From: Lasiosphaeris hirsuta
Lineage: Eukaryota; Ascomycota; Sordariomycetes; Sordariales; Lasiosphaeriaceae
DNA length: 64,000 bases
NCBI GenBank assembly: GCA_030549175.1
Contig: JAUKUA010000006.1
Location: 4,154,001 to 4,218,000, forward strand
Direction of reading: 5' to 3'
Each line of letters starts with the position of its first letter. Positions within the stretch are counted from its first letter, which is position 1. Below, one piece after another: positions 1-64,000 of this stretch. The notes under the pieces were generated by a model, which saw only the letters and a program-made list of their open reading frames with translations, searched no databases and had not been told where the DNA came from. The position numbers and the translations under genes are program-made.

Positions 1-2
1 GC

Positions 3-104
3 CAGCGCTTCAAGTTATGCAACACCCTAGGCATCATGACGCTCGACGAGGAAACATATGTCGACCGAGTTGCCCGTCGGGTGAAGCGGTGGGGCGGTAT
101 CTAG
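3..104 (+). CDS. 3' end of an unidentified gene (partial)
   Basis: An open frame enters from the left edge and ends at TAG 102-104, giving the last 33 residues of a protein (contains LDEETYVDRVARRVKRWGGI). The stretch is charged and helix-like and reads like the C-terminus of a globular protein. I do not recognise the family, and the rest lies outside the window. Coding status is inferred only from the amino-acid character and from the absence of a competing gene here. Confidence 0.5.
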   Translation, partial: QRFKLCNTLGIMTLDEETYVDRVARRVKRWGGI

Positions 105-722
105 GAGGGGCCTGGCCTGATTATGCTTGGAAAGCCGCCGACCCTTCCGCATGAGTCCGAATTCTGCGAGGGTTGCAAGGCAATGTGTTGCCCGGAAAGC
201 GGCTGGAATCTGAGTGCTGGGACCGTTTGGATATCTGGGTAGGTTGAGGTTTTCTGCCAGTCATACGTATAGAAGTGGGACAGGGAGATGGTGGTCAGAA
301 AATGTACTTATTCCTGTACGTGCTTCAAATCGAAGCATCCAAACTACCAAGTCATCAGCTCCGTGAAAACAGGCGATAAAAGGGGAGAGAACAACAAACA
401 CAACCCATCAGACAAACGCTCAATGGAGGAGTGGATCTCCCCCTCAGAGGCGTCACGTCTCGACCGGCACGCACCCGACCCCGACGTCGCCCCAGCCAAT
501 CTCCATCATCCAGGCCATGCAGGCGGGCGTTGTCCATCGGCTGCTTGCATCGCTAGCTTGTTTGCCCTCGAGATAGACCGACCGATAACAGCCAAACCGA
601 GGGACCACGGCCGCCCTCGAAGATGATCCACCTCACGGCAATCAACATCTTGACATGCAACAGCCCAGGATATCAGCCCGGCCGCACATCGCAGTGCAGA
701 CAAGACATCCAACACCACAACC
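105..722. other. Intergenic region upstream of the FAD oxidoreductase
   Basis: No convincing gene is seen. The interval probably holds the terminator of the left-edge gene and the promoter and 5' leader of the oxidoreductase that starts at 723. Short open frames in it have no protein-like composition. Confidence 0.5.
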
Positions 723-2278
723 ATGGACGAGCGCGCACGCATCCCCGTCTCCCTCCCCCACGACAACCCAACAACAAGCTACTGGCAAGACCCACCCGAC
801 GCCTCCATTGCCTCGCTCCGCACGACCCCCGCGCTGCCCTCTTCCGCCGACATCATCGTCATCGGCAGCGGCATCACCGGCGCCGCCGTAGCCTGGAACC
901 TGCTCCAAAGCAGCAACGATGACACCCCCAAAAGAAACATCGTAATGCTCGAGGCCCGCGAGGCCTGCTCCGGCGCGACAGGGCGGAACGGTCCGTTCTC
1001 CCCCCTCCCCCCCCCTCTCTCCTAAACAGTCTCTCCAAATCTGACGCAAGAGATACAGGCGGCCACACAAAAGCAGCCTCGTACCGTACCTTTCCCTCCC
1101 ACACCTCGGACCTCGGCACCCCGACAGCGGTCCAAATCGCACGCCTCGAGCTATCCAACATCTTCGCCGTCCAATCCTTCGCACGCGATCATGCCATCGA
1201 CTGCGACCTGTCCGCCTGCGACACCATCGACGTGATCTACGATGCCGCACAATGGGTCCAGGCACAAGACTCGGTGGCCGCGATGCGCGAAGCGCTGGGG
1301 GCCGACGACCCAGCAGCGCGATACACGCTCCTCTCCCCCTCCGAAGTGCGCGACAGGTTCTACATACACGACGGGGAGTTTGAGGGGGTGGAGCAAAAGG
1401 TTTATGGGGGGGTGGTGTACCATGCGGGAAGTTTGTCGGCGTATAAGTTTGGGGTTGGGGTGCTCAAGCTGTGCCTCGCACAGGGGTTGAACTTGCAAAC
1501 GCACACGCCTGCGCTGTCGCTTTCTCGCGATGGGGATGGGCAGTGGACGGTGGAGACACCCCGGGGCGTCATCTCGGCGCCGCGGGTCGTTCTCGGCACC
1601 AACGGGTACACGGCACGTCTTGTGCCCGCCTTCCAGGGGGCTATTGTGCCGCTGCGCGGGCAAATTACGGCGCACCGCCCGGGTGCTAACCTCCGGGCCA
1701 AGGGCCCGCTGCCGACCACGTATAGTTTTATCTATGAGGCCGGCTACGAGTACATGGTCCCACGCCGCTCGGCCGACCCCTCCGCCGGCGGTGACATCAT
1801 CATGGGTGGTGGCCTGGTAAGAGCGCCTGGCGAAGGACTGGAAGAGTATGGGACGACCGACGACACGAGCATCAACCCTATCATCAGCGAGTACTTACAC
1901 GAGACGACGCCGCGGTACTTCGGGTCGGATTGGGGAGAGGATGACGAGCGGGGACGGGCCCGCGCCGAATGGACGGGGATCATGGGGTACAGCCCGGACG
2001 GGTTCCCGTTTGTCGGGGAGATGCCCGGGCCCGGGCCGGAGAACGAGGGGTTGTGGGTGAGCGGAAGCTTTCAGGGGCACGGCATGGTGTTGTGCTGGGT
2101 GTGCGCGAAGGCACTGGTGGAGATGATGGAGGGGCGGGACGGGGATGAACTGGAGGCATGGTTCCCTGAGGTGTTCAGGGTGAGCGAGGAGCGCATGGCT
2201 AAGAGGTTCGAAGGGAGGCTGCATACCAGCGCGGCGCCAAAGAACGCAGACGGGGAGGGGGAAAGGGAGGGGCAGTAG
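723..2278 (+). CDS. FAD-dependent oxidoreductase, DAO family
   Basis: Two exons, 723-990 and 1059-2278, give 495 residues. The 68-nt intron uses a GTCCGT donor, a CTGAC branch site and ATACAG. Joining restores the family signature GATGRNGGHTKAASYR, which is split by the intron. Residues 44-59 (IIVIGSGITGAAVAWN) form the GxGxxG dinucleotide-binding fold, and LPSSADIIVIG precedes it as is usual. The C-terminal half has the DAO closing motif around WTGIMGYSPDGFPFVGEMPG and GSFQGHGMVLCWVCAKAL. Family members oxidise amines, amino acids or sarcosine-like substrates with FAD; the substrate here cannot be told. No signal peptide or membrane segment is seen, so it is probably soluble. It is followed by almost 2.9 kb without a gene, so there is no evident cluster. 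Confidence 0.9.
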
Positions 2279-5162
2279 AGGTTAGCGAAGCTGCACTGTG
2301 AAGGAGGGATGCGCCTTGGCGTCGAGATAGCGAGCGATGAACAGTGTCTGGCGTCAACGTCGACGCTTGGGCTCTGGGCTTACACACACCGTACACACAA
2401 AAAGATCAAAGCCCGCGCGTTATCTTGGGCGCCAGGGGTGGGGGTGAACTGGAGTTCTAAGACATGTTTGCTTGCCAAGTCATGACGGTGAGGGAGCAAT
2501 GGCGGCCTCGGCGCAATTGCGGGACGGTTCGGCAGGCTGGCGGAGTGCCAGATCGTTGGGCCGTCCCAAGAGTCGGCGGGGATGGAGGATGGAAAATGGA
2601 ATGTGCCATGCACCCATTCGCAATTTCGCCCTTGTATTCCATATAAGTGGGACGATGTGAATTGGTGATTGCCACACCTCTCCACCGGCATGTTGCGTGC
2701 CCTGCTGCGTACGCGCTGCTGCGTGCCTAAAGTACCGCTGTTGCGATGCACTTGGTTCTGCCAGCAAACCTGGGCCAAGACACTATATTCGCAAACTGGT
2801 AGCAGGTGATCGACGCGCTCCAAGCTGGCGGTGTGAGTCGTGATGCGCGCAGCAACTGGAAAGGCGAGCCGAGCGAGCTTGCTGCAGCTTGTTTGACCGG
2901 CCCCAGTCGAGAGATTCTGGGCCGTCCAAGTCGGGTTGGTCCATCCGTTGCTTGTGCAGGTGGCGATGGCCCTGCAATGTGTCTTCGCCTGTGCCCTCCC
3001 TCGGCATCGCTGAATGTGGTATGCCATCTGGAGCTTCTGCTGGCTGCCCAAGGCAGTTAGGGTCGTTTGTGAGGGGAATGGCGGGCGAATGGCGAGCTTG
3101 CCTTGGACCAAACAAGATGCGTTTGTCCCCCCCTGGACCCTGCTAGGACCCTGTGACCCTGCGACCCTCAAGCGACGCTGTCCAGGATCAATTCATGCAC
3201 GGCTTCGACAGCGATGCAGAAGAAGACGACGAGAGGGGAACTAAAAAAGACGCAAAATGCAGGATGTGGACATGAAGCTGAGAGTGTCAGTGCTGCTGCA
3301 ATTGGCATTCCGATAGAAATGGAGAGACTATGGAAGCCGAACGCCTGGAGCCAACCGCCCGAGCACCTGGGCATTTTGCTGGATTGTTGGATGGAAGAGA
3401 TGGAGGACCCGGAAGCTGCAAGAGGTTGCGACGGGGCGTTCCAGCCAACTGGGACGCGAAGTCCCTGCCACCTGCCGCCTGCCACCTCACAGCGGGGGCC
3501 CCTCTTCCAAGTTTTCTTCCTTCCACCTCTCCGAGTTTTCCATGTTTGTCCTGCCTGTCTTCGATCTTTTGCGTGCTGGGCACACTCCCGCATCGTTTTG
3601 CGGCGCCACCATGCCTGACACCTGCCCGTGCCGCCCAGCTGGATTTGCCCTGTCTCTGATCTTTTCCCTGGCCCCGACTCCTCCCGCCATGGCGACTGCA
3701 GGCGTCCCACGAGCGCTTGCTGCCACCTCGGCCACCCTCGTGCCCCCCTTTTGTCCACAGTTTGCCCACGGCCTGCCCACAAGTTGTCAAACAGCAGTTA
3801 ACGCAGGGGCAGAGGCGAAGGAGGACAGGAACAACACAGCACGACCCCGCTCGACGCACGCTCGGGCATGCTCCGGTCGTGCCCGGGACCTCTGGTCCCC
3901 GACTCGAGATGCAGATGCCGGCGGCAGTCCTGGGTAACTAGTCCCTCGGGTGCGCCCGTGGGCCATTCACGCCGCGACAGTTGGTTCGGCGGGTGTGCAG
4001 TTCTGTGGTTCCGCGGTCCTGCCAGGTTCTGCTAGCGTGGGAGTCCCACCACCCTCAACCAGACTGCTGGGACGGCCGAGTCTTACTCCGCCCTCTAGGC
4101 TCGGTCCGGCATGGCGCTCCTGCGCGCGATAGGCAGCGGAGATGGTGCTCCCAGTGCGCCTGGATGCTCTGTGATATCCGCATTTCTTGATGCGCTGCTG
4201 TGGCTGCTAGCCTGCCTTGGGACAAAGGCAGCAGTCTGGCCCGCCCTCGCCCCCGGGTCGCGAGAGTCTCTCGTCATATTTCCGACTCCAAGTCCTGGTG
4301 CTTTGTTGCGCCTGGAGTGGGACCCGTATCTCGTGCCGTTCAGTTAAGACGTGATACGTGGTATATCACCGCTCTTATAGTCTTTCCGGTGCCTGCACCC
4401 CGCCGACCCTCCGACCCCCGATCCCCGACAGACGAGACCCAAACAACCTACCTAGAGGATCCAGACGAGCCGGCAGCCACCCATCGTTCCCAGACCAAGC
4501 CTCCTTCCCGCAGTTGGGACCCGATCCAGGTTGCACCCACTGCGCCGTCTGCACCCTCATTTCGTCCTCCCTCCTGGGATTGGGCCACTGCCGCAGTCCT
4601 TCCCCAGAACTCCTGCAACCTTCACCCCCTTCAAGTCCCAGGAAACCCTAGGGAGGAAAAAAAGCGAAGCTAGTGCCGTGTCGACACGGAGTGGGACGCA
4701 AGGAACAGCGCAGCCCCTTCACCAATACCCTGCTTCTCCCCCCCCCCCCAAATCTCAACCGTCCTCTCCGATTTTTTTCTTCTTCTGCCCTATTTCTACT
4801 CGCCACCCCGTCTTACCAGACCGCCGGGACCTTACTCGGGCTCATAAGTTCTTCGCAGCCCCAACGCCCCCTTGACCGTGTAGTTGGGACCGTTTATATC
4901 TCACCGCTGAACCCCGCTTGTCTTCTGTGGCGTGAATCTGACTTGGTGTGGGAGCCTCTGATTACATCCCTACAAGTCGCCATCGGGATATAATACACCG
5001 GGACCTCCCTCAGACCAGCAGGGCATGCCACCGACAGCCCTCTTACTAATACCTCGAAACCACTGCCGCGCACCAGGGGCACCAGGGGCACCACCATCTC
5101 TCAACGGATAGCTTCCCCTTTGTAAAAAGAAACAAGCTCGCAAAGAGCTCCCCTCAATCCTA
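2279..5162. other. Long gene-free interval
   Basis: No supported gene. Open frames on either strand up to about 260 codons lack family motifs, show no codon bias and overlap one another. The right half (about 4.3-5.16 kb) is rich in C and T with several pyrimidine runs, as in fungal promoters and long 5' leaders. It probably controls the methyltransferase gene starting at 5163. Confidence 0.5.
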
Positions 5163-6892
5163 ATGAGCTCCAAAAGACCCGGGCCCGGGCGCGGACTCGG
5201 CCGCAGCCGCGGCAAGGACCCCGCATCGCCGCCATCGTCCATCAATACCGAGATTGCCGTCGGCGGCTCCTCCCCCTCTCCCGACGAAGAATCCGAGCTC
5301 TACGCCGCCGTCGAAGCCTCGGCATACCGCCCGCGCACCGGTCCCATGCACCACTACCACATCCCGCCGTCCGCCCCGGCCAGCTCCGCCTCGGCCTCTG
5401 CGACCGAGTCGCGCGGGTCTGGACACGACGGCGACGACGCATCGAGCAGTGGTAGCCATCGCGCGGGGGCGGCAGCCGACGAGGAGGACGCGGACGAGGA
5501 GGACCAGGATGATACTACCCCCTCGGGGGGTAGCTCGGTGCACGCCCATGTGTACGAGGGCGGGCTGCGGTACCACGCGTTCCGCGACGGCAAGTATGCG
5601 TTCCCCAACGACGAGGTGGAGCAGAACCGCGACGATATGAAGCACTCGATGAGTTTGCTGCTCTGCCACGGGGACTACTTTTACGCCCCGATCGAGGAGG
5701 TGCTGGCGGCGGGTGGGGCCGAGGTTTTGGATCTGGGTAAGCTCCCCCCTATCTGATCGCTTACTCAGGGCTGCATTGTCCACCGCTTGTGAGGTTGTTG
5801 GACTGACCCCTGAGTGTTGCGCAAACAGGCACTGGAACGGGCATTTGGGCCATTGAGCGTAAGTGGCTTGCGGGTTTCCCTCCTGTTGGGAATTGAGTTC
5901 GGGGTACGGCAGATGGCCGACACGTAGACGAATGGGAGCCGGCGCGTGTTTCGGGTAGCGGCCTTGTGCCACCCTACCTGCACCGTCCCGGGGGTTCGGT
6001 ACTTTTCGGTATCACGGACCGGCAACCGCGCTGCAGGTCGGCTTTCAGGTCCGGGCCTGGAGGTGGCATGGCCGGACCGGTTCGGCCAATTGAGTAGCAC
6101 GGGTGGCCAGACGAGGAAAGCCAGCTAACAGTTGCCCCAACAGTCGGCGACAAGTACCCCGAGGCCAAGATCACGGGCATCGACCTGTCGCCAATCCAGC
6201 CCAACTTTGTGCCGCAAAACGTCCACTTCTTCGTCGATGACTTTGAGGAAGACTGGGTCGACGCAGACAACAAGTACGACTATATCCACATCCGCCACAC
6301 CCTCTTCTCCATCCGCGACCGCGACCTCCTGTTCCAGCGCGCCTTGCGGTATGTCTCTCTCTCTCTCTCTCCTCTCCCCCTTTTGCCCCCCCCCCCGCCA
6401 TATACTAGTATCTAACCCCTCTGCCCCCGCCCCAGACACCTCAAACCTGGCGGCTACCTCGAGCTCCAAGAGCTGCACTTCGCCCCGCAGTGCGACGACA
6501 ACTCGCTCACCCCGCAGATGCCCTACGCCTTCCGCGACTACATCGCCTTCCTCGACGCGGGCCTTCGCGCGCTCGGGTCCGAGCTGCACGCCGTGCGCAC
6601 GCTGCCCGAGGACCTGCACGCCGCGGGGTTCGAGGACGTCGAGGCGGCCACGCACAAGTGCCCGCTGGGGCTATGGCCACGCGACCGGCGGCTGCGCCTG
6701 TGCGGGCTCTTCCTCCGTACCGCCGTCATGGACGGGCTGCGGGGGCTGAGCCGGCGGCCGCTCATCGCGCTGGGATGGACGCAGTTGCAGATCGAAATGT
6801 TCCTGGTCGATGTGCGTAAGGCCGTTATGGATACTAAGGTGCATGCGTATTTCGGGTTTCATGTGGTTTATGGGCGGAAGCCGCTGGCCTGA
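5163..6892 (+). CDS. LaeA-like SAM-dependent methyltransferase
   Basis: Four exons, 5163-5736, 5829-5858, 6144-6348 and 6436-6892, give 421 residues. The first ATG after a stop is used. Residues 1-125 are low-complexity (Ser, Pro, Asp, Glu). The methyltransferase fold follows: KYAFPNDEVEQNRDD, then motif I LDLGTGTGIWAIE (from residue 189, split over introns 1 and 2), PEAKITGIDLSPIQP, the acidic DYIHIRHTLFSI, and LKPGGYLELQE. This order and wording are those of the LaeA/Methyltransf_23 group of Pezizomycotina, whose members either act with velvet proteins in global regulation or methylate small molecules. No biosynthetic cluster lies beside it, so a specific role cannot be assigned. Intron 2 is 285 nt, unusually long here. 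Intron 3 carries a CT run followed by a C run. Confidence 0.88.
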
Positions 6893-8344
6893 GGCGGCCT
6901 TGACGGTGGCGACGTGTCCTGCGGGGGACGGTTGGAAGGCGTGGGGTTCTGCAACGACATCACGCGCATCACGACCGAAGACACCATACGAAAACGACAT
7001 GCACGAACGTTACGAGACACGATCTAGACTTTTTTCTTCTTTTTGTTCACATCATCCGGAGGCAAGATTTGGATTGTGCATTTGCATTATTAGTACTCAC
7101 GACGGCACCTACGGTCTGTTTGGTCTCACAGGGCGGAACAAGGCCGAATGAGGGGACGGGATGGCATGGGACGGTATGGAACGACCGGCGATCATCATGA
7201 TACCCAGGGAGCACTGTCCGACATGATTGGAGAGCCGGATACATATGGAGCATTTACTGGATGGGCAATGACGGCGGGTCGTTGCGTGTGTTTACAGGGA
7301 CGCGAGTTACATATCAGTGTTTATCGATACCTGGGTAGCCGTTTTGATTCCTGCTGGGAGGGAATAGTTCAGGGGTAATGTGCAGGGCGCTACTTGTTTG
7401 TATCTGCTGTTACACATACACATACCCTCTAGATGAGGTGTGCCAGTGGTGTATGGTGATAATGACACGTCTCCATGGGGAACACTCTACTCATGTCATA
7501 CTGTCCTTGGTCATGTGCTGCCATCTCCGCTGGAGTGCTTCGCTTCCCAGCACAGCACAGGCTGAAATGGGTCCCCGCCCGCAAGGACTCTGACTAGTTC
7601 TCAGCCGGTAAGTATCGACAATGAGTCCCCCCCCCCCCCCCTCTTATCATTTTATGAAGAAAAAGACTAAGATACCTAGGTAGCCATAAAAATAGAAACC
7701 AAAATGGCAAAAGCTCACCGCCCAGCCCCCCTTGGACGGCCCTCTCTACTTTCTTGGGAGAGAGAGGGCGGGCCAGAGGAGGTGGTGGTTACCAAAATCC
7801 CCGGACGGATTTTCCTCGAACGTGAATCGAACTCATAGCCTGGCTATCGAGTCAGGGCTAACGATACTGGCGAGTCTAGTTGTCGTCAAGTCGGCACCCC
7901 CGCCGCTGGGTTATTGTACTCCAGTGACGGGGGTGTTATTTGACAAGAAACTGGACCTCATATATATACCGTCGCTACCGTCTGGACGCCTGCTCGATCG
8001 GTAAAATCCTGGTGCCCGATCTGAGAGGCCCCAGGCTCCCGAATTTCAAGTACAATCCCTATCGGGGGTTTCGCAGCCAGTGAGCTTTTGCCGTCATCGT
8101 TTATTTTTATTTTATTTTCCTTTCCTTTTCCTCTTCGCAGTACCATGGGTCAATGCCAAACACCATCGGCCATCAAACACACAAGAAAAGGTGTCATACC
8201 ACAACCACTCCAGCAGAGCACTAGAAACTAGTCACCACCGGGGCAGCAGCCACCTCTGTGGCAGAACGACATACCGATACGCCTCGGCTTGCTTTTAGTC
8301 CGGTCACCTGCAGCGGCTACTTTGTGGCCGTTTGCCCGGATGTA
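6893..8344. other. Intergenic, no gene seen
   Basis: Between the methyltransferase and the minisatellite I find no coding evidence. A poly-C run lies at about 7627-7641. A B-box-like stretch near 7825-7840 does not fold into a tRNA. Confidence 0.45.
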
Positions 8345-8464
8345 AACAGCAACAGCAATAGCAACAGCAATAGCAACAGCAATAGCAACAGCAATAGCAA
8401 CAGCAATAGCAACAGCAATAGCAACAGCAATAGCAACAGCAATAGCAACAGCAATAGCAATAGC
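8345..8464. repeat. 12-bp tandem repeat (AACAGCAATAGC)n
   Basis: About ten near-perfect copies of a 12-bp unit, a CAR-type compound microsatellite. Because the period is a multiple of three and the unit lacks stops in several frames, it creates open frames on both strands (Asn-Ser or poly-Leu/Ala-Ile) that are not genes. It lies downstream of the homogentisate dioxygenase stop codon and may be in its 3' UTR or beyond it. Confidence 0.95.
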
Positions 8465-8547
8465 ACCATCAGACACCAGCATACCGGCAAGTCACGGTGG
8501 TATCCATCTCCATTACACAATGCTCACAGTCAACATACACAACGCAT

Positions 8548-10034
8548 TCACTCCAACAAATGCCCCCTCGCCGCCTCACCAGTCCCCTTCCAATGGACCT
8601 TCAGCTCCCCCCAGCTATGCTCGCTGTAATCCTCCTGCACCTTGCGACACCTCTTCAGCGCCCAGTCCGTCACGCCCACCATCAGACAGCTCTCAAACAT
8701 GAAGGCGCAGCTCCCGCCGCCCACCTTGGCCGGCTTCAGCTCGGCGTTCCTCGCGCCCTCATAGCTGTCGGCGTCGGGCCCGTGCCCGCTCATGACGTTG
8801 TGCAGACTGGCGCCGCCGGGCTCGAAGCCGCCCTTGCCGCCCTTCTTGGCGTCGTACCCGCCCTGGATCAGGCCCATGAACTCGCTCATGGTGTTGCGGT
8901 GGTACCAGGGCGGGCGGAACGTGTTCTCACCGACGAGCCAGCGCGGGGGGAAGATGACAAAGTCGGCGACGGCGGTGCCCGGACGGTCCGAGGGCGCCGA
9001 GAGCACGGTGAAGATGGACGGGTCCGGGTGGTCGAACGAGATAGACCCGATGGTGTTGAACCGCCCGAGATCGTACTTGTACGGGTAGTACCCGCCGTGC
9101 CAGGCCACGACGTCGAACGGGGTGTGCACCTGCGTCGTGACGAACAGCTCCTGGTTGAACTTGGCCGTGACCCGGTACCGCCTCCCCGCCCCGACATCCT
9201 CATCAAAGCACGCCCGCGGCGCCATGAAATCCCTCGCGTTCGCCAGCCCGTTGCTCCCGATGGGCCCCAGCTCCGGCAGCGCGAAATGCCCCTGCCACAG
9301 CTCCAGCGCGTACCCCCTCGCGCTGCCGCCGCCGCCCACCACCTCGACCCGGAACCGCACGCCGCGGGGGATGACGCAGATCTCCATGGGCCGGACGAGC
9401 AGCCAGCCAAACTCGGTGCGCACGTCGAGCGCGCCCTCCTGCGGGACCAGCAGCAGGTCGCCGTCGGCGCTGTAGAAGGCCGCGTCAGGCGCCATGCTCG
9501 CCGAGCACGCGTATACGAACACGGCCAGGCCCTGCTTGAGCGTCGGGTCGCCCGCGGCCGCGAGCCGGTGCAGCCCCGCGACGAAGTCGGTGCCGGCCGG
9601 CGCGTGGTCGAAGGGGTCCCAGCGGAGCTGGTTAGGGATGTAGTGCAGCTCGTCAGCGTCGTCGTCATGCTGCTCGGAGGGGGACGGGGACGGGGACGGG
9701 GACGGGGACAGGGACGGTGACGGGGATGTCGCCGGGGCGAAGGGCGCGTGGGTGCACGAGGGCAGGATGCGGTAGAGCCATGACTGTTTGTTCTCGTGGC
9801 GAGGCGCGGTGAAGGCGGTGCCAGAGAGCTTCTCGGCGTAGAGGCCCAGCGGGGGCTTTTGGGGCGAGTTGTGGCCGATGGGGAGGGCGCCGTGGACGGC
9901 TTCGGATCTGGGGAGGCGGGACGGGTGAGTTTGGGACCGAGGTGGAGAGGGGGAGGGGGCACTTACTCGAGGTAGGAGTCGAAACCGTTGAGGTAGCGGT
10001 ACTTTTCTTTGACGTCAAAGGCAGTGACGGGCAT
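8548..10034 (-). CDS. hmgA: Homogentisate 1,2-dioxygenase
   Basis: Two exons on the minus strand, 10034-9967 and 9907-8548, give 475 residues; the 59-nt intron runs from GTAAGT to CCCCAG. The protein opens the aromatic ring of homogentisate to maleylacetoacetate in Phe/Tyr catabolism, using non-haem Fe(II). Recognised blocks are [20 protein letters not shown] near the N-terminus, [48 protein letters not shown] and the metal site region [15 protein letters not shown] followed by [11 protein letters not shown] (His, Glu and His ligands of the family). Length matches the family apart from one insertion: a hexamer repeat near 9680-9725 encodes a run of Ser-Pro dipeptides and then Asp residues, just before the IPNQLRW block. 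The usual partner genes maiA and fahA are not adjacent. Confidence 0.95.
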
Positions 10035-11003
10035 CTTCACGGGGCGATGGGGTGCTGCTGCTGCTGTTGTGTTGGATGGAGAGGAAAAGAGACGACGGGC
10101 GCATTTCACAGGATGCGCCATCTTATGAGCCCCCAAGCTCTGGCCAAGGTAAGTAGTTCCAAGTTATTTCCAGCTCCCGATCGGACAGCCGGAGGGCGCA
10201 GAGGCAAGCTTTGTGCCGTCATGGTGTCGGTTCGGCGCAAAAACGCAGTGTAAGCTTGACCATGGCCGCAATTCCGCGCTGGCGGCCACCAGCTGCTGTT
10301 GCTGACGCCGACAGTAGCCGAAGCTAGGCGTCGCTCGTCGCCCGCGCTCTCAGTAACTACGTCAGTACCACTGAGCACCACCCATCTCACTTTGGCGCAA
10401 GACGGACGATGGATCCACATTGAAAAACAGGAGCGATAAGCTCGACGACAGAAACACGAGCTGGTAATCTGGGGCCGACGCCTTGGCACGGGACGAAGAG
10501 CAAAATGTTTCAATCGCTGCAGGTACACACAGCCAGCACGTTTACCGTCCTAACGGCCCGGACACACCCGCAACAGCCACCGTCCACAGCAAACCCCGCT
10601 TTGCCAGTGTTGCACCGCATGGAAACAGCCAGGTGTCTCCGATGCCCCGGAGCCATCAAAGACACAGGCGTGGGACATTCACTCAAGACCGCAAACAGGC
10701 AATTGGCTGGAGACGTTGTATATATTGGCAGATGGCCTCAAATCGCCCCAGCTCCGTCGTCATCGTAACAGCGGCAGACGAGTGCAGGCTCAAGCTAAAG
10801 CCGCCCCGCCCGCCCAAGAAAGCAAAACAAGTTTGATCTCTGTCTGCCAAACCATCCCGACGGGACCAGCCCCGTCAGGTCGTGTTACAAATCTATCGCA
10901 ATATCCCAGCACATCGGGCTCGGCAGCATACCGTGAGCCGAACACCGAAGAGCTAAATACGGGCCAGATATTGAGACTAGATCACTTGTCTGCGGTGGCT
11001 TCA
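10035..11003. other. Intergenic, promoter side of hmgA
   Basis: No gene is supported. The left part should hold the hmgA promoter, which fires leftward, and the right part the 3' end of the small gene at 11004. A CAG/CTG-like run (gctgctgctgctg) sits near 10052 immediately upstream of the hmgA start. Confidence 0.45.
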
Positions 11004-11638
11004 TTAGTCGTCACCACCCTTGTTCTTCTTCTTCTTCCCGCCGCCCATGTTGGACTTCCCGGCATCCTTTTGCAGGTGCACCACCAACCGTGTCCACGAC
11101 TCCTCCTTGTCCCATTCGAACCCTGCCAGGTACGGCAGCTCTAGTTCATCGTCGGCCTGGAACCAAGCATGTGAGCATGTCGTCTGCTGATGAGATGGAA
11201 GGCAAAGCTTACCCGCTTCTTGAACTGTTTGTAGATGGCATCTAGTGCATCCTTGATTGTGACTCCCTTGAGGTTCCTTGCTGTTACCTCGAGCCCCAGC
11301 GGGAAGTGTAGGTCAATCTTCTTGACCGGTGGTGTTGTGAGCAGCTTCTTGAGGTAGTCCTTCTCTTCTACCGTCGAAGGTGACGTGTTGATCTTCCATC
11401 CCAGCATCTGTGTCTCTTTGGCGATCTGAAGCTCAATCTGTTGAGCCTCTGCCGCAGCAACCCGTGTTAGCGTGAGGGGACCTCCGGAACATCCGGGCGG
11501 GGTAAACATACCCAGATCGAGGATGTTCATTACGCCATTGGCGCTTGAACTCGCTCGCCTGTGCTTGAAGCCCTCCTTAGGAGGTGATGAGGAGATGCCC
11601 TGGACGGCGGAGTCGACCTTGGTGAGTGGTTCCGACAT
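11004..11638 (-). CDS. Small fungal protein of the DUF6699 type
   Basis: Three exons on the minus strand, 11638-11512, 11448-11213 and 11156-11004, encode 171 residues. Intron 1 is 63 nt with a GCTAAC branch site; intron 2 is 56 nt. The N-terminus (MSEPLTKVDSAVQGISSSPP) is polar. The core has the pattern LGWKINTSPS, then KIDLHFPLGLEVTARNLKG, then VTIKDALDAIYKQFKKR, and a final ELPYLAGFEWDKEESWTRLV. This hydrophobic strand, short helix and conserved Trp arrangement resembles DUF6699, a fungal domain without known function. That assignment is from memory of the pattern and is moderately sure. The tail is a Lys-rich GGGKKKKNKGG. Intron 1 has no stop in frame and is a multiple of three, so a retained form would stay translatable. 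Confidence 0.75.
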
Positions 11639-14319
11639 GTTGTTGTGTGTTTGTGCTAGTAGTAGCTAGGCTGGTAGCTGTGCTAAGGGTTGGCCGGCAG
11701 GTGTGCTGCAGGCTGTTTGGATGGTCAGTTGTCGTCTTTTCGAGCAGAGACAGAGGGGGTGATGATGGGAGGCAGGTGATGAATGATGGGCGAGAGGGAT
11801 AGGAGGGTGTACCTGATTGCTGGGGCTGGGTGAGATGGTTGATGATGGATGCAGGTTGTAGGACAAAGAGAGGGGTTGACGGGAAGTGGACGGCAAAGGT
11901 CGGTCGGGGAGCAGCTTTGATTTGAGGGCGGCCAAAGGGGCCAGAGGGGAGCCAGGAGACAGCTGATGCAGCAGATCGAGCGGTTCCTGCCTCCTGCCTT
12001 CGAACTGTTTCGTCAGACCGGGCGGGGTAATGCCTCAGAGAGATCACGTTGGCTGTTTGGGGGGGGGGGATCGCGTGACAAGTACATCGTCATGGCACGA
12101 CGCCCCGGCGGCGAGCCACAGCCTGGCCTCACCTTGCCATGTACCCCCTACCTTGGCCCGGGCGTCGTGCATTAACACGGGCGCCTCGGCGAATCGCAGA
12201 GCTCAGCAGAGTCTGGGGAAAATCCGGGGTAGCTAGAGCAGAGACCCACTGCGGTCCCGCCACCACCTCGACCCGAAACAGGTCCCAAAATGACGGCGAA
12301 TGCTATCAATTACCTATTAAGAGCCAGCTGCGTAGGGCAATTGGGTTTTGGCAGTTTTCCAGGTCGATGTGGTGGTTTTGTTTGCAGTGCACGCCTGAGA
12401 GAAGAACGCAGAGTGACAACGACGATCGCAGCTAGCCGTTACTTGTCCCGCCCCGGCTGGCGGCGGGGGCGCTGTTGAAGTGGGGTTTCTGGCTGGGTTG
12501 CTGACTGCAGGCTGCAAACATCAATCCACTCTGAGCCCACGGGAGCTTACCAGCTGCACACCAGACGCGAGAGTTGACGACACGGCACCCGACAATGCTT
12601 CGAGCTCCGGTCACAGTCCGTCGTTTGTCCCGCTAGAATGCATCGAGCTTGGAGCAAATCAAGTCGCATCGCCATTGTAGCCAGCGGACCAAACACTCTT
12701 CAAAAGAAGCAGCATTCCAGCGTCCAGCATCAGCATTCCCCGCACCGCCCCTGAAGAGCACTGGCCATCTAATTGCAAAAGCAATCTGTGGCAAGGAAAG
12801 CGGAGCTGAGGAAGTCAGGCGCTCCCACTCTTGACGATCTCAACGACCACTCCGACTCTGCAGGGCCGGTCTTTCCGACTGGAACCAGACCAGGCAACGG
12901 AAGGACTGGCAGGGTAAGACAGAAACTCGGCTTCAAGGCAACTGTCGCCGGTTCCTGGCCGACGGTTTCTCAATTCCGCCGAGTATGTGACGTCTTCCAT
13001 CGTGTCTCCCCAACACGGTCCGATAAGATTCAGTCTTTGCCTTACTAGCCCATTTGCCGGTTGGTGTACGTCCCTCTGTCGAACATGTAGCGCCGAAGAT
13101 TGGTGTTGAACCGACGGCCGAGTTGCGAAAAGGCGTGCTACGCTTTTGTTCAGGCGATTGATAGCGGGGGTTGCCACGGTCGAGGTGGTATCCGAGCCGA
13201 GGCTACCGATGCACCTTTCTCGAGGGATTCCGAAAGCTTCGGGTTCCAATGTCCCTGTCGTGATCGCTGCGGAAGCTTGTTGTCATTGCAGTTATATTTC
13301 CATCGCTGACAGATCCAGCTAGGAGGCGATATACCGTCAACAATATTCAACCCGGAGATCGTTCGTTCGGGGTAACCGTTAACACCCTAGAAACTCTTCG
13401 AAAGAAAACGACCCGTCGAGCCAACAAAAAAAAAAAAAAAAAAGGTGTTAGAGCAGAGCGAGGGAGGACATGGGTACGGAAGCAAACCTTAGCTGGTGAG
13501 GAGCCATTGGTGCTTGGGACCTACAGCAAGAACATCAGCTGCCTGACGGCCACAAGTGGTAGCTCAAGGATTTTTCTGTCGTACTGGGTCGGCAGTGGAC
13601 CGGCGATTGCGATATCTGTCAATTGACGGTGTTTTGGCCGAGTGGGCCTCGCGATCGGAAAATTGGAGTTTGACATCAATTGTGGATCTGGTCTGTGCCC
13701 ACACATGTCCATGCTGGAAGGGCGCTGCCAAGACATCAAACGGCAAGCGGATTGCATTCCTTCACGAACTTCATCTTCGTTCCTGCCGGTGCTCACTGAC
13801 AGTCTCCAGGTCGAATTTTGGTGGGTTTAAAAGTAAGCTATCAGCAATATATGAGAGAAATGGCCCATCGCCAAATGTGGCAAAACACAAGCCCATTTGC
13901 ACAACCAACACTCTCAACTCGCCCAGCGCCCAATCACATTTGCACTGACTGCCCCTCCTCTGAGGGCTAAAATTGCAGTGCAAAAAGACTTAGATCACAC
14001 CTAATTACCTAAGCTCACTCTTAATTACCTTAGCTCACTCCGTCGTTACTTACCAAAATCCAAGGCGTGTTTTTTTTAATATTTTTAGCTTAGACAGTAC
14101 AGAACTGCACGAGACAAATACCAAATTTTGGAACGATATTAAATACACAACCAATTCCTTGCCTTCCGGGTTCGCCTAACATGATAATTTATGGACGTGG
14201 CAGGAAACCTAGTACCCGTCGCACACGCAAGAACTATGACTCGCCACACTGGCCGTGTCGACCTCGCTTCCGGGCTCCTCTCAGGCACATCTTACTCACG
14301 CACATTCATCAAATCAAAG
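11639..14319. other. Gene-free interval with a decayed transposon end
   Basis: No protein-coding gene is supported. The left 400 bases, rich in purine and pyrimidine blocks, are the likely promoter of the 11004-11638 gene. A poly-A run lies at 13427-13443 and a collapsed palindromic transposon remnant at 13942-13981 (listed separately). The rest shows nothing I can name. Confidence 0.45.
13942..13981. mobile_element. Collapsed terminal-inverted-repeat remnant
   Basis: The right arm GAGGGCTAAAATTGCAGTG (13962-13980) is the reverse complement of the transposon end seen at 17398, 24913 and 49398. The left arm, GCACTGACTGCCCCTC, keeps both ends of the same sequence but has lost the middle AT-rich part. 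The interior is only a few bases long, so this is a non-autonomous scrap. Confidence 0.55.
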
Positions 14320-14403
14320 GCGCCAGTGGTTTAGTGGTAAAATCCATCGTTGCCATAAAACAGCATATTCGATGGGCCCCGCGTTCGATTCGCGGCTGGC
14401 GCA
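14320..14403 (+). tRNA. tRNA-Gly(GCC): tRNA-Gly (GCC) with a 13-nt intron
   Basis: The acceptor stem GCGCCAG pairs with CTGGCGC and is followed by discriminator A (14403). The D-arm region is TGGTTTAGTGGTAAAA and the T-arm is CCGCGTTCGATTCGCGG. The anticodon stem CATCG/CGATG encloses the loop TTGCCAT, with anticodon GCC at 14352-14354. A 13-nt intron, TAAAACAGCATAT (14356-14368), sits at the canonical place one base after the anticodon. The mature length is 71 nt, as expected for tRNA-Gly. Confidence 0.95.
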
Positions 14404-14677
14404 AGGCTTGCGTTTTGGCTGTGTGGCGTTCGATGGGTAGAGTTACACAATCCTGCAGACGCTGGCCTCCGCGCTCCCTTTTCTGACTCACCCCATCTTC
14501 AAAAGGAGGTAAAGCGGCTGGTTGCAAATCTTTGTTCGTTCCACTTGAGCCCGTGTGAGGGGATCTGCCAGCGGCCGGTTTAGCCTTGCACTTCAAGCTT
14601 CCCACCAGGCACGACAGCGAAACCACAGAAGCTAAAATCATATGGGTAGTGATATTTCACCGTTCCACAAGCAACGA

Positions 14678-14749
14678 GGTCCGCTGGCTCAATGGTAGAG
14701 CGTCTGACTACGAATCAGGAGGTTCCAGGTTCGAGACCTGGGTGGATCG
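14678..14749 (+). tRNA. tRNA-Arg(ACG): tRNA-Arg (ACG)
   Basis: The 72-nt gene has acceptor strands GGTCCGC and GTGGATC (two G-T pairs), D-arm GGCTCAATGGTAGAGC, anticodon arm TCTGA-CTACGAA-TCAGG with anticodon ACG (read as ICG after deamination), and T-arm CCAGGTTCGAGACCTGG. No intron. It lies 274 nt downstream of tRNA-Gly on the same strand; each is presumably transcribed alone by RNA polymerase III. Confidence 0.95.
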
Positions 14750-14946
14750 ACGCGTATCCCCTGGATCATGTCACAGGTGGATTGTGAGAACGGGAGTTTT
14801 CACAATCCTTTCTTTTGTCATTTTCAATTGCAACGATACATGGTAGTCATCTAAGTATACACGTCCCTTCTCACATGGTCCCAAATACCCGCGACCTCAA
14901 CATGTATTAGCACTCTTACGTCTCAGGAAAAAGTCCAACATCCCCT

Positions 14947-16272
14947 TTATGTATCTGACGCCTTCAGCTCCGACACCCCCTGCTGCGATTCCAACTCCCT
15001 CGGCGCCTGCTGGCTTAGTGGAACCTGATGCGAATATACTCCCCCCTGCTGCGGCTGGGGATATCCCCCCATCTGCTGCTGTGGGGGGTAGTAATAGTAC
15101 GGCTGCGGCTGCGGCTGCTGCTGATACCCCGGCTGCCCATGCCAGACCATTCCAGGCTGGCCCGGCGGAGGCGGGACGCCCATGCTGGGCAACCACACGG
15201 GTGGCGCGGCCCACTGCGGCGGCTGAGCGGACCACAGGCCCTTTTGCTTGCGCACGGCGAGGGTGAAGAGGAGGACTAGCTCGACAAAGGTGCACACGGA
15301 GTCGAAGAGGGGGCCGACGGTCAGGGTAACGTAGGGCGGGATGAAGACGGTCCCGAGGAAGTATTGCGCCGTGATCACCATGAGGCAGAGCAGACGGAGG
15401 GAGGCGAGGGTTGTTGAGGTGAGGAGGAGGATGGCCGGCTGTCGCGGGGGTGAGTGGTGGGCTGGGATGGAATGGAGGGGGTGACTTACGTTGCGGAGGA
15501 GGGGATGGGTTTTGGTTTTGTGCACGACCAGGGAGGCGTAGCCGATGGCGGGGAGGGAGGCGATCCAGAGGAGGATGTCGACGGCGGCGCCGAGACGGTT
15601 GGACGTGTTGGCTTCGTTTGCAAGCTTGGCTTCGATGGCGGAGTCGACGCCGTCGACGGCAAGGTAGTCGTAGTAGGTGGTGTAGAACTGCTCGCCGATG
15701 CCGAGGTAGGCGATGGCGAGGGTGAGGACTATGAGGGCGAAGGACAGGACGGCGTAGCGCACACTCTTGTGAGGGGTCGGGGGCGTGCCGCCGCTGAGGC
15801 ACAGCTGGAAGCCGTTGCCGAGCTCAAAGAAGGTGATGAGGAGGAGGATGGTGGCCAGGTAGTTGAACAGCTTGGCAACATCGTCGAAGCGGTCGCTGGC
15901 TTGGGCGATGGCCTGGGAGATGGTGGTGAAGTCGGAGCGCGAGCTGAAGATGCCGCTGTCATATTCAACCAGGTACGTCCAAAGTCTCAGAGAAAAACTA
16001 ATGGTATGAAGAACGAGGCACCTGCGACAAATTAGTTAGGTCTGTGTCAATAAAGTTCCATCCGTTTCTTACAGTATCCAAAAGGGATAGACAGCTTTGA
16101 TCCAGGCAATGCCAACGCGAGCTGGGTCCCCTTTCCGGCGCGCGATGCACAGGCTTATACACCAGAGGATGAAGAGCGGGGTGATGAAGATGCCATAGAT
16201 GACGATGGCGCCGACTGTGTAGTGTGCGTATGTGTTCTCGTCCGGGATGTCATTTGGGTCAATATCCGACAT
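14947..16272 (-). CDS. Fungal multi-pass membrane protein, function unknown
   Basis: Three exons on the minus strand, 16272-16073, 16021-15490 and 15438-14947, encode 407 residues; both introns are 51 nt. The start ATG gives MSDIDPNDIPDENTYAHYTV. About seven hydrophobic segments follow, for example VGAIVIYGIFITPLFILWCI, LFNYLATILLLITFFELG, YAVLSFALIVLTLAIAYLG, LGAAVDILLWIASLPAIGYA and SVCTFVELVLLFTLAV. The last 110 residues are cytoplasmic-looking and rich in Pro, Gln, Gly and Tyr (PQPQPYYYYPPQQQMGGYPQ). A 7-TM core with a PQ-rich tail is common among uncharacterised fungal integral membrane proteins, some receptor-like. I cannot assign a ligand or role. Confidence 0.85.
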
Positions 16273-18828
16273 TGTAAGCCGATAGGGCTGCTGCCAGCCA
16301 GTAAAAGGCAATATATTCGTGTTGAAATCCAGACGAAACGTCTGAAAAAATGTGGACAATCGATGTTGATGGGCAGCAGCGGAGGGGAGCGAAGGTGTTG
16401 GAGAAGGGGGTTAATGTTAGCCCCTTGATCAAGTCGATCGTTATTCACAGCCTCATAAAACAATGTCACACTACACACGTACGGTGCCAGCTTCCGCCTC
16501 GGCAGCAGGCATGGAAATGTTTCGTATCCCGGCAGCTGGATCTCAACCCCGTCGAGAGGCCATAAGAACGGCACAACGTCGATCCGATACCTGTCTTGGC
16601 GCGTATTTGGTTGGTTTGCATCACGGCCCCCTGTCTGGTGTTTTGACGCGCCTTCAAGGATGTCGCGGGGAGGGTAGTACTGGGGCTACCCCGGCCGGTA
16701 TGAAGGGGTTTGACTTGACATATATGGAAACCGATATTTTCACACTCTTGCACAATGCCTAGAAATATGGCCCTTTGGAGCACCACCTTCGTCTTACTCT
16801 GGCCAACTATACGTTATAAATTTGGCCTCAGAGATATCACTGGTTTGATTATACCCGAGTTACGCATACCTCTATAGCGCATTCAAGTGGTGTTCGAGTA
16901 AGGATCAAAATCGCTCGTCATTGAACCACATCATGCCCAGCTTCAGGACCTCAAAGACGGGCACCCCTCTAAATAGGTCGCCGGATCTCTTTTCCACGTC
17001 GTCAGCTCCGGAGATTAAAAAAAAAAAAACAAAGTAATTGAAATTCAAACTCTCGATACCTAGTAGTACCTAAGTAATAGTCATTCCGTGTAAAAAGCTT
17101 CTATGGAGATGGTAGAAGCTCGATTTCTCACCTCCGATATCAAGTTTACCTAAGCTTTGACCTTGGGAGAGCTCATCTTGATTTCTTTGGAGCCAAACCG
17201 AGCTGCAGCGCCCGACAACGCCACTGAAATTGTGTGGATGAACAGGCACGTGGTGTGCCACGAGCCATTAGCACCTTTTGGTGTAGAATGCTACTAAAAG
17301 CGTTAGTGGGTAGATAAAATGAGCCTTGAAGTACCAGACATTTCATACACCAATAGGATATCGATACAGTCATGTCAGTTACTTTGGGGTCGCCAGGCAC
17401 TGCAATTTTAGCCCCAACAGAAGCCCCCGATTGTCAACGTTATAGCCTTTGTGAGGACTAAAATTGCAGTTCCGGCCCACCGAAGTTCGTCGGGTCTCTA
17501 GGTAGCTTTGGGCCCAATGGATATACCCCCAGCCGTCAATCTTTGTGGCTTCCGTTACGTCTTCAATTGCAGTGATTGGGGGGCGCAGTGTGCGTGCGAG
17601 TCTCTACCTCATCTTTTCTCTGGTCACCTGTATAGTAGTGTAGTTTATCCTAGTATATTCCTATGTACCTTGAGCCAAAAGAGTCTTCAACCTCATCTTA
17701 TCGTTCAGAAACTGGTTGGACCTTGGCGTTGACCCTGGCGCTAGTCTAGCTTATTATGCGTGTACGTGTATTTGTCTTTCGCTGTCCAAATGGGCCTGAA
17801 CTTCCTGCTAGTGGCTACATGCCCTGGGCTTGGACCGACGGCCGGGCCGCCGAGGGAAACGAGCTCTGGTTTCGAATCTCGATGCAATCTCCTCGCAGTC
17901 GAATGTCCCTGATTAGATCGGCAAATGCGATTACCTGTTGCTATTCCTCACCAATCCTCCCCAGGTCAACTCATTGGTCTTGGCCAAAGAGGAGGCCGTT
18001 GCCCCGTGCCCACAGTGACCAAGACTAGGGGATGGAGCCTCCAACTAGGCTGCACGCGCTACATAGTAGCATCGACTACCAAGGCCCCTAGCATGAAAAT
18101 CGGACGAGTAGGCTAGAAAACGGGACAAATGCAGTGCATGCTTGATGTGTCCCCGATGCCGCCTAGCCCGCATGCAATGCGCAGACCACCGTGGCATCAT
18201 GGTAGAAATCCGGGATAGGGCTGAGCTGTGCTGTCCGTGTTGCCACATTGTCACCCGCGACGGCGGAAGGCGAGTTGCCTCGTCAGGTAAAGGAGTCCCC
18301 CTCGCTTGGGGTTTTTCTCCATATTTCTCCTAATTGGGCATAGCTGCTGGTGATTTGGTCGGGAATTCGGGGATGGGGTGCCGCTGACGGAGGTGTTGTT
18401 TGCCGGTCGACCCCTCCTTTGGAACTCCAACTTTGTGGGGCAGCGCGGTTTCGCTGTTTGTCAAGGCCATTGTCAAGGGGCAACGCGGCGGCGACGGTGG
18501 CGATAAGGAGCTAGTGGTCTTATCGTGCACTGTGCATGGTTACCCACCGCCCACCGCGGGGTGAGGGAGGGAGAGCTCGCTATGAGTTGACAAATCGGGA
18601 CATCGAGGTCCTTATCAAAACCTTGGCTGGGCGGGCTTGTGAAGGTGGGCATGATGGCGGCATGATGAAATAAATACATGTCGCGGCGCACCCCGAGAGG
18701 CAGCACCCGAGGAAAGCCACACGCTTCTTACTGTCCGAGACAATTCCAGCCAAATAAACAAACAGCAACTTTTAGACATTTACCCCTGAACACCCCGTGC
18801 CCCTTTCCGCGGTCCCGCCACCGAGACC
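16273..18828. other. Intergenic, no gene seen
   Basis: No coding region is supported. The interval contains a short inverted-repeat element at 17398-17471, an A-run near 17018 and moderately AT-rich sequence around 16.7-17.4 kb. The last few hundred bases should hold the amine oxidase promoter. Confidence 0.45.
17398..17471. mobile_element. Miniature inverted-repeat element of the Tc1-like family
   Basis: The left end CACTGCAATTTTAGCCCC (17398-17415) and the right end GAGGACTAAAATTGCAGT (17453-17470) are inverted copies differing at two or three sites. They bracket only about 37 bp. The same end sequence starts the transposase-bearing element at 24913, so this is probably an internally deleted derivative. 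Confidence 0.7.
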
Positions 18829-21049
18829 ATGGGAGCCGACCTCCCCCACCCCTTCGACCCCCTCTCGCTGGCCGAGATCGAGACGGCCATCGCGACCGTC
18901 AAGAAGGCCCACGGCGATGTCTTGTTCAACGTCGTGACCGTGCAGGAGCCGCGCAAGGCCGAGATGACGGCCTGGCTCGAAGGCCCCGAGACGGCCCCCC
19001 GGCCGAAGCGCGTCGCCGATGTCGTTGTCATCGCCCCCGGCGGAAAGGTGTACGACGGCCTGGTCGACCTGGCCGAGCCTAAGATCACCAAGTGGGAGCT
19101 CCTCGACGGCGAGCAGCCCATTGTAAGCCCACAATAGTACGTACCCACGGTCCACCACCCGCTAATCCACACGGCCAGATCACCATGGAGGAGCTCCAGC
19201 TCGTCGAGCACATTGCGCGCAAGGACCCCAAGGTGATCGAGCAGTGCGTCATCAGCGGCATCCCGGCCGAGGACATGCACAAGGTCTACTGCGACCCGTG
19301 GACCATCGGGTACGACGAGCGCTTCGGCAGCGGCGTGCGCCTGCAGCAGGCCTTCATGTACTACCGCCCCGACGTCGACAGCTGCCAGTACCAGTACCCG
19401 CTCGACTTCTGCCCCATCTACGACGCCGACAAGCAGGAGATCATCGCCATCGACGTGCCCACCCTGCGCCGTCCCCTGAGCAAGGTCGCGCCCGCCGACT
19501 ACCACCCGGCCGCTGTCGAGGCCCGCGGCGGCTACCGCAGCGACATCAAGCCCATCAACATCACCCAGCCCGAGGGCGTGTCCTTTGAGATCAAGGGCCG
19601 CGAGATCGAGTGGCAGAACTGGAAGTTTCACATCGGCTTCAGCTACCGCGAGGGCATCGTGCTCAACAACATCACCTTCAACGATAAGGGGACCGTCCGG
19701 CCCATCTTCTACCGCCTGTCCCTGGCCGAGATGGTGGTACCCTAGTAAGCATTCCAGAAAGAAAAAAAAAAAAAAAAAAAGAGTCCTGATGATAGGTGAC
19801 TAACACCCCGGCCAGCGGAAACCCCGAGCGGCCGCACCAGCGCAAGCACGCGCTCGACCAGGGCGAGTACGGCGCGGGATACATGGCCAACAGCCTGTCG
19901 CTGGGGTGCGACTGCAAGGGCTCGATCCACTACCTGGACGCGCACTTCCCGACGCGGGCGGGCGGGCTGCGCACCATCAAGAACGCCATCTGCATCCACG
20001 AGGAGGACGCGGGCATCCTGTTCAAGCACGTCGACTTCCGCGACGACTCGGTCATTGTCACGCGCGGCCGCAAGCTCATCGTCCAGCAGGTCTTCACGGC
20101 CGCCAACTACGAGTACGTCGTCGCCTGGGTCTTCCACCAGGACGGCACCATCCAGCCCGAGATCAAGCTGACGGGCATCCTCAACACGTACGCCATGCTG
20201 CCTGACGAGGACACGCACGGCTGGGGCACCCAGGTGTTCCCGGGCGTCAACGCCCACAACCACCAGCACCTCTTCTGCCTGCGCGTCGACGCCAACGTCG
20301 ACGGGCCCAACAACACCGTCTTCGTCAACGACGCCGTGCCGTCGCCGCACCCGGTGGGCTCGGCCGAGAACTTCTACGGCAACGGCTTCTTCTCGCGGCG
20401 CACCAAGCTCGCGACGGCCGGCGCCTCGCGCACCGACTACGACGGCGCCACCTCGCGCACGTGGGAAATCTGCAACCCGTCCAAGCTGAACCCCTATTCA
20501 CGCAAGCCCGTGAGCTACAAGCTCGTCAGCCGCGAGGTGCCGGGGCTGCTGCCCAAGCCGGGGTCGCTCGTGTGGAAGCGGGCGGCCTTCGCGCGGCACA
20601 CCGTCCACGTGACGCCCTACGCCGACGACCAGCTGTGGCCGGCGGGCCGGCACGTGCCGCAGACGTCCGGCGAGCCGTCGCGCGGGCTGCCCGAGTGGAT
20701 CGGCGACGGGGCAGCGAGCATCGACGACACCGACGTCGTGCTGTGGCACACCTTCGGCCTCACGCACTTTCCCGCCCCTGAGGACTTCCCCGTCATGCCG
20801 GCCGAGCCCATGACGCTGCTGCTGCGGCCGCGCAACTTCTTTGCGAGCAACCCCGTGCTGGACGTCCCGCCCTCCTACTCGAGCACGCCGAGCCAGGTGG
20901 CCGCCGGCGGCAAGGGCGTGACGGACGCGGCGGACCGGATGAGCCGGTTGGCCTTTGGGCAGGCGAATAGGGAGGGGACGGCGAGGCCGGTGGAGGGCAT
21001 GGCGGCGGGGTGCTGTGCGAATGGGACAAATGGCGTCAATGGGCATTAG
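18829..21049 (+). CDS. Copper amine oxidase (topaquinone enzyme)
   Basis: Three exons, 18829-19122, 19179-19744 and 19816-21049, encode 697 residues, normal for fungal copper amine oxidases. It oxidises primary amines to aldehydes with release of ammonia and hydrogen peroxide. Joining exons 2 and 3 restores SLAEMVVPYGNPERPHQRKH. The cofactor site NYEY is present, with the Tyr that becomes topaquinone at about residue 385. The copper ligands lie in NAHNHQHLF (about residues 436 and 438), and LTHFPAPEDFPVMP supplies the third His region. The catalytic Asp lies in AFMYYRPDVDSC. The protein has no signal peptide and no obvious C-terminal peroxisomal tripeptide (it ends NGVNGH), so it is likely cytosolic or imported another way. 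Intron 2 contains an A-run of about 20. Confidence 0.96.
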
Positions 21050-21246
21050 GGAGCGGGGTAGGGGGGGTGTAGGTTAGCTGTTTTGCAATTGAGGGCGTGT
21101 TGAACCAGCTTTGCGTCTGCAAACGTTAGGGGCGCACGGTAAAATACTTGCTCTGAGCTTGTTCTGACAGTGCTATGTATGTGCAATCCCTAGGTATAGT
21201 CTCCAGGACCAGCAATAGACGTCGAGTCGAAGCAACTGAGCGTCGG

Positions 21247-22340
21247 TTAGAGGAGGCGGTCATCTGGCAGTAAGCTATCCTTGGATATCTTGTTTTTCCT
21301 CTCTTCAATCCACTTGGCTTCGTCCCAGGCCTGGAAAGGATCGTTCTCTGGCGAAATCTCTGTCTGCTCTTGCAGGGCCTCCAGCAAATCTTTTGCGTCT
21401 ATTGACCAATCCTCTGGCTCCCTGGTTGGCGTTGGCGAAGTCTCGGTCTTCTCTTGCAATACCTTTGGCTGCACTGGTAAAGTCTCCTTCACGGCTGAAG
21501 AAGCTCCCGGCTTCTCCGCCTTGTCAGGGAAGACCGGTTCGAGGGTCTTTGTTGGCAGAGCGTATGGGATACTGTCCTTCACAGCATGCACGACATACCT
21601 GATTTGGTAAGCCCTTACAATCGTCGATAGAGGCGATATGCCAACTTACTTGGTGTGACTGCCCCTCGCGGTGATCTCTCCATCGGGGCCGTAAAATAGC
21701 ACGCTAGTAAAGGCAAGTGTCTTGCCAACTGTCGGCCGAACTTATCAGCAGGTTCCGTAGCACTGATGGGGGTTACACCGACTCTTGTCACACTGGGCTA
21801 CTCCTTTGAGAGTCTTCCCGGCCCCTCCGCCGCTGCCGAGATAGGTAATGTTCATGTCTGTCGAGACGCCAGTTGCAAAATGCCCCATGGAGGCCACGGC
21901 AAGTGAGCCGCCGAGATCGACCATGCTTGCGATGGTTCCGCCATGGAGGATACCGAGGCGGTTCTACCATAGCCATCAACAAAAACACATTCATAAAGTC
22001 TGGTGGCTGGAAATGAGTACCGTATGGTGCTTCTTGATCTGGAGGCTGAAGTAGACTTTGCCCTGGATGGCGTGGGTAACGTGGAACTGGAGGCTGGTGA
22101 GTGACAGCGCCTGCTATGTGGGGACTCACTCACATGCGGCCCAAACAATCTGGCTGTGTCAATATATTATTGGAAATTACTTAATGAGGGCGATGTGGTG
22201 ACAAACCTCGGTTCCAGGCCCGAGTCAATCATAAACGACCTGAGGACCTGTGGGCGTTAGCGCCGACAGCTGTAGTTGTGGTTGGCCGATCTGGTTGAAC
22301 GCACTGCTCTGACAAAGAATAATGGGTCCAGTTTGGCCAT
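21247..22340 (-). CDS. Hotdog-fold thioesterase (ACOT13/PaaI-like)
   Basis: Seven exons on the minus strand: 22340-22305, 22247-22207, 22149-22134, 22086-22021, 21963-21783, 21728-21650 and 21598-21247, encoding 256 residues. The start gives MAKLDPLFFVRAVLRSFMID. Exon 3 is only 16 nt (encoding LFGPH), a micro-exon needed to keep the frame. The catalytic hotdog pattern NRLGILHGGTIASMVDLGG is followed by VSTDMNITYLGSGGGAGK and GKTLAFTSVLFYGPDGEI, as in fungal acyl-CoA thioesterases of the 4HBT family, which release fatty acids from CoA. After residue about 150 comes a charged, Pro/Glu-rich tail of about 100 residues that is not part of the fold and has no known role. The gene is convergent with the amine oxidase and divergent from the Tfb2 gene. 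Confidence 0.88.
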
Positions 22341-22751
22341 TTCGATTTTGGGCGGTCTTGTTACCTTTGTCGTCGCGACTTGTAGAAAGGAATGGAGACC
22401 AGATTTGAAGATTGGATGCGACGCGACGCGACGGGACCATGACGTCCATCGCTTGCTCTTGACCCGAAGATTGCCCGAGAAAGGTGGAGCTTCGCAGCCA
22501 CGCAGCCCCACGTATTGCCGGTCAGGTCTGCCATGTCTGCCGGGGTCTTTGTTCCCAGACCCAGGGTGCCAGGCTGCGACAAACTCTCCAACATTTTATC
22601 TCTGGCTCCACACCCAGCACTCGACGCTCAGCACCCCACCGCCAGAGCGCAAACGACGCACCGAATACCCCCTGGGCACACAGGCCCTCGCGCCAACAAT
22701 ATCGTTCTATATTATGAGATAGCACCATCAACGTGCTGCTGACGGCCCATC
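22341..22751. promoter_or_regulatory. Divergent promoter between thioesterase and Tfb2 genes
   Basis: The two start codons lie 411 nt apart on opposite strands with no other gene between. The interval must contain both promoters. I see no clear TATA box or known factor site. Confidence 0.5.
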
Positions 22752-24296
22752 ATGTCAGTCGGCACGCAGTCGTACCAGCTCTCTGATTACCTGGAGAAGC
22801 TGCCGGGAACCACGTTTAGGAAGCTCTACCAGCAGCCCTCAACCGCCTTCGCCATCTTCCGCCGCATGCTCCCCCCTCTCGGTACGAGTCCTTGACCCCG
22901 TGAGCTTGACCTGCCTGCCCTTGCTCACAATGTCCGTCCCGCAGCCAAGATCTTTGTCCAGGCCCTCCTCTACGCACCCTCGCCCCTGTTGCTTAAGCAG
23001 CTCGACGTCTGGGTCAAGGCCGAAGGCAAGGTGCAACGCGACCGCGCCCTCTCCATCCTCCGATCCCTCCACATCGTTTCTATAAGCGCCGGCAAAGACA
23101 AGCCGCAGGAGGTGTACTTGACAACGAATTTCCAAAATAGCCTGCGTCTAGCCCTCGAGGGCGGCGGCTCCCACGGAAGCTTCGGTGTTCCGAGTACCTT
23201 GCCAGTCGATCCCACCATCGACATCCCGTATCTCGACCGCTACGCCCGCAAGAAGTGGGAGGACATTCTACACTACGTGGTCAACAGCGTTGGCGTGCAT
23301 GGCGATGGAGGGTCGGGTGGCTCGGGCAGCGGCCCTAAAGCCAGTGTTAAGGACTTGCTCTTAGCAGGACGTCTGGTTGAGCGGAGGCCCAACACCAAGG
23401 GCGGCATTGCTATCACCCAGGCTGGCTTTACCTTTCTCCTCCAAGAAGCCAACGCCCAGGTCTGGACGCTGCTTCTCCTCTGGCTCGAGGCCGTCGACCG
23501 CTCCTCCGCTGTCGCGTCTGGCATGGACAGCGTCGACATGCTCTCGTTCCTCTTCATGCTCGCCTCTCTCGAGCTGGGGCGCGCCTACGACACCTCGGCT
23601 CTAACCGAGCCGCGCCGCAACATGCTCCCGTCCCTCGTCGACTTTGGCCTGATCTACATCCCGCGTGACCCGCGGCAATACTTCCCGACCCGGCTGGCCA
23701 CCACCCTCACCAGCACTGCATCCGCCCTCCGCTCCGTCTCCTCAGCCTTCGCAGCCGCCACCGCAGCAGCCCCCGACGACGGCACGGTTGCCGCTGGTAC
23801 CGAATCCCGGGGCTCCGTTATCGTCGAGACTAACTATCGCGTCTACGCCTACACGTCGTCGCCACTGCAGATCGCCGTGCTGGCCCTCTTCTGCCAGCTT
23901 AATATGCGCTTCGCGGGCATGGTGACGGGCCGGCTCACGCGCGAATCGATCCGCCGCGCCATCGAGTACGGTATCACGGCCGACCAGATCATCTCGTACC
24001 TCGCCGCGCACGCGCACGAGCAGATGGCCCGGACCGCCGCTACTGTCGGCCGCCCCGTGCTGCCGCCGACCGTTGTTGACCAGATCCGGCTGTGGCAGCT
24101 GGAGAACGAGCGGATGCGGACCACGCCCGGGTTCCTGTTCAAGGACTTTGACACGTACGATGAGTACCAGGCGCTGAGCTCGTATGCCGAGGAGATTGGG
24201 GTGCTGGAGTGGAAGAGTGACAAGAAGGTCATGTTCTTTGTGAGCAAGTACGAGCAGTTGCGGGATTTCTTGAAGAGCCGGAAGAGTTCCAAGTAG
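22752..24296 (+). CDS. tfb2: TFIIH core subunit Tfb2 (p52/GTF2H4)
   Basis: Two exons, 22752-22881 and 22945-24296, encode 493 residues. The 63-nt intron falls within the LPPLAKIFVQALLYAPSPL region. The start gives MSVGTQSYQLSDYLEKLPGT, typical of fungal Tfb2. Further family blocks are LRSLHIVSISAGKDK, FQNSLRLALEGGG, YARKKWEDILHYVVNSVG, FTFLLQEANAQVWTLLLLWL, ETNYRVYAYTSSPLQIAVLA and a C-terminal FKDFDTYDEYQALSSYAEEI. Tfb2 anchors the XPB helicase (Ssl2) in TFIIH and serves both transcription initiation and nucleotide excision repair in the nucleus. Length and order agree with the family, and nothing looks broken. It is an essential housekeeping gene, which marks the region to its left as stable genome before the transposon block to its right. 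Confidence 0.95.
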
Positions 24297-24912
24297 CGGG
24301 CATGAGATATGGGCATGGCGGGTTTACGGGTTCGGAGGGGCATGGGTGAGGCTGCTTGTTGCACCCTTTTTTTTAAAAAGCATGGAACGGCGTTGGTGGG
24401 TTGGGTTTTGTGTCTTGGGTTTGGGGTAGATGGTCTATGAATACAAGCGCATTGTCTCTGCGTATACTCGAGTAAGCATCTCCTTGGCTCGGTCTGTATT
24501 ATCAGATATTAGAACCGGTCCAGCGGGTGTCATACATGTATCGACTAGCGTTGAAAGCATTGTTGATGTTGAAGCGGTTGAGCTACGCTCTGGTTTTGTG
24601 CCGGATGGTATTTGGATCATTGGTGATGGCAGCTGGGAGTGTCACTGAATGTGTGCACCATGGTAATTAGGCAATGCTCGCCGAGTTATTCGACCGGGAG
24701 GCTTGCTCGAGTCCTTCACTGTGCTTGTTCAACATCAACCCGGATTTCATGTTCATAACATCTCAGGTGCACGAGTGGAGGGTCGAAGTCCGGAGTACCG
24801 CCGCTCGAGGGGCGTCTTTGAGTGATGGCTTGCCAAGTTGCTGGATTAGTGGCACAGGCAGCCCATTCGGCCGTCTATGCACGTGCTGTGGCTGCGGCTT
24901 TGGCTGCGCCTG

Positions 24913-25872
24913 CACTGCAATTTTAGCCCAGCCGGAGGGTCCATGGGTGCCACGTGGGTGCCTGGATGCTTGACCGACGCACTGCACAGGTGGAAGGTCG
25001 AACTGCGCACAGTCCGCAGAATCCGATCGAGACTCCGACGATTCGGAACCACGACAAGCCCCCCGAACCGCGTCGGTCGCGAGGCGAAGATCACCCCTCT
25101 GATGCGCGATGAATTATTTGAACAGCTAGCAAAACGACCCGATATGTTTCGATACGAGATTATCCATTTCCTGTACAATAGCTTCGGCGTCGAGGTGTCC
25201 CCGGCCACCATCTCTCGAACCCAGAAGACTGAAAGATGGACCAGAAAGACAAACGGCCACGTAGCGAAACAACGGAACCCAGACCTACGGGAACTGTACC
25301 TCTATAAACTCTCTGACTGCCGCTTTTATCAGCTAGTATTTATTGACGAGTTGGTCTGTGACAAACGGAGTGGGCATCAACGCCAGGGCTGGGCGCCGAG
25401 CGGAGTAACGCCTGTGCAGGTTGACGAGTTCAACCGCGAACGACGGTTTCAGATCCTTGCTGCGTATACACAGAATGGCGTTGAGTTAGCGCGTATCTAC
25501 CCTGGATCCACTGATGCCGTTATATTTGAAGATTTTATTGAACAGCTGCTGCTCCATTGTAGCAAATGGCCGGAGCCGAATTCGGTCCTTGTTATAGATA
25601 ATGCTTCCATCCATCGCTCAGAAAGGCTCGAGCAAATATGCGCTGACGCCGGTGTAAGACTACTTAAACTGGCGCCCTACTTGCCAGACATGAACCCGAT
25701 CGAAGAGCTTTTTGCAGAGATCAAAACATACGTCAAACAGCAGCGGCACAACCACGCCGATCTGTTTGAGACGTTCTTGAGGATGTGTGTTGATATTGTG
25801 GAGTCTCGGGCTGTAAGCGCTGAAGGTCACTTTCGTCATTCTGGCATTTCCATTGAGTGCCCTTCAGAATAG
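24913..25872 (+). mobile_element. Tc1/IS630-type DNA transposon, truncated, transposase frame open
   Basis: A left terminal repeat CACTGCAATTTTAGCCC starts at 24913. The open frame from ATG 24943 to 25872 encodes about 309 residues of a DDE transposase. Landmarks are RIRSRLRRFGTTT, SVSPATISRT-like helix-turn-helix wording (VEVSPATISR), FIDELVCDKR with the first catalytic Asp, VLVIDNASIHRSERL with the second, and PDMNPIEELFAEIKTYVKQ with the Glu 34 residues further on (DD34E). The C-terminal SAEGHFRHSGISIE is the usual end. The N-terminal DNA-binding helices, about 40-50 residues in intact relatives as I recall them, are missing: the terminal repeat runs almost straight into the middle part. 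No matching right terminal repeat is visible in the next 150 bases. The copy is therefore probably immobile, although its frame has no stop. Confidence 0.85.
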
Positions 25873-25909
25873 CGCAGTAGAACTATCACAGAAAATAGAT
25901 CCTATGTGT

Positions 25910-26989
25910 TTACATCTCTTCTAACCAAGTCTTAACCTTGCTGACAAACTGGATGGTAAGTCCACGCTAGACTCCCTTCTCGATCAGAGACTTATCTTCC
26001 ATGTCCTGGGTAGTGTAGAGCCGCTCAAGATCAAGACCCTCATCTAATACAATCTTACAAGCGTCCCGGTAACCGTCCTTCCAAACCAGATCGGCTACCC
26101 GTACGCAGAGCCACTCACAATAACAGTACAGAGATTTATCGATCGGGGGCGGAATATCAAGCTTAGGCGCATGCCAACTATATGTCTCCTCTCGAGTCTC
26201 TGGAGTTGACCCGGTGGACCAGCCGACCGAGTCCTGGTTACAACGTGCAGGTATGACATTCGTGATGTGAATCGGAAGTAAGCTGTCGGAAAGGGACGTC
26301 GGCCGCTTCCTCTTCCTACGCTCTGAGTCTTGCTACTCCTTGGCATAGATCAACTCGCGGATCCACGATAGAACGTCCCCGTGAGTCCTCAGTGTATTAC
26401 CCTCCTCGGCGTAGTCGACAAGCTTTGTTAAGATACTAGTATCAAGTTTGTAATACTTCCTGTCGTCTGGATCCCGCCAGCAATAAGTGCCTTGGCATGG
26501 AGACCCGGTATACCACATAAGACTGTAGACTTCTTTCCAGACAGTCGTTAGGCCTGTAGCTTCTTGTTCGTTAAGGAGCTCGGTCCTCTCTACAAGTTGT
26601 GTAGCCGTCACCCCTCCTCGTCTCGTAGTCTGCTACGTCCTCACTGTAACCTGTTGTGTAGTCTCCTTGTAGATGAACGATATGTCAATCCTCAGCTGCC
26701 TTCCGTCGCGGAGGAGATGGCTCCAGGCCACCAGCTGGTTCTCTACAACGTCCTAGTCGATGTCCAGCTCGTCGAAGCGCTTGGTCAGATCTCGCTGGGA
26801 GCGGTTAGTAACGGATATGACAACGTTCGTCTCGTCTGGTTCGTAACACTTGTTTCGCGGAGTCTTCTTCGCCAATAGCCGCTGTAGCTTCGGCTTCAAA
26901 GTCGGGTCCCAAAACGTGCCGGGCGCCAGCACGAGGTTCTGTTCTGTATCGCTTGTGAGCTTTGACAATCTTCCATTCTTCAGTAGCAT
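25910..26989 (-). pseudogene. Relic fungal repeat gene with four in-frame TAG codons
   Basis: On the minus strand one frame runs from ATG 26989 to TAA 25910, 360 codons with no frameshift, but it is cut by four internal stops, all TAG. They fall after RFDELDID, after QQVTVRT, after IRELIYAKE and after LIEKGV. The peptide between them is clearly protein-like: LAPGTFWDPTLKPKLQRLL, VVENQLVAWSHLLRDG, WKEVYSLMWYTGSPC, GTYCWRDPDDRKYYKLDTS, VADLVWKDGYRDACKIVLD and GLTIQFVSKVKTWLEE. I recall a family of uncharacterised, often repeated fungal proteins with the CWRDP..KHYKL pattern, name unknown. It faces the transposase gene tail to tail, 37 bp away. CAG or TGG changed to TAG is what RIP at CpA would give. 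Confidence 0.75.
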
Positions 26990-27966
26990 TTTCCATTTAA
27001 TCGAGTAGTGAATGTACGTGGGTGGGGATTCACTATATAGCAGGTTGGAGTTCCAGTCGGCCAGCTGGAGTAGTGGCAGTCCCGGCCTGCCTCCTTGTAG
27101 CGGGTTCTGCTGGCCTGGACTTGTTTTGCGGCTGTCAGTCGCCTGGCGACCACTGGCTTATCTCGAAACTTGGGCTAGCCATGGCGGCGGTTGCTACTGT
27201 AGGGAGGCGAATCTGGCGCTGATGATGACTCGAAAGAACCCGCGACCATCGTGTCAGCATGCCGAAACAACGGATGCCGCGTTATTTTAGCCGAAGAACA
27301 GCCGGGTTGGACCCTCATTCTGGACCCCGCGTTGAAACTTCGACCGTATTGCGAAATTTTGTCTAGACACGAATTTGCGACAGACCGACGGAGGCTAGCT
27401 TGCAGCAGCACTCGTGCATAAGCGTATCGAAGTGGTTTTAATTGCCGAATCTTTTCGGAGCCCTTAGTCGCCACTTCTTGGTTTGAGGATGGCACTGCCA
27501 AGTTGGCGCTGTCTCGACGCATCGATTACAGGTTTCTCCTGGCGTTTCCTGCCCCTTCCGCAAATCCTGTCTCGAATCCTAATTCTTGACTAGGTCGCTA
27601 AGTGCTACCTTCTCGAACTCCCTCACGCGCGTAGCGGTTTCTCTCGATATATTACCGATTTTTGTCTATGCCGAAGACGCCGGACCCATGAGATGGCGAT
27701 TTGAAGATGAAGATGCTGGTCTGCTTACTTCATAGGACATCCCATGCAGCAGCTACTCTGTATACCTCTACAGTGCACGAGACGATCACCGGTTTTGACT
27801 GGATAACCACGGCTTCATACCTGGCCTGGCTTTGCGAAGCTAAGAATTCGAATCGGTTGTAACGTTCACATCAAAAGAATATCAGTGACTATCTAAGTAG
27901 ATTCGAGTGTTGGTAAACAGCAGAGCAAGGAATAGCACAAATATACGGAACAAGAGGTTCCATAGG
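26990..27966. other. Intergenic between transposon block and effector gene
   Basis: No gene is supported. Sequence character is mixed and no terminal repeat of the transposon family is seen. The right end is the 3' flank of the HeLo-like effector gene. Confidence 0.4.
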
Positions 27967-28829
27967 CTACCCCCTTCCGCTAAACGTAGCACTGATGGTG
28001 CCGCTGTTGACTCCTACCTGCTGGCCTTGGTTATGACTTCCAAAAGTGACTGTGGGTCCCTGGGTTGCTTGCGCATTTGCGGCCGCTGTCTGGATTGCTG
28101 AGAGCAGGCCTTCAAACACCTTGCGCGATTCACCAAGGGCTTTCTTCTCCATCGCAACCTGTCTGGTCGCACCAGTCTGATCGGCATCCGTTTCGCCTTC
28201 GTCTGGTTCCGCTAGGGTAAGCGCTTCCAGCTTAGCACCAATCTCGGCTGACTGATCGTTTGCCGCTGCGATTGCATCGTTAACCGCCGCCTCCTTCGTC
28301 GATATCATCGTCTTGATCACTTCAGCCGCTTGCGCCTGCTGCAGGGAGCTGTGTCTAGAAATTATTAGTGCCTATCCGTCTGGAGCTAAACTGTAACCTA
28401 CAAGGTCGCAATGCTCGCTACCGAAGTCAGCGTGATGTTGCAGTTCTGAAGTTGCTCCGACAGGGATTTGATGTGGCCCTGTCTGAAGACGCCCAGGGTT
28501 ACGCGGTCTCGCCAGGAGAGTGTTCCATCCGTGCTGTGCCGGGTCCAGCGATCGAGAGAGGTCCTGAATCTTTCACAGGAAGTTTTGCAGGAAGTTGTCG
28601 CGGCCTTCGACTGGGTAGTAACGGCATCGCCCAGCGATTTCCACTGCGGATCTGTCACGGCCTGAACCGAGGCGAGAGCAAGGCCCACTGACTGGAGATC
28701 GGTGGTGAGCGCCTTCACGGCATCAGGTGCGTCGGCAATATTCTGTAGATCCTTTATCAAGAGTCGCACGCAGTGCAGCGTTGGTCCAACGATGCCTACG
28801 ACGCCGGCTGTGATACTGAAGGGATCCAT
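27967..28829 (-). CDS. HeLo-like-domain protein ending in a sigma-type amyloid motif (putative cell-death effector)
   Basis: Two exons on the minus strand, 28829-28402 and 28348-27967, encode 269 residues; the 53-nt intron runs GTAGGT to ACACAG. Upstream in-frame codons exist, but MDPFSITAGVVGIVGPTLHC is the standard start of the fungal Helo_like_N/STAND N-terminal domain, so I chose 28829. Residues 1-140 form this helical domain (DLQNIADAPDAVKALTTDLQ, RDRVTLGVFRQGHIKSLSEQ). A helical linker follows (MISTKEAAVNDAIAAANDQ, EKKALGESRKVFEGLLSAI). The last 30 residues contain FGSHNQGQQVGVNSGTISA, which matches the start of the neighbouring NLR almost residue for residue and resembles the sigma motif of fungal NLR/effector pairs. 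In those systems the motif folds as an amyloid templated by the activated NLR and the N-terminal domain attacks membranes. That role is inferred here. Confidence 0.85.
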
Positions 28830-29025
28830 CGCGAGAAAATGGGTTAAAGGTTCTGTGGATTTGCACACCAGCCAGGATGCAAACACCTCATTGGGACTAA
28901 GATTGGGCACCAATCCCGTGCGGCTGAATCGATTGCCTGCGGCCACACAGCCGTAAGAGTTAGAAAGCATTCCTACTTCGTCACCATCGAGAATCGACTG
29001 TTCAGCAATTGTCCAACGGCACATA
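28830..29025. promoter_or_regulatory. Divergent promoter of the effector/NLR pair
   Basis: Only 196 nt separate the two start codons, which point away from each other. Both genes must draw on this interval for promoter and leader sequence, so they are likely co-expressed. I see no confident TATA box. Confidence 0.6.
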
Positions 29026-32000
29026 ATGCAATCCACGTCTTTCGGATCCGGAAACCAGGGCCAGCAGGTGGGGCAGAACTATGGGACGATCAATGCGGAG
29101 TTCCACCTCCCGCCGGGTAACGTTAGCGCTGTCCGTGCTTGCCCAGCCCATGCTGACGCTCCTGCAGAACAAGCCGAAACTCCGCCAGCCCCCTCCGCGA
29201 CCATCCCCTTCTCCCCCGATCCCGATTTTGTCAACCGTGGAGACATTCTCGACCAAATCGACCAGCGATGTTCCAAGCCGGCTGCTCGCGTAGCCCTCGT
29301 GGGCCTCGGCGGGGTTGGCAAGTCGCAGCTTGCCATCGAGTTCGCTCACCGAATCGCCGCGCGGCAGCCTGACATATGGGTATTCTGGGTCCACGCCGGC
29401 ACGCAGGCGCGCGTCGAGGAGGGGTTCAGGACGATTGCCGACGCTGTCAAGCTGCCGGGCCGGAACCAACCAAAAGCCGATATCCCGCAGCTTGTGTACA
29501 ACTGGTTGTCTAACGAACGGAACGGCAGATGGGTCACGATCCTTGACAGCGCCGACGACCGCGACGTGTTCTATAGCGCAAATAGTACCCATGGCCCGGC
29601 CACGGGCGATGCGCGCGACAGGCGGTCGTTTGCGACATACTTACCACAGAGCCGAAATGGATCGGTCGTGGTTACAACACGCAACAAGGACTTGGCTTTT
29701 AGGCTGACCGGGCGCCGCCAAAACATGATCGAAGTCGGGCCGATGGCACAGGCGGACGCCCTCACGCTCCTAGAGAGAAAGCTGGGATCTCTCCCGGATA
29801 CTACCGTGGCGACTGATCTTGTACAGGCGCTCGACCTTGTTCCGCTGGCCATCAGCCAAGCTGCCGCGTACATCCAGGCAAGGGCGCCGCGGAGCTCACC
29901 TGAGAAATACCTGGTCGAGTTCCGGGAGAGTGAGCGCAAAAAAAGCAGACTTTTGGCGTACGATGGTGGTGACCTACGGCGGGATGGAGACGCGTCGAAT
30001 GCGATTCTGACGACATGGACAATATCATTCGACCATATCTATTTAAAGCGGCAATCTGCGGCGGATCTCCTGTCGCTTATGAGCTTTTTCGACCGGCAAG
30101 GTATCCCTGGGTGGGTTTTGAAACCTTCCAGAACTACGGAAGACACAACGCAAGCAAGATGTCTAGACGAGGCCGGAGAACGGGAATCGGACGATGACAG
30201 CAGCGCCACCAATAGTGGCACGGATGATGGTACAGACGACGATATAGATGGCGGATTCGAAGATGATGTGGCGATGTTAAGGAACTACTGTCTTATCACC
30301 GCGGACAAGGAAGGGGACGAGTTTGAGATGCACGGGCTCGTGCAGCTGTCGACGAGGAAGTGGCTCGAAGCGACTGGGCAACAGGAGACGTTCAAGCAGC
30401 AGTGTATCAAGCGAATGGCAGCGTCATTCCCGACGGGGGAGTACGAGAACTGGGAGACGTGTCGGAGACTCTTCGCACACGTTCAAGTGGCGCTTGGTTA
30501 CCGACCAAGCGGAGAAACAGTGGAAACATGGGCGACTCTGTTATATAACGGAGGATGGTATGCATTGTCACAAGGGAGATACGACATTGCACATGAAATG
30601 GCAGGCAAATCGAGGAAGGCCCACGAGAAGAGGCTAGGAAAGGAGAATACCGCAACGTTAGCCAGCATATCATTGCTTGCTTGGGTCCTTTCGAACCAAG
30701 GCCGGTGGGAGGAGGCCGAGAAGCTGTTTGTACAGGTGATGGAGACGAACAAGACCAAGCTCAGGGCCGATCACCCAGACACACTGACGAGTATGGCCAA
30801 CCTTGCGTCGACATTTTGGAACCAGGGCCGGTGGGAGGAGGCCGAGAAGCTGTTTGTACAGGTGATGGAGACGAGCAAGACCAAGCTCGGGGCCGATCAC
30901 CCAGACACATTGACGAGTATGGCCAACCTTGCGTCGACATATAGGAAACAGGGCCGGTGGGAGGAGGCCGAGAAGCTGGAGGTACAGGTGATGGAGACTC
31001 GTAAGACCAAGCTCGGGGCCGATCACCCAGACACATTGACGAGTATGGCCAACCTTGCGTCGACATTTTGGAACCAGGGCCGGTGGGAGGAGGCCGAGAA
31101 GCTGTTTGTACAGGTGATGGAGACGAGCAAGACCAAGCTTGGGGCCGATCACCCAGACACATTGACGAGTATGGCCAACCTTGCGTCGACATATAGGAAC
31201 CAGGGCCGGTGGGAGGAGGCCGAGAAGCTGTTTGTACAGGTGATGGAGACGAGCAAGACCAAGCTCGGGGCCGATCACCCAGATACACTGACGAGTATGG
31301 CTAACCTTGCGTCGACATTTTGGAACCAGGGCCGGTGGGAGGAGGCCGAGAAGCTGTTTGTACAGGTGATGGAGACGAGCAAGACCAAGCTCGGGGCCGA
31401 TCACCCAGACACATTGACGAGTATGGCCAACCTTGCGTCGACATATAGGAACCAGGGCCGGTGGGAGGAGGCCGAGAAGCTGTTTGTACAGGTGATGGAG
31501 ACGAGCAAGACCAAGCTCGGGGCCGATCACCCAGACACACTGACGAGTATGGCTAACCTTGCGTCGACATTTTGGAACCAGGGCCGGTGGGAGGAGGCCG
31601 AGAAGCTGGAGGTACAGGTGATGGAGACTCGTAAGACCAAGCTCGGGGCCGATCACCCAGACACATTGACGAGTATGGCCAACCTTGCGTCGACATATAG
31701 GAAACAGGGCCGGTGGGAGGAGGCCGAGAAGCTGTTTGTACAGGTGATGGAGACGAGCAAGACCAAGCTCGGGGCCGATCACCCAGACACATTGACGAGT
31801 ATGGCCAACCTTGCGTCGACATATAGGAAACAGGGCCGGTGGGAGGAGGCCGAGAAGCTGGAGGTACAGGTGATGGAGACTCGTAAGACCAAGCTCGGGG
31901 CCGATCACCCAGACACATTGACGAGTATGGCCAACCTTGCGTCGACATATAGGAAACAGGGCCGGTGGGAGGAGGCCGAGAAGCTGGAGGTACAGGTGAT

Positions 32001-32586
32001 GGAGACGAGCAAGACCAAGCTCGGGGCCGATCACCCTTCTACACTGACGAGTATGGCTAACCTTGCGTCGACATTTTGGAACCAGGGCCGGTGGGAGGAG
32101 GCCGAGAAGCTGGAGGTACAGGTGATGGAGACTCGTAAGACCAAGCTCGGGGCCGATCACCCTTCTACATTGACGAGTATGGCCAACCTTGCGTCGACAT
32201 ATAGGAAACAGGGCCGGTGGGAGGAGGCCGAGAAGCTGGAGGTACAGGTGATGGAGACGAGCAAGACCAAGCTCGGGGCCGATCACCCAGACACATTGAC
32301 GAGTATGGCCAACCTTGCGTCGACATATAGGAAACAGGGCCGGTGGGAGGAGGCCGAGAAGCTGGAGGTACAGGTGATGGAGACGAGCAAGACCAAGCTC
32401 GGGGCCGATCACCCACACACACTGACGATCATAAACAACCTCGCTTTTACTTGGAAAGGTCAAGGTCGACGCGTAGATGCTCTAGCATTGATGGAGGACT
32501 GTGCCCAGGCTCGGCGGCGAGTGCTTGGGGAAGAGCATCCACACACGCTATCGTCTTTGGCTACCGTTGCCAGGTGGAGTGGCTAG
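29026..32586 (+). CDS. NLR immune-type receptor: sigma-like motif, NB-ARC, TPR repeats
   Basis: A single exon encodes 1186 residues. Residues 5-25 (SFGSGNQGQQVGQNYGTIN) are a short amyloid-type motif shared with the C-terminus of the divergent neighbour. Residues 68-440 are an NB-ARC module: P-loop GLGGVGKS at 93-100, Walker B RWVTILDSADD near 169-178, sensor GSVVVTTRNKDLA near 212-224, LDLVPLAISQAAAYI near 269-283, and an MHD-like EMHGLVQLSTRKW at 434-446. An acidic linker (DDDSSATNSGTDDGTDDD) lies near 389-406. From residue about 516 the protein is TPR: one divergent unit, then 14 close copies of a 42-residue unit starting QGRWEEAEKL (residues 558 on), then a divergent last unit ending ARWSG. 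Such receptors sense non-self or pathogen cues and trigger a partner effector. The frame is intact despite the repeats. Confidence 0.93.
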   Translation: MQSTSFGSGNQGQQVGQNYGTINAEFHLPPGNVSAVRACPAHADAPAEQAETPPAPSATIPFSPDPDFVNRGDILDQIDQRCSKPAARVALVGLGGVGKSQLAIEFAHRIAARQPDIWVFWVHAGTQARVEEGFRTIADAVKLPGRNQPKADIPQLVYNWLSNERNGRWVTILDSADDRDVFYSANSTHGPATGDARDRRSFATYLPQSRNGSVVVTTRNKDLAFRLTGRRQNMIEVGPMAQADALTLLERKLGSLPDTTVATDLVQALDLVPLAISQAAAYIQARAPRSSPEKYLVEFRESERKKSRLLAYDGGDLRRDGDASNAILTTWTISFDHIYLKRQSAADLLSLMSFFDRQGIPGWVLKPSRTTEDTTQARCLDEAGERESDDDSSATNSGTDDGTDDDIDGGFEDDVAMLRNYCLITADKEGDEFEMHGLVQLSTRKWLEATGQQETFKQQCIKRMAASFPTGEYENWETCRRLFAHVQVALGYRPSGETVETWATLLYNGGWYALSQGRYDIAHEMAGKSRKAHEKRLGKENTATLASISLLAWVLSNQGRWEEAEKLFVQVMETNKTKLRADHPDTLTSMANLASTFWNQGRWEEAEKLFVQVMETSKTKLGADHPDTLTSMANLASTYRKQGRWEEAEKLEVQVMETRKTKLGADHPDTLTSMANLASTFWNQGRWEEAEKLFVQVMETSKTKLGADHPDTLTSMANLASTYRNQGRWEEAEKLFVQVMETSKTKLGADHPDTLTSMANLASTFWNQGRWEEAEKLFVQVMETSKTKLGADHPDTLTSMANLASTYRNQGRWEEAEKLFVQVMETSKTKLGADHPDTLTSMANLASTFWNQGRWEEAEKLEVQVMETRKTKLGADHPDTLTSMANLASTYRKQGRWEEAEKLFVQVMETSKTKLGADHPDTLTSMANLASTYRKQGRWEEAEKLEVQVMETRKTKLGADHPDTLTSMANLASTYRKQGRWEEAEKLEVQVMETSKTKLGADHPSTLTSMANLASTFWNQGRWEEAEKLEVQVMETRKTKLGADHPSTLTSMANLASTYRKQGRWEEAEKLEVQVMETSKTKLGADHPDTLTSMANLASTYRKQGRWEEAEKLEVQVMETSKTKLGADHPHTLTIINNLAFTWKGQGRRVDALALMEDCAQARRRVLGEEHPHTLSSLATVARWSG
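30697..32460 (+). repeat. Fourteen tandem 126-bp TPR-coding units
   Basis: Units start every 126 bp at 30697, 30823, 30949 and so on to 32335. Units 2-13 are almost identical at DNA level. Differences cluster at codons 11 (TTT Phe or GAG Glu), 18 (AGC Ser or CGT Arg), 28 (GAC Asp or TCT Ser) and 40-42 (TTTTGGAAC, TATAGGAAC or TATAGGAAA). Silent changes are few (Leu TTG/CTG, Ala GCC/GCT). The first unit has AAC at codon 18, and unit 14 diverges at its end. Confidence 0.97.
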
Positions 32587-33752
32587 TTATTTTGTTTATA
32601 AGTAACCTACTGTATAATCACCACGTTATACAGTACGTGCACAGTTTTGCAAGTCATCCGGTTGTCACCCTTTGCAGCGTTGATTGGCTGGCGTCTTCCA
32701 GCTTCAAACTCGGTGAAAGTGCTGAGCCGCAGCAATGATGACGCCAAAAGCGGCTAGTGTGTTTTCAATCTCGGCTGAAACCAATTTTGGAGCTCTCTTG
32801 TAGCTGTGGGGAGCTGGTACCAGCGCACAGGGAAAGAGCGATTCGTTCCTTCATCAGAAATATGGCCGGACGACCAGCCGAGTGCTTTCGGTTTAATCCA
32901 TAACTTGCAGCTAACTATCAAATTTATGATAATGCCATTTTTACCCGTAACGGCCTCCTATGCAAAGTAACTTATCAGCTAGAGAACCTGGAGGTCGACT
33001 GTATGACAATCATCAATTTTCCCTGTGCCATCATCATCCTTTGCTTGGCACAATCCGAGCTTCCAAATATGCTCAGATATGGGCGAAACTCGAAAATCTT
33101 GTTGTTCCCTTGCTGGGCCAGTTCAGACTGACTAGGGTGCTCACTTACCACATACGCAACACAAAACGCCGAGAAAACGCCACTGTAGGAATCTCAGACG
33201 ACGAGCAAAAGCGGAAGTTCGTACTCATTGACATCAACCAGCTAGCGGAGATAAACTACTGACGAGGCTTCCATACCCCAATCTTACACGACCAGAGCAC
33301 AGCCCATGGAGGAGCGGCTCTTGGTCAAGGTACCTTAGTAAGCGCCACAAGGCAGGTAACATTGAGGCTTGTTCTGACGGTGCTGCCGAGAGTTTACAAT
33401 GACAGAGCATCTTGGCAGTGAGCTAGCCATGGGTATTTGAGATTGGGGGTTGAATAAAAAGCTATAGGCGGTATATCGTACATGCGCCTTGTCGAGCTAA
33501 ACCCGAACCGTGGCAACTGTGACAATCTGATTAGCTCTAGGGTTTACGCGTCAGGTACTGTCGACCCGCGCGGGAGTTCCAATCGCTCGCCACCCAATAA
33601 GCAAAAATGAAATGCAGGTGGTGTATAAGTAGACTCAGTCGGTCCTCTTCATCTAGTATGGTCGCAAGTCAGAAATCAAGCCCCGTGCCGAGCAAGATTC
33701 GCAGGATCAACCTCGACTTTCAATAAACTAGGAGGCCTCATAAACTAAAACC
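32587..33752. other. Intergenic between NLR and secreted protein gene
   Basis: No supported gene. An open frame at 32960-33262 lacks recognisable features. The last 100 bases are the promoter and leader of the secreted protein gene, including a TATAAG-like stretch near 33624. Confidence 0.45.
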
Positions 33753-34273
33753 ATGAGAATATCAATCCCTCTCGCCGGAGCGCTCACCCTCGCAATGGCC
33801 AGCATCTTGCCCGCGGCCAACGCCGCTCCCGGGGTGCCCCAAGAAGCCGGGCTGGTCATCAGAAGAGTCGATTCACCACCCGAGTACAACGCGACGTAAG
33901 AACTCCCCCCTCCTCCCCTCCCCCTAGACACCGAAACACACTGATCATGACCTCTAGAGACGACAGCCTCGTGAAGCGGGCGCCCACCGATGTGTCGGGG
34001 TACATCAACGACAGCGGGTGCGGGCGGACGGCCACGCTGTTTACGTGGCGCGGCGTGTCGACTGGCTGCTTTTCCTTCTGGGACAGCAACGGCAACCCGC
34101 AGAACATGGGCAGCGTCAGCGTGTCGGGCGGGCCGTGCAACTTCCGGGTCTACGAGCCGGGCAACCGCAACTGCAACCAGGTGCCCTACGACTACGTGAT
34201 CCAGCTGCGCAACGCGGCGTGCTACGGCCGGCGGGGGAATACCTTTGGGAGTTTCTTTGCGGAGTGTAGTTAG
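33753..34273 (+). CDS. Small secreted cysteine-rich protein with pro-region
   Basis: Two exons, 33753-33895 and 33958-34273, encode 152 residues; the 62-nt intron runs GTAAGA to CTCTAG. The N-terminus MRISIPLAGALTLAMASILP, ending near AANA/AP, is a clear signal peptide. A Kex2-type site, SLVKR before AP, lies near residue 55, so a mature chain of about 97 residues is expected. This part holds six cysteines (SGCGRT, STGCFSF, GGPCNFR, NRNCNQV, AACYGR, AECS at the end), enough for three disulphides. I do not recognise the family. Length, Kex2 processing and even Cys number suit an extracellular effector, antifungal or toxin-like protein, but no function should be asserted. It lies 1.2 kb from the NLR. 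Confidence 0.82.
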
Positions 34274-34389
34274 CCTCACGTTTCAAGTCAAGATACCTTG
34301 GCTGATGTTTGGACTTTATCTGCCCCTGATAGGTTGATGTATGAGCTGCTATCCGAGTATTAGTTGAGCCGTGAAGAGCAAGTCCCGGT

Positions 34390-36069
34390 TTAAACCGTAT
34401 ATCGGAACCACGGCACATTGTCAGCCAACTCCCGCTCAAGCCCCTTTTGCTCCTCCGTCAGCTCCTGAGGGCTATTATTCTCGCTCGCTATCGTGTCGCG
34501 CCCCGCGTTCTCCCTCCGGGACCAGATTGTCATAAACGATGTTAGAACGAAGGCCATGGCAACAAAACCAATCAAAATGCTGTGCCCTGTGACGAAACGC
34601 GGCCCGTCGCGAGAGAGATAAACGTACGAGGCAACAATGCCGCCACAGTTACCCCCCATAACTTGCATGGCGATGCCGGTTCCACGCTTCAAGCTGCCTC
34701 CAATGTTTCCGGAGTTCCATGCCAGCCCGAGCGGGATTTGCGGATAGATCCCTGCCAGACAGTTGGTTAGCCAGGGAAGAGTCAATCCTTTTTTTTTTTT
34801 TTTTTTTTTTTTCATAATGCCTCACCTATCGCGGCGAAGACCGTGCCGGTATATTGCACCGATGGGCTCCCAGTGGCCGCTAGCATGGAGAAGCCGGCAA
34901 TTGCAATCAGCTGGAACCCCAGCAGGAAGACGCCCCGCTGCCGATATCGATCGGCGAGCCAACTGGCCGTGATTGTGAAGAAACACGCACACACATACGG
35001 TGGCACCGTCATCAGTTGGGCATTGTTGGCCGTGTATCCCATGTTTTTGACAATAGTCGGGAGGAATAGCGAAAAGGAGTAAATCGGACAGAAGCCCGCC
35101 ATGCAAATAAGCATGTGAATGTATATCTTCCAGTCTGTCAGCGCCTGCCAAACGTATTTGAGATCGAAGTCGTTGGACAGGTGGCCGTGATCAGCCTTGA
35201 GGCGGCGTTCGACTTCCGCGCGCTCGTCGGGGCGGAGGAACTCGGCGCTGTGTCTGTCAGATTCTTCCCGGCCAGGTCGGCGCTCGAGGCTCAGGGGTCC
35301 CTTACGTTCCCGGGTAGTCACATATCGCCCAGTACGCCGAAAACGACACCAAAATACTCAACAGCCCTTCGAGGATGAAAATCCACGACCAAGCAGACAA
35401 GCCCCCGACGCCGCTCATCTCGGCGATTCCTCTAGCTAGAATACCACCAAAGGCACCGGCCAGCGTCGCGGCCGAGAAGAACAGCGCCATGCGGAAGCCG
35501 CATTCATGTCGGCAATACCACTGCGTGATGTAGTAGTTGACACCGGGAAACAAGCCGCCCTCAAACACGCCCAGAATAACCCGCGTGGCCATCAGCCCCG
35601 AGTAGTTCCTCACAAACCCCTGGCCGATCATGGCGGCGGACCAAAACACCATGATGAACGTCAGCCAGATCGAGGGGCGCACCCGCTTCATCATCATGTT
35701 GCTCGGGATCTCGGCCGCGATATAAAAGGGGAAAAGGATGGCGAGGCAGTCATTGTACTGTAGCCCGTGAAGCTTGAGGTCGGTCTCGAGGTTATCGAGG
35801 CGCGCGTTGCCGATGTTTGTGCGGTCGAGGAAGCATAGTCTGTGATGTCCCGGTTAGCCCCCTTTGTCTCATCTTGTGAACATTGAGGATTTAGGAGCTG
35901 CTCACAAGTAGATCAAGGACATGAACGGGATGATGTGCCAGTCCAGCCTCCATAGCAACCGCTTGGTTGCTTTCTCGCCCCAGCCCTGGATTTCCTGGTC
36001 TGGGACGTTGATGGATGCCGAGGCCGAGGTCTCCTCTGCCGAAAGGGCGCCGACCGTCTTTTCCGCCAT
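34390..36069 (-). CDS. MFS transporter, Dal5-like anion/cation symporter family
   Basis: Four exons on the minus strand, 36069-35906, 35839-35306, 35247-34826 and 34751-34390, encode 493 residues. The start gives MAEKTVGALSAEETSASASI; a cytoplasmic tail precedes TM1 (WHIIPFMSLIYLLCFLDR). The family signature LLCFLDRTNIGNARL is formed across intron 1. NMMMKRVRPSIWLTFIMVFW and GVFEGGLFPGVNYYITQWY are the usual blocks of the allantoate/nicotinate/vitamin permease group (ACS family). The second half has LICMAGFCPIYSFSLFLPTI and AIGIYPQIPLGLAWNSGNI, again created by splicing. About 12 membrane segments fit. It imports a small organic acid or vitamin across the plasma membrane; the substrate cannot be told from sequence. 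Intron 3 (74 nt) contains a run of about 24 A on the sense strand. Confidence 0.92.
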
Positions 36070-37791
36070 GTTTGGATGGGGCGCTGAGATGGCCGCGACT
36101 GCGCTATGCAATGCCAAAGACAAGTGAAGGGAAGATGGGCCGGGGGGGCCAACCCAGGAAGAGGGACGCAAAGCTCCACTCTATTTACAAGAGATAGAAA
36201 AACCGATAAAGAAGCAGCAATGCACGCTTCCTCGTCTCCAAAAGTGCTGGCGCAAAATGTTGGGTTTTGCGATTCCCATGCTAGACCCCAAAGGATCGAT
36301 AGGCTGCAGTCAGCATCCATCTGTACGACAGCTCGCGCAGTTTATTGACTCAAATAGGGGCCCTGGTCCGGCCGGTGCTCCTATAGCATCATATGGATTT
36401 GCAGATCCATCTGCCCTTACATTGCACGGGGACCGAATTACAACCCGAGGGAAGGAACATGCGGTGAGACATGATAGGTCGTGGCCGTTTAGCAGCGAAT
36501 AGGTGCCAAGGATAAATAGCGGGTGAGGCGCCGGATCCCGCTTCTCCCATATATAGCATACCTCCCCCGGGAGATCGCTGTGACACCTTCCTGAAATGAT
36601 GTGGCACTGGTATAACATTGGGCTGGGGCCATTGGCCCTTTTAGACAGGCCTTCGGATTTGTCGGCAGTGGAGTCGGAGTTTTTGATGGCACCCTACGAT
36701 GGCACCTTACCCTCGGCTTTTTCGCTAATCTTTGCTTTGACTTATGAGCGCTTCAACTTTGCCTCTGCGTGGGAGGGGCGGATTGATGAACGAGGCGTAC
36801 GGTAAACTGAAATTTGGGGGGGGGGGAGGGGATTTGCGGTTTTCCAGAAGGAAAGTCAGTGTCGAGAACAGCGCGAGTTCAGGTAGCCAAAAAGGGCCTG
36901 AATGCGGTTCCCAAGGAGGGAAGACTCAACTGACGGGAGCTGGTGCGCGCAGCGCAGAGAGAGAGAGAGAGAGAGAAAGGGGTAACCTCTGTCAATGCAG
37001 GCGTTAGGTCGGGCTCCAGTGACGGTGGGGGGTCGGTGCGGCCAGCCTGCCAGAAACCAGGCAGACAGACGGCAAGCCTGAGCTCCGCAAAGGCACGGGC
37101 TGGACACTAGCTTCTAATGACGGGCAAGTCGTGTGGACCGTCCTTGAAGCATGGACTCCTGTCGGGTGAGGCTCGTGCTGCTCTTGCCTTTGAGGGACAT
37201 GGAACAGCATCATTGACATCCGTGAAGACGAACACAACATGGCAGGTTGAACTTGACGTGCCAGAGAGGCTAATCGGATAGGAGCAAAATACTATAACCC
37301 CCCCCCCCCCTCCTCCGCGCTCCTTTTTCGTTCTCTCGTTCTGTCTCGTTTTGTCTCGTCCTGTCTCGTCTCGTCGCTTTGTTAGCAGCAAAGCAGCAAG
37401 TTGGTGTTAGTCTGCCCGGGTGCTCATCGCGTCCTTTACTGAGTACTCGAATGAATTGGTCGGTCCGTACCCGAAGCCAAAGATATGTGATGAAGTGAAT
37501 CTGTGACATGTTCAAGATCCCGATCATCTCATTTTTTGAATCAAGGTCTGGGTGCCGCACCTGGTACAATGAAAAAGACCCCGATGATAGCTTGACCCCC
37601 CAGCACCGTCGTTCGGCCCTTCGATTAATGCCCGAGGAAAATCCTTAGAGATTCTGGCAGCCCCCAATATTTCTAGTCCTCTCAACCGCGAGAGATCCGA
37701 CAGGGGGGGTCGGATGATGAGATTTGGCAACTTTTGCCATTATGTTGTATCCACCTACAGCCGTCCCATACACCCCAAGGATCTTGACCAC
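36070..37791. other. Intergenic with simple repeats
   Basis: No gene is supported. A (GA)n run lies at about 36956-36977 and a C-run at about 37299-37310. The left few hundred bases are the promoter region of the permease gene. Confidence 0.45.
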
Positions 37792-39081
37792 CTACCCCAC
37801 GATATTACCAGCCGTCTCTACGTGCTTCTTCTTCTCCAGATCCAGGCGCTCGGACACGTCGTAGGTTTCAACGGCCACGTTAGCGCCTGGCTTCGACACA
37901 AGCTCAACCATCTTGTAGAGAGTTGCGCCCGTATCCGGACCATTACCAGCCGACACTACACCATCCTCAACCTTGCACCACTCTTCCTGGATCTTGATTG
38001 CGTACTGCCCCCGCCCCCGAATACCGCGCTGTAACTGCAGTTCGAATACTGCGCCGTGCGGCACGAGGAACGCGCTGAGATCGGCCCCGGCGGAGCCGCT
38101 CTCCTCGCCAAGCATGGCTCCGAGGTAACGTCAATGGCTCGCGAGGCTTGCTCGATCTCAAACTTTGCCGCAATGCAGGTCGACGTCCCGGAGAGGCGCT
38201 CCTCGAGCTCCTCATCCCTCGGCCACGGGTTGAGGTAGTACATGTTCCTGGCCTTGGCATGCTTGGGGGTGTCCACCACATCCTGAATCAAGCCGGGAGC
38301 TGATTCAGCCTTGAATTGCGCTTCGCTGAAGAGCTTGGGCGATGTCGTGACCCTCGTGTTCGGGTCTCTGTTTGGGGTGTGGATGATGCTGATGATGATG
38401 ATGCGAAACGCCAGTAGGAGCTCGTCCTCGCTGAGACTGTCATCCTTGTTGGCCTTCAGGTTGATGCCTCGGATGTGTAGGTAAATTTGTGATGCCAGTC
38501 CAGTGCTGACTTGCCGGTGTGGGCCAGGATGTCTAGGAAAGTCGGCGTCGTTGGGGTTGAATCCGGTTGTGGGGTAGTGGGTTTCTGGGTCACTGGGTAC
38601 TTCAACTGGTAATGATTGGGGTTCGTAGGGGATATTGAAATGTTACCGTACCTCTCATTTTACTCAGTAAATCCGAGACCCTGCATCACTCTGCATGGCG
38701 GAAAGTGTTTGACGCGTTGGCAAACTCCAGGTCGGCAGTCAAGAACGTAGCTGCCTCCGGGGCCCTTTGTGGGATCGACAGCGGCGCGGGAAATATATTC
38801 GCATTAGACGCTAAGGCGCGCTCCAGAAACCTTGGAGCAATCGGTCCGGCTGATTGAGATTTAAGGACCCGGTACGACTGTGTTCGTCGGAGATTGTCAT
38901 CGTAAGCCATACCCATCGGGGAACCTAGGCCATATAAGGGCGGGACTGGCCGTCGCAAGGGGTCCGCGGTACTCCTAAACCTCACACCATCATATTTTGT
39001 CTCCCTGCCATCCCTTAATCGAGGATACCCGTGCTTCTCATGGACAATATCGACGCATATCTCCTCCTTGCTATTGGTCAT
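37792..39081 (-). pseudogene. Decayed gene of unknown family (one stop, one frameshift)
   Basis: On the minus strand, ATG 39081 opens a frame (MTNSKEEICVDIVHEKHGYP, later ERALASNANIFPAPLSIPQ and LTADLEFANASNTFRHAE) that meets TGA at about 38686. The same frame continues as CRVSDLLSKMR, and a 46-nt intron (38651-38606, GTACGG to ACCAG) would join it to VEVPSDPETHYPTTGFNPND, IYLHIRGINLKANKDDSLSE and ARNMYYLNPWPRDEELEERL. Near 38115 the reading shifts by one base to MLGEESGSAGADLSAFLVPH, IKIQEEWCKVEDGVVSAGNG and YDVSERLDLEKKKHVETAGN, ending at TAG 37792. The pieces look like one soluble protein of roughly 400 residues. I do not recognise the family. A sequencing error at the shift, or two smaller genes, would be alternatives. 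Confidence 0.5.
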
Positions 39082-40127
39082 GCACCTCGAACAGGGACGT
39101 TGTCCTGTTAAGAGTCAGCAAGTTTGCCCACACAGAGACCACCATGGTGCGTATTAGCACCCCATGGCATATGAATCATCGAGCTAAAAGGATATTGAGT
39201 TGATATGACGGTTCGCAAACATGTTAGTACACTTGCACCGCAAACGCTCTTTCATCATTTAAACCGTGACACAGACACAGTGGCCCGCGCCCAAGGCTGC
39301 AGGACGTACCATCGCATCTGCCAATGGTCAGTGATTGCACTAACCAGAGAGCCTCTGGAAGGCCCGGCTGGGGTAAACAAACCGGAGATAAGCTCTTTTG
39401 CAAGGTACACAGGCGGATGCTACATGGCCCTTTGTCTTTCTCTGTGGCTTAGGAGATGGTAGGCGATGGGGTAAAGAGCTCGCTGAACGCCCAAGTTGTT
39501 GGTGGTAGCAGAGAGAAGCTATCCTCGCGGATCTGGGTAGCCGTTGTTGGTCTTGTCTAGATCAGTGGGGTGGTTTTAAGGTTAGCGGCTCGGGTTTGGT
39601 CTACTGTCGAATTCAAAGATAGCAGATATCACCATCTTTTTTTCCCTTTTTTTTCTTTTTTTTTCGAGCCGGTAGACCTACTAAGGTAGCACTTTTTTTC
39701 AGGGTCAGTAGAACCCCCCCCATTCGGCCTGGCCAGTCAGGCACAATTCAATTAATCCCAGCCCCATGCTGAAGTGCCGTGGGACTCAGCCCCGCATATT
39801 CGACAGTTTTTTTGGGCTGAGCGCCGAGCTGGCTGGCGGCCGCGGCTGGTTCGGGCCTTATAGTTACCCACCGCAAGCTCAGCTAGGTGGGACGCTCACG
39901 CTTAGCTATGTCATGTCATGGCTGGGGGCCTACTCCCAACGCGGCGGTGGCGGTAATAACTAGGTACTCTCGAAACCGAAAAGATCATAATTCGTTACTG
40001 AATCAACTCGCCTCTTACTCTCCCATTGAGACTCGTGAGGAAATCAATGCTCCCTACAAATTAAGGCAAGTACACCTCAAAGTGAAACTACCTTTTCTAG
40101 GTACTTTCTATCTCTCAAATCAGCGCA
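39082..40127. other. Intergenic, T-rich
   Basis: No gene is seen. T-runs lie at about 39636-39664 and 39693-39700, followed by a C-run at 39714-39721. Nothing resembles a transposon end. Confidence 0.45.
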
Positions 40128-42683
40128 TCAGCGCTTTGGCCGGTCAATCAACCCATACGTATCGCTACCCTCCTGCACGTTTCCCGCATAAGCTAGCAGC
40201 TCCTCTCCCGCCCTGCTCGCCACGGCGTCGACCGTGATCGTCTTCAGCCCGTTCGATACCCGCCAGTGCTTCGCCGGCATGGTGAGTGTGCTGTCTTGTG
40301 GATACAAGAACGTTGTAAACACTCGTCCTACCGAGAGCTGCTCAATGCGACGGCGCAGCGTCTTGACGCCGGCACGTCCGCCGCAGCAGCAGGTGCAGAG
40401 CAGCGCCACGAGTACGATGACGCCCAGCCATGCCACCAAAACCGCAGCGGGGATGCCGAAGCGGGCGTCGAAGGTTATGCGATTCCCGATGGGCTGGACG
40501 AGAATCTCTCCCGCTGGCCTCGTGCCCGAGTTGACATGGCCGAGGACACCGCGGGTGCCCACGACGGCTGAGGCCGCGACGTCGGTCCCTGGAGCGCGTG
40601 TTTAGTTACGACGTCATATATGGCTCCGAGAGGGCCGGTGGCTTACACATGAGATTGATGATCCCGCCTGCCGAAGCTGCGTCCTGCGACATGGTCTGCC
40701 ACCGCCGGAAGACAGACATACTGGCGGCACCTCGGAGGTCAATCGGCCATCTTCCTGCCGAAGTGGCAACGCTGAGGTATACGGTATTCATGGCATACTG
40801 GGCAAAGTCTGCGCCGGCGAGGTTATCCCCCGCGCCCAGGTCCAACGTGGGGGCAAGGGGACCGTTCGACGTGCCGATGAGGTTGAAATCGGGCTTCCGC
40901 ACCGTCGACACGTTCTTTCGTGTTGCGGACTCTGGGGAAAGAAGCCCCCACATGGGATTAAAGCCATTCAGTCTAAAACCCCAATCTTCGAGGCCCCAGA
41001 GCGGGGCGTCGGCCTCTCTCGCGTATGTCTTTGGAGCGATGGCTAACACCTCTAGAGGAACGAGCCCCGTGCTGTTGGACAAGAAGCGCACCGTCTTGAT
41101 GGTGGCGCGTACCGAGGAGGCACACGCGTGCAACGGAGAGGACCATTTGCTTCCGCTCTCAAACAGAAGAGGGGAACCGCCGTCGGCCCTCTTCGGTACA
41201 CCCCGAAGGAGACCACACCCGACATAGATGTTGGTCATGTTGACTGGGTTGGCAGGTATCGTGCCCGCACAAATGGTGTTGATGGCATCGAACTCTGCTT
41301 GGGAGACGTTGAAGGGGTTCGAGTAGTTGCGACCGCCCACGGTGCCGCTGCTCGTCGACGAAGCAAGGTGGAAATAGTTGCCAAAAACAGTGGAGAGCTG
41401 CAGGAACTCATAGCCGTCGCTCGAATGGCGCGGCACAGGGAATCCCTTGCCAATGGTAGAGTCCATGTACGAGAACGACTTCATCCCTTGCTTCGGTTTG
41501 TCCTTCTCGTTGGTCACGTTGAGGTAGAGCATGGTGAAGGCGTTGTTCAGCCAGGCTGCTTTGTAGGCGCGCTGCTGGAGCTCAGGATCTGTCTGGCCGT
41601 CGAGGACCAGCAATGGCGGGAGTGTTGTGTTCATCTGGGAAAAGCCGCCACGGTCCGTGAGTAAAAGGTTGGCAATATTCCCCGCTGACCCGTTATTCAG
41701 TAGTGCCATCTCGAAATCCAGTGTCAGATTCGTGTTGACGCAGGCCGTCAGCGGCTCGACAAACAGAATGTCTTCTTCCCATGTCGCCCCGCGGCTCAAG
41801 CCGGTGGGTATTGTATGGTTACGGAACCCGATCCCGCCATTGATCGCATCGACAACGAGACCTTCAATGACCTTGTACTTGTTGTCGAGGATAGACGAGT
41901 CTAGCGGTCGGAACATACCGACCGAGATCTTGGCGTCGCCGAGGTCCGGGTCGACTTGGCTGGAAAGCTGGCGCCATTCGATGTCGAAGAAGTTGGACAC
42001 AGTCGAGTTACCAGTACCGCTGGAAAAGATGTCACGAGCTTCGTCTGGTACCGATGTGTTGTATCCTTTGGGCAGCTCGACCGCGAAACCATCGCCATCA
42101 GGGCTGTCGATAAAGACCACTTCGCTGTTGGAATACGGGCATGTGCCAACTTTTGCAGGCCTGTTCTGATGCTCGCCGGGGCAGATGCGAGAGGGGGGAT
42201 ACTGGCCTCGATCCGATGTCCCCAGACCATACGCGCTGTCGTCTTTGATGTACTCAAACGTCCCAGCCCGAGCAGGCAGAGTGATGGACTCCTCGCCCAA
42301 ACCGAGCGGCGTCACGATGCCTGTGATGGCACAAAGGAGTGCCATGAGCGGAAGGGCCTTGCACGTCACCCTGATCAGAGTCCGGGCAGTTCCTCCGCTA
42401 TCCGCCGAGTCGGTCCGCAAGATGGCCGGCCACACCGATGCCTGAAGGCTAGCATTTGCCACGGTCCTTTGTCATGTTAGCGGGCTCAAAATGGTGAGCG
42501 TGGAGCAAAAAGGTGAGCTCCGTACCATGTGCTAGCCGTCTCGGTATCCCGCAAGAGTCCCGCCAGGACATAGGTCAGAAGGGCGGGGCAGAAGAACCGG
42601 ATGACCACGACACAAGCGGCGATGATACCGGCGACATGCCCAACTGTTAGCTCGCCGACAAGCCGTGGCACGATGGACGACAT
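40128..42683 (-). CDS. Large fungal membrane glycoprotein, function unknown
   Basis: Three exons on the minus strand, 42683-42526, 42448-40647 and 40588-40128, encode about 806 residues (an AAAG acceptor 18 nt earlier would give 812). The N-terminus MSSIVPRLVGELTVGHVAGI leads into hydrophobic IIAACVVVIRFFCPALLTYV. A second segment is ALPLMALLCAITGIVTPLG, and a third near the C-terminus is AAVLVAWLGVIVLVALLCTC. Between the second and third lie about 560 residues with many N-glycosylation sequons (NHT, NLT, NGS, NTT, NVT, NYS, NVS, NMT, NST), so this part is probably outside the cell or in the lumen. The tail (GGRAGVKTLRRRIEQLSVGR and onward, about 90 residues) is basic and cytosolic-looking. 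This layout is common in uncharacterised Sordariomycete proteins. No catalytic motif is seen. Confidence 0.82.
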
Positions 42684-44820
42684 GTTGGGCGGTGGATCGG
42701 GTTGGTGTTTATCTCTAAGAAACGCTAGACCACGACGGCCAGCGAAGCGTTAGCCCCATGGTATAAGAACCAGAAGCGGAAGCTCATTTTCCTCACTTTT
42801 TTGCACACTATCTTGGCATTGAAAGGCTCGGGGCAGATCTCTCAGCTCGACAAGCCCCTGACGATAAGGCTAGGTATCCTTAGAGGGGGGGGAGCCCCTG
42901 CCAAGCCTCGAAGCGCGCCGTTTATTTGTTGTCATTGCTCTCCGATCATCGAGCGGCACCGATCATGATAAAGCCCCCCTGAAAACGTCATGTCAGCGGG
43001 TGAATATCTCCCCGCTTTTGAGATAATTTTGTCTCAGCCCAGCACTGAAGTCGAAGAAGCACGTCCCCGTGCAGGAGGTGCGGGCATGGAAGAAGAACAA
43101 CGAAGAAATTAGACCCGGCATCCAAATACCATTACCCCTGGCCGATCCGGAATGCGAAGAATACGATCTGGCGTCGCAAAGGTCACCTCGTCAAGCCAGT
43201 GTAGGGATTTGGGCCGCCGAGGGCGCGGGTCATCGAATGCTGGAAGCGCCAAGACCTAAATAGGCCGCCTGACCAGCTCGCTGCCTGCGCCTTTTTGACG
43301 ACGAAATGATGTGTGGATGGCTACAATTGTCACCTTCGACACGGCGTACCAGGTTCGTCGTGCATGCATGTGCGAAAATCCATCCCTTCGTCGAGTCCGT
43401 TTTTCGCATGTAAAGAGAAATATACCCGACCACAAGTCGCCATTTCCTTCCAAGATTCCAATCTACATCTAGCACCCCCTTATCCCCTACCAAACACCCG
43501 GCTACGATTTATTCTACGTCTCCCACTCCTAGTCCTGGTTCTCATAACTCGGTACACACTCTACCCTCTCCGGCGGCTGCCCCCGCCACTTAATTCCCAC
43601 TGTCAATCCTCCACCGACTTGTACACCACTTTCCGTTCTGGATTTGCCTCCCCCTCTCATCGCTATTCACCAACCCCCCCCGGGCACGACCGAAATTCCG
43701 CCATATCCTCTCCACCAAAGATCCTTACAAAACAGCTACGGCTCTCCCTGCAGGCACTCCCCCTCTTCCTCTGTCGGCCCACGAAACGAAACCTCCCCGC
43801 TCACGCTCCCTTGCTTAGTCGATCAAGTCCGATCTATCCTACCGGTCTCACAAGCAGGCCACAGATACTCCCGTCGGGCCAGTCCATGTGGCAGTCTTAG
43901 ATGTTCGTGGTCGTTCGATGGTCTGGAGCTAATTAGCCATGCCGGCCATGCCGCGAGCCAGGGCCGGGTCGGGCCGGACCCGGAGACCCCCCATATATGC
44001 CTTGTGGTCCTACGGTGTGTATGCTCCGTCCCCGGATCCTAGTGTGGTGACAGCGTGGACCCACTGCCGGCTTTAGGTCAGGTATGCTACACCTTATTAA
44101 CCCCGCCAGAGGCTAATGTGGCTACAAAGGCTCAGGCTCGGTGCGGTAGTTCCCGTTGTCTTCTTGTTCTGTCGGCAGAAGCTAAATTTTATCCCCTAAA
44201 TCCCTTATTCTGCTGCTGCGGGCTACATACCTTTTCCACCAGCAGAAACTACGCCCAGCGTCATAGAGGCCTAGTTATTGCCCATGAGCCCAGATTTGGT
44301 GTTTTCGCCGCCGTGGACTACGGACCTTTTCACTCGGCAGAAAATCTACGTCCAGGTCGATAGTCGGTCTGGTATGGCATCGTCAATTCGCCGTACGTTG
44401 GTTGGACTGAGAAGGGCTGTCTATTATGCACGCCTGTGCTAGAAAATGTAACGATAAATGCAGTAAATTGATGCTAGATTTGGCAGGGCGCGATTTGCAG
44501 GTAACCTAATAAGTAGGTTGGAAGCTTGTATGAGACGTGGAAACCGGAAATGAGGTCATCTACGAGGTCAAAACAAACCCAATAACAAGAGGCATGTTGA
44601 GACTGTTCGTTTGGTATGTTGATGCCTATAGTGCCCACCAGTTGTTTCAGGCAGCTTCGGCCCTGCGTGGTCACCCAGGCGTGTCCCAGCTGATTGGTAT
44701 TGGTGGTGGATGGTTCATTTCGGGGGGGCGTTCGCGGCTGACGGCGTCTGTTGTCGCCGTGTGTTGCCCTCAACAGCAGGTAGGTAAGCACGGAGGCCCA
44801 GACCTAACGCTTGAACACTC
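42684..44820. other. Intergenic, pyrimidine-rich, no gene seen
   Basis: Several open frames of 100-195 codons occur but have Ser/Pro/Leu-rich, shadow-like composition and no motif. The stretch 43.3-43.9 kb is rich in C and T. A G-run (ggggggg) lies near 42884. Confidence 0.45.
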
Positions 44821-45150
44821 TCATAGGCGCCTTGATGTGCCCTCCACCATTCCATTTTGTCTCTTCGATTCGTTGCCCTTCGCACGCGTGAGATCTTGGG
44901 CCACAGCTCTATTGTCCTCCTCATCAGCTTCCACCCAATCTCGCTTCTTCAATTGATATCGCGAGAACTCACCGGTGGAGCTGCCAGCGTGCTCCTTGAC
45001 GGCGCGGCGCTAGCGGACAAAGGCGATCTCGGCGGCCTAGGTTAGAGTCAAGCTCGCGAGGCGGTGCTGAACGGTTGAATGGATAGCGGGCAAGTACAGC
45101 TGTGCGGCGAACCGCGGCGCCCCGCTGAGGAGCTGGCGCTGCGTGAACAT
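44821..45150 (-). pseudogene. Short coding relic with two in-frame TAG codons
   Basis: A minus-strand frame of 110 codons runs from ATG 45150 to TGA 44821. Its peptide is protein-like: MFTQRQLLSGAPRFAAQLYL, then PAIHSTVQHRLASLTLT, a TAG, AAEIAFVR, another TAG, RRAVKEHAGSSTGEFSRYQL and KKRDWVEADEEDNRAVAQDL. Reading both stops as former CAG codons gives a smooth helical protein, which is an inference. Family unknown. It lies at the edge of the repeat-derived island. Confidence 0.4.
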
Positions 45151-47599
45151 AGTAGGGGCCACTTTTCGGCTGTTCCCCGGGTATGGCGGCAAGTTTTAGG
45201 TTGATATAATCAAATCAAGCGAGCTTTAATCAGGTAACCCCGCAAACTACTTCGTGGCTGGGGTACCGCATTCCCCCGTAGCTACCCCTCCGACGAATCA
45301 ACGAGGTTACTCCTACACGAATAAAGACGATAATATCTGGTCGAATATTTTTACCATTTTCGCGCTTTCCGGATACTTAAGTTACGGTCCATATTATAAC
45401 GACCTTCCGATTCTATTTATTCCAGTAAATTACTGGAAACAGAAGTATATTCTCCCCTACTTCGCGATTCCTGCCAGCCCTTGAGTTTACATTCTGCCTC
45501 CATTTCTCCTTCATACATCTGAGGCGGGTCCCTCGCTACTACCATAAGCCGCGCCAAACATTTTCATAAATCGGCAAATTATAAGCTTACCTCTCTATAT
45601 AGGCTCTATAACTCGGTAAAAATAGGCTCCGAATAACTTTATAGAATAATAGGATACTAAGACTCTTGAATCTCTCATCACGATGCTAATATTTCTCTTG
45701 TGAATGGCATAAGGTTTATTACAGTAACGGTGATTGAAGAAACCCTTCTTATACTTGCTCTAGAAATCTCTTCTTGTATTAGCTATAGCAGGAGAACCGT
45801 ATATTATAGGTACAATATTTCTGTATTTACCCTATTGTAACACACACTTGCGAGTAAAGGTGCCGGGAGGACCGCTGAGCGATGCAGAGCACAGATTAAA
45901 GAACACTTCCGCAGAAGCCCTGTGAGGAGCGGGAGAGTTCGGGACGCAGGCCACAAAGAGACCTCATAGTACTCTTCCGTTTCCAGATACTCTGACCCAG
46001 ATAGAAAAGAGCCCTGGGCCACCCAACTCTGTTGAGTGATCCAGGCTTCAATTGATCTTCTTGCAACCACCTATCCACTGTTCCACTATTTTACACTGCA
46101 ACCCACTATCTTCGTCACCCCAGCGCCTAACAGCGGCACACCTATAGTATTTTCCAAGCTAACGCGGTTTAGGCTATATTTAATACTCTCAAAGTAACTA
46201 GAAATTATCGTTATTTAAGAAATTAAGATCCAGTGTAAAAATTTAAGAGACGATATAGTTTTCGTGTTATGTTGGGATATATACTTTAACCTACTAAAGT
46301 ATAACACAGTGTCACACTGCTGGGCTCACCCAAGGTCAACAGGATGTATCACCTCCTTGACCTAGGCCAACAGTGACTGCCACAATGGTTACCACATCGT
46401 AGCTTACCTGTAGGACATACACACACTCCACAACATCGCGTGACCGGGTGACCCCTGGCGCACACGCAGGTCGATGGATCCTCAGACACGGCCACGGGCC
46501 AAGCCGGAACCTAGACACCACTAACAAGTCAGGCCGGCCCACCTAGTGGACCTGGCCTACGCTGGGCAACGTCACCAGACTTCAGATTTGTCATGGACGG
46601 CCACACAACCTTAGCATCGTAGTCGGAACTACATTAGCCAGCCAAAGGACCAACATGACGATTCAGCGGTCTTTCAAATGATAGACCTCCCAGCTATCGT
46701 AGTCACCCCCTTGGAAGACCTGAACCCCGGTGTTCTCCGGTGTCTAGCTTCAGTGGTAACAAGTGGCCGCAACCAGGCCCATCGGGCCTCCATGAGTTAT
46801 GAAGGGAACTGTCGCTGTAACAAGGCGTTAGCTATACAGCTAGCGACCCAGTGGCCAACATAAGTACTAAGGACGTAAAGGAACCTCTACAGCAATAGCT
46901 ACCACACCTCTTAAGCTGTAGTAGTAAGTACTAATACCGGCTGTGGACCAACGGAAGATGGTTAGTAACGCTTGGCTTGAACCCCTGATTCGTAGGGCGC
47001 ATGAGACGGGCGGCTAGGACGCATCATTAGGTATCTCGGTATCCTTATATATTGTAGATAGTTACCTAGATAAAAGAGATGAGGGCCCTGCGACGAATCC
47101 TAGAGAGGAAGAAGCTCCCCAGTCCTTTTGGAACAGACCTAGAAAGATTATCAGCTGAACTTCAGTAAAGCTGAGGGGTAATACAACCTTGTAAACCCTT
47201 CTGTTTCCTCCTAACTTGTAACTACGAAGTATCATCTGTTATCCTCTGTGGCGCCGTTCCATCTCCCTGCATCAAACTACCTCCCTTGCCATTTACCACT
47301 TTGGGTTGCGAAGATCATCTCCCTCACCCTTGTGTGAAAGCTCTGCATCAGACCAACACCACTGCCGAGGTAATCCGCAGTACGGTTGAAGTGTGTGATC
47401 ATAGCTCTGCAGTTCGACTCATTGAGGGTGACACACCTTGTGATTGCCACACCCCAGACCTACGGTGGCTGGCCTGTGTCACACACAGGTATATCTTAAG
47501 TTATTATTTGTTAAGGTAATATATCTAATATACCCTTCAGAGTAAGAGCCTTCTCGCAAGGGCCGATTCGAAAATCCTAAACAGTCTGTTTGGGACGTA
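45151..47599. other. AT-rich repeat-derived island
   Basis: The sequence is visibly richer in A and T than its flanks, full of TA steps, and carries no supported gene. This is the usual look of RIP-treated transposon debris. TGTTGGGATATATACTTTAA near 46270 could be an LTR start, but I find no matching LTR copy, primer-binding site or gag/pol peptide, so no element is named. Confidence 0.5.
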
Positions 47600-48533
47600 T
47601 TTGTTACAATCTAGGCCCCTAAGAAGGCCTAGAAGGCCTTAATGAGTACTACGCCCGTAGCCGCCTTCGCTTCCTATTATACCATAACCTCTATGACCTC
47701 TTTAAGCCCTTAGAGGGTCATAGTTTCCTTAAAAAAACCCCTTTTCCACCGCGAATATTACCTAATCAATATTTCCTAGAGGAGGATCCCTACCACCCTG
47801 GCCTTGGCTATGGCTTCGTCCTTCCTAGTCCAGTCGTCCTTCCTCAGCTAGACCGTCTAGCCGTTGTTCTTAATGGTAGCTCTTACTACCGCCAGTCTCA
47901 CGCCTAACACGCTGGGTAGGCTCATATGGACCTCTCCTACCGTTACCCGGCTCCAGGGGTACCCCGCCGGCGCCGGTGAGTCGGATCGGTCCCTCTTACG
48001 GGGGCCCGGTACCTAGGTTCACAACTGTTAGCCCCCCCTAGGGCCGCCGCCTTAGCCGCCCAGTTACTAGCCTTCCTACCAGTAGCGTTTTTCCATTCGT
48101 TAGCCGGCTTAGCCTATGGTTAGGTCGGTATCTAGGCCGCTCCTAGCGTATAGGAGGGCTGGGGGTTAGTCGAGCATAGCACCTCCACGTTCTGTGGTAC
48201 CACGCATATTCCGTAAGCTCCATTATGTGGCAACTAGAGGGAGCCGTTATCGGTACCTAGGTTAGGTAAGGGTATTAGGCCGCAGCCCGATAAGTTGGAG
48301 GTCTGGTCCCCTCCCGCGATCTGGTTAAGAACCTCTTGAATCCGCACCAGCGCTTCTCTTCCCTAGCGTACCCTACGCTCCTCGCTGGGTATCTTACTGA
48401 AGCCCTGGTCGAGGGCCTCTGTGAGGATCTTAAATACTCCCCACTTCGTTGAATACTCTGCGTCGTATTCGGCTTCTAGCTCTAATATAAAGTTGGAGAG
48501 AACTGCGTGTGGTAGGCGTTGCTTAGGTGCCAT
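47600..48533 (-). pseudogene. Degenerate transposon-like ORF with many TAG stops
   Basis: From ATG 48533 on the minus strand the peptide begins MAPKQRLPHAVLSNFILELE and continues AEYDAEYSTKWGVFKILTEA to a TAG at 48365-48363. The same frame then gives REALVRIQEVLNQIAGGDQT and LPHNGAYGICVVPQNVEVLC between further TAG codons. Later a second frame shows LPSVLGVRLAVVRATIKNNG and LRKDDWTRKDEAIAKARVVG, again broken by TAG. The layout resembles the first ORF (Gag-like) of a non-LTR retrotransposon, but that is a guess. CTAG is very frequent throughout, as expected if CCAG and CTGG were both changed by C-to-T mutation at CpA. Confidence 0.5.
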
Positions 48534-50948
48534 GGTAAGAGTAAGCGTGGGCTACGTGTGGGGGTCGGGGTCGTAAAAGAGATGCCCGAAGGCGAAGGGA
48601 GGTCGTGATACTAAGTTAGTGTTTGTCGATTTCAGAATGGCGAGTTCTGATTGGTTGTTTTCCTCCTGAAAAAATGTTGTTCGGGAGAAGCCTGCATCAA
48701 AACGGGCGTGAAAAGACTTGAGCAGGGCTGGAGGCAATTAGGTAGGGTTAGGGTCACACATTTGTCACTGGTGATTGGCATTCCCTCAGCTTCAAGCCCC
48801 CATCCATAGTAGGTACACCTCCATAGAAAAGCGATGTTATAGCCCGAAGCCAATATTCGGCCTTTCAAGCAGAACTTGAAGGCAACGGAGAGTAACGGGA
48901 GTGGAGATCCAGACAACTCGAGGTAGGAAACAAACCGGGGGTCTCACTTCAGTGACAGTTCCTAATAAGTCCTCATTGAACCTTTCACGATTATGGAAAG
49001 AACAAAAGAGGTAATTTAAGGTAGGCCGTTCCTTTCCAACCGCGGGTATCTCTAGCAAACTTGAAAAAGGGGCTGACCAGCGTGCATCGAACTGAACTAT
49101 CATATTTGTAGCTAGTGGCAATACTTATCAGCTGTCAATTTCCAATATCACTTGAATTCCTCTCAGATGAACACCACTGTAAACCCCCGTCATCGTGGTG
49201 TCAGCCTATGGTTGAAATCCAATTTGAAATTGGGACGAAAGTGCAAAGGCTTGAGGTTAAGCCAAATCAATTTTTGCTCGTTCAAGTCTCGCTCAGTTGC
49301 CCATTTCCGTTGAATCACTGCAATCTTAGTCCCTCAAGATGGCCGGGTGTCATGTAGGTAAAAAAGATATCTTTGACGAAAAGATTTCTGTCGAAAGCAC
49401 TGCAATTTCAGCCCCTCAGGATGACCCGGGTGCAGGGGTTTGAGCCGCATCGTATTGCTTGAGCGGATTCGGTGCATCCATTTTCTTCGAATCACTGCAA
49501 TTTTTTAGTCCCTCATGATAGCGGGATGTCACGAAGGAAGTATCTTCTGCATCCGCCGCTAAAATTGCAGGGCTGAACTCCTAAGCTGTTTTTTTGATTG
49601 GGCGCTTGGGCGGCCGTCAAGGCTGCATAAGCGATAAGCTAAGGCGGTCGAATTTATTAAGAGCCAAGCAGAGCTCATTCCTTCCCTTCTCGCTTGAAGC
49701 TCTTGCCGATGCTGTGTGTTAGTGAGTGTCACCTGTCAGTTGTGTGCCAAGTCAGTGGCACTTCGAATGCAGGTGCGTGATTGCCGTGGAAAGCACCCTG
49801 GGCTATTTCAAGCTTGAGGCTTTTGGTCTCGAGCATATAAAGTACTAGTGGTATCTGATACACGGTGGGCTCCCTTCAATTCCTCGCTTGGCTGAGAAAA
49901 CAAGATTTGGATCCCATGATATCAGATCGAGCAAGTCCGCAAGTCGCGACTGACGCGTATAGCGGCGTGTTTGTCAAGCTGCAGAAGTCTCACCTCAATT
50001 GTCTCGTCACCATCGCTTAGGCCAGCTCAGCCCCAGCTCGAGCCAGAGACCGACGCCACGCGCGCTAGCGTCAATAATTGCTTTTTGTCCCAAGTCTGGG
50101 GAATGTCTTGCGATTTCGCCGGGTTTCGGTCCCGGATCCCGACAAGCTCGTGATCCCGTCAGCCCTTTCCGTCGACGGACCCTCACCTTGATCAGTTGGA
50201 CCTCCTCGATCAATGGCACGGCGGCTCGGGTCCTTACAAGCAATTCTCTGGTATGGGACAGCCGGGAGGGTTGACGGTGCTGGCGATCATCAGGGTCCCA
50301 CCGCTTCTCGGGCTCGTATGGCGTCAGCTGACGACACATGGTGAACGCGGTGGTGCTACCCTCGCATATGGCTTGTTTGCTCGTTTTGCTCGAATTGGCG
50401 ACTTGCTGTTGTGCTTTGATCTTCATCTCTTGGAGGCGCATCCCAGCGTTTCATCCGCACCGCCCGCCCGCCCGCATGTGGTTTAGGCAGCGTCGAAAAG
50501 CCTCGCCATCAAATCTTATCCCGGGTCTGTGCCATGCCACGCTGGTGCCAAACAGGAATGGCGTCAGGCACGACGCCAGGGGCACGCGCAACCATCCCTG
50601 CCCGCCATGCAGGCCAAGCCCTGACTTGTCCTTTCTCGAACTTCATCAGACCGACTTCTGAGCCCGGGAGCCCAGCTCGTGGTCCGGACCAGCCCAGACG
50701 GGCTCTGATAACATGCTGGGCTGGACGCTGAGTGGTTCCAGCGTTGCATTCCTCTGGTCCTCTTCCGCTTCTTCTTCGCATTGCCGCCTTCAAAGTCTGG
50801 TTCGTTTTGTTTTGTTTGGAACGCAGTCTCTCGCTTCGCCCCGAACTAGGACGGAGGCTCTACTCAGCGGCCACGACCACGACCGCAGCATGACCTCACT
50901 CGTTTAACGTCATAACGCGCTGCAGCGACGGTGTCACAACATCCAACC
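48534..50948. other. Intergenic with a cluster of transposon ends
   Basis: No gene is supported. Three partial left ends of the CACTGCAATTTTAG family lie at 49316, 49398 and 49493 (listed separately). The right part (about 49.9-50.9 kb) becomes GC-rich again and holds the likely promoter of the membrane protein gene at 50949. Confidence 0.45.
49316..49571. mobile_element. Three stacked transposon left ends plus one right end
   Basis: Left-end copies start at 49316 (CACTGCAATCTTAGTCCCTC), 49398 (CACTGCAATTTCAGCCCCTC) and 49493 (CACTGCAATTTTTTAGTCCC). Each is followed by a similar GAT..GGGTGTCA-like stretch. A right-end copy, GCTAAAATTGCAGG, lies at 49558-49571. Same family as the transposase-bearing copy at 24913; probably nested or serially deleted insertions. 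Confidence 0.65.
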
Positions 50949-52527
50949 ATGGGTCTTGAGATGCACCTTCCAGACAGCAGACACTCACTGGGGAGGAGAC
51001 AGGGGTATGTTCCGGTGTTTGGCGTAGAGTAAAGGTGGATCTAACAGAATAACAGCGGTGACGGCAATGGTAATAATGGAAATAGGGACAAAAATGGTAA
51101 CGGGAACAATAATAATAATCGGAAGGGGGACGATGATCGCAACGACAGCGACAATGATAAGGGAGGAAATGGGGGCAGTAATGACAATAGCGGCAACAGG
51201 AAGAGGTCGACCACGACAACGAAGCCCAAAACCACGGCAAAAACTACAGCTAAAACCACGGCGAAGACTACACCAAAGACAACTGCTAAAGCTGCAGCAA
51301 CCCCAGCTCCCAAGGCGGATCCGGCTGCGACACCGGGTGTGAACCAGGCGCAACCGGCACCCGCGCCCGCTGCTAACCCGGCTGCCCCGGCCGCGGCACC
51401 AGGGACAGGCTCCGGCTCCGGTTCAGGCTCTGGATCTGGATCTGGCTCCGGCTCCGGCTCCGGCTCAGGTTCAGGTTCAGGTTCTGGACAGAACCCCCAA
51501 GTTGATGGAGGGGCGAATGGAACCCAGGGTGCTGCCGGAGTGACCGCGACGGGTGGTGCGGCCGCAGGTTCGACCCCGATCCCTGGGGCCGGGTCTGGCC
51601 CGGCAGTGCCTTCGGTGAATAGCGAAATCCTGATAACATCTTCAGGCTCGCCAGCGCTGCCGGCATCGGCATATCCTACCGGCACTGCATACGACCCCAA
51701 TGCAACAAGCCCGGGAGGAAATGGTGGGACGGGTGGCGGCCCAAACTCGAGCGGTCCTGGGGGTAACACAGGTTCTTTTGGCACGAATGATGGTACCGCT
51801 TCAAAATCGGGCCTGACGCCGGGCGCGATTGCTGGCATTGTTGGTATGTTTATGCTGACTTAGACTCGAGGCGAAGTGATGGCGGCTAACGCAAAAAGCA
51901 GTGGGACTTCTTCTTCTGCTGGCCCTCCTTGCGGCCCTCCTCTTCAAATTCCGAAAGACGCCTTTCGTTCAGCGCCTGATCTCCCCGTTCACGAAGTCAT
52001 CCCTCGCCATGAAGGGAGCAAGCTCTGGGATGGGAACTCTTGCCATCGGGGGAGGAGCTGGCGTCGCAGCAGTCGCTGTTGGCTCCACGGCCGACAAGGG
52101 CCCACCGCCTCCCTACTTGAGTGAGAAGGGCGTATATGCCCCGACAGCAGCCGCCACAACCGCGCATCTCGATAACGCACGTGTCGAATCTCCCTCGCCG
52201 ACCGGAATGAGAGCCGTGGAATCCGCATCTCCCTTGTCAACATCTGCCTTCCTGACTCCGGCAGCGGCGTACGCTCGACCACTTCCACCTCCGCCGCCAC
52301 CCGACGAGCCTCACCCCTTGGCGAACCAAGCCCGCTCGAGTCAAGGAAGTCTCGGCAGCTTGGGCAGCACCTTGTCGCCCACACAGATGTCCTGGCCGAT
52401 GCCTCCCAACACACCGCCCGCTACTAGCGGACCGGGGATGCATTTGTATACGCAGCAACCGCCGCCGTCGCAATGGGTCAGTATGGAGCAGCCGGGACAA
52501 ACCAGGGTCCGGATCACAAGGCGTTGA
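50949..52527 (+). CDS. Single-pass membrane protein with Ser/Thr/Gly-rich ectodomain (sensor-like)
   Basis: Three exons, 50949-51004, 51056-51843 and 51902-52527, encode about 489 residues. Residues 20-65 are Asn/Asp/Gly-rich. Then come TTAKTT repeats and a run of about 15 Ser-Gly dipeptides (51411-51484). The single membrane segment VVGLLLLLALLAALLFKF is built across intron 2 and followed by basic RKTPFVQR, so the C-terminal 200 residues are cytosolic. They are rich in Pro and Ser (PLPPPPPPDEPHPLANQ). The plan resembles fungal Mid2/Wsc-like cell-wall stress sensors: stiff ectodomain, one TM helix, disordered tail. Against this, the predicted start (MGLEMHLPDSRHSLGRRQGG) has no signal peptide, so an upstream exon may be missed. 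The C-terminal two thirds is well supported; exon 1 is not. Confidence 0.72.
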
Positions 52528-53439
52528 GCCGACATGTCCATTTTCACTTCTAATACCCCTATTTATCTTGGCATTGCTGTCCTAGCACACACTCATTCAC
52601 TCTCACACTCACTCCCACCCTTACGGCCGGGTTGCATCTCATATCACGACGAATCACGTATCCTTATGTAACCATGTACGGCCATCTATAGCATAGCATC
52701 GGCAGCCAGTTTGCTCAGGGGGTGGGGCTCCTAGGCGTCCACCCCTGGCTTTCGGTGTCCCCTTATTGATAATGCGGGTAATTAGGAACGCTTATTGGAA
52801 TCAATGAAATCAGGGTTGCTCATCTTTCACCTGTGCAAGGACTTTCCGCCACGTGGGTGTGTGATGGAGATTACCAGATTATGAAACCATGGGCACCTAT
52901 TATCAGTATTGCCACCCGATTCTGACGAAACACTCATTCCTGCTATCATCGCTACCTGATCCAGATTGAAGGCGTCCGCTTACATACTATACCGCACAAG
53001 CTAAGGCCGACGAATTCCGTTAGCTGACGAATATACGAATATATATCCCCTATAAAGCGTGGTTGCGGTGAGTTATTGTCCTGTAACCCGTAAACGAGAT
53101 TGTGCACTTCTCTATACTATCAAGTTATACCCTAACCCAACGGTCTTCTGCCAGGATGCCTTGTGGCCCCAGCTCCAAGTGACATCTGTTACATACTGGA
53201 ATTGCTAGACCTGCACATCGCCTCATTAGTATTCTGCAAGACTGTGAGTGCAAAGTAGCTGATTTACTTCTTGCCTGGTGGGCAAGACGGCGGAGGGCGC
53301 CATGATTGGCCATATGCTGGGCCGCCCCCAAGGATTGGTGGATCCCAATCACTTGACAACCGTGGCCAGCCATTTTCCACGGTCTTGAGCGGCCAATCGC
53401 CCGCCATCACGAAATCAGGACCTCGCCTTCCGCTCTACC
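52528..53439. other. Intergenic, no gene seen
   Basis: The terminator of the membrane protein gene is expected here. The rest is moderately AT-rich (52.7-53.1 kb). No coding or transposon signal is seen. Confidence 0.45.
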
Positions 53440-55131
53440 ATGGCCCGCACTCGAACCCAGACAACAGCCCATCAGGGGCCCCCATCGCCGGCGTCAAAGG
53501 ATTAGGGTAGATACCTATTCCCTGCAGCGCCAAAAGGACATACTCCGCTAACAATTGACAGGAAAGCAACCCTAGGACATGCAGTCGCGCAAAGGCGCAC
53601 CTCGAAAGCGAAGCCGCTCCTAAGAACAACCCGCAACGAAGTCCACAATCACTGAACAGGTATGACCGCTCAACAGGTATGCCTCCTATATTCGCATGGC
53701 AATGAATCACAAACTAAATTGTGTTTCGCAGTGCCAGCCAGCATCTATCCAAAGCAGAGATCACAAGCGTAAGCAAGCGGTCGAAGGAGTGCGCTGGAGC
53801 AAAGCCTAGACACAGCCCAAAAGCGACAGCGGGCATCCGACACACACCCTGAAAACACGCTTGGGGATCCAGCGACCGACCCGATTGCTTTCTGGGCGAA
53901 GGAAGGGCCCTGGCCAGACAAACAGCACTGGGCGTAAGAAGAAAACTTACGGGCGGATTCCACCATTGAGCGCCTACTGGCGCGGAACAAGTCCTCATCC
54001 AATGTTTCTCGGAGGCGATCGAACTCTGCTACATCCGCAACCCCCAGCGATCAAAGTCCGTGGGAGGAAAAGAGCGCGCCGTATCGAGACCAACGCTATG
54101 AGGCACTACTTCGGACAAAAGGTAGTTTCATGGTCAAGCCCAAGCTGGATACCGCTGGCGAAAGCAAAACTCTCTGTAGAAGTCTGCTCGAGAAGCAGCA
54201 ATCAATTCCTGGCGGTTCATTGTTTCAAGACGATATTTTCGAATCCACATGCCAGAAGATACACGATAAAAATGAGGAACGAGTCATGCAAGATATCAGT
54301 CGGCTTATTGTTCCTTCGGCCGAGAGCCTTTAGACATTCGGCGCAACGCACCTTGATATCCTGACGGAGAGCGTGAATGAAAGGTGGAACAACTCAATCC
54401 CCTTTACCAGCACCCGCCCCCAACCCGACTACTGTGTTGGCTTCAGACGAGAGGCATTTACCGATAAGCAGCTTACCAAGCTCTCACCATTCGTTGGCGA
54501 CTTTATCTCCGGGGGCCGGTCTTTCTTTATGACCACGTACTACCTGTACTTTCCTTTCCTGACTCGCGAGGTGAAGTGCGGCGCTGTGGCACTCGATATC
54601 GCGGACCGCCAGAATGCTCACAGCATGACCCTTGCGGTACGAGCCATCGTCGAGCTCTTTCGTATTGTGAAGCGTGAGGATGAGGTCAACCGGCAGATCC
54701 TCGCGTTTTCCATCTCACACGACCATAGGTCAGTACGGATCTACGGACATTACCCAGTGATAGCCGGAAAAGACAACAAGTACTACCGCCACCCGATTCG
54801 GGAATTTTCCTTCACTGAACTAGATGGGAAAGACAAATGGACAGCCTATAGATTCACAAGGAATGTCTACGACATGTGGATGCCCGCCCACTTCAAAAAC
54901 ATCTGCTCAGCCATTGATCAATTGCCCTCCAGTTTAGATTTCAATGTCCCACCACCACTTTCTGAGGCAACGGGGCCTTCCCAGGATTTAGGGAACTTGA
55001 TACAGTCAGATGCTAGATCCGTTTCAGTGCCCTTCGGACAGGACAACCATTCGAGCAACGCTGAGCAGCCAGGGGCCGCTCCAAACACCTCATTTACAGG
55101 GCTGGAGGCAGTAAAGAGGAGAAAGGGATGA
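53440..55131 (+). pseudogene. DUF7924-type gene broken by nonsense codons
   Basis: The well-supported part is one frame from about 53860 to TGA 55129-55131, interrupted by TAA 53935-53937 (after KEGPWPDKQHWA) and TAG 54331-54333 (after RLIVPSAESL). Protein blocks are EKSAPYRDQRYEALLRTKGS, FQDDIFESTCQKIHDKNEER, NNSIPFTSTRPQPDYCVGFR, LTREVKCGAVALDIADRQNA, LAFSISHDHRSVRIYGHYPV and FTRNVYDMWMPAHFKNICSA. These match, from memory, the fungal domain DUF7924; EVKCG after an upstream acidic residue resembles a PD-(D/E)xK nuclease core, which is a tentative idea. Upstream, ATG 53440 opens MARTRTQTTAHQGPPSPAS, a likely original N-terminus, with further stops before 53860. The last 267 codons are undamaged. 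Confidence 0.72.
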
Positions 55132-55183
55132 ACTGCATCAAGCATTGGGTACCTACCTACCCACGGACTCGTCCCACTGGCCC

Positions 55184-56283
55184 CTAAACCTCCACAACCA
55201 ACTTCTCTGAGCTAACTTTGCCCGCCTTCAACTCATTCAACCCACTCTGGATCCCGCCGAGCCCACCTTCCACCACACGGTGGGCCCCGGGGACTATGGC
55301 ACCCTCCTCCAACCACTTGCCCAAGTTCTGGCTAAACAACCACTGCGCCAGCTCCTTCCGCTCACCAAACGCCTGCTCGCCCTGCACCTGCGCCACGCTC
55401 CACCCCTCGGGCTTGGCCAGATCTGCGGGCCACGGCAACGAATGCACAAGTCTCAACCCTTCCCCAGGGAACTTCCCCAGCACCTCCACCGTGGGCTTGA
55501 GCGTGGCCGCCTCCGAGATGGCATCAACGGCATACGCAATCTCGACCCCGGCAGCGGCGGCCGCCGCCACAATCTCCCCCACCACATCCGCCGAGTGGTA
55601 GTCCACGACCGCCGCCGCGCCCAGCCCCCGCAGCTTGGCGTGGTGCGCCGGCGACGCCGTCGCGATAACCGTCAGCCCGGCCAGCTTGGCGGCGGCCTGC
55701 ACCGTCAGCGCGCCGACTGAGGAGGAGGCGCCCCAGACGAGGATGCCGCGGCCGGTGGGCGGGGTGGGGAGGGCGGTGGTGGGGAGGGGGAGGCCCAGGA
55801 AGCCGAAGAGGGCGAGGGTGGCGTAGGCGGCGGCGGTGGGGAGGGTCGCGGCGGAGGAGAAGGAGAGGGAGGTGGGGAGTTTGGTGGCCAGGGAGGCCGA
55901 GACGACCGTGTAGGTCTGGAAGGCCGAGTGGGAGGCGATTCCGGTGAGGAAGCCGTCGGGGAAGCCGAGGATGCGGTCGCCGGCGGCGAGGGTGGTTACG
56001 CCAGCGCCGACGGCGGTGATGGTGCCGGCGTGGTCTGGGACGGGGTTAGTGGTTGGAGAGGAGGGGGGAGGGAAGGGAGAGTACCAGTGCCCAGGATCGC
56101 TGGGTAGGACGGGACTAGGAAGCCCCACGACTGGCGCTTCCAGTCGATGGGGTTCAGCGCGATAACGTGGTTGCGTACCAGCACCTCGCCGGGGCCCGGG
56201 ACCGGGATGGGACGTTCCTCGACCACGAGGTCGGTGGCGAGGGCCGGCAGGAGGGCGGCGAAGTTGGGGGTTTCGTAGGCCAT
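55184..56283 (-). CDS. Zinc-type alcohol dehydrogenase-like MDR enzyme (enoyl reductase group)
   Basis: Two exons on the minus strand, 56283-56085 and 56034-55184, encode 349 residues, the normal MDR length. The 50-nt intron runs GTACTC to CCCAG. The N-terminal domain has VVEERPIPVPGPGEVLVRNH and ALNPIDWKRQSWGFLVPSYP, then HAGTITAVGAGVTTLAAGDR across the splice. The nucleotide-binding domain has ILVWGASSSVGALTVQAAAK and LGAAAVVDYHSADVV. The usual zinc-ligand Cys/His set is absent (NPIDWK, DHAG), so it belongs to the zinc-free quinone-reductase/trans-enoyl-reductase side of the family and probably reduces an alpha,beta-unsaturated carbonyl with NADPH. Its natural substrate is unknown; such enzymes occur in secondary metabolism and in detoxification. 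No biosynthetic genes lie near. It is convergent with the DUF7924 relic, 52 bp apart. Confidence 0.9.
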
Positions 56284-57718
56284 TGTGGAGGCTGGGGTTT
56301 TGGCGATGTTGCGAGCGTGCAAGTGTCTGGAGTGGGGAGGAGTGCAAGGGTGCAGATGTGAAGAGCGGCAATGTCCAAGTCGGAAAAGTGTATCCAAGAG
56401 TCTTATATATTCAAGCAGAAGCCATTTCTCTCTCGGACTGGCCAAATTCCCGAGCTGAGAAATCTAAAATCCGGAACCCGACTCTCGGGACGAGGCCCGT
56501 CACGGACGAAGCGTGGACGAAAGCAGCAGCACCGGCGAATTTGGGTTGGCGGGGTTCCTTACCGGCGAAAGTGGCCGTTGCCAAGACTCCCCCAATCTGA
56601 TGGCGCGCACGACAGTGCAACTCGCCATCACCGGCCTATGGCAATGGCAGTTTGGCGGCGCCATGCACTGTCCTGCGCCGGATGTGTCATCCCCCTCGCA
56701 AGCCGTCGTCGCAGCATATGTCAGCGCATGACATAATTCACTTTTTTGAATGCCGTAATCCGCAACATCCAATGGTGCGATAGTACACAATATCTAGCAC
56801 AATCCAGGAGATCAACATCGTCATGGAACTACTTGGCAGGAGAAAGGGGGGTCCCTGCTCCCATTTCCAGATCCTAACATCGTGGCCAAGTTGGCCAGGC
56901 ATGTCAACATGGTAAATTTGGCATATTAAGGAGTTGCAGGCCCATCATGAATAATATCAAAAGAATCCTCACAAATCCAGGGACATTTCCAGGCCCACAA
57001 CCCTTAGCCATGGCATACAGGAGTATCTAGATAGGAGGCATTTTTCCGGAAAGAATAGGGGTAGCCTACTTATCAAAGCCCTAGATTACACAGCCCACAT
57101 AGACTCTTTTTGATAGGGTGGCTCCTTTAGCATTGCCTGACATAAAGCCCTGGATTTCAAGGCTCATAGGGGGGGAGGTTTCCTTTTGATAAGGTGGCAC
57201 TTTGAGAGGGTGGCTCTCTTAATATGCCTTGACATGCTTTGACATGCCGTCCGCGAGTAAACCCCCCCACCCCCCCTTATATATATCCGTTCAATTTTTT
57301 CTATCTCTAAACCCAATAGATCTATAGGCTTAGATAGTATATAAGAAATTAGACCTTTAAGAGCCTGGAGAGGTTCTTGGAGAGGTCCTAGGTTTAAGTA
57401 CCGGCTTGAAAAAGACCCTTTTTTTTGCCCCTTTTCTTTTAGGTCTTAATATGATGTCAGGGCTTAAAATAAGGGTCCCCTTGACATACACTTCTTAGTG
57501 CCAACAGGCCTAACACGGCTGTTTCTATCATGGCCACTATAGATACAACAATTTTTTTGCTTTTTTGCTTTTTTTTTATGTCAAGATAGGTAGGATATTT
57601 AGAATATATGCACGTTGCGGTGCAATCTACTTTGACATGGGAAAAATACAAAAACGTCAAATGTCAACACGCTGTTAATATACTGGTTTTAATCATGACC
57701 AGAGGGGGGCTTCTCCTG
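56284..57718. other. Intergenic, AT-rich right half
   Basis: Left part: promoter of the MDR gene. From about 56.8 to 57.7 kb the sequence is AT-rich with C-runs (57266-57278) and T-runs (57418-57426, 57549-57555, 57569-57577), and the phrases ggtggctc and gacatgc recur. This looks like decayed repeat DNA, but no element or peptide can be named. Confidence 0.45.
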
Positions 57719-59384
57719 CTAGGCAGTGTACACCCCCGCCATCACCGCCGCCAACAGCATACCCAACCCATCCAACCCAGCATGCCACCCATCCAGCACA
57801 TCCTCCACAGCCCGACTCCTCCCCTCCCCCACGCCGCCCTTGAACCCCACCATCACCCCGGTCCCGGCCCCGGCCCCAAACTTGGCCACGGCCAAGTCGC
57901 CCACGGTATCCAACCTCGGCCCGTTGACGCGCACCTCGGCCCAGGCCGCCTCGAACTCGCGCGCCCAGTCGGTTTCGGTCCGCGCCTCCCACAACGCGCG
58001 CCCGCTCGGCAGCGGGATCAGGTTCGGGTCCATGATGATGTCGCAGCCCTCGGCGCCGACCACCAGCGACGTCAGGAAGCACACGATGGTCACGCGCCGC
58101 CGCGTCTCCTCGTGGATCCAGTCGCGCCACGCCGGCCGCGCCGTGCGCGCGTGCGCCGGGCTGAAGGGCCCCGGCACGAGGTGTGCGAAGCGCGCTGAGA
58201 GCTTTTTCATGGTTCTCAGCATGTCGTGGTTGGCGACGAAGTACTCGTGCCCCGACTCGATCACGCGCATTAGTAGGTAGATGACCATGGCTTGGATCGA
58301 GGCGAGGGTTTCGTCACGTGTGAGGGTGTCCATCTGAGCTGGGGGTCAGTGAGGAGGTTCATGGAAAGTGGGATTGTGGGAGGGGGGGGAAGGGGGGGGG
58401 AGAACGGACCGAGTCGCGGATCCGGCGGTGCTCGTCGTCGACGCTCTGCCAGAGGAAGCCCGCGGTCGTGGCGGTGCGCGCGGTGAAGACGTGGGCGATG
58501 CCGAAGCACATCGACAGCGGTCGCAGCAGGGTGAAGCCGCTGGCCTGGTCGCCGACCTGGAGGGGCTGCTGCTGCTGCTGCTGCCCCCCCGCCACGTTGT
58601 GCAGCCCGCTGGCGGCCGCGTGGATGAAGGGCGGCAGGCTCTCGGGCCGCATCATCATGCGCGGGTACGTCCGGATCACCGAGATGAGGTGGGCGCGGCA
58701 CCCGGGCGAGATGAACTCGCGGGGCGAGGACGGCCACTTCGGCATGGCGTTGGCGATGCGGTTGGGAGCCACCAGTAATTGCATGTCCAGTGGGTTCGAC
58801 GGCGGGGAGAAGGCCCTGAAATCGTTCAGGTCGTAGGGCGAGGATTGGGGAAAGGCGCTGGTGATGTCGAAAAAGCGGAAGGCGCCAGTAGGATTGCTGG
58901 AGTGAAGGTTGGCCGAGGTTGAGGCCCACCCCGTGTGCTGCCAGTTCTCTCCACCGAGCGCTTCTTCCGCCAGGAAGTCCTCGCTCATGGAGATGCCGTG
59001 GGCTTCACTGGAAGGGCCCCCGTTGTCGATGTCGTCTGGGGCCATGCCCAGGGCCGTCACCAAACTCGGGTATGAAGTGCCCCCCGGAGAAGTAGGGTTG
59101 GTAGCTGCGTCTGGAGATGTGCTTGCATCCTCGCCACCCTCTGCGGCAGCCGCGCTGCCAGGGGCATCGTCATTGGCGTACGTGCATGTCAATTGCTTGC
59201 TAACACACCGGGAACAGGGCCGCTCAAAGTCGCATTTGCTCTTGGTCTTTCTGCACGATTGGCAAGCTTTTGGCCGGCCGGGTTGAGTCTGGATCTTGGC
59301 TGCTCGCCGGCGGCAGTATTGCATATGCCGCGTGTGAGAGATTTCTGCCCGCGTCTTTGTCAGAATTGGATACCAACATGGCAT
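57719..59384 (-). CDS. Zn2Cys6 transcription factor, with a possible preceding zinc-finger remnant
   Basis: Two exons on the minus strand, 59384-58410 and 58333-57719, encode 529 residues. The 76-nt intron uses a GTCCGT donor and a CTCAG acceptor. The DNA-binding cluster is CQSCRKTKSKCDFERPC at residues 41-57 with C60 and C67 (spacing C-2-C-6-C-5-C-2-C-6-C). Just before it, HTRHMQYCRRR looks like the end of a C2H2-type finger, so an upstream exon may be missing and the start at 59384 is uncertain. The remainder is a long effector region without the full fungal TF middle homology domain, with a poly-Gln stretch (GGQQQQQQPLQ) and ASIQAMVIYLLMRVIESGHE, SARFAHLVPGPFSPAHA and WIHEETRRRVTIVCFLTSLV. 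It acts in the nucleus; targets are unknown. The nearest gene is the GH43 enzyme, 1.5 kb away and transcribed in the same direction. Confidence 0.88.
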
Positions 59385-60843
59385 GACAGCCTGTAGGTAC
59401 CTTGATCAAATGGCTTTCTACATATGGAGCAAAAGTACAGCATTGTTACAAGCTCGAGCCGTTAAGGTTTGGAGGTGATGGCGCAGTTTGGAGTGCCGAT
59501 ATGCTAGACGGATGTTCCCGTTGTTGGTCTTGGTCTTCGTCGTGGATTAATCAGCTATGAAAAAGTGGTTTTGTCAGCACTGCAATCAGCTTTCTCTTCG
59601 TGGCAGGGAAATTGCAGTGCATTCAATGCTCCCAAAGTTGCTTCAACTTTTGACGGCAAAACCAGAAGAGAAAAAAAACAACAATAGCACTGAGCATCCA
59701 GAAAAAAAAATTCGAGAGCCAATAAAACAAGAGGAACACATACTCGATAATTTGTTTGATTTGATACTGGTTACCACTCTTAGGGACTCGCGCTTGCCCA
59801 GTTGTCGGGCTCTGTATTCAGTTCTGAGATGAGGTGATATACCCTATGCATTCCAAGCTACAGGGGTTGAGTTGCTTCTAGACATTCGAGTTGCTTAGGT
59901 AAACTTAATTTGGAATCAGCTTTACATAATGCTTTAGAATCGGCCGCTACAGTACCAGCGCGACTATGTCAGCTATTATAAACTTCTCTATTAAACTTAG
60001 CATCGAGCTCGACTTATGCCTCTTTCCCTGCTTCTTACTGGACCTACTTCTAAGATACAAGATACGGCGGCTGACAACGTGCAGGATGCCGTGAACCTGG
60101 AGACTTCCAACCTCTTTGAGAATTACCATGGACTTTTTCCAAGCATTCTTCTGTTCCATCCATCCAACTGTAATTTGCAAAGAATAAGGTACAGTCCAAT
60201 GTCCTGCACCCCTTTCGATTTTTTCGAGTCTAACCATCTCTCACAGTCAATCTGGGGACTCAAATTAACACCTGCATGCCCTCAGCATGCGGATTGGCGA
60301 CTTACAGGCACATACAATCCTACCCTGGTTTGTTTTGTTAGATAGCGTGGACCTCCCCGCAAAGGCCCTAATAAGGGAGAAACTGAAGGCCTGGGGAGAA
60401 ATCCTGGAGAGGCTTCATTACCTCTCTTGGTTTGGTGAGAATGTCACGCCCTACCAAAAAAATCCAGGGCTAGACTGTACATAGAACGAGGTCGTTATGT
60501 TTCAGATTCCCTCGCTGTCCCCTTACTAAGTGCCGGGGGGGGGTCCTTGTGCTCGGCACCGTAAAATGATAAGGCCATGATAATGACCGAGGCATTCCCG
60601 GATTCCCTGAACGGCTCACCAGACAAACATGAGGCACCTACCTAAACAAAGAACAGTCTCACGGCGATAGATGGGGATTTTCTGTGACCCCATCATCTGA
60701 GCAAAGACGAAACACAAATCATGGTGCGCCAGGGAAATTGAGAGAGTCATTTGGACTCCAAGTAGAAATCCCTCTTGTTATAAGATGGCTTGAGCATTGT
60801 GCCATTTTACCTCTCGTTACCAGACAATCAAGCCAAAGCAAGC
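59385..60843. other. Intergenic between regulator and GH43 gene
   Basis: No gene is supported. A 42-bp palindromic transposon scrap lies at 59578-59619. Sequence is AT-rich around 59.6-60.2 kb. The left end includes the regulator promoter. Confidence 0.45.
59578..59619. mobile_element. Minimal palindrome of the Tc1-like family ends
   Basis: CACTGCAAT (59578-59586) and ATTGCAGTG (59611-59619) are perfect inverted 9-mers enclosing only 24 bases. They equal the outermost bases of the transposon ends at 17398 and 24913, so this is likely an end-to-end deletion product. Confidence 0.5.
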
Positions 60844-62514
60844 CTAGCTGGCATTCTCCATAGTGAAACTCTTCACCTTCACCTCGCCGCCCAGCTCTTT
60901 TGTAGCGTGGTTGAACACGCCGAATCGATACCCGCTAAAGTACCGCCACGAGTTGCTCAAGGCCGCACCAGGCCCCAAGCCCACAAAGTTCTTCCCCCCA
61001 TCGACACTGTACGAAAAAGCCGCTCTCCGCTCCGTGCTCGTGCCAAACGCGGGCGTGATGTCAGCCTCGATACGTAGCCACACGTCCTCCCCGCCCGCAA
61101 GCGTCGGCCCCGCCGCCGCCACCGTGCCCTCGGCCAAAGTAGACCACGTCCCCTCCGCCAGCGTCAAATCCCTCACCATCACCACCCTCGCCGCCGCCCC
61201 TTCCTTCCACACCCCGACATACGCCGCGCGGTCGCGAAACAGCACGGCGCCAGCCCGATCTCCATCCCGCATCGCACTCACATCCAGCCGGAACGTCCCA
61301 ACCGCCTTCGGCCCCACAATCCTCTGCGTAAGCGTATTCCTCGCCGCAAACAGATCCCCCGTCACATCCGCCGTCCCCAGCACCAGCCCCCCGCCCTCCG
61401 CCATCCTCCACCGCGTCCCCTCCGGGTCATGGTTCCACTCCCACCCCTCCCCCAGCGCTCCGCCCTCGAAGAGATCCGTCCCCCCAACCCCGCCCACCGT
61501 CCGGTCCGTCTCCACCGGCGTCGGGTACTCCCCACCCCACCGCCCCGCCGCGTCCAGCACCACCTCGGGCCACCCGTCGGCGCTCCACCGCAGCGGCGCC
61601 ACCACCGGGATTCGCCCGCCGGGGTACGCGTCCAGGAAGGCGACGTACCACCACCGGCCGTCGGGCGCGTCGACCATGCCGCCCTGGTGGGCGAACCCGG
61701 CGGGGGTACCTGCCGGGAGCGGGCCGGCGACGCGCGTGACGAGCGCGCGGGCGGTGTAGGGCCCCAAGGGCCCGCCGGCCGACTTGAGGACCACCTCGGC
61801 GTCGGCGGGGCGCGTCGCGAGGATGTAGTACGTCCCGCGGGTCTTGTACAGGCGGGCACCCTCGAGCGTGGTGCCGGGGGGCGGGGTGTAGACCTGTTGG
61901 GTGCTGACCTGGCGCAGGCCGTCGGGGGAGAGCTGGGCGATGTGGATCGAGGGGCTGCCATAGACGACGTACATGGTGTCGTCGTCAGAGTCGATCAGCA
62001 GGCCGCTGTCGTAGTAGCACGTGTTGATGGGCGGCTGCGCGGTCCAGTTCCACCGGCCGGCGGGGACCTCGCCCGCGTGGGCACCGGCGGTGGTGCCGGC
62101 CGCGGTGAAGATGTGGGTTTGGCGGTTTTCGATGCAGCCCATCCAGTAGAACATGTCGTTGGACGCGCGGTAGCGTAGCGTGCTTGCCCAGATGCCCTTG
62201 ACGTAGCCGTTGCCGCTGCCGTTGAGGCTGTAGCGCGCGCCAAACGACGAGAGCAAAGGCACGCTGTGCGTCACCGGCGTCCAGTGTACTAGGTCGTATG
62301 ATTTGAGAACCGGCGCGCCGGGTGAGTAGGCGAAGGTGGATGAGGAGTAGTAGAAGACATGACCGACCCGGAACACGTCGAGGTCTGGGTAGTCTTGCCA
62401 GAGGACCGGGTTGGTGAAGTTCGTGGCGCGGGCCGGGAGGGCTGGGTTGGCGGCTGTGGTGGTGAGGAGGATGGCGAGGAACAGGATTGTGGACCGGATG
62501 TGGATGGAAAACAT
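60844..62514 (-). CDS. Secreted glycoside hydrolase family 43 enzyme
   Basis: A single exon on the minus strand encodes 556 residues from ATG 62514. The N-terminus MFSIHIRSTILFLAILLTTT with cleavage near AANPALPARA is a signal peptide, so the enzyme is secreted. The five-bladed GH43 catalytic domain shows NPVLWQDYPDLDVFRVG (base Asp44), YYDSGLLIDSDDDTMYVVYG (Asp169) and TTLEGARLYKTRGTYYI (acid Glu218). FAHQGGMVDAPDGRWWYVAF is another family block. After residue about 335 a beta-sandwich C-terminal domain follows (GTFRLDVSAMRDGDRAGAVL, FRDRAAYVGVWK, YRFGVFNHATKELGGEVKVK), usual in fungal GH43 beta-xylosidases and alpha-arabinofuranosidases. It should trim arabinose- or xylose-containing plant polysaccharides; which one cannot be read off the sequence. 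Codon third positions are strongly GC. Confidence 0.93.
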   Translation of the reverse strand: MFSIHIRSTILFLAILLTTTAANPALPARATNFTNPVLWQDYPDLDVFRVGHVFYYSSSTFAYSPGAPVLKSYDLVHWTPVTHSVPLLSSFGARYSLNGSGNGYVKGIWASTLRYRASNDMFYWMGCIENRQTHIFTAAGTTAGAHAGEVPAGRWNWTAQPPINTCYYDSGLLIDSDDDTMYVVYGSPSIHIAQLSPDGLRQVSTQQVYTPPPGTTLEGARLYKTRGTYYILATRPADAEVVLKSAGGPLGPYTARALVTRVAGPLPAGTPAGFAHQGGMVDAPDGRWWYVAFLDAYPGGRIPVVAPLRWSADGWPEVVLDAAGRWGGEYPTPVETDRTVGGVGGTDLFEGGALGEGWEWNHDPEGTRWRMAEGGGLVLGTADVTGDLFAARNTLTQRIVGPKAVGTFRLDVSAMRDGDRAGAVLFRDRAAYVGVWKEGAAARVVMVRDLTLAEGTWSTLAEGTVAAAGPTLAGGEDVWLRIEADITPAFGTSTERRAAFSYSVDGGKNFVGLGPGAALSNSWRYFSGYRFGVFNHATKELGGEVKVKSFTMENAS

Positions 62515-63785
62515 CGTGGCGGGCACATACGGTGTTGCTGATGGCTGGAGATGTGTTCACCGGCTGGTTGGGGGGGCTGAGTCATATGAAACCAGTTTCA
62601 CCCTGCTTGGATTATTAACATTTACATCTCAAATGGCATACTTCAGCGAGCTACATCATAGAATTTTAACCCCCTTTACTAAAGAGGATTCCCTAGGAGC
62701 TGCCAGTTTTAACCACCAGTCGCGGAGGCTGGAGCTAGTTAATATGGGAACGAACAGCAACAGTGGCAGCCAGTGGAATGACGTCTAATTACTTCTGCCG
62801 CGAGAGAGAGACTTCATTGGTGGCATTGCTTGAGACCCGCGCTTTGGCGGCTGAACCTTTGGGACATATAAATGCGACTCCGCATCATGTTATGTTGCTA
62901 CCGATGCGACGGCACTGGGTTTTGTGTCGGGTTGGAGTCACCCAATAAGGTACGAACAATAGCTGCTTGGGAGCATCTTCAATTCTAAGCTCCGTTGGCC
63001 ATATATTGTCGGCAATATGGCAAGCTAGAAGCGCGCCAATCACAAGTCCCCTCGGCCTTTACCATTCTACTGAATTGCTCCCTCCCCAACGACTCCACCA
63101 CAAATCCGATTTACCATGATAGGTCTGTGATAACGTTATCACTAGTGATAATGTTGGGAATAGAAGCCGATAGGTCCGACGTTGCGAGCGACATTCCGGT
63201 TCTCGAGTCAACTTATGCGTCCACCCCTATTCCAGAAACGATACAAAGTTCAACCACCAAAACATAACATCAGGAATGCATCGTAAATCTCCGCGGCAGA
63301 ACCTCGCTGTCTATTACATCAGCAAAATCGCCGTTTTCTCAACCCATCTACTGTACCTAAACACGGCGTGTGAATTATTTTTCCAGGCTCCATATCTCCA
63401 AGCATGATGCAAGGGAGTCTGCCATGTCCCATCTTCTCTACCGCCCTCGCTCGGAAATCCGCCAATGTAACCGACCGCCCCCCCCCCCCCCCCCCCAAAC
63501 CGCACCAGTAACATTGAACTGGGCCTCTAAATGTAGCTCATCGCCAAATCTTTGCGGGTATATCACTTGATGTGCCAAACCACGCACTCTGCCGCCTATA
63601 ACTAGATAAGTCCTGGCGACCAGCAGTCCAACTTTTCGTCCTAGCCGGTATCCTACCCTCAGCTGCAAGGCCTCGGGACGCTATTGGTGCGCATAATCCG
63701 GTATTTTCCAACGTCCATCAAGTCTGTTGGACAGTCCACTGCTTTCGGTGCTCGCCATCAAACAAGATTCTTCAGCCGAGCGAGA
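62515..63785. other. Intergenic, promoter side of GH43
   Basis: No gene is supported. Left part: GH43 promoter. A TATAAA-like stretch near 62867 and a C-run at 63478-63496 are the only notable features. Confidence 0.45.
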
Positions 63786-64000
63786 TCAGCCCGCTGCCTT
63801 CTCTCTGTTCTCCTGCGCCAATGTGAATATCTTTTGCCAAACCTCCAACCAGCGCTCATGCTGCGCTGTCGGCAGCTTTCCCGGGCTCTTGAAGCTCCGT
63901 GTCAGCAAGTCGCGCAGTCGTGCGCGAAGAACCTTCATCACGAGCATCGTCTTCCAGTCCGAAACAGCGAAGCGCGCGCGGTTTCCGTCGAGAATAAGTA
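63786..64000 (-). CDS. 3' end of an unidentified gene (partial)
   Basis: A minus-strand frame enters from the right edge and ends at TGA 63788-63786, giving about 71 residues: ILDGNRARFAVSDWKTMLVM, then KVLRARLRDLLTRSFKSPGK, LPTAQHERWLEVWQKIFTL and AQENREKAAG. It looks like the helical, charged C-terminus of a soluble protein. I do not recognise it; the body of the gene lies outside the window. Confidence 0.6.
   Translation of the reverse strand, partial: LILDGNRARFAVSDWKTMLVMKVLRARLRDLLTRSFKSPGKLPTAQHERWLEVWQKIFTLAQENREKAAG

Follow-up and report, generated by a model that had tools for sequence, protein, structure and literature searches.

A divergent effector/NLR gene pair with a shared PP motif in Lasiosphaeris hirsuta, probably of the HELLP/PNT1 type

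The gene pair and its gene models

The window analyzed here is a 64,000-nucleotide stretch of the Lasiosphaeris hirsuta genome (C11:4154001-4218000; assembly of 44.4 Mb in 14 contigs) with a gene content typical of fungi. At positions 27967-32586 it contains a minus-strand effector gene and a plus-strand NLR gene in divergent orientation. The coordinates, orientation, and 196-nt gap given by an earlier sequence-only reading of this DNA are correct. The features of the locus are listed below.

27967..28829, minus strand: HELLP-like effector gene, 271 aa, in two exons (28402-28829 and 27967-28354)
28355..28401, minus strand: predicted 47-nt intron of the effector gene, ORF nt 429-475, from the comparison of splice models
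27988..28044, minus strand: PP motif at the effector C-terminus, residues 247-265 (Ses_B match 27991-28044)
28830..29025, no strand: divergent intergenic stretch, 196 nt from start codon to start codon
29026..32586, plus strand: PNT1-like NLR gene with PP motif, NB-ARC domain, and TPR array, from the ORF and domain matches
29041..29097, plus strand: PP motif at the NLR N-terminus, residues 6-24 (Ses_B match 29041-29094)
29117..29167, plus strand: predicted stop-free 51-nt intron of the NLR gene, ORF nt 92-142, in the phase of the published pnt1 intron
29287..29883, plus strand: NB-ARC domain, residues 88-286 of the unspliced ORF (PF00931, 29.7 bits; cut-off 23.5)
30693..32428, plus strand: TPR array of 13.8 near-identical 126-nt units, from repeat analysis (TPR_10 matches 16 stretches)

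The minus-strand gene is interrupted by its intron in the table of open reading frames, and its model was corrected to two exons. Six splice models keep the frame. The chosen one was picked by its splice signals, which were assessed together with the branch point against the general consensus, and by its agreement with published hellp. The predicted intron combines the donor GTAGGT, a branch-like CACTAATAA, and the acceptor CTAG, giving a length of 47 nt and a 271-aa protein. Exon 1 contains a match to PF17111 (49.0 bits; cut-off 27.2), which is currently named PigL_N in Pfam and is termed HeLo-like in PMC9815663; by prediction, the domain may adopt an MLKL-like four-helix fold. When exon 1 was searched against the genome, six places were found, with the window at 305.8 bits and the runner-up at 24.4 bits. 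Other HeLo-like domains are present in the genome, since the broader PF17111 profile returns 15 rows.

The adjoining gene encodes a receptor with an NB-ARC domain and TPRs, as recognized by PF00931 and TPR_10. It is 1186 aa long as a single ORF and 1169 aa long after removal of the predicted intron, an in-frame stop-free segment through which the ORF probably reads. Of 15 anchored TPR units, the first 13 were compared; their mean pairwise DNA identity is 94.2%. Among these, 13 of the 42 codons vary, seven with a change of residue (at unit positions 11, 18, 23, 28, 40, 41, and 42) and six only silently. Summed over all pairs, there are 242 residue-changing and 158 silent codon differences; these are plain counts and do not test for positive selection. 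The repeats of fungal NLRs have been described as highly conserved internally, polymorphic in number, and under selection at a few positions (PMC4986451), and the number of pnt1 TPRs ranges from 4 to 10 across Podospora anserina isolates (PMC7885112).

A DDE_3 transposase ORF is located about 2 kb from the pair (24877-25869, plus strand; 90.3 bits). The window also contains two predicted plus-strand tRNA genes, Met (cat) at 14320-14403 and Arg (acg) at 14678-14749.

The shared segment and its motif class

The near-identity of the effector end and the NLR start, which the sequence-only reading had pointed out, is borne out by alignment. The segments FGSHNQGQQVGVNSGTISA (effector residues 247-265) and FGSGNQGQQVGQNYGTINA (NLR residues 6-24) are identical at 15 of 19 positions. 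A local BLOSUM62 alignment of the last 60 effector residues with the first 60 NLR residues scores 80, a value reached by none of 20,000 paired shuffles (mean 23.9, maximum 52). As the DNA beneath the shared segment is identical at only 37 of 57 positions, it looks unlike a very recent DNA copy. The motif appears better kept in protein than in DNA, as selection would give, a single pair being no proof of this.

Both segments match the PP motif. This motif is RHIM-like and has the core NxGxQxGxN (PMC9815663), which is found in the effector as NQGQQVGQN and in the NLR as NQGQQVGVN. In PMC8086366, the PP set was drawn from the Pfam profile Ses_B and the sigma set from NACHT_sigma. With Ses_B, the 32-aa effector peptide scores 25.0 bits, the 44-aa NLR piece 21.4 bits, and the exon-2 ORF 21.0 bits, the curated cut-off being 23.2 bits. 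Genome-wide, the effector motif scores 23.4 bits and is above the cut-off, while the NLR motif scores 20.6 bits and is below it, which was counted against the HELLP/PNT1 reading. Ses_B also matches one further place, on C10, with 15.5 bits, and one of 14 control genomes gave a match, under the cut-off. In the profile check suggested earlier, the two segments are thus both reported by Ses_B, with the NLR side under the cut-off.

The sigma class that had been proposed is not supported. The sigma profile PF17106 has no match in the window, and on the isolated motif pieces none was reported at E<=1. Across the genome it matches six places, two of which are above the cut-off and both on C8; among control genomes, one was matched, under the cut-off. 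The C8 genes form a positive control, matching PF17106 with 55.4 and 44.6 bits and giving no Ses_B match at E<=0.01. Sigma is defined by repeats of GxGxQFNxx and GGTQNINT (PMC3321046); these submotifs are visible in the C8 effector (GSGLQFNAPGGTQNNNT) and absent from both window segments. A signaling pair of the SesA/SesB/Het-eN type would also share a Gly/Asn/Gln-rich motif between effector C-terminus and NLR N-terminus, and the matching Pfam profile bears the name of SesB. It is this profile name that is misleading, and the behavior of PF17106 and the missing submotifs leave a sigma pair extremely improbable. The HET-s profile PF11558 matches two places in the genome, on C12 (52.1 bits) and C1 (17.2 bits), both outside the window.

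The core reads G-Q-Q-V-G in both partners, such that one normally hydrophobic position is polar; this was also counted against the HELLP/PNT1 reading. What PP and RHIM have in common is described as a G-phi-Q-phi-G core (PMC7885112), given as LQL in PMC3321046, and neither partner has it. It was not treated as defining because the PP definition NxGxQxGxN (PMC9815663) omits the requirement. The glutamine at the same core position in both partners might reflect an amyloid barcode that changed jointly and is insulated from other PP/RHIM amyloids, which we consider rather unlikely. If true, the joint change would provide a natural matched pair for finding determinants of seeding specificity.

Comparison with hellp/pnt1 and related loci

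The effector gene is closely comparable to hellp of P. anserina. HELLP is a 271-aa protein whose gene is interrupted once, by a 47-bp intron at ORF nt 429-475 (PMC7885112); the effector described here has equal length, intron length, and intron place, the splice site being predicted. Four published hellp primer sites were found at the same codons as in P. anserina (PMC7885112), with 21 of 23 nt matching at codon 1, 19 of 21 at codon 171, 16 of 21 at codon 214, and 17 of 20 at the 3' end. It follows that the stretches between these sites have neither gained nor lost nucleotides on balance. At all four sites the DNA differs from hellp. In P. anserina, as in the window, the two genes are adjacent and the effector combines a HeLo-like domain with a C-terminal PP motif (PMC7885112). 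The novelty implied by the sequence-only reading is thus not upheld, as hellp/pnt1 is already a unit of two genes composed in the same way.

The receptor is more diverged. PNT1 combines an N-terminal PP motif with NB-ARC and TPRs, and its gene has one intron, of 54 bp, at nt 95-148 (PMC7885112). The NLR shares these domains and, by prediction, one early short intron of the same phase, with 51 nt at nt 92-142. Its predicted length is about 1169 aa versus 971 aa for PNT1. The N-terminus has diverged from that of PNT1: the first Phe of the motif is one codon earlier than in the published pnt1 primer, and two pnt1 primer sites are unrecognizable in the NLR (best ungapped matches 12/24 and 12/22), which was counted against the reading. 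Orthology with PNT1 is therefore suggested by architecture, adjacency, and intron phase.

Several other systems are built on similar lines. The hellp/sbp/pnt1 cluster of Chaetomium globosum likewise comprises a PP motif, a HeLo-like effector, and an NLR, but additionally includes the gene of the lipase SBP, which also carries the motif (PMC5485727, PMC7885112). In the present genome, no third PP-motif gene of this kind was found by the Ses_B scan, which may overlook split or weak motifs. In sesA/sesB/het-eN of Nectria haematococca, a short motif at the end of the effector recurs at the start of the NLR as it does here, but the motif class and effector domains are different and the receptor is of the NACHT type with ankyrin repeats (PMC3321046). 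The model for het-S/nwd2 of P. anserina also invokes receptor-to-effector amyloid templating; unlike the window pair, that system uses HET-s repeats, a HeLo domain, and a NACHT/WD receptor. HELLP, PNT1, and the PP motif are all absent from the main text of PMC12258605.

Related genes occur elsewhere in the genome. The C8 sigma pair (C8:5312001-5322000) consists of a minus-strand lipase-like ORF at 4291-5424, whose C-terminal NACHT_sigma motif is the one scoring 55.4 bits, and a divergent plus-strand gene with an N-terminal sigma motif at 6057-6281 (44.6 bits) and ankyrin repeats downstream. The single ORF scanned between them (6481-6915) matches no Pfam family. C12 encodes a HET-S homologue (C12:177501-187500, 4137-5096) with HeLo (130.9 bits) and HET-s prion (48.9 bits) domains, and no NLR-like ORF was seen by eye in this 10-kb stretch.

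The remaining loci are receptor-like. On C7 (C7:197501-207500), an NB-ARC/TPR NLR at 2963-7012 is 45-49% identical to the window NLR. Immediately before it lies an in-frame segment that by eye resembles a HET domain; the gene would thus join an effector part to a receptor core like that of the window NLR. On C1, a lipase-like ORF is followed by an NB-ARC/TPR ORF (5770890 to about 5775024). Compared with the window NLR, the TPR units of this receptor have a mean DNA identity of 88.4% and its NB-ARC part a protein identity of about 27%, so that TPR repeats look to have been exchanged between the two. A decayed PNT1-like N-terminus is found upstream of the C1 lipase and another nearby on the minus strand. 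C10 contains a broken PNT1-like copy with stops (C10:3337501-3347500, about 4489-5606), a short piece of which aligns to the motif region. No effector match was found in the 10-kb stretches around the stop-containing PNT1-like pieces on C1 and C10. Receptor copies hence occur and decay without an adjoining effector, another point counted against the HELLP/PNT1 reading.

Proposed function and alternatives

The pair is very probably a HELLP/PNT1-type unit, in which an NB-ARC/TPR receptor likely communicates by amyloid signaling with a HeLo-like effector through the PP motif common to both. This reading builds on the open frames and their domain matches, on a shared motif that fits the PP rather than the sigma profile, and on an effector gene that agrees with hellp in its length, its intron, and the positions of the primer sites. 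By analogy with the published work on Podospora, ligand binding by the NLR would likely lead to its oligomerization, and the oligomer would seed amyloid folding of the C-terminal tail of the effector. The folded tail is predicted to free the helical bundle of the effector, which would then injure the membrane of its own cell. For P. anserina, prion formation by HELLP(214-271) and PNT1(1-31) has been published, together with activation of HELLP by these segments and induced cell death (PMC7885112); a prion state and killing may be expected here on the same grounds. The mechanism put forward by the sequence-only reading is accordingly retained in part: receptor-to-effector amyloid signaling is supported by homology, and the adjoining NLR and effector with their common motif, as well as the HeLo-like domain of the effector, agree with it, while its sigma class and incompatibility role find no support.

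Heterokaryon incompatibility would be a form of allorecognition: cells of different strains would die after fusion owing to natural variants of the prion or the receptor. The het-S/nwd2 system employs hypervariable-type repeat arrays and amyloid pairs in this way, and a synthetic incompatibility can be derived from HELLP (PMC7885112). Yet the Podospora authors state in that study that they draw no such inference for HELLP, and the single haploid assembly used here shows no alleles; we regard this role as unlikely. Less likely still, to the point of being highly improbable, is that the pair is decaying or silent and the likeness of its motifs an ancestral leftover with no present signaling. The broken PNT1-like copies elsewhere in the genome and the polar core residue would fit such decay. 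Against it, both frames are open, the NB-ARC and HeLo-like domains are above their cut-offs, the effector has kept the same length and intron as its Podospora counterpart, and the motif is more conserved in protein (15/19) than in DNA (37/57).

As a HELLP/PNT1-type unit, the pair is largely expected, given how closely it matches the worked-out hellp/pnt1 of P. anserina, and the general picture is unaltered by it. It provides a further example of the two-gene unit, with an effector of equal length and intron place. In addition, as a matched pair whose PP motifs are polar at one core position, it is material for testing seeding rules that are partly common to mammalian RHIM. The genome also contains sigma-type and HET-s-type genes, which makes it a natural case of coexisting amyloid pathways. 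The three systems of P. anserina show no cross-seeding by experiment (PMC7885112). When the motif ends of three effectors were scored against those of two NLRs within the present genome, purely as a comparison of sequences, the PP/PP pair reached 80, the sigma/sigma pair 105, and the remaining four combinations 19-28, which looks as parallel, non-crossing pathways would.
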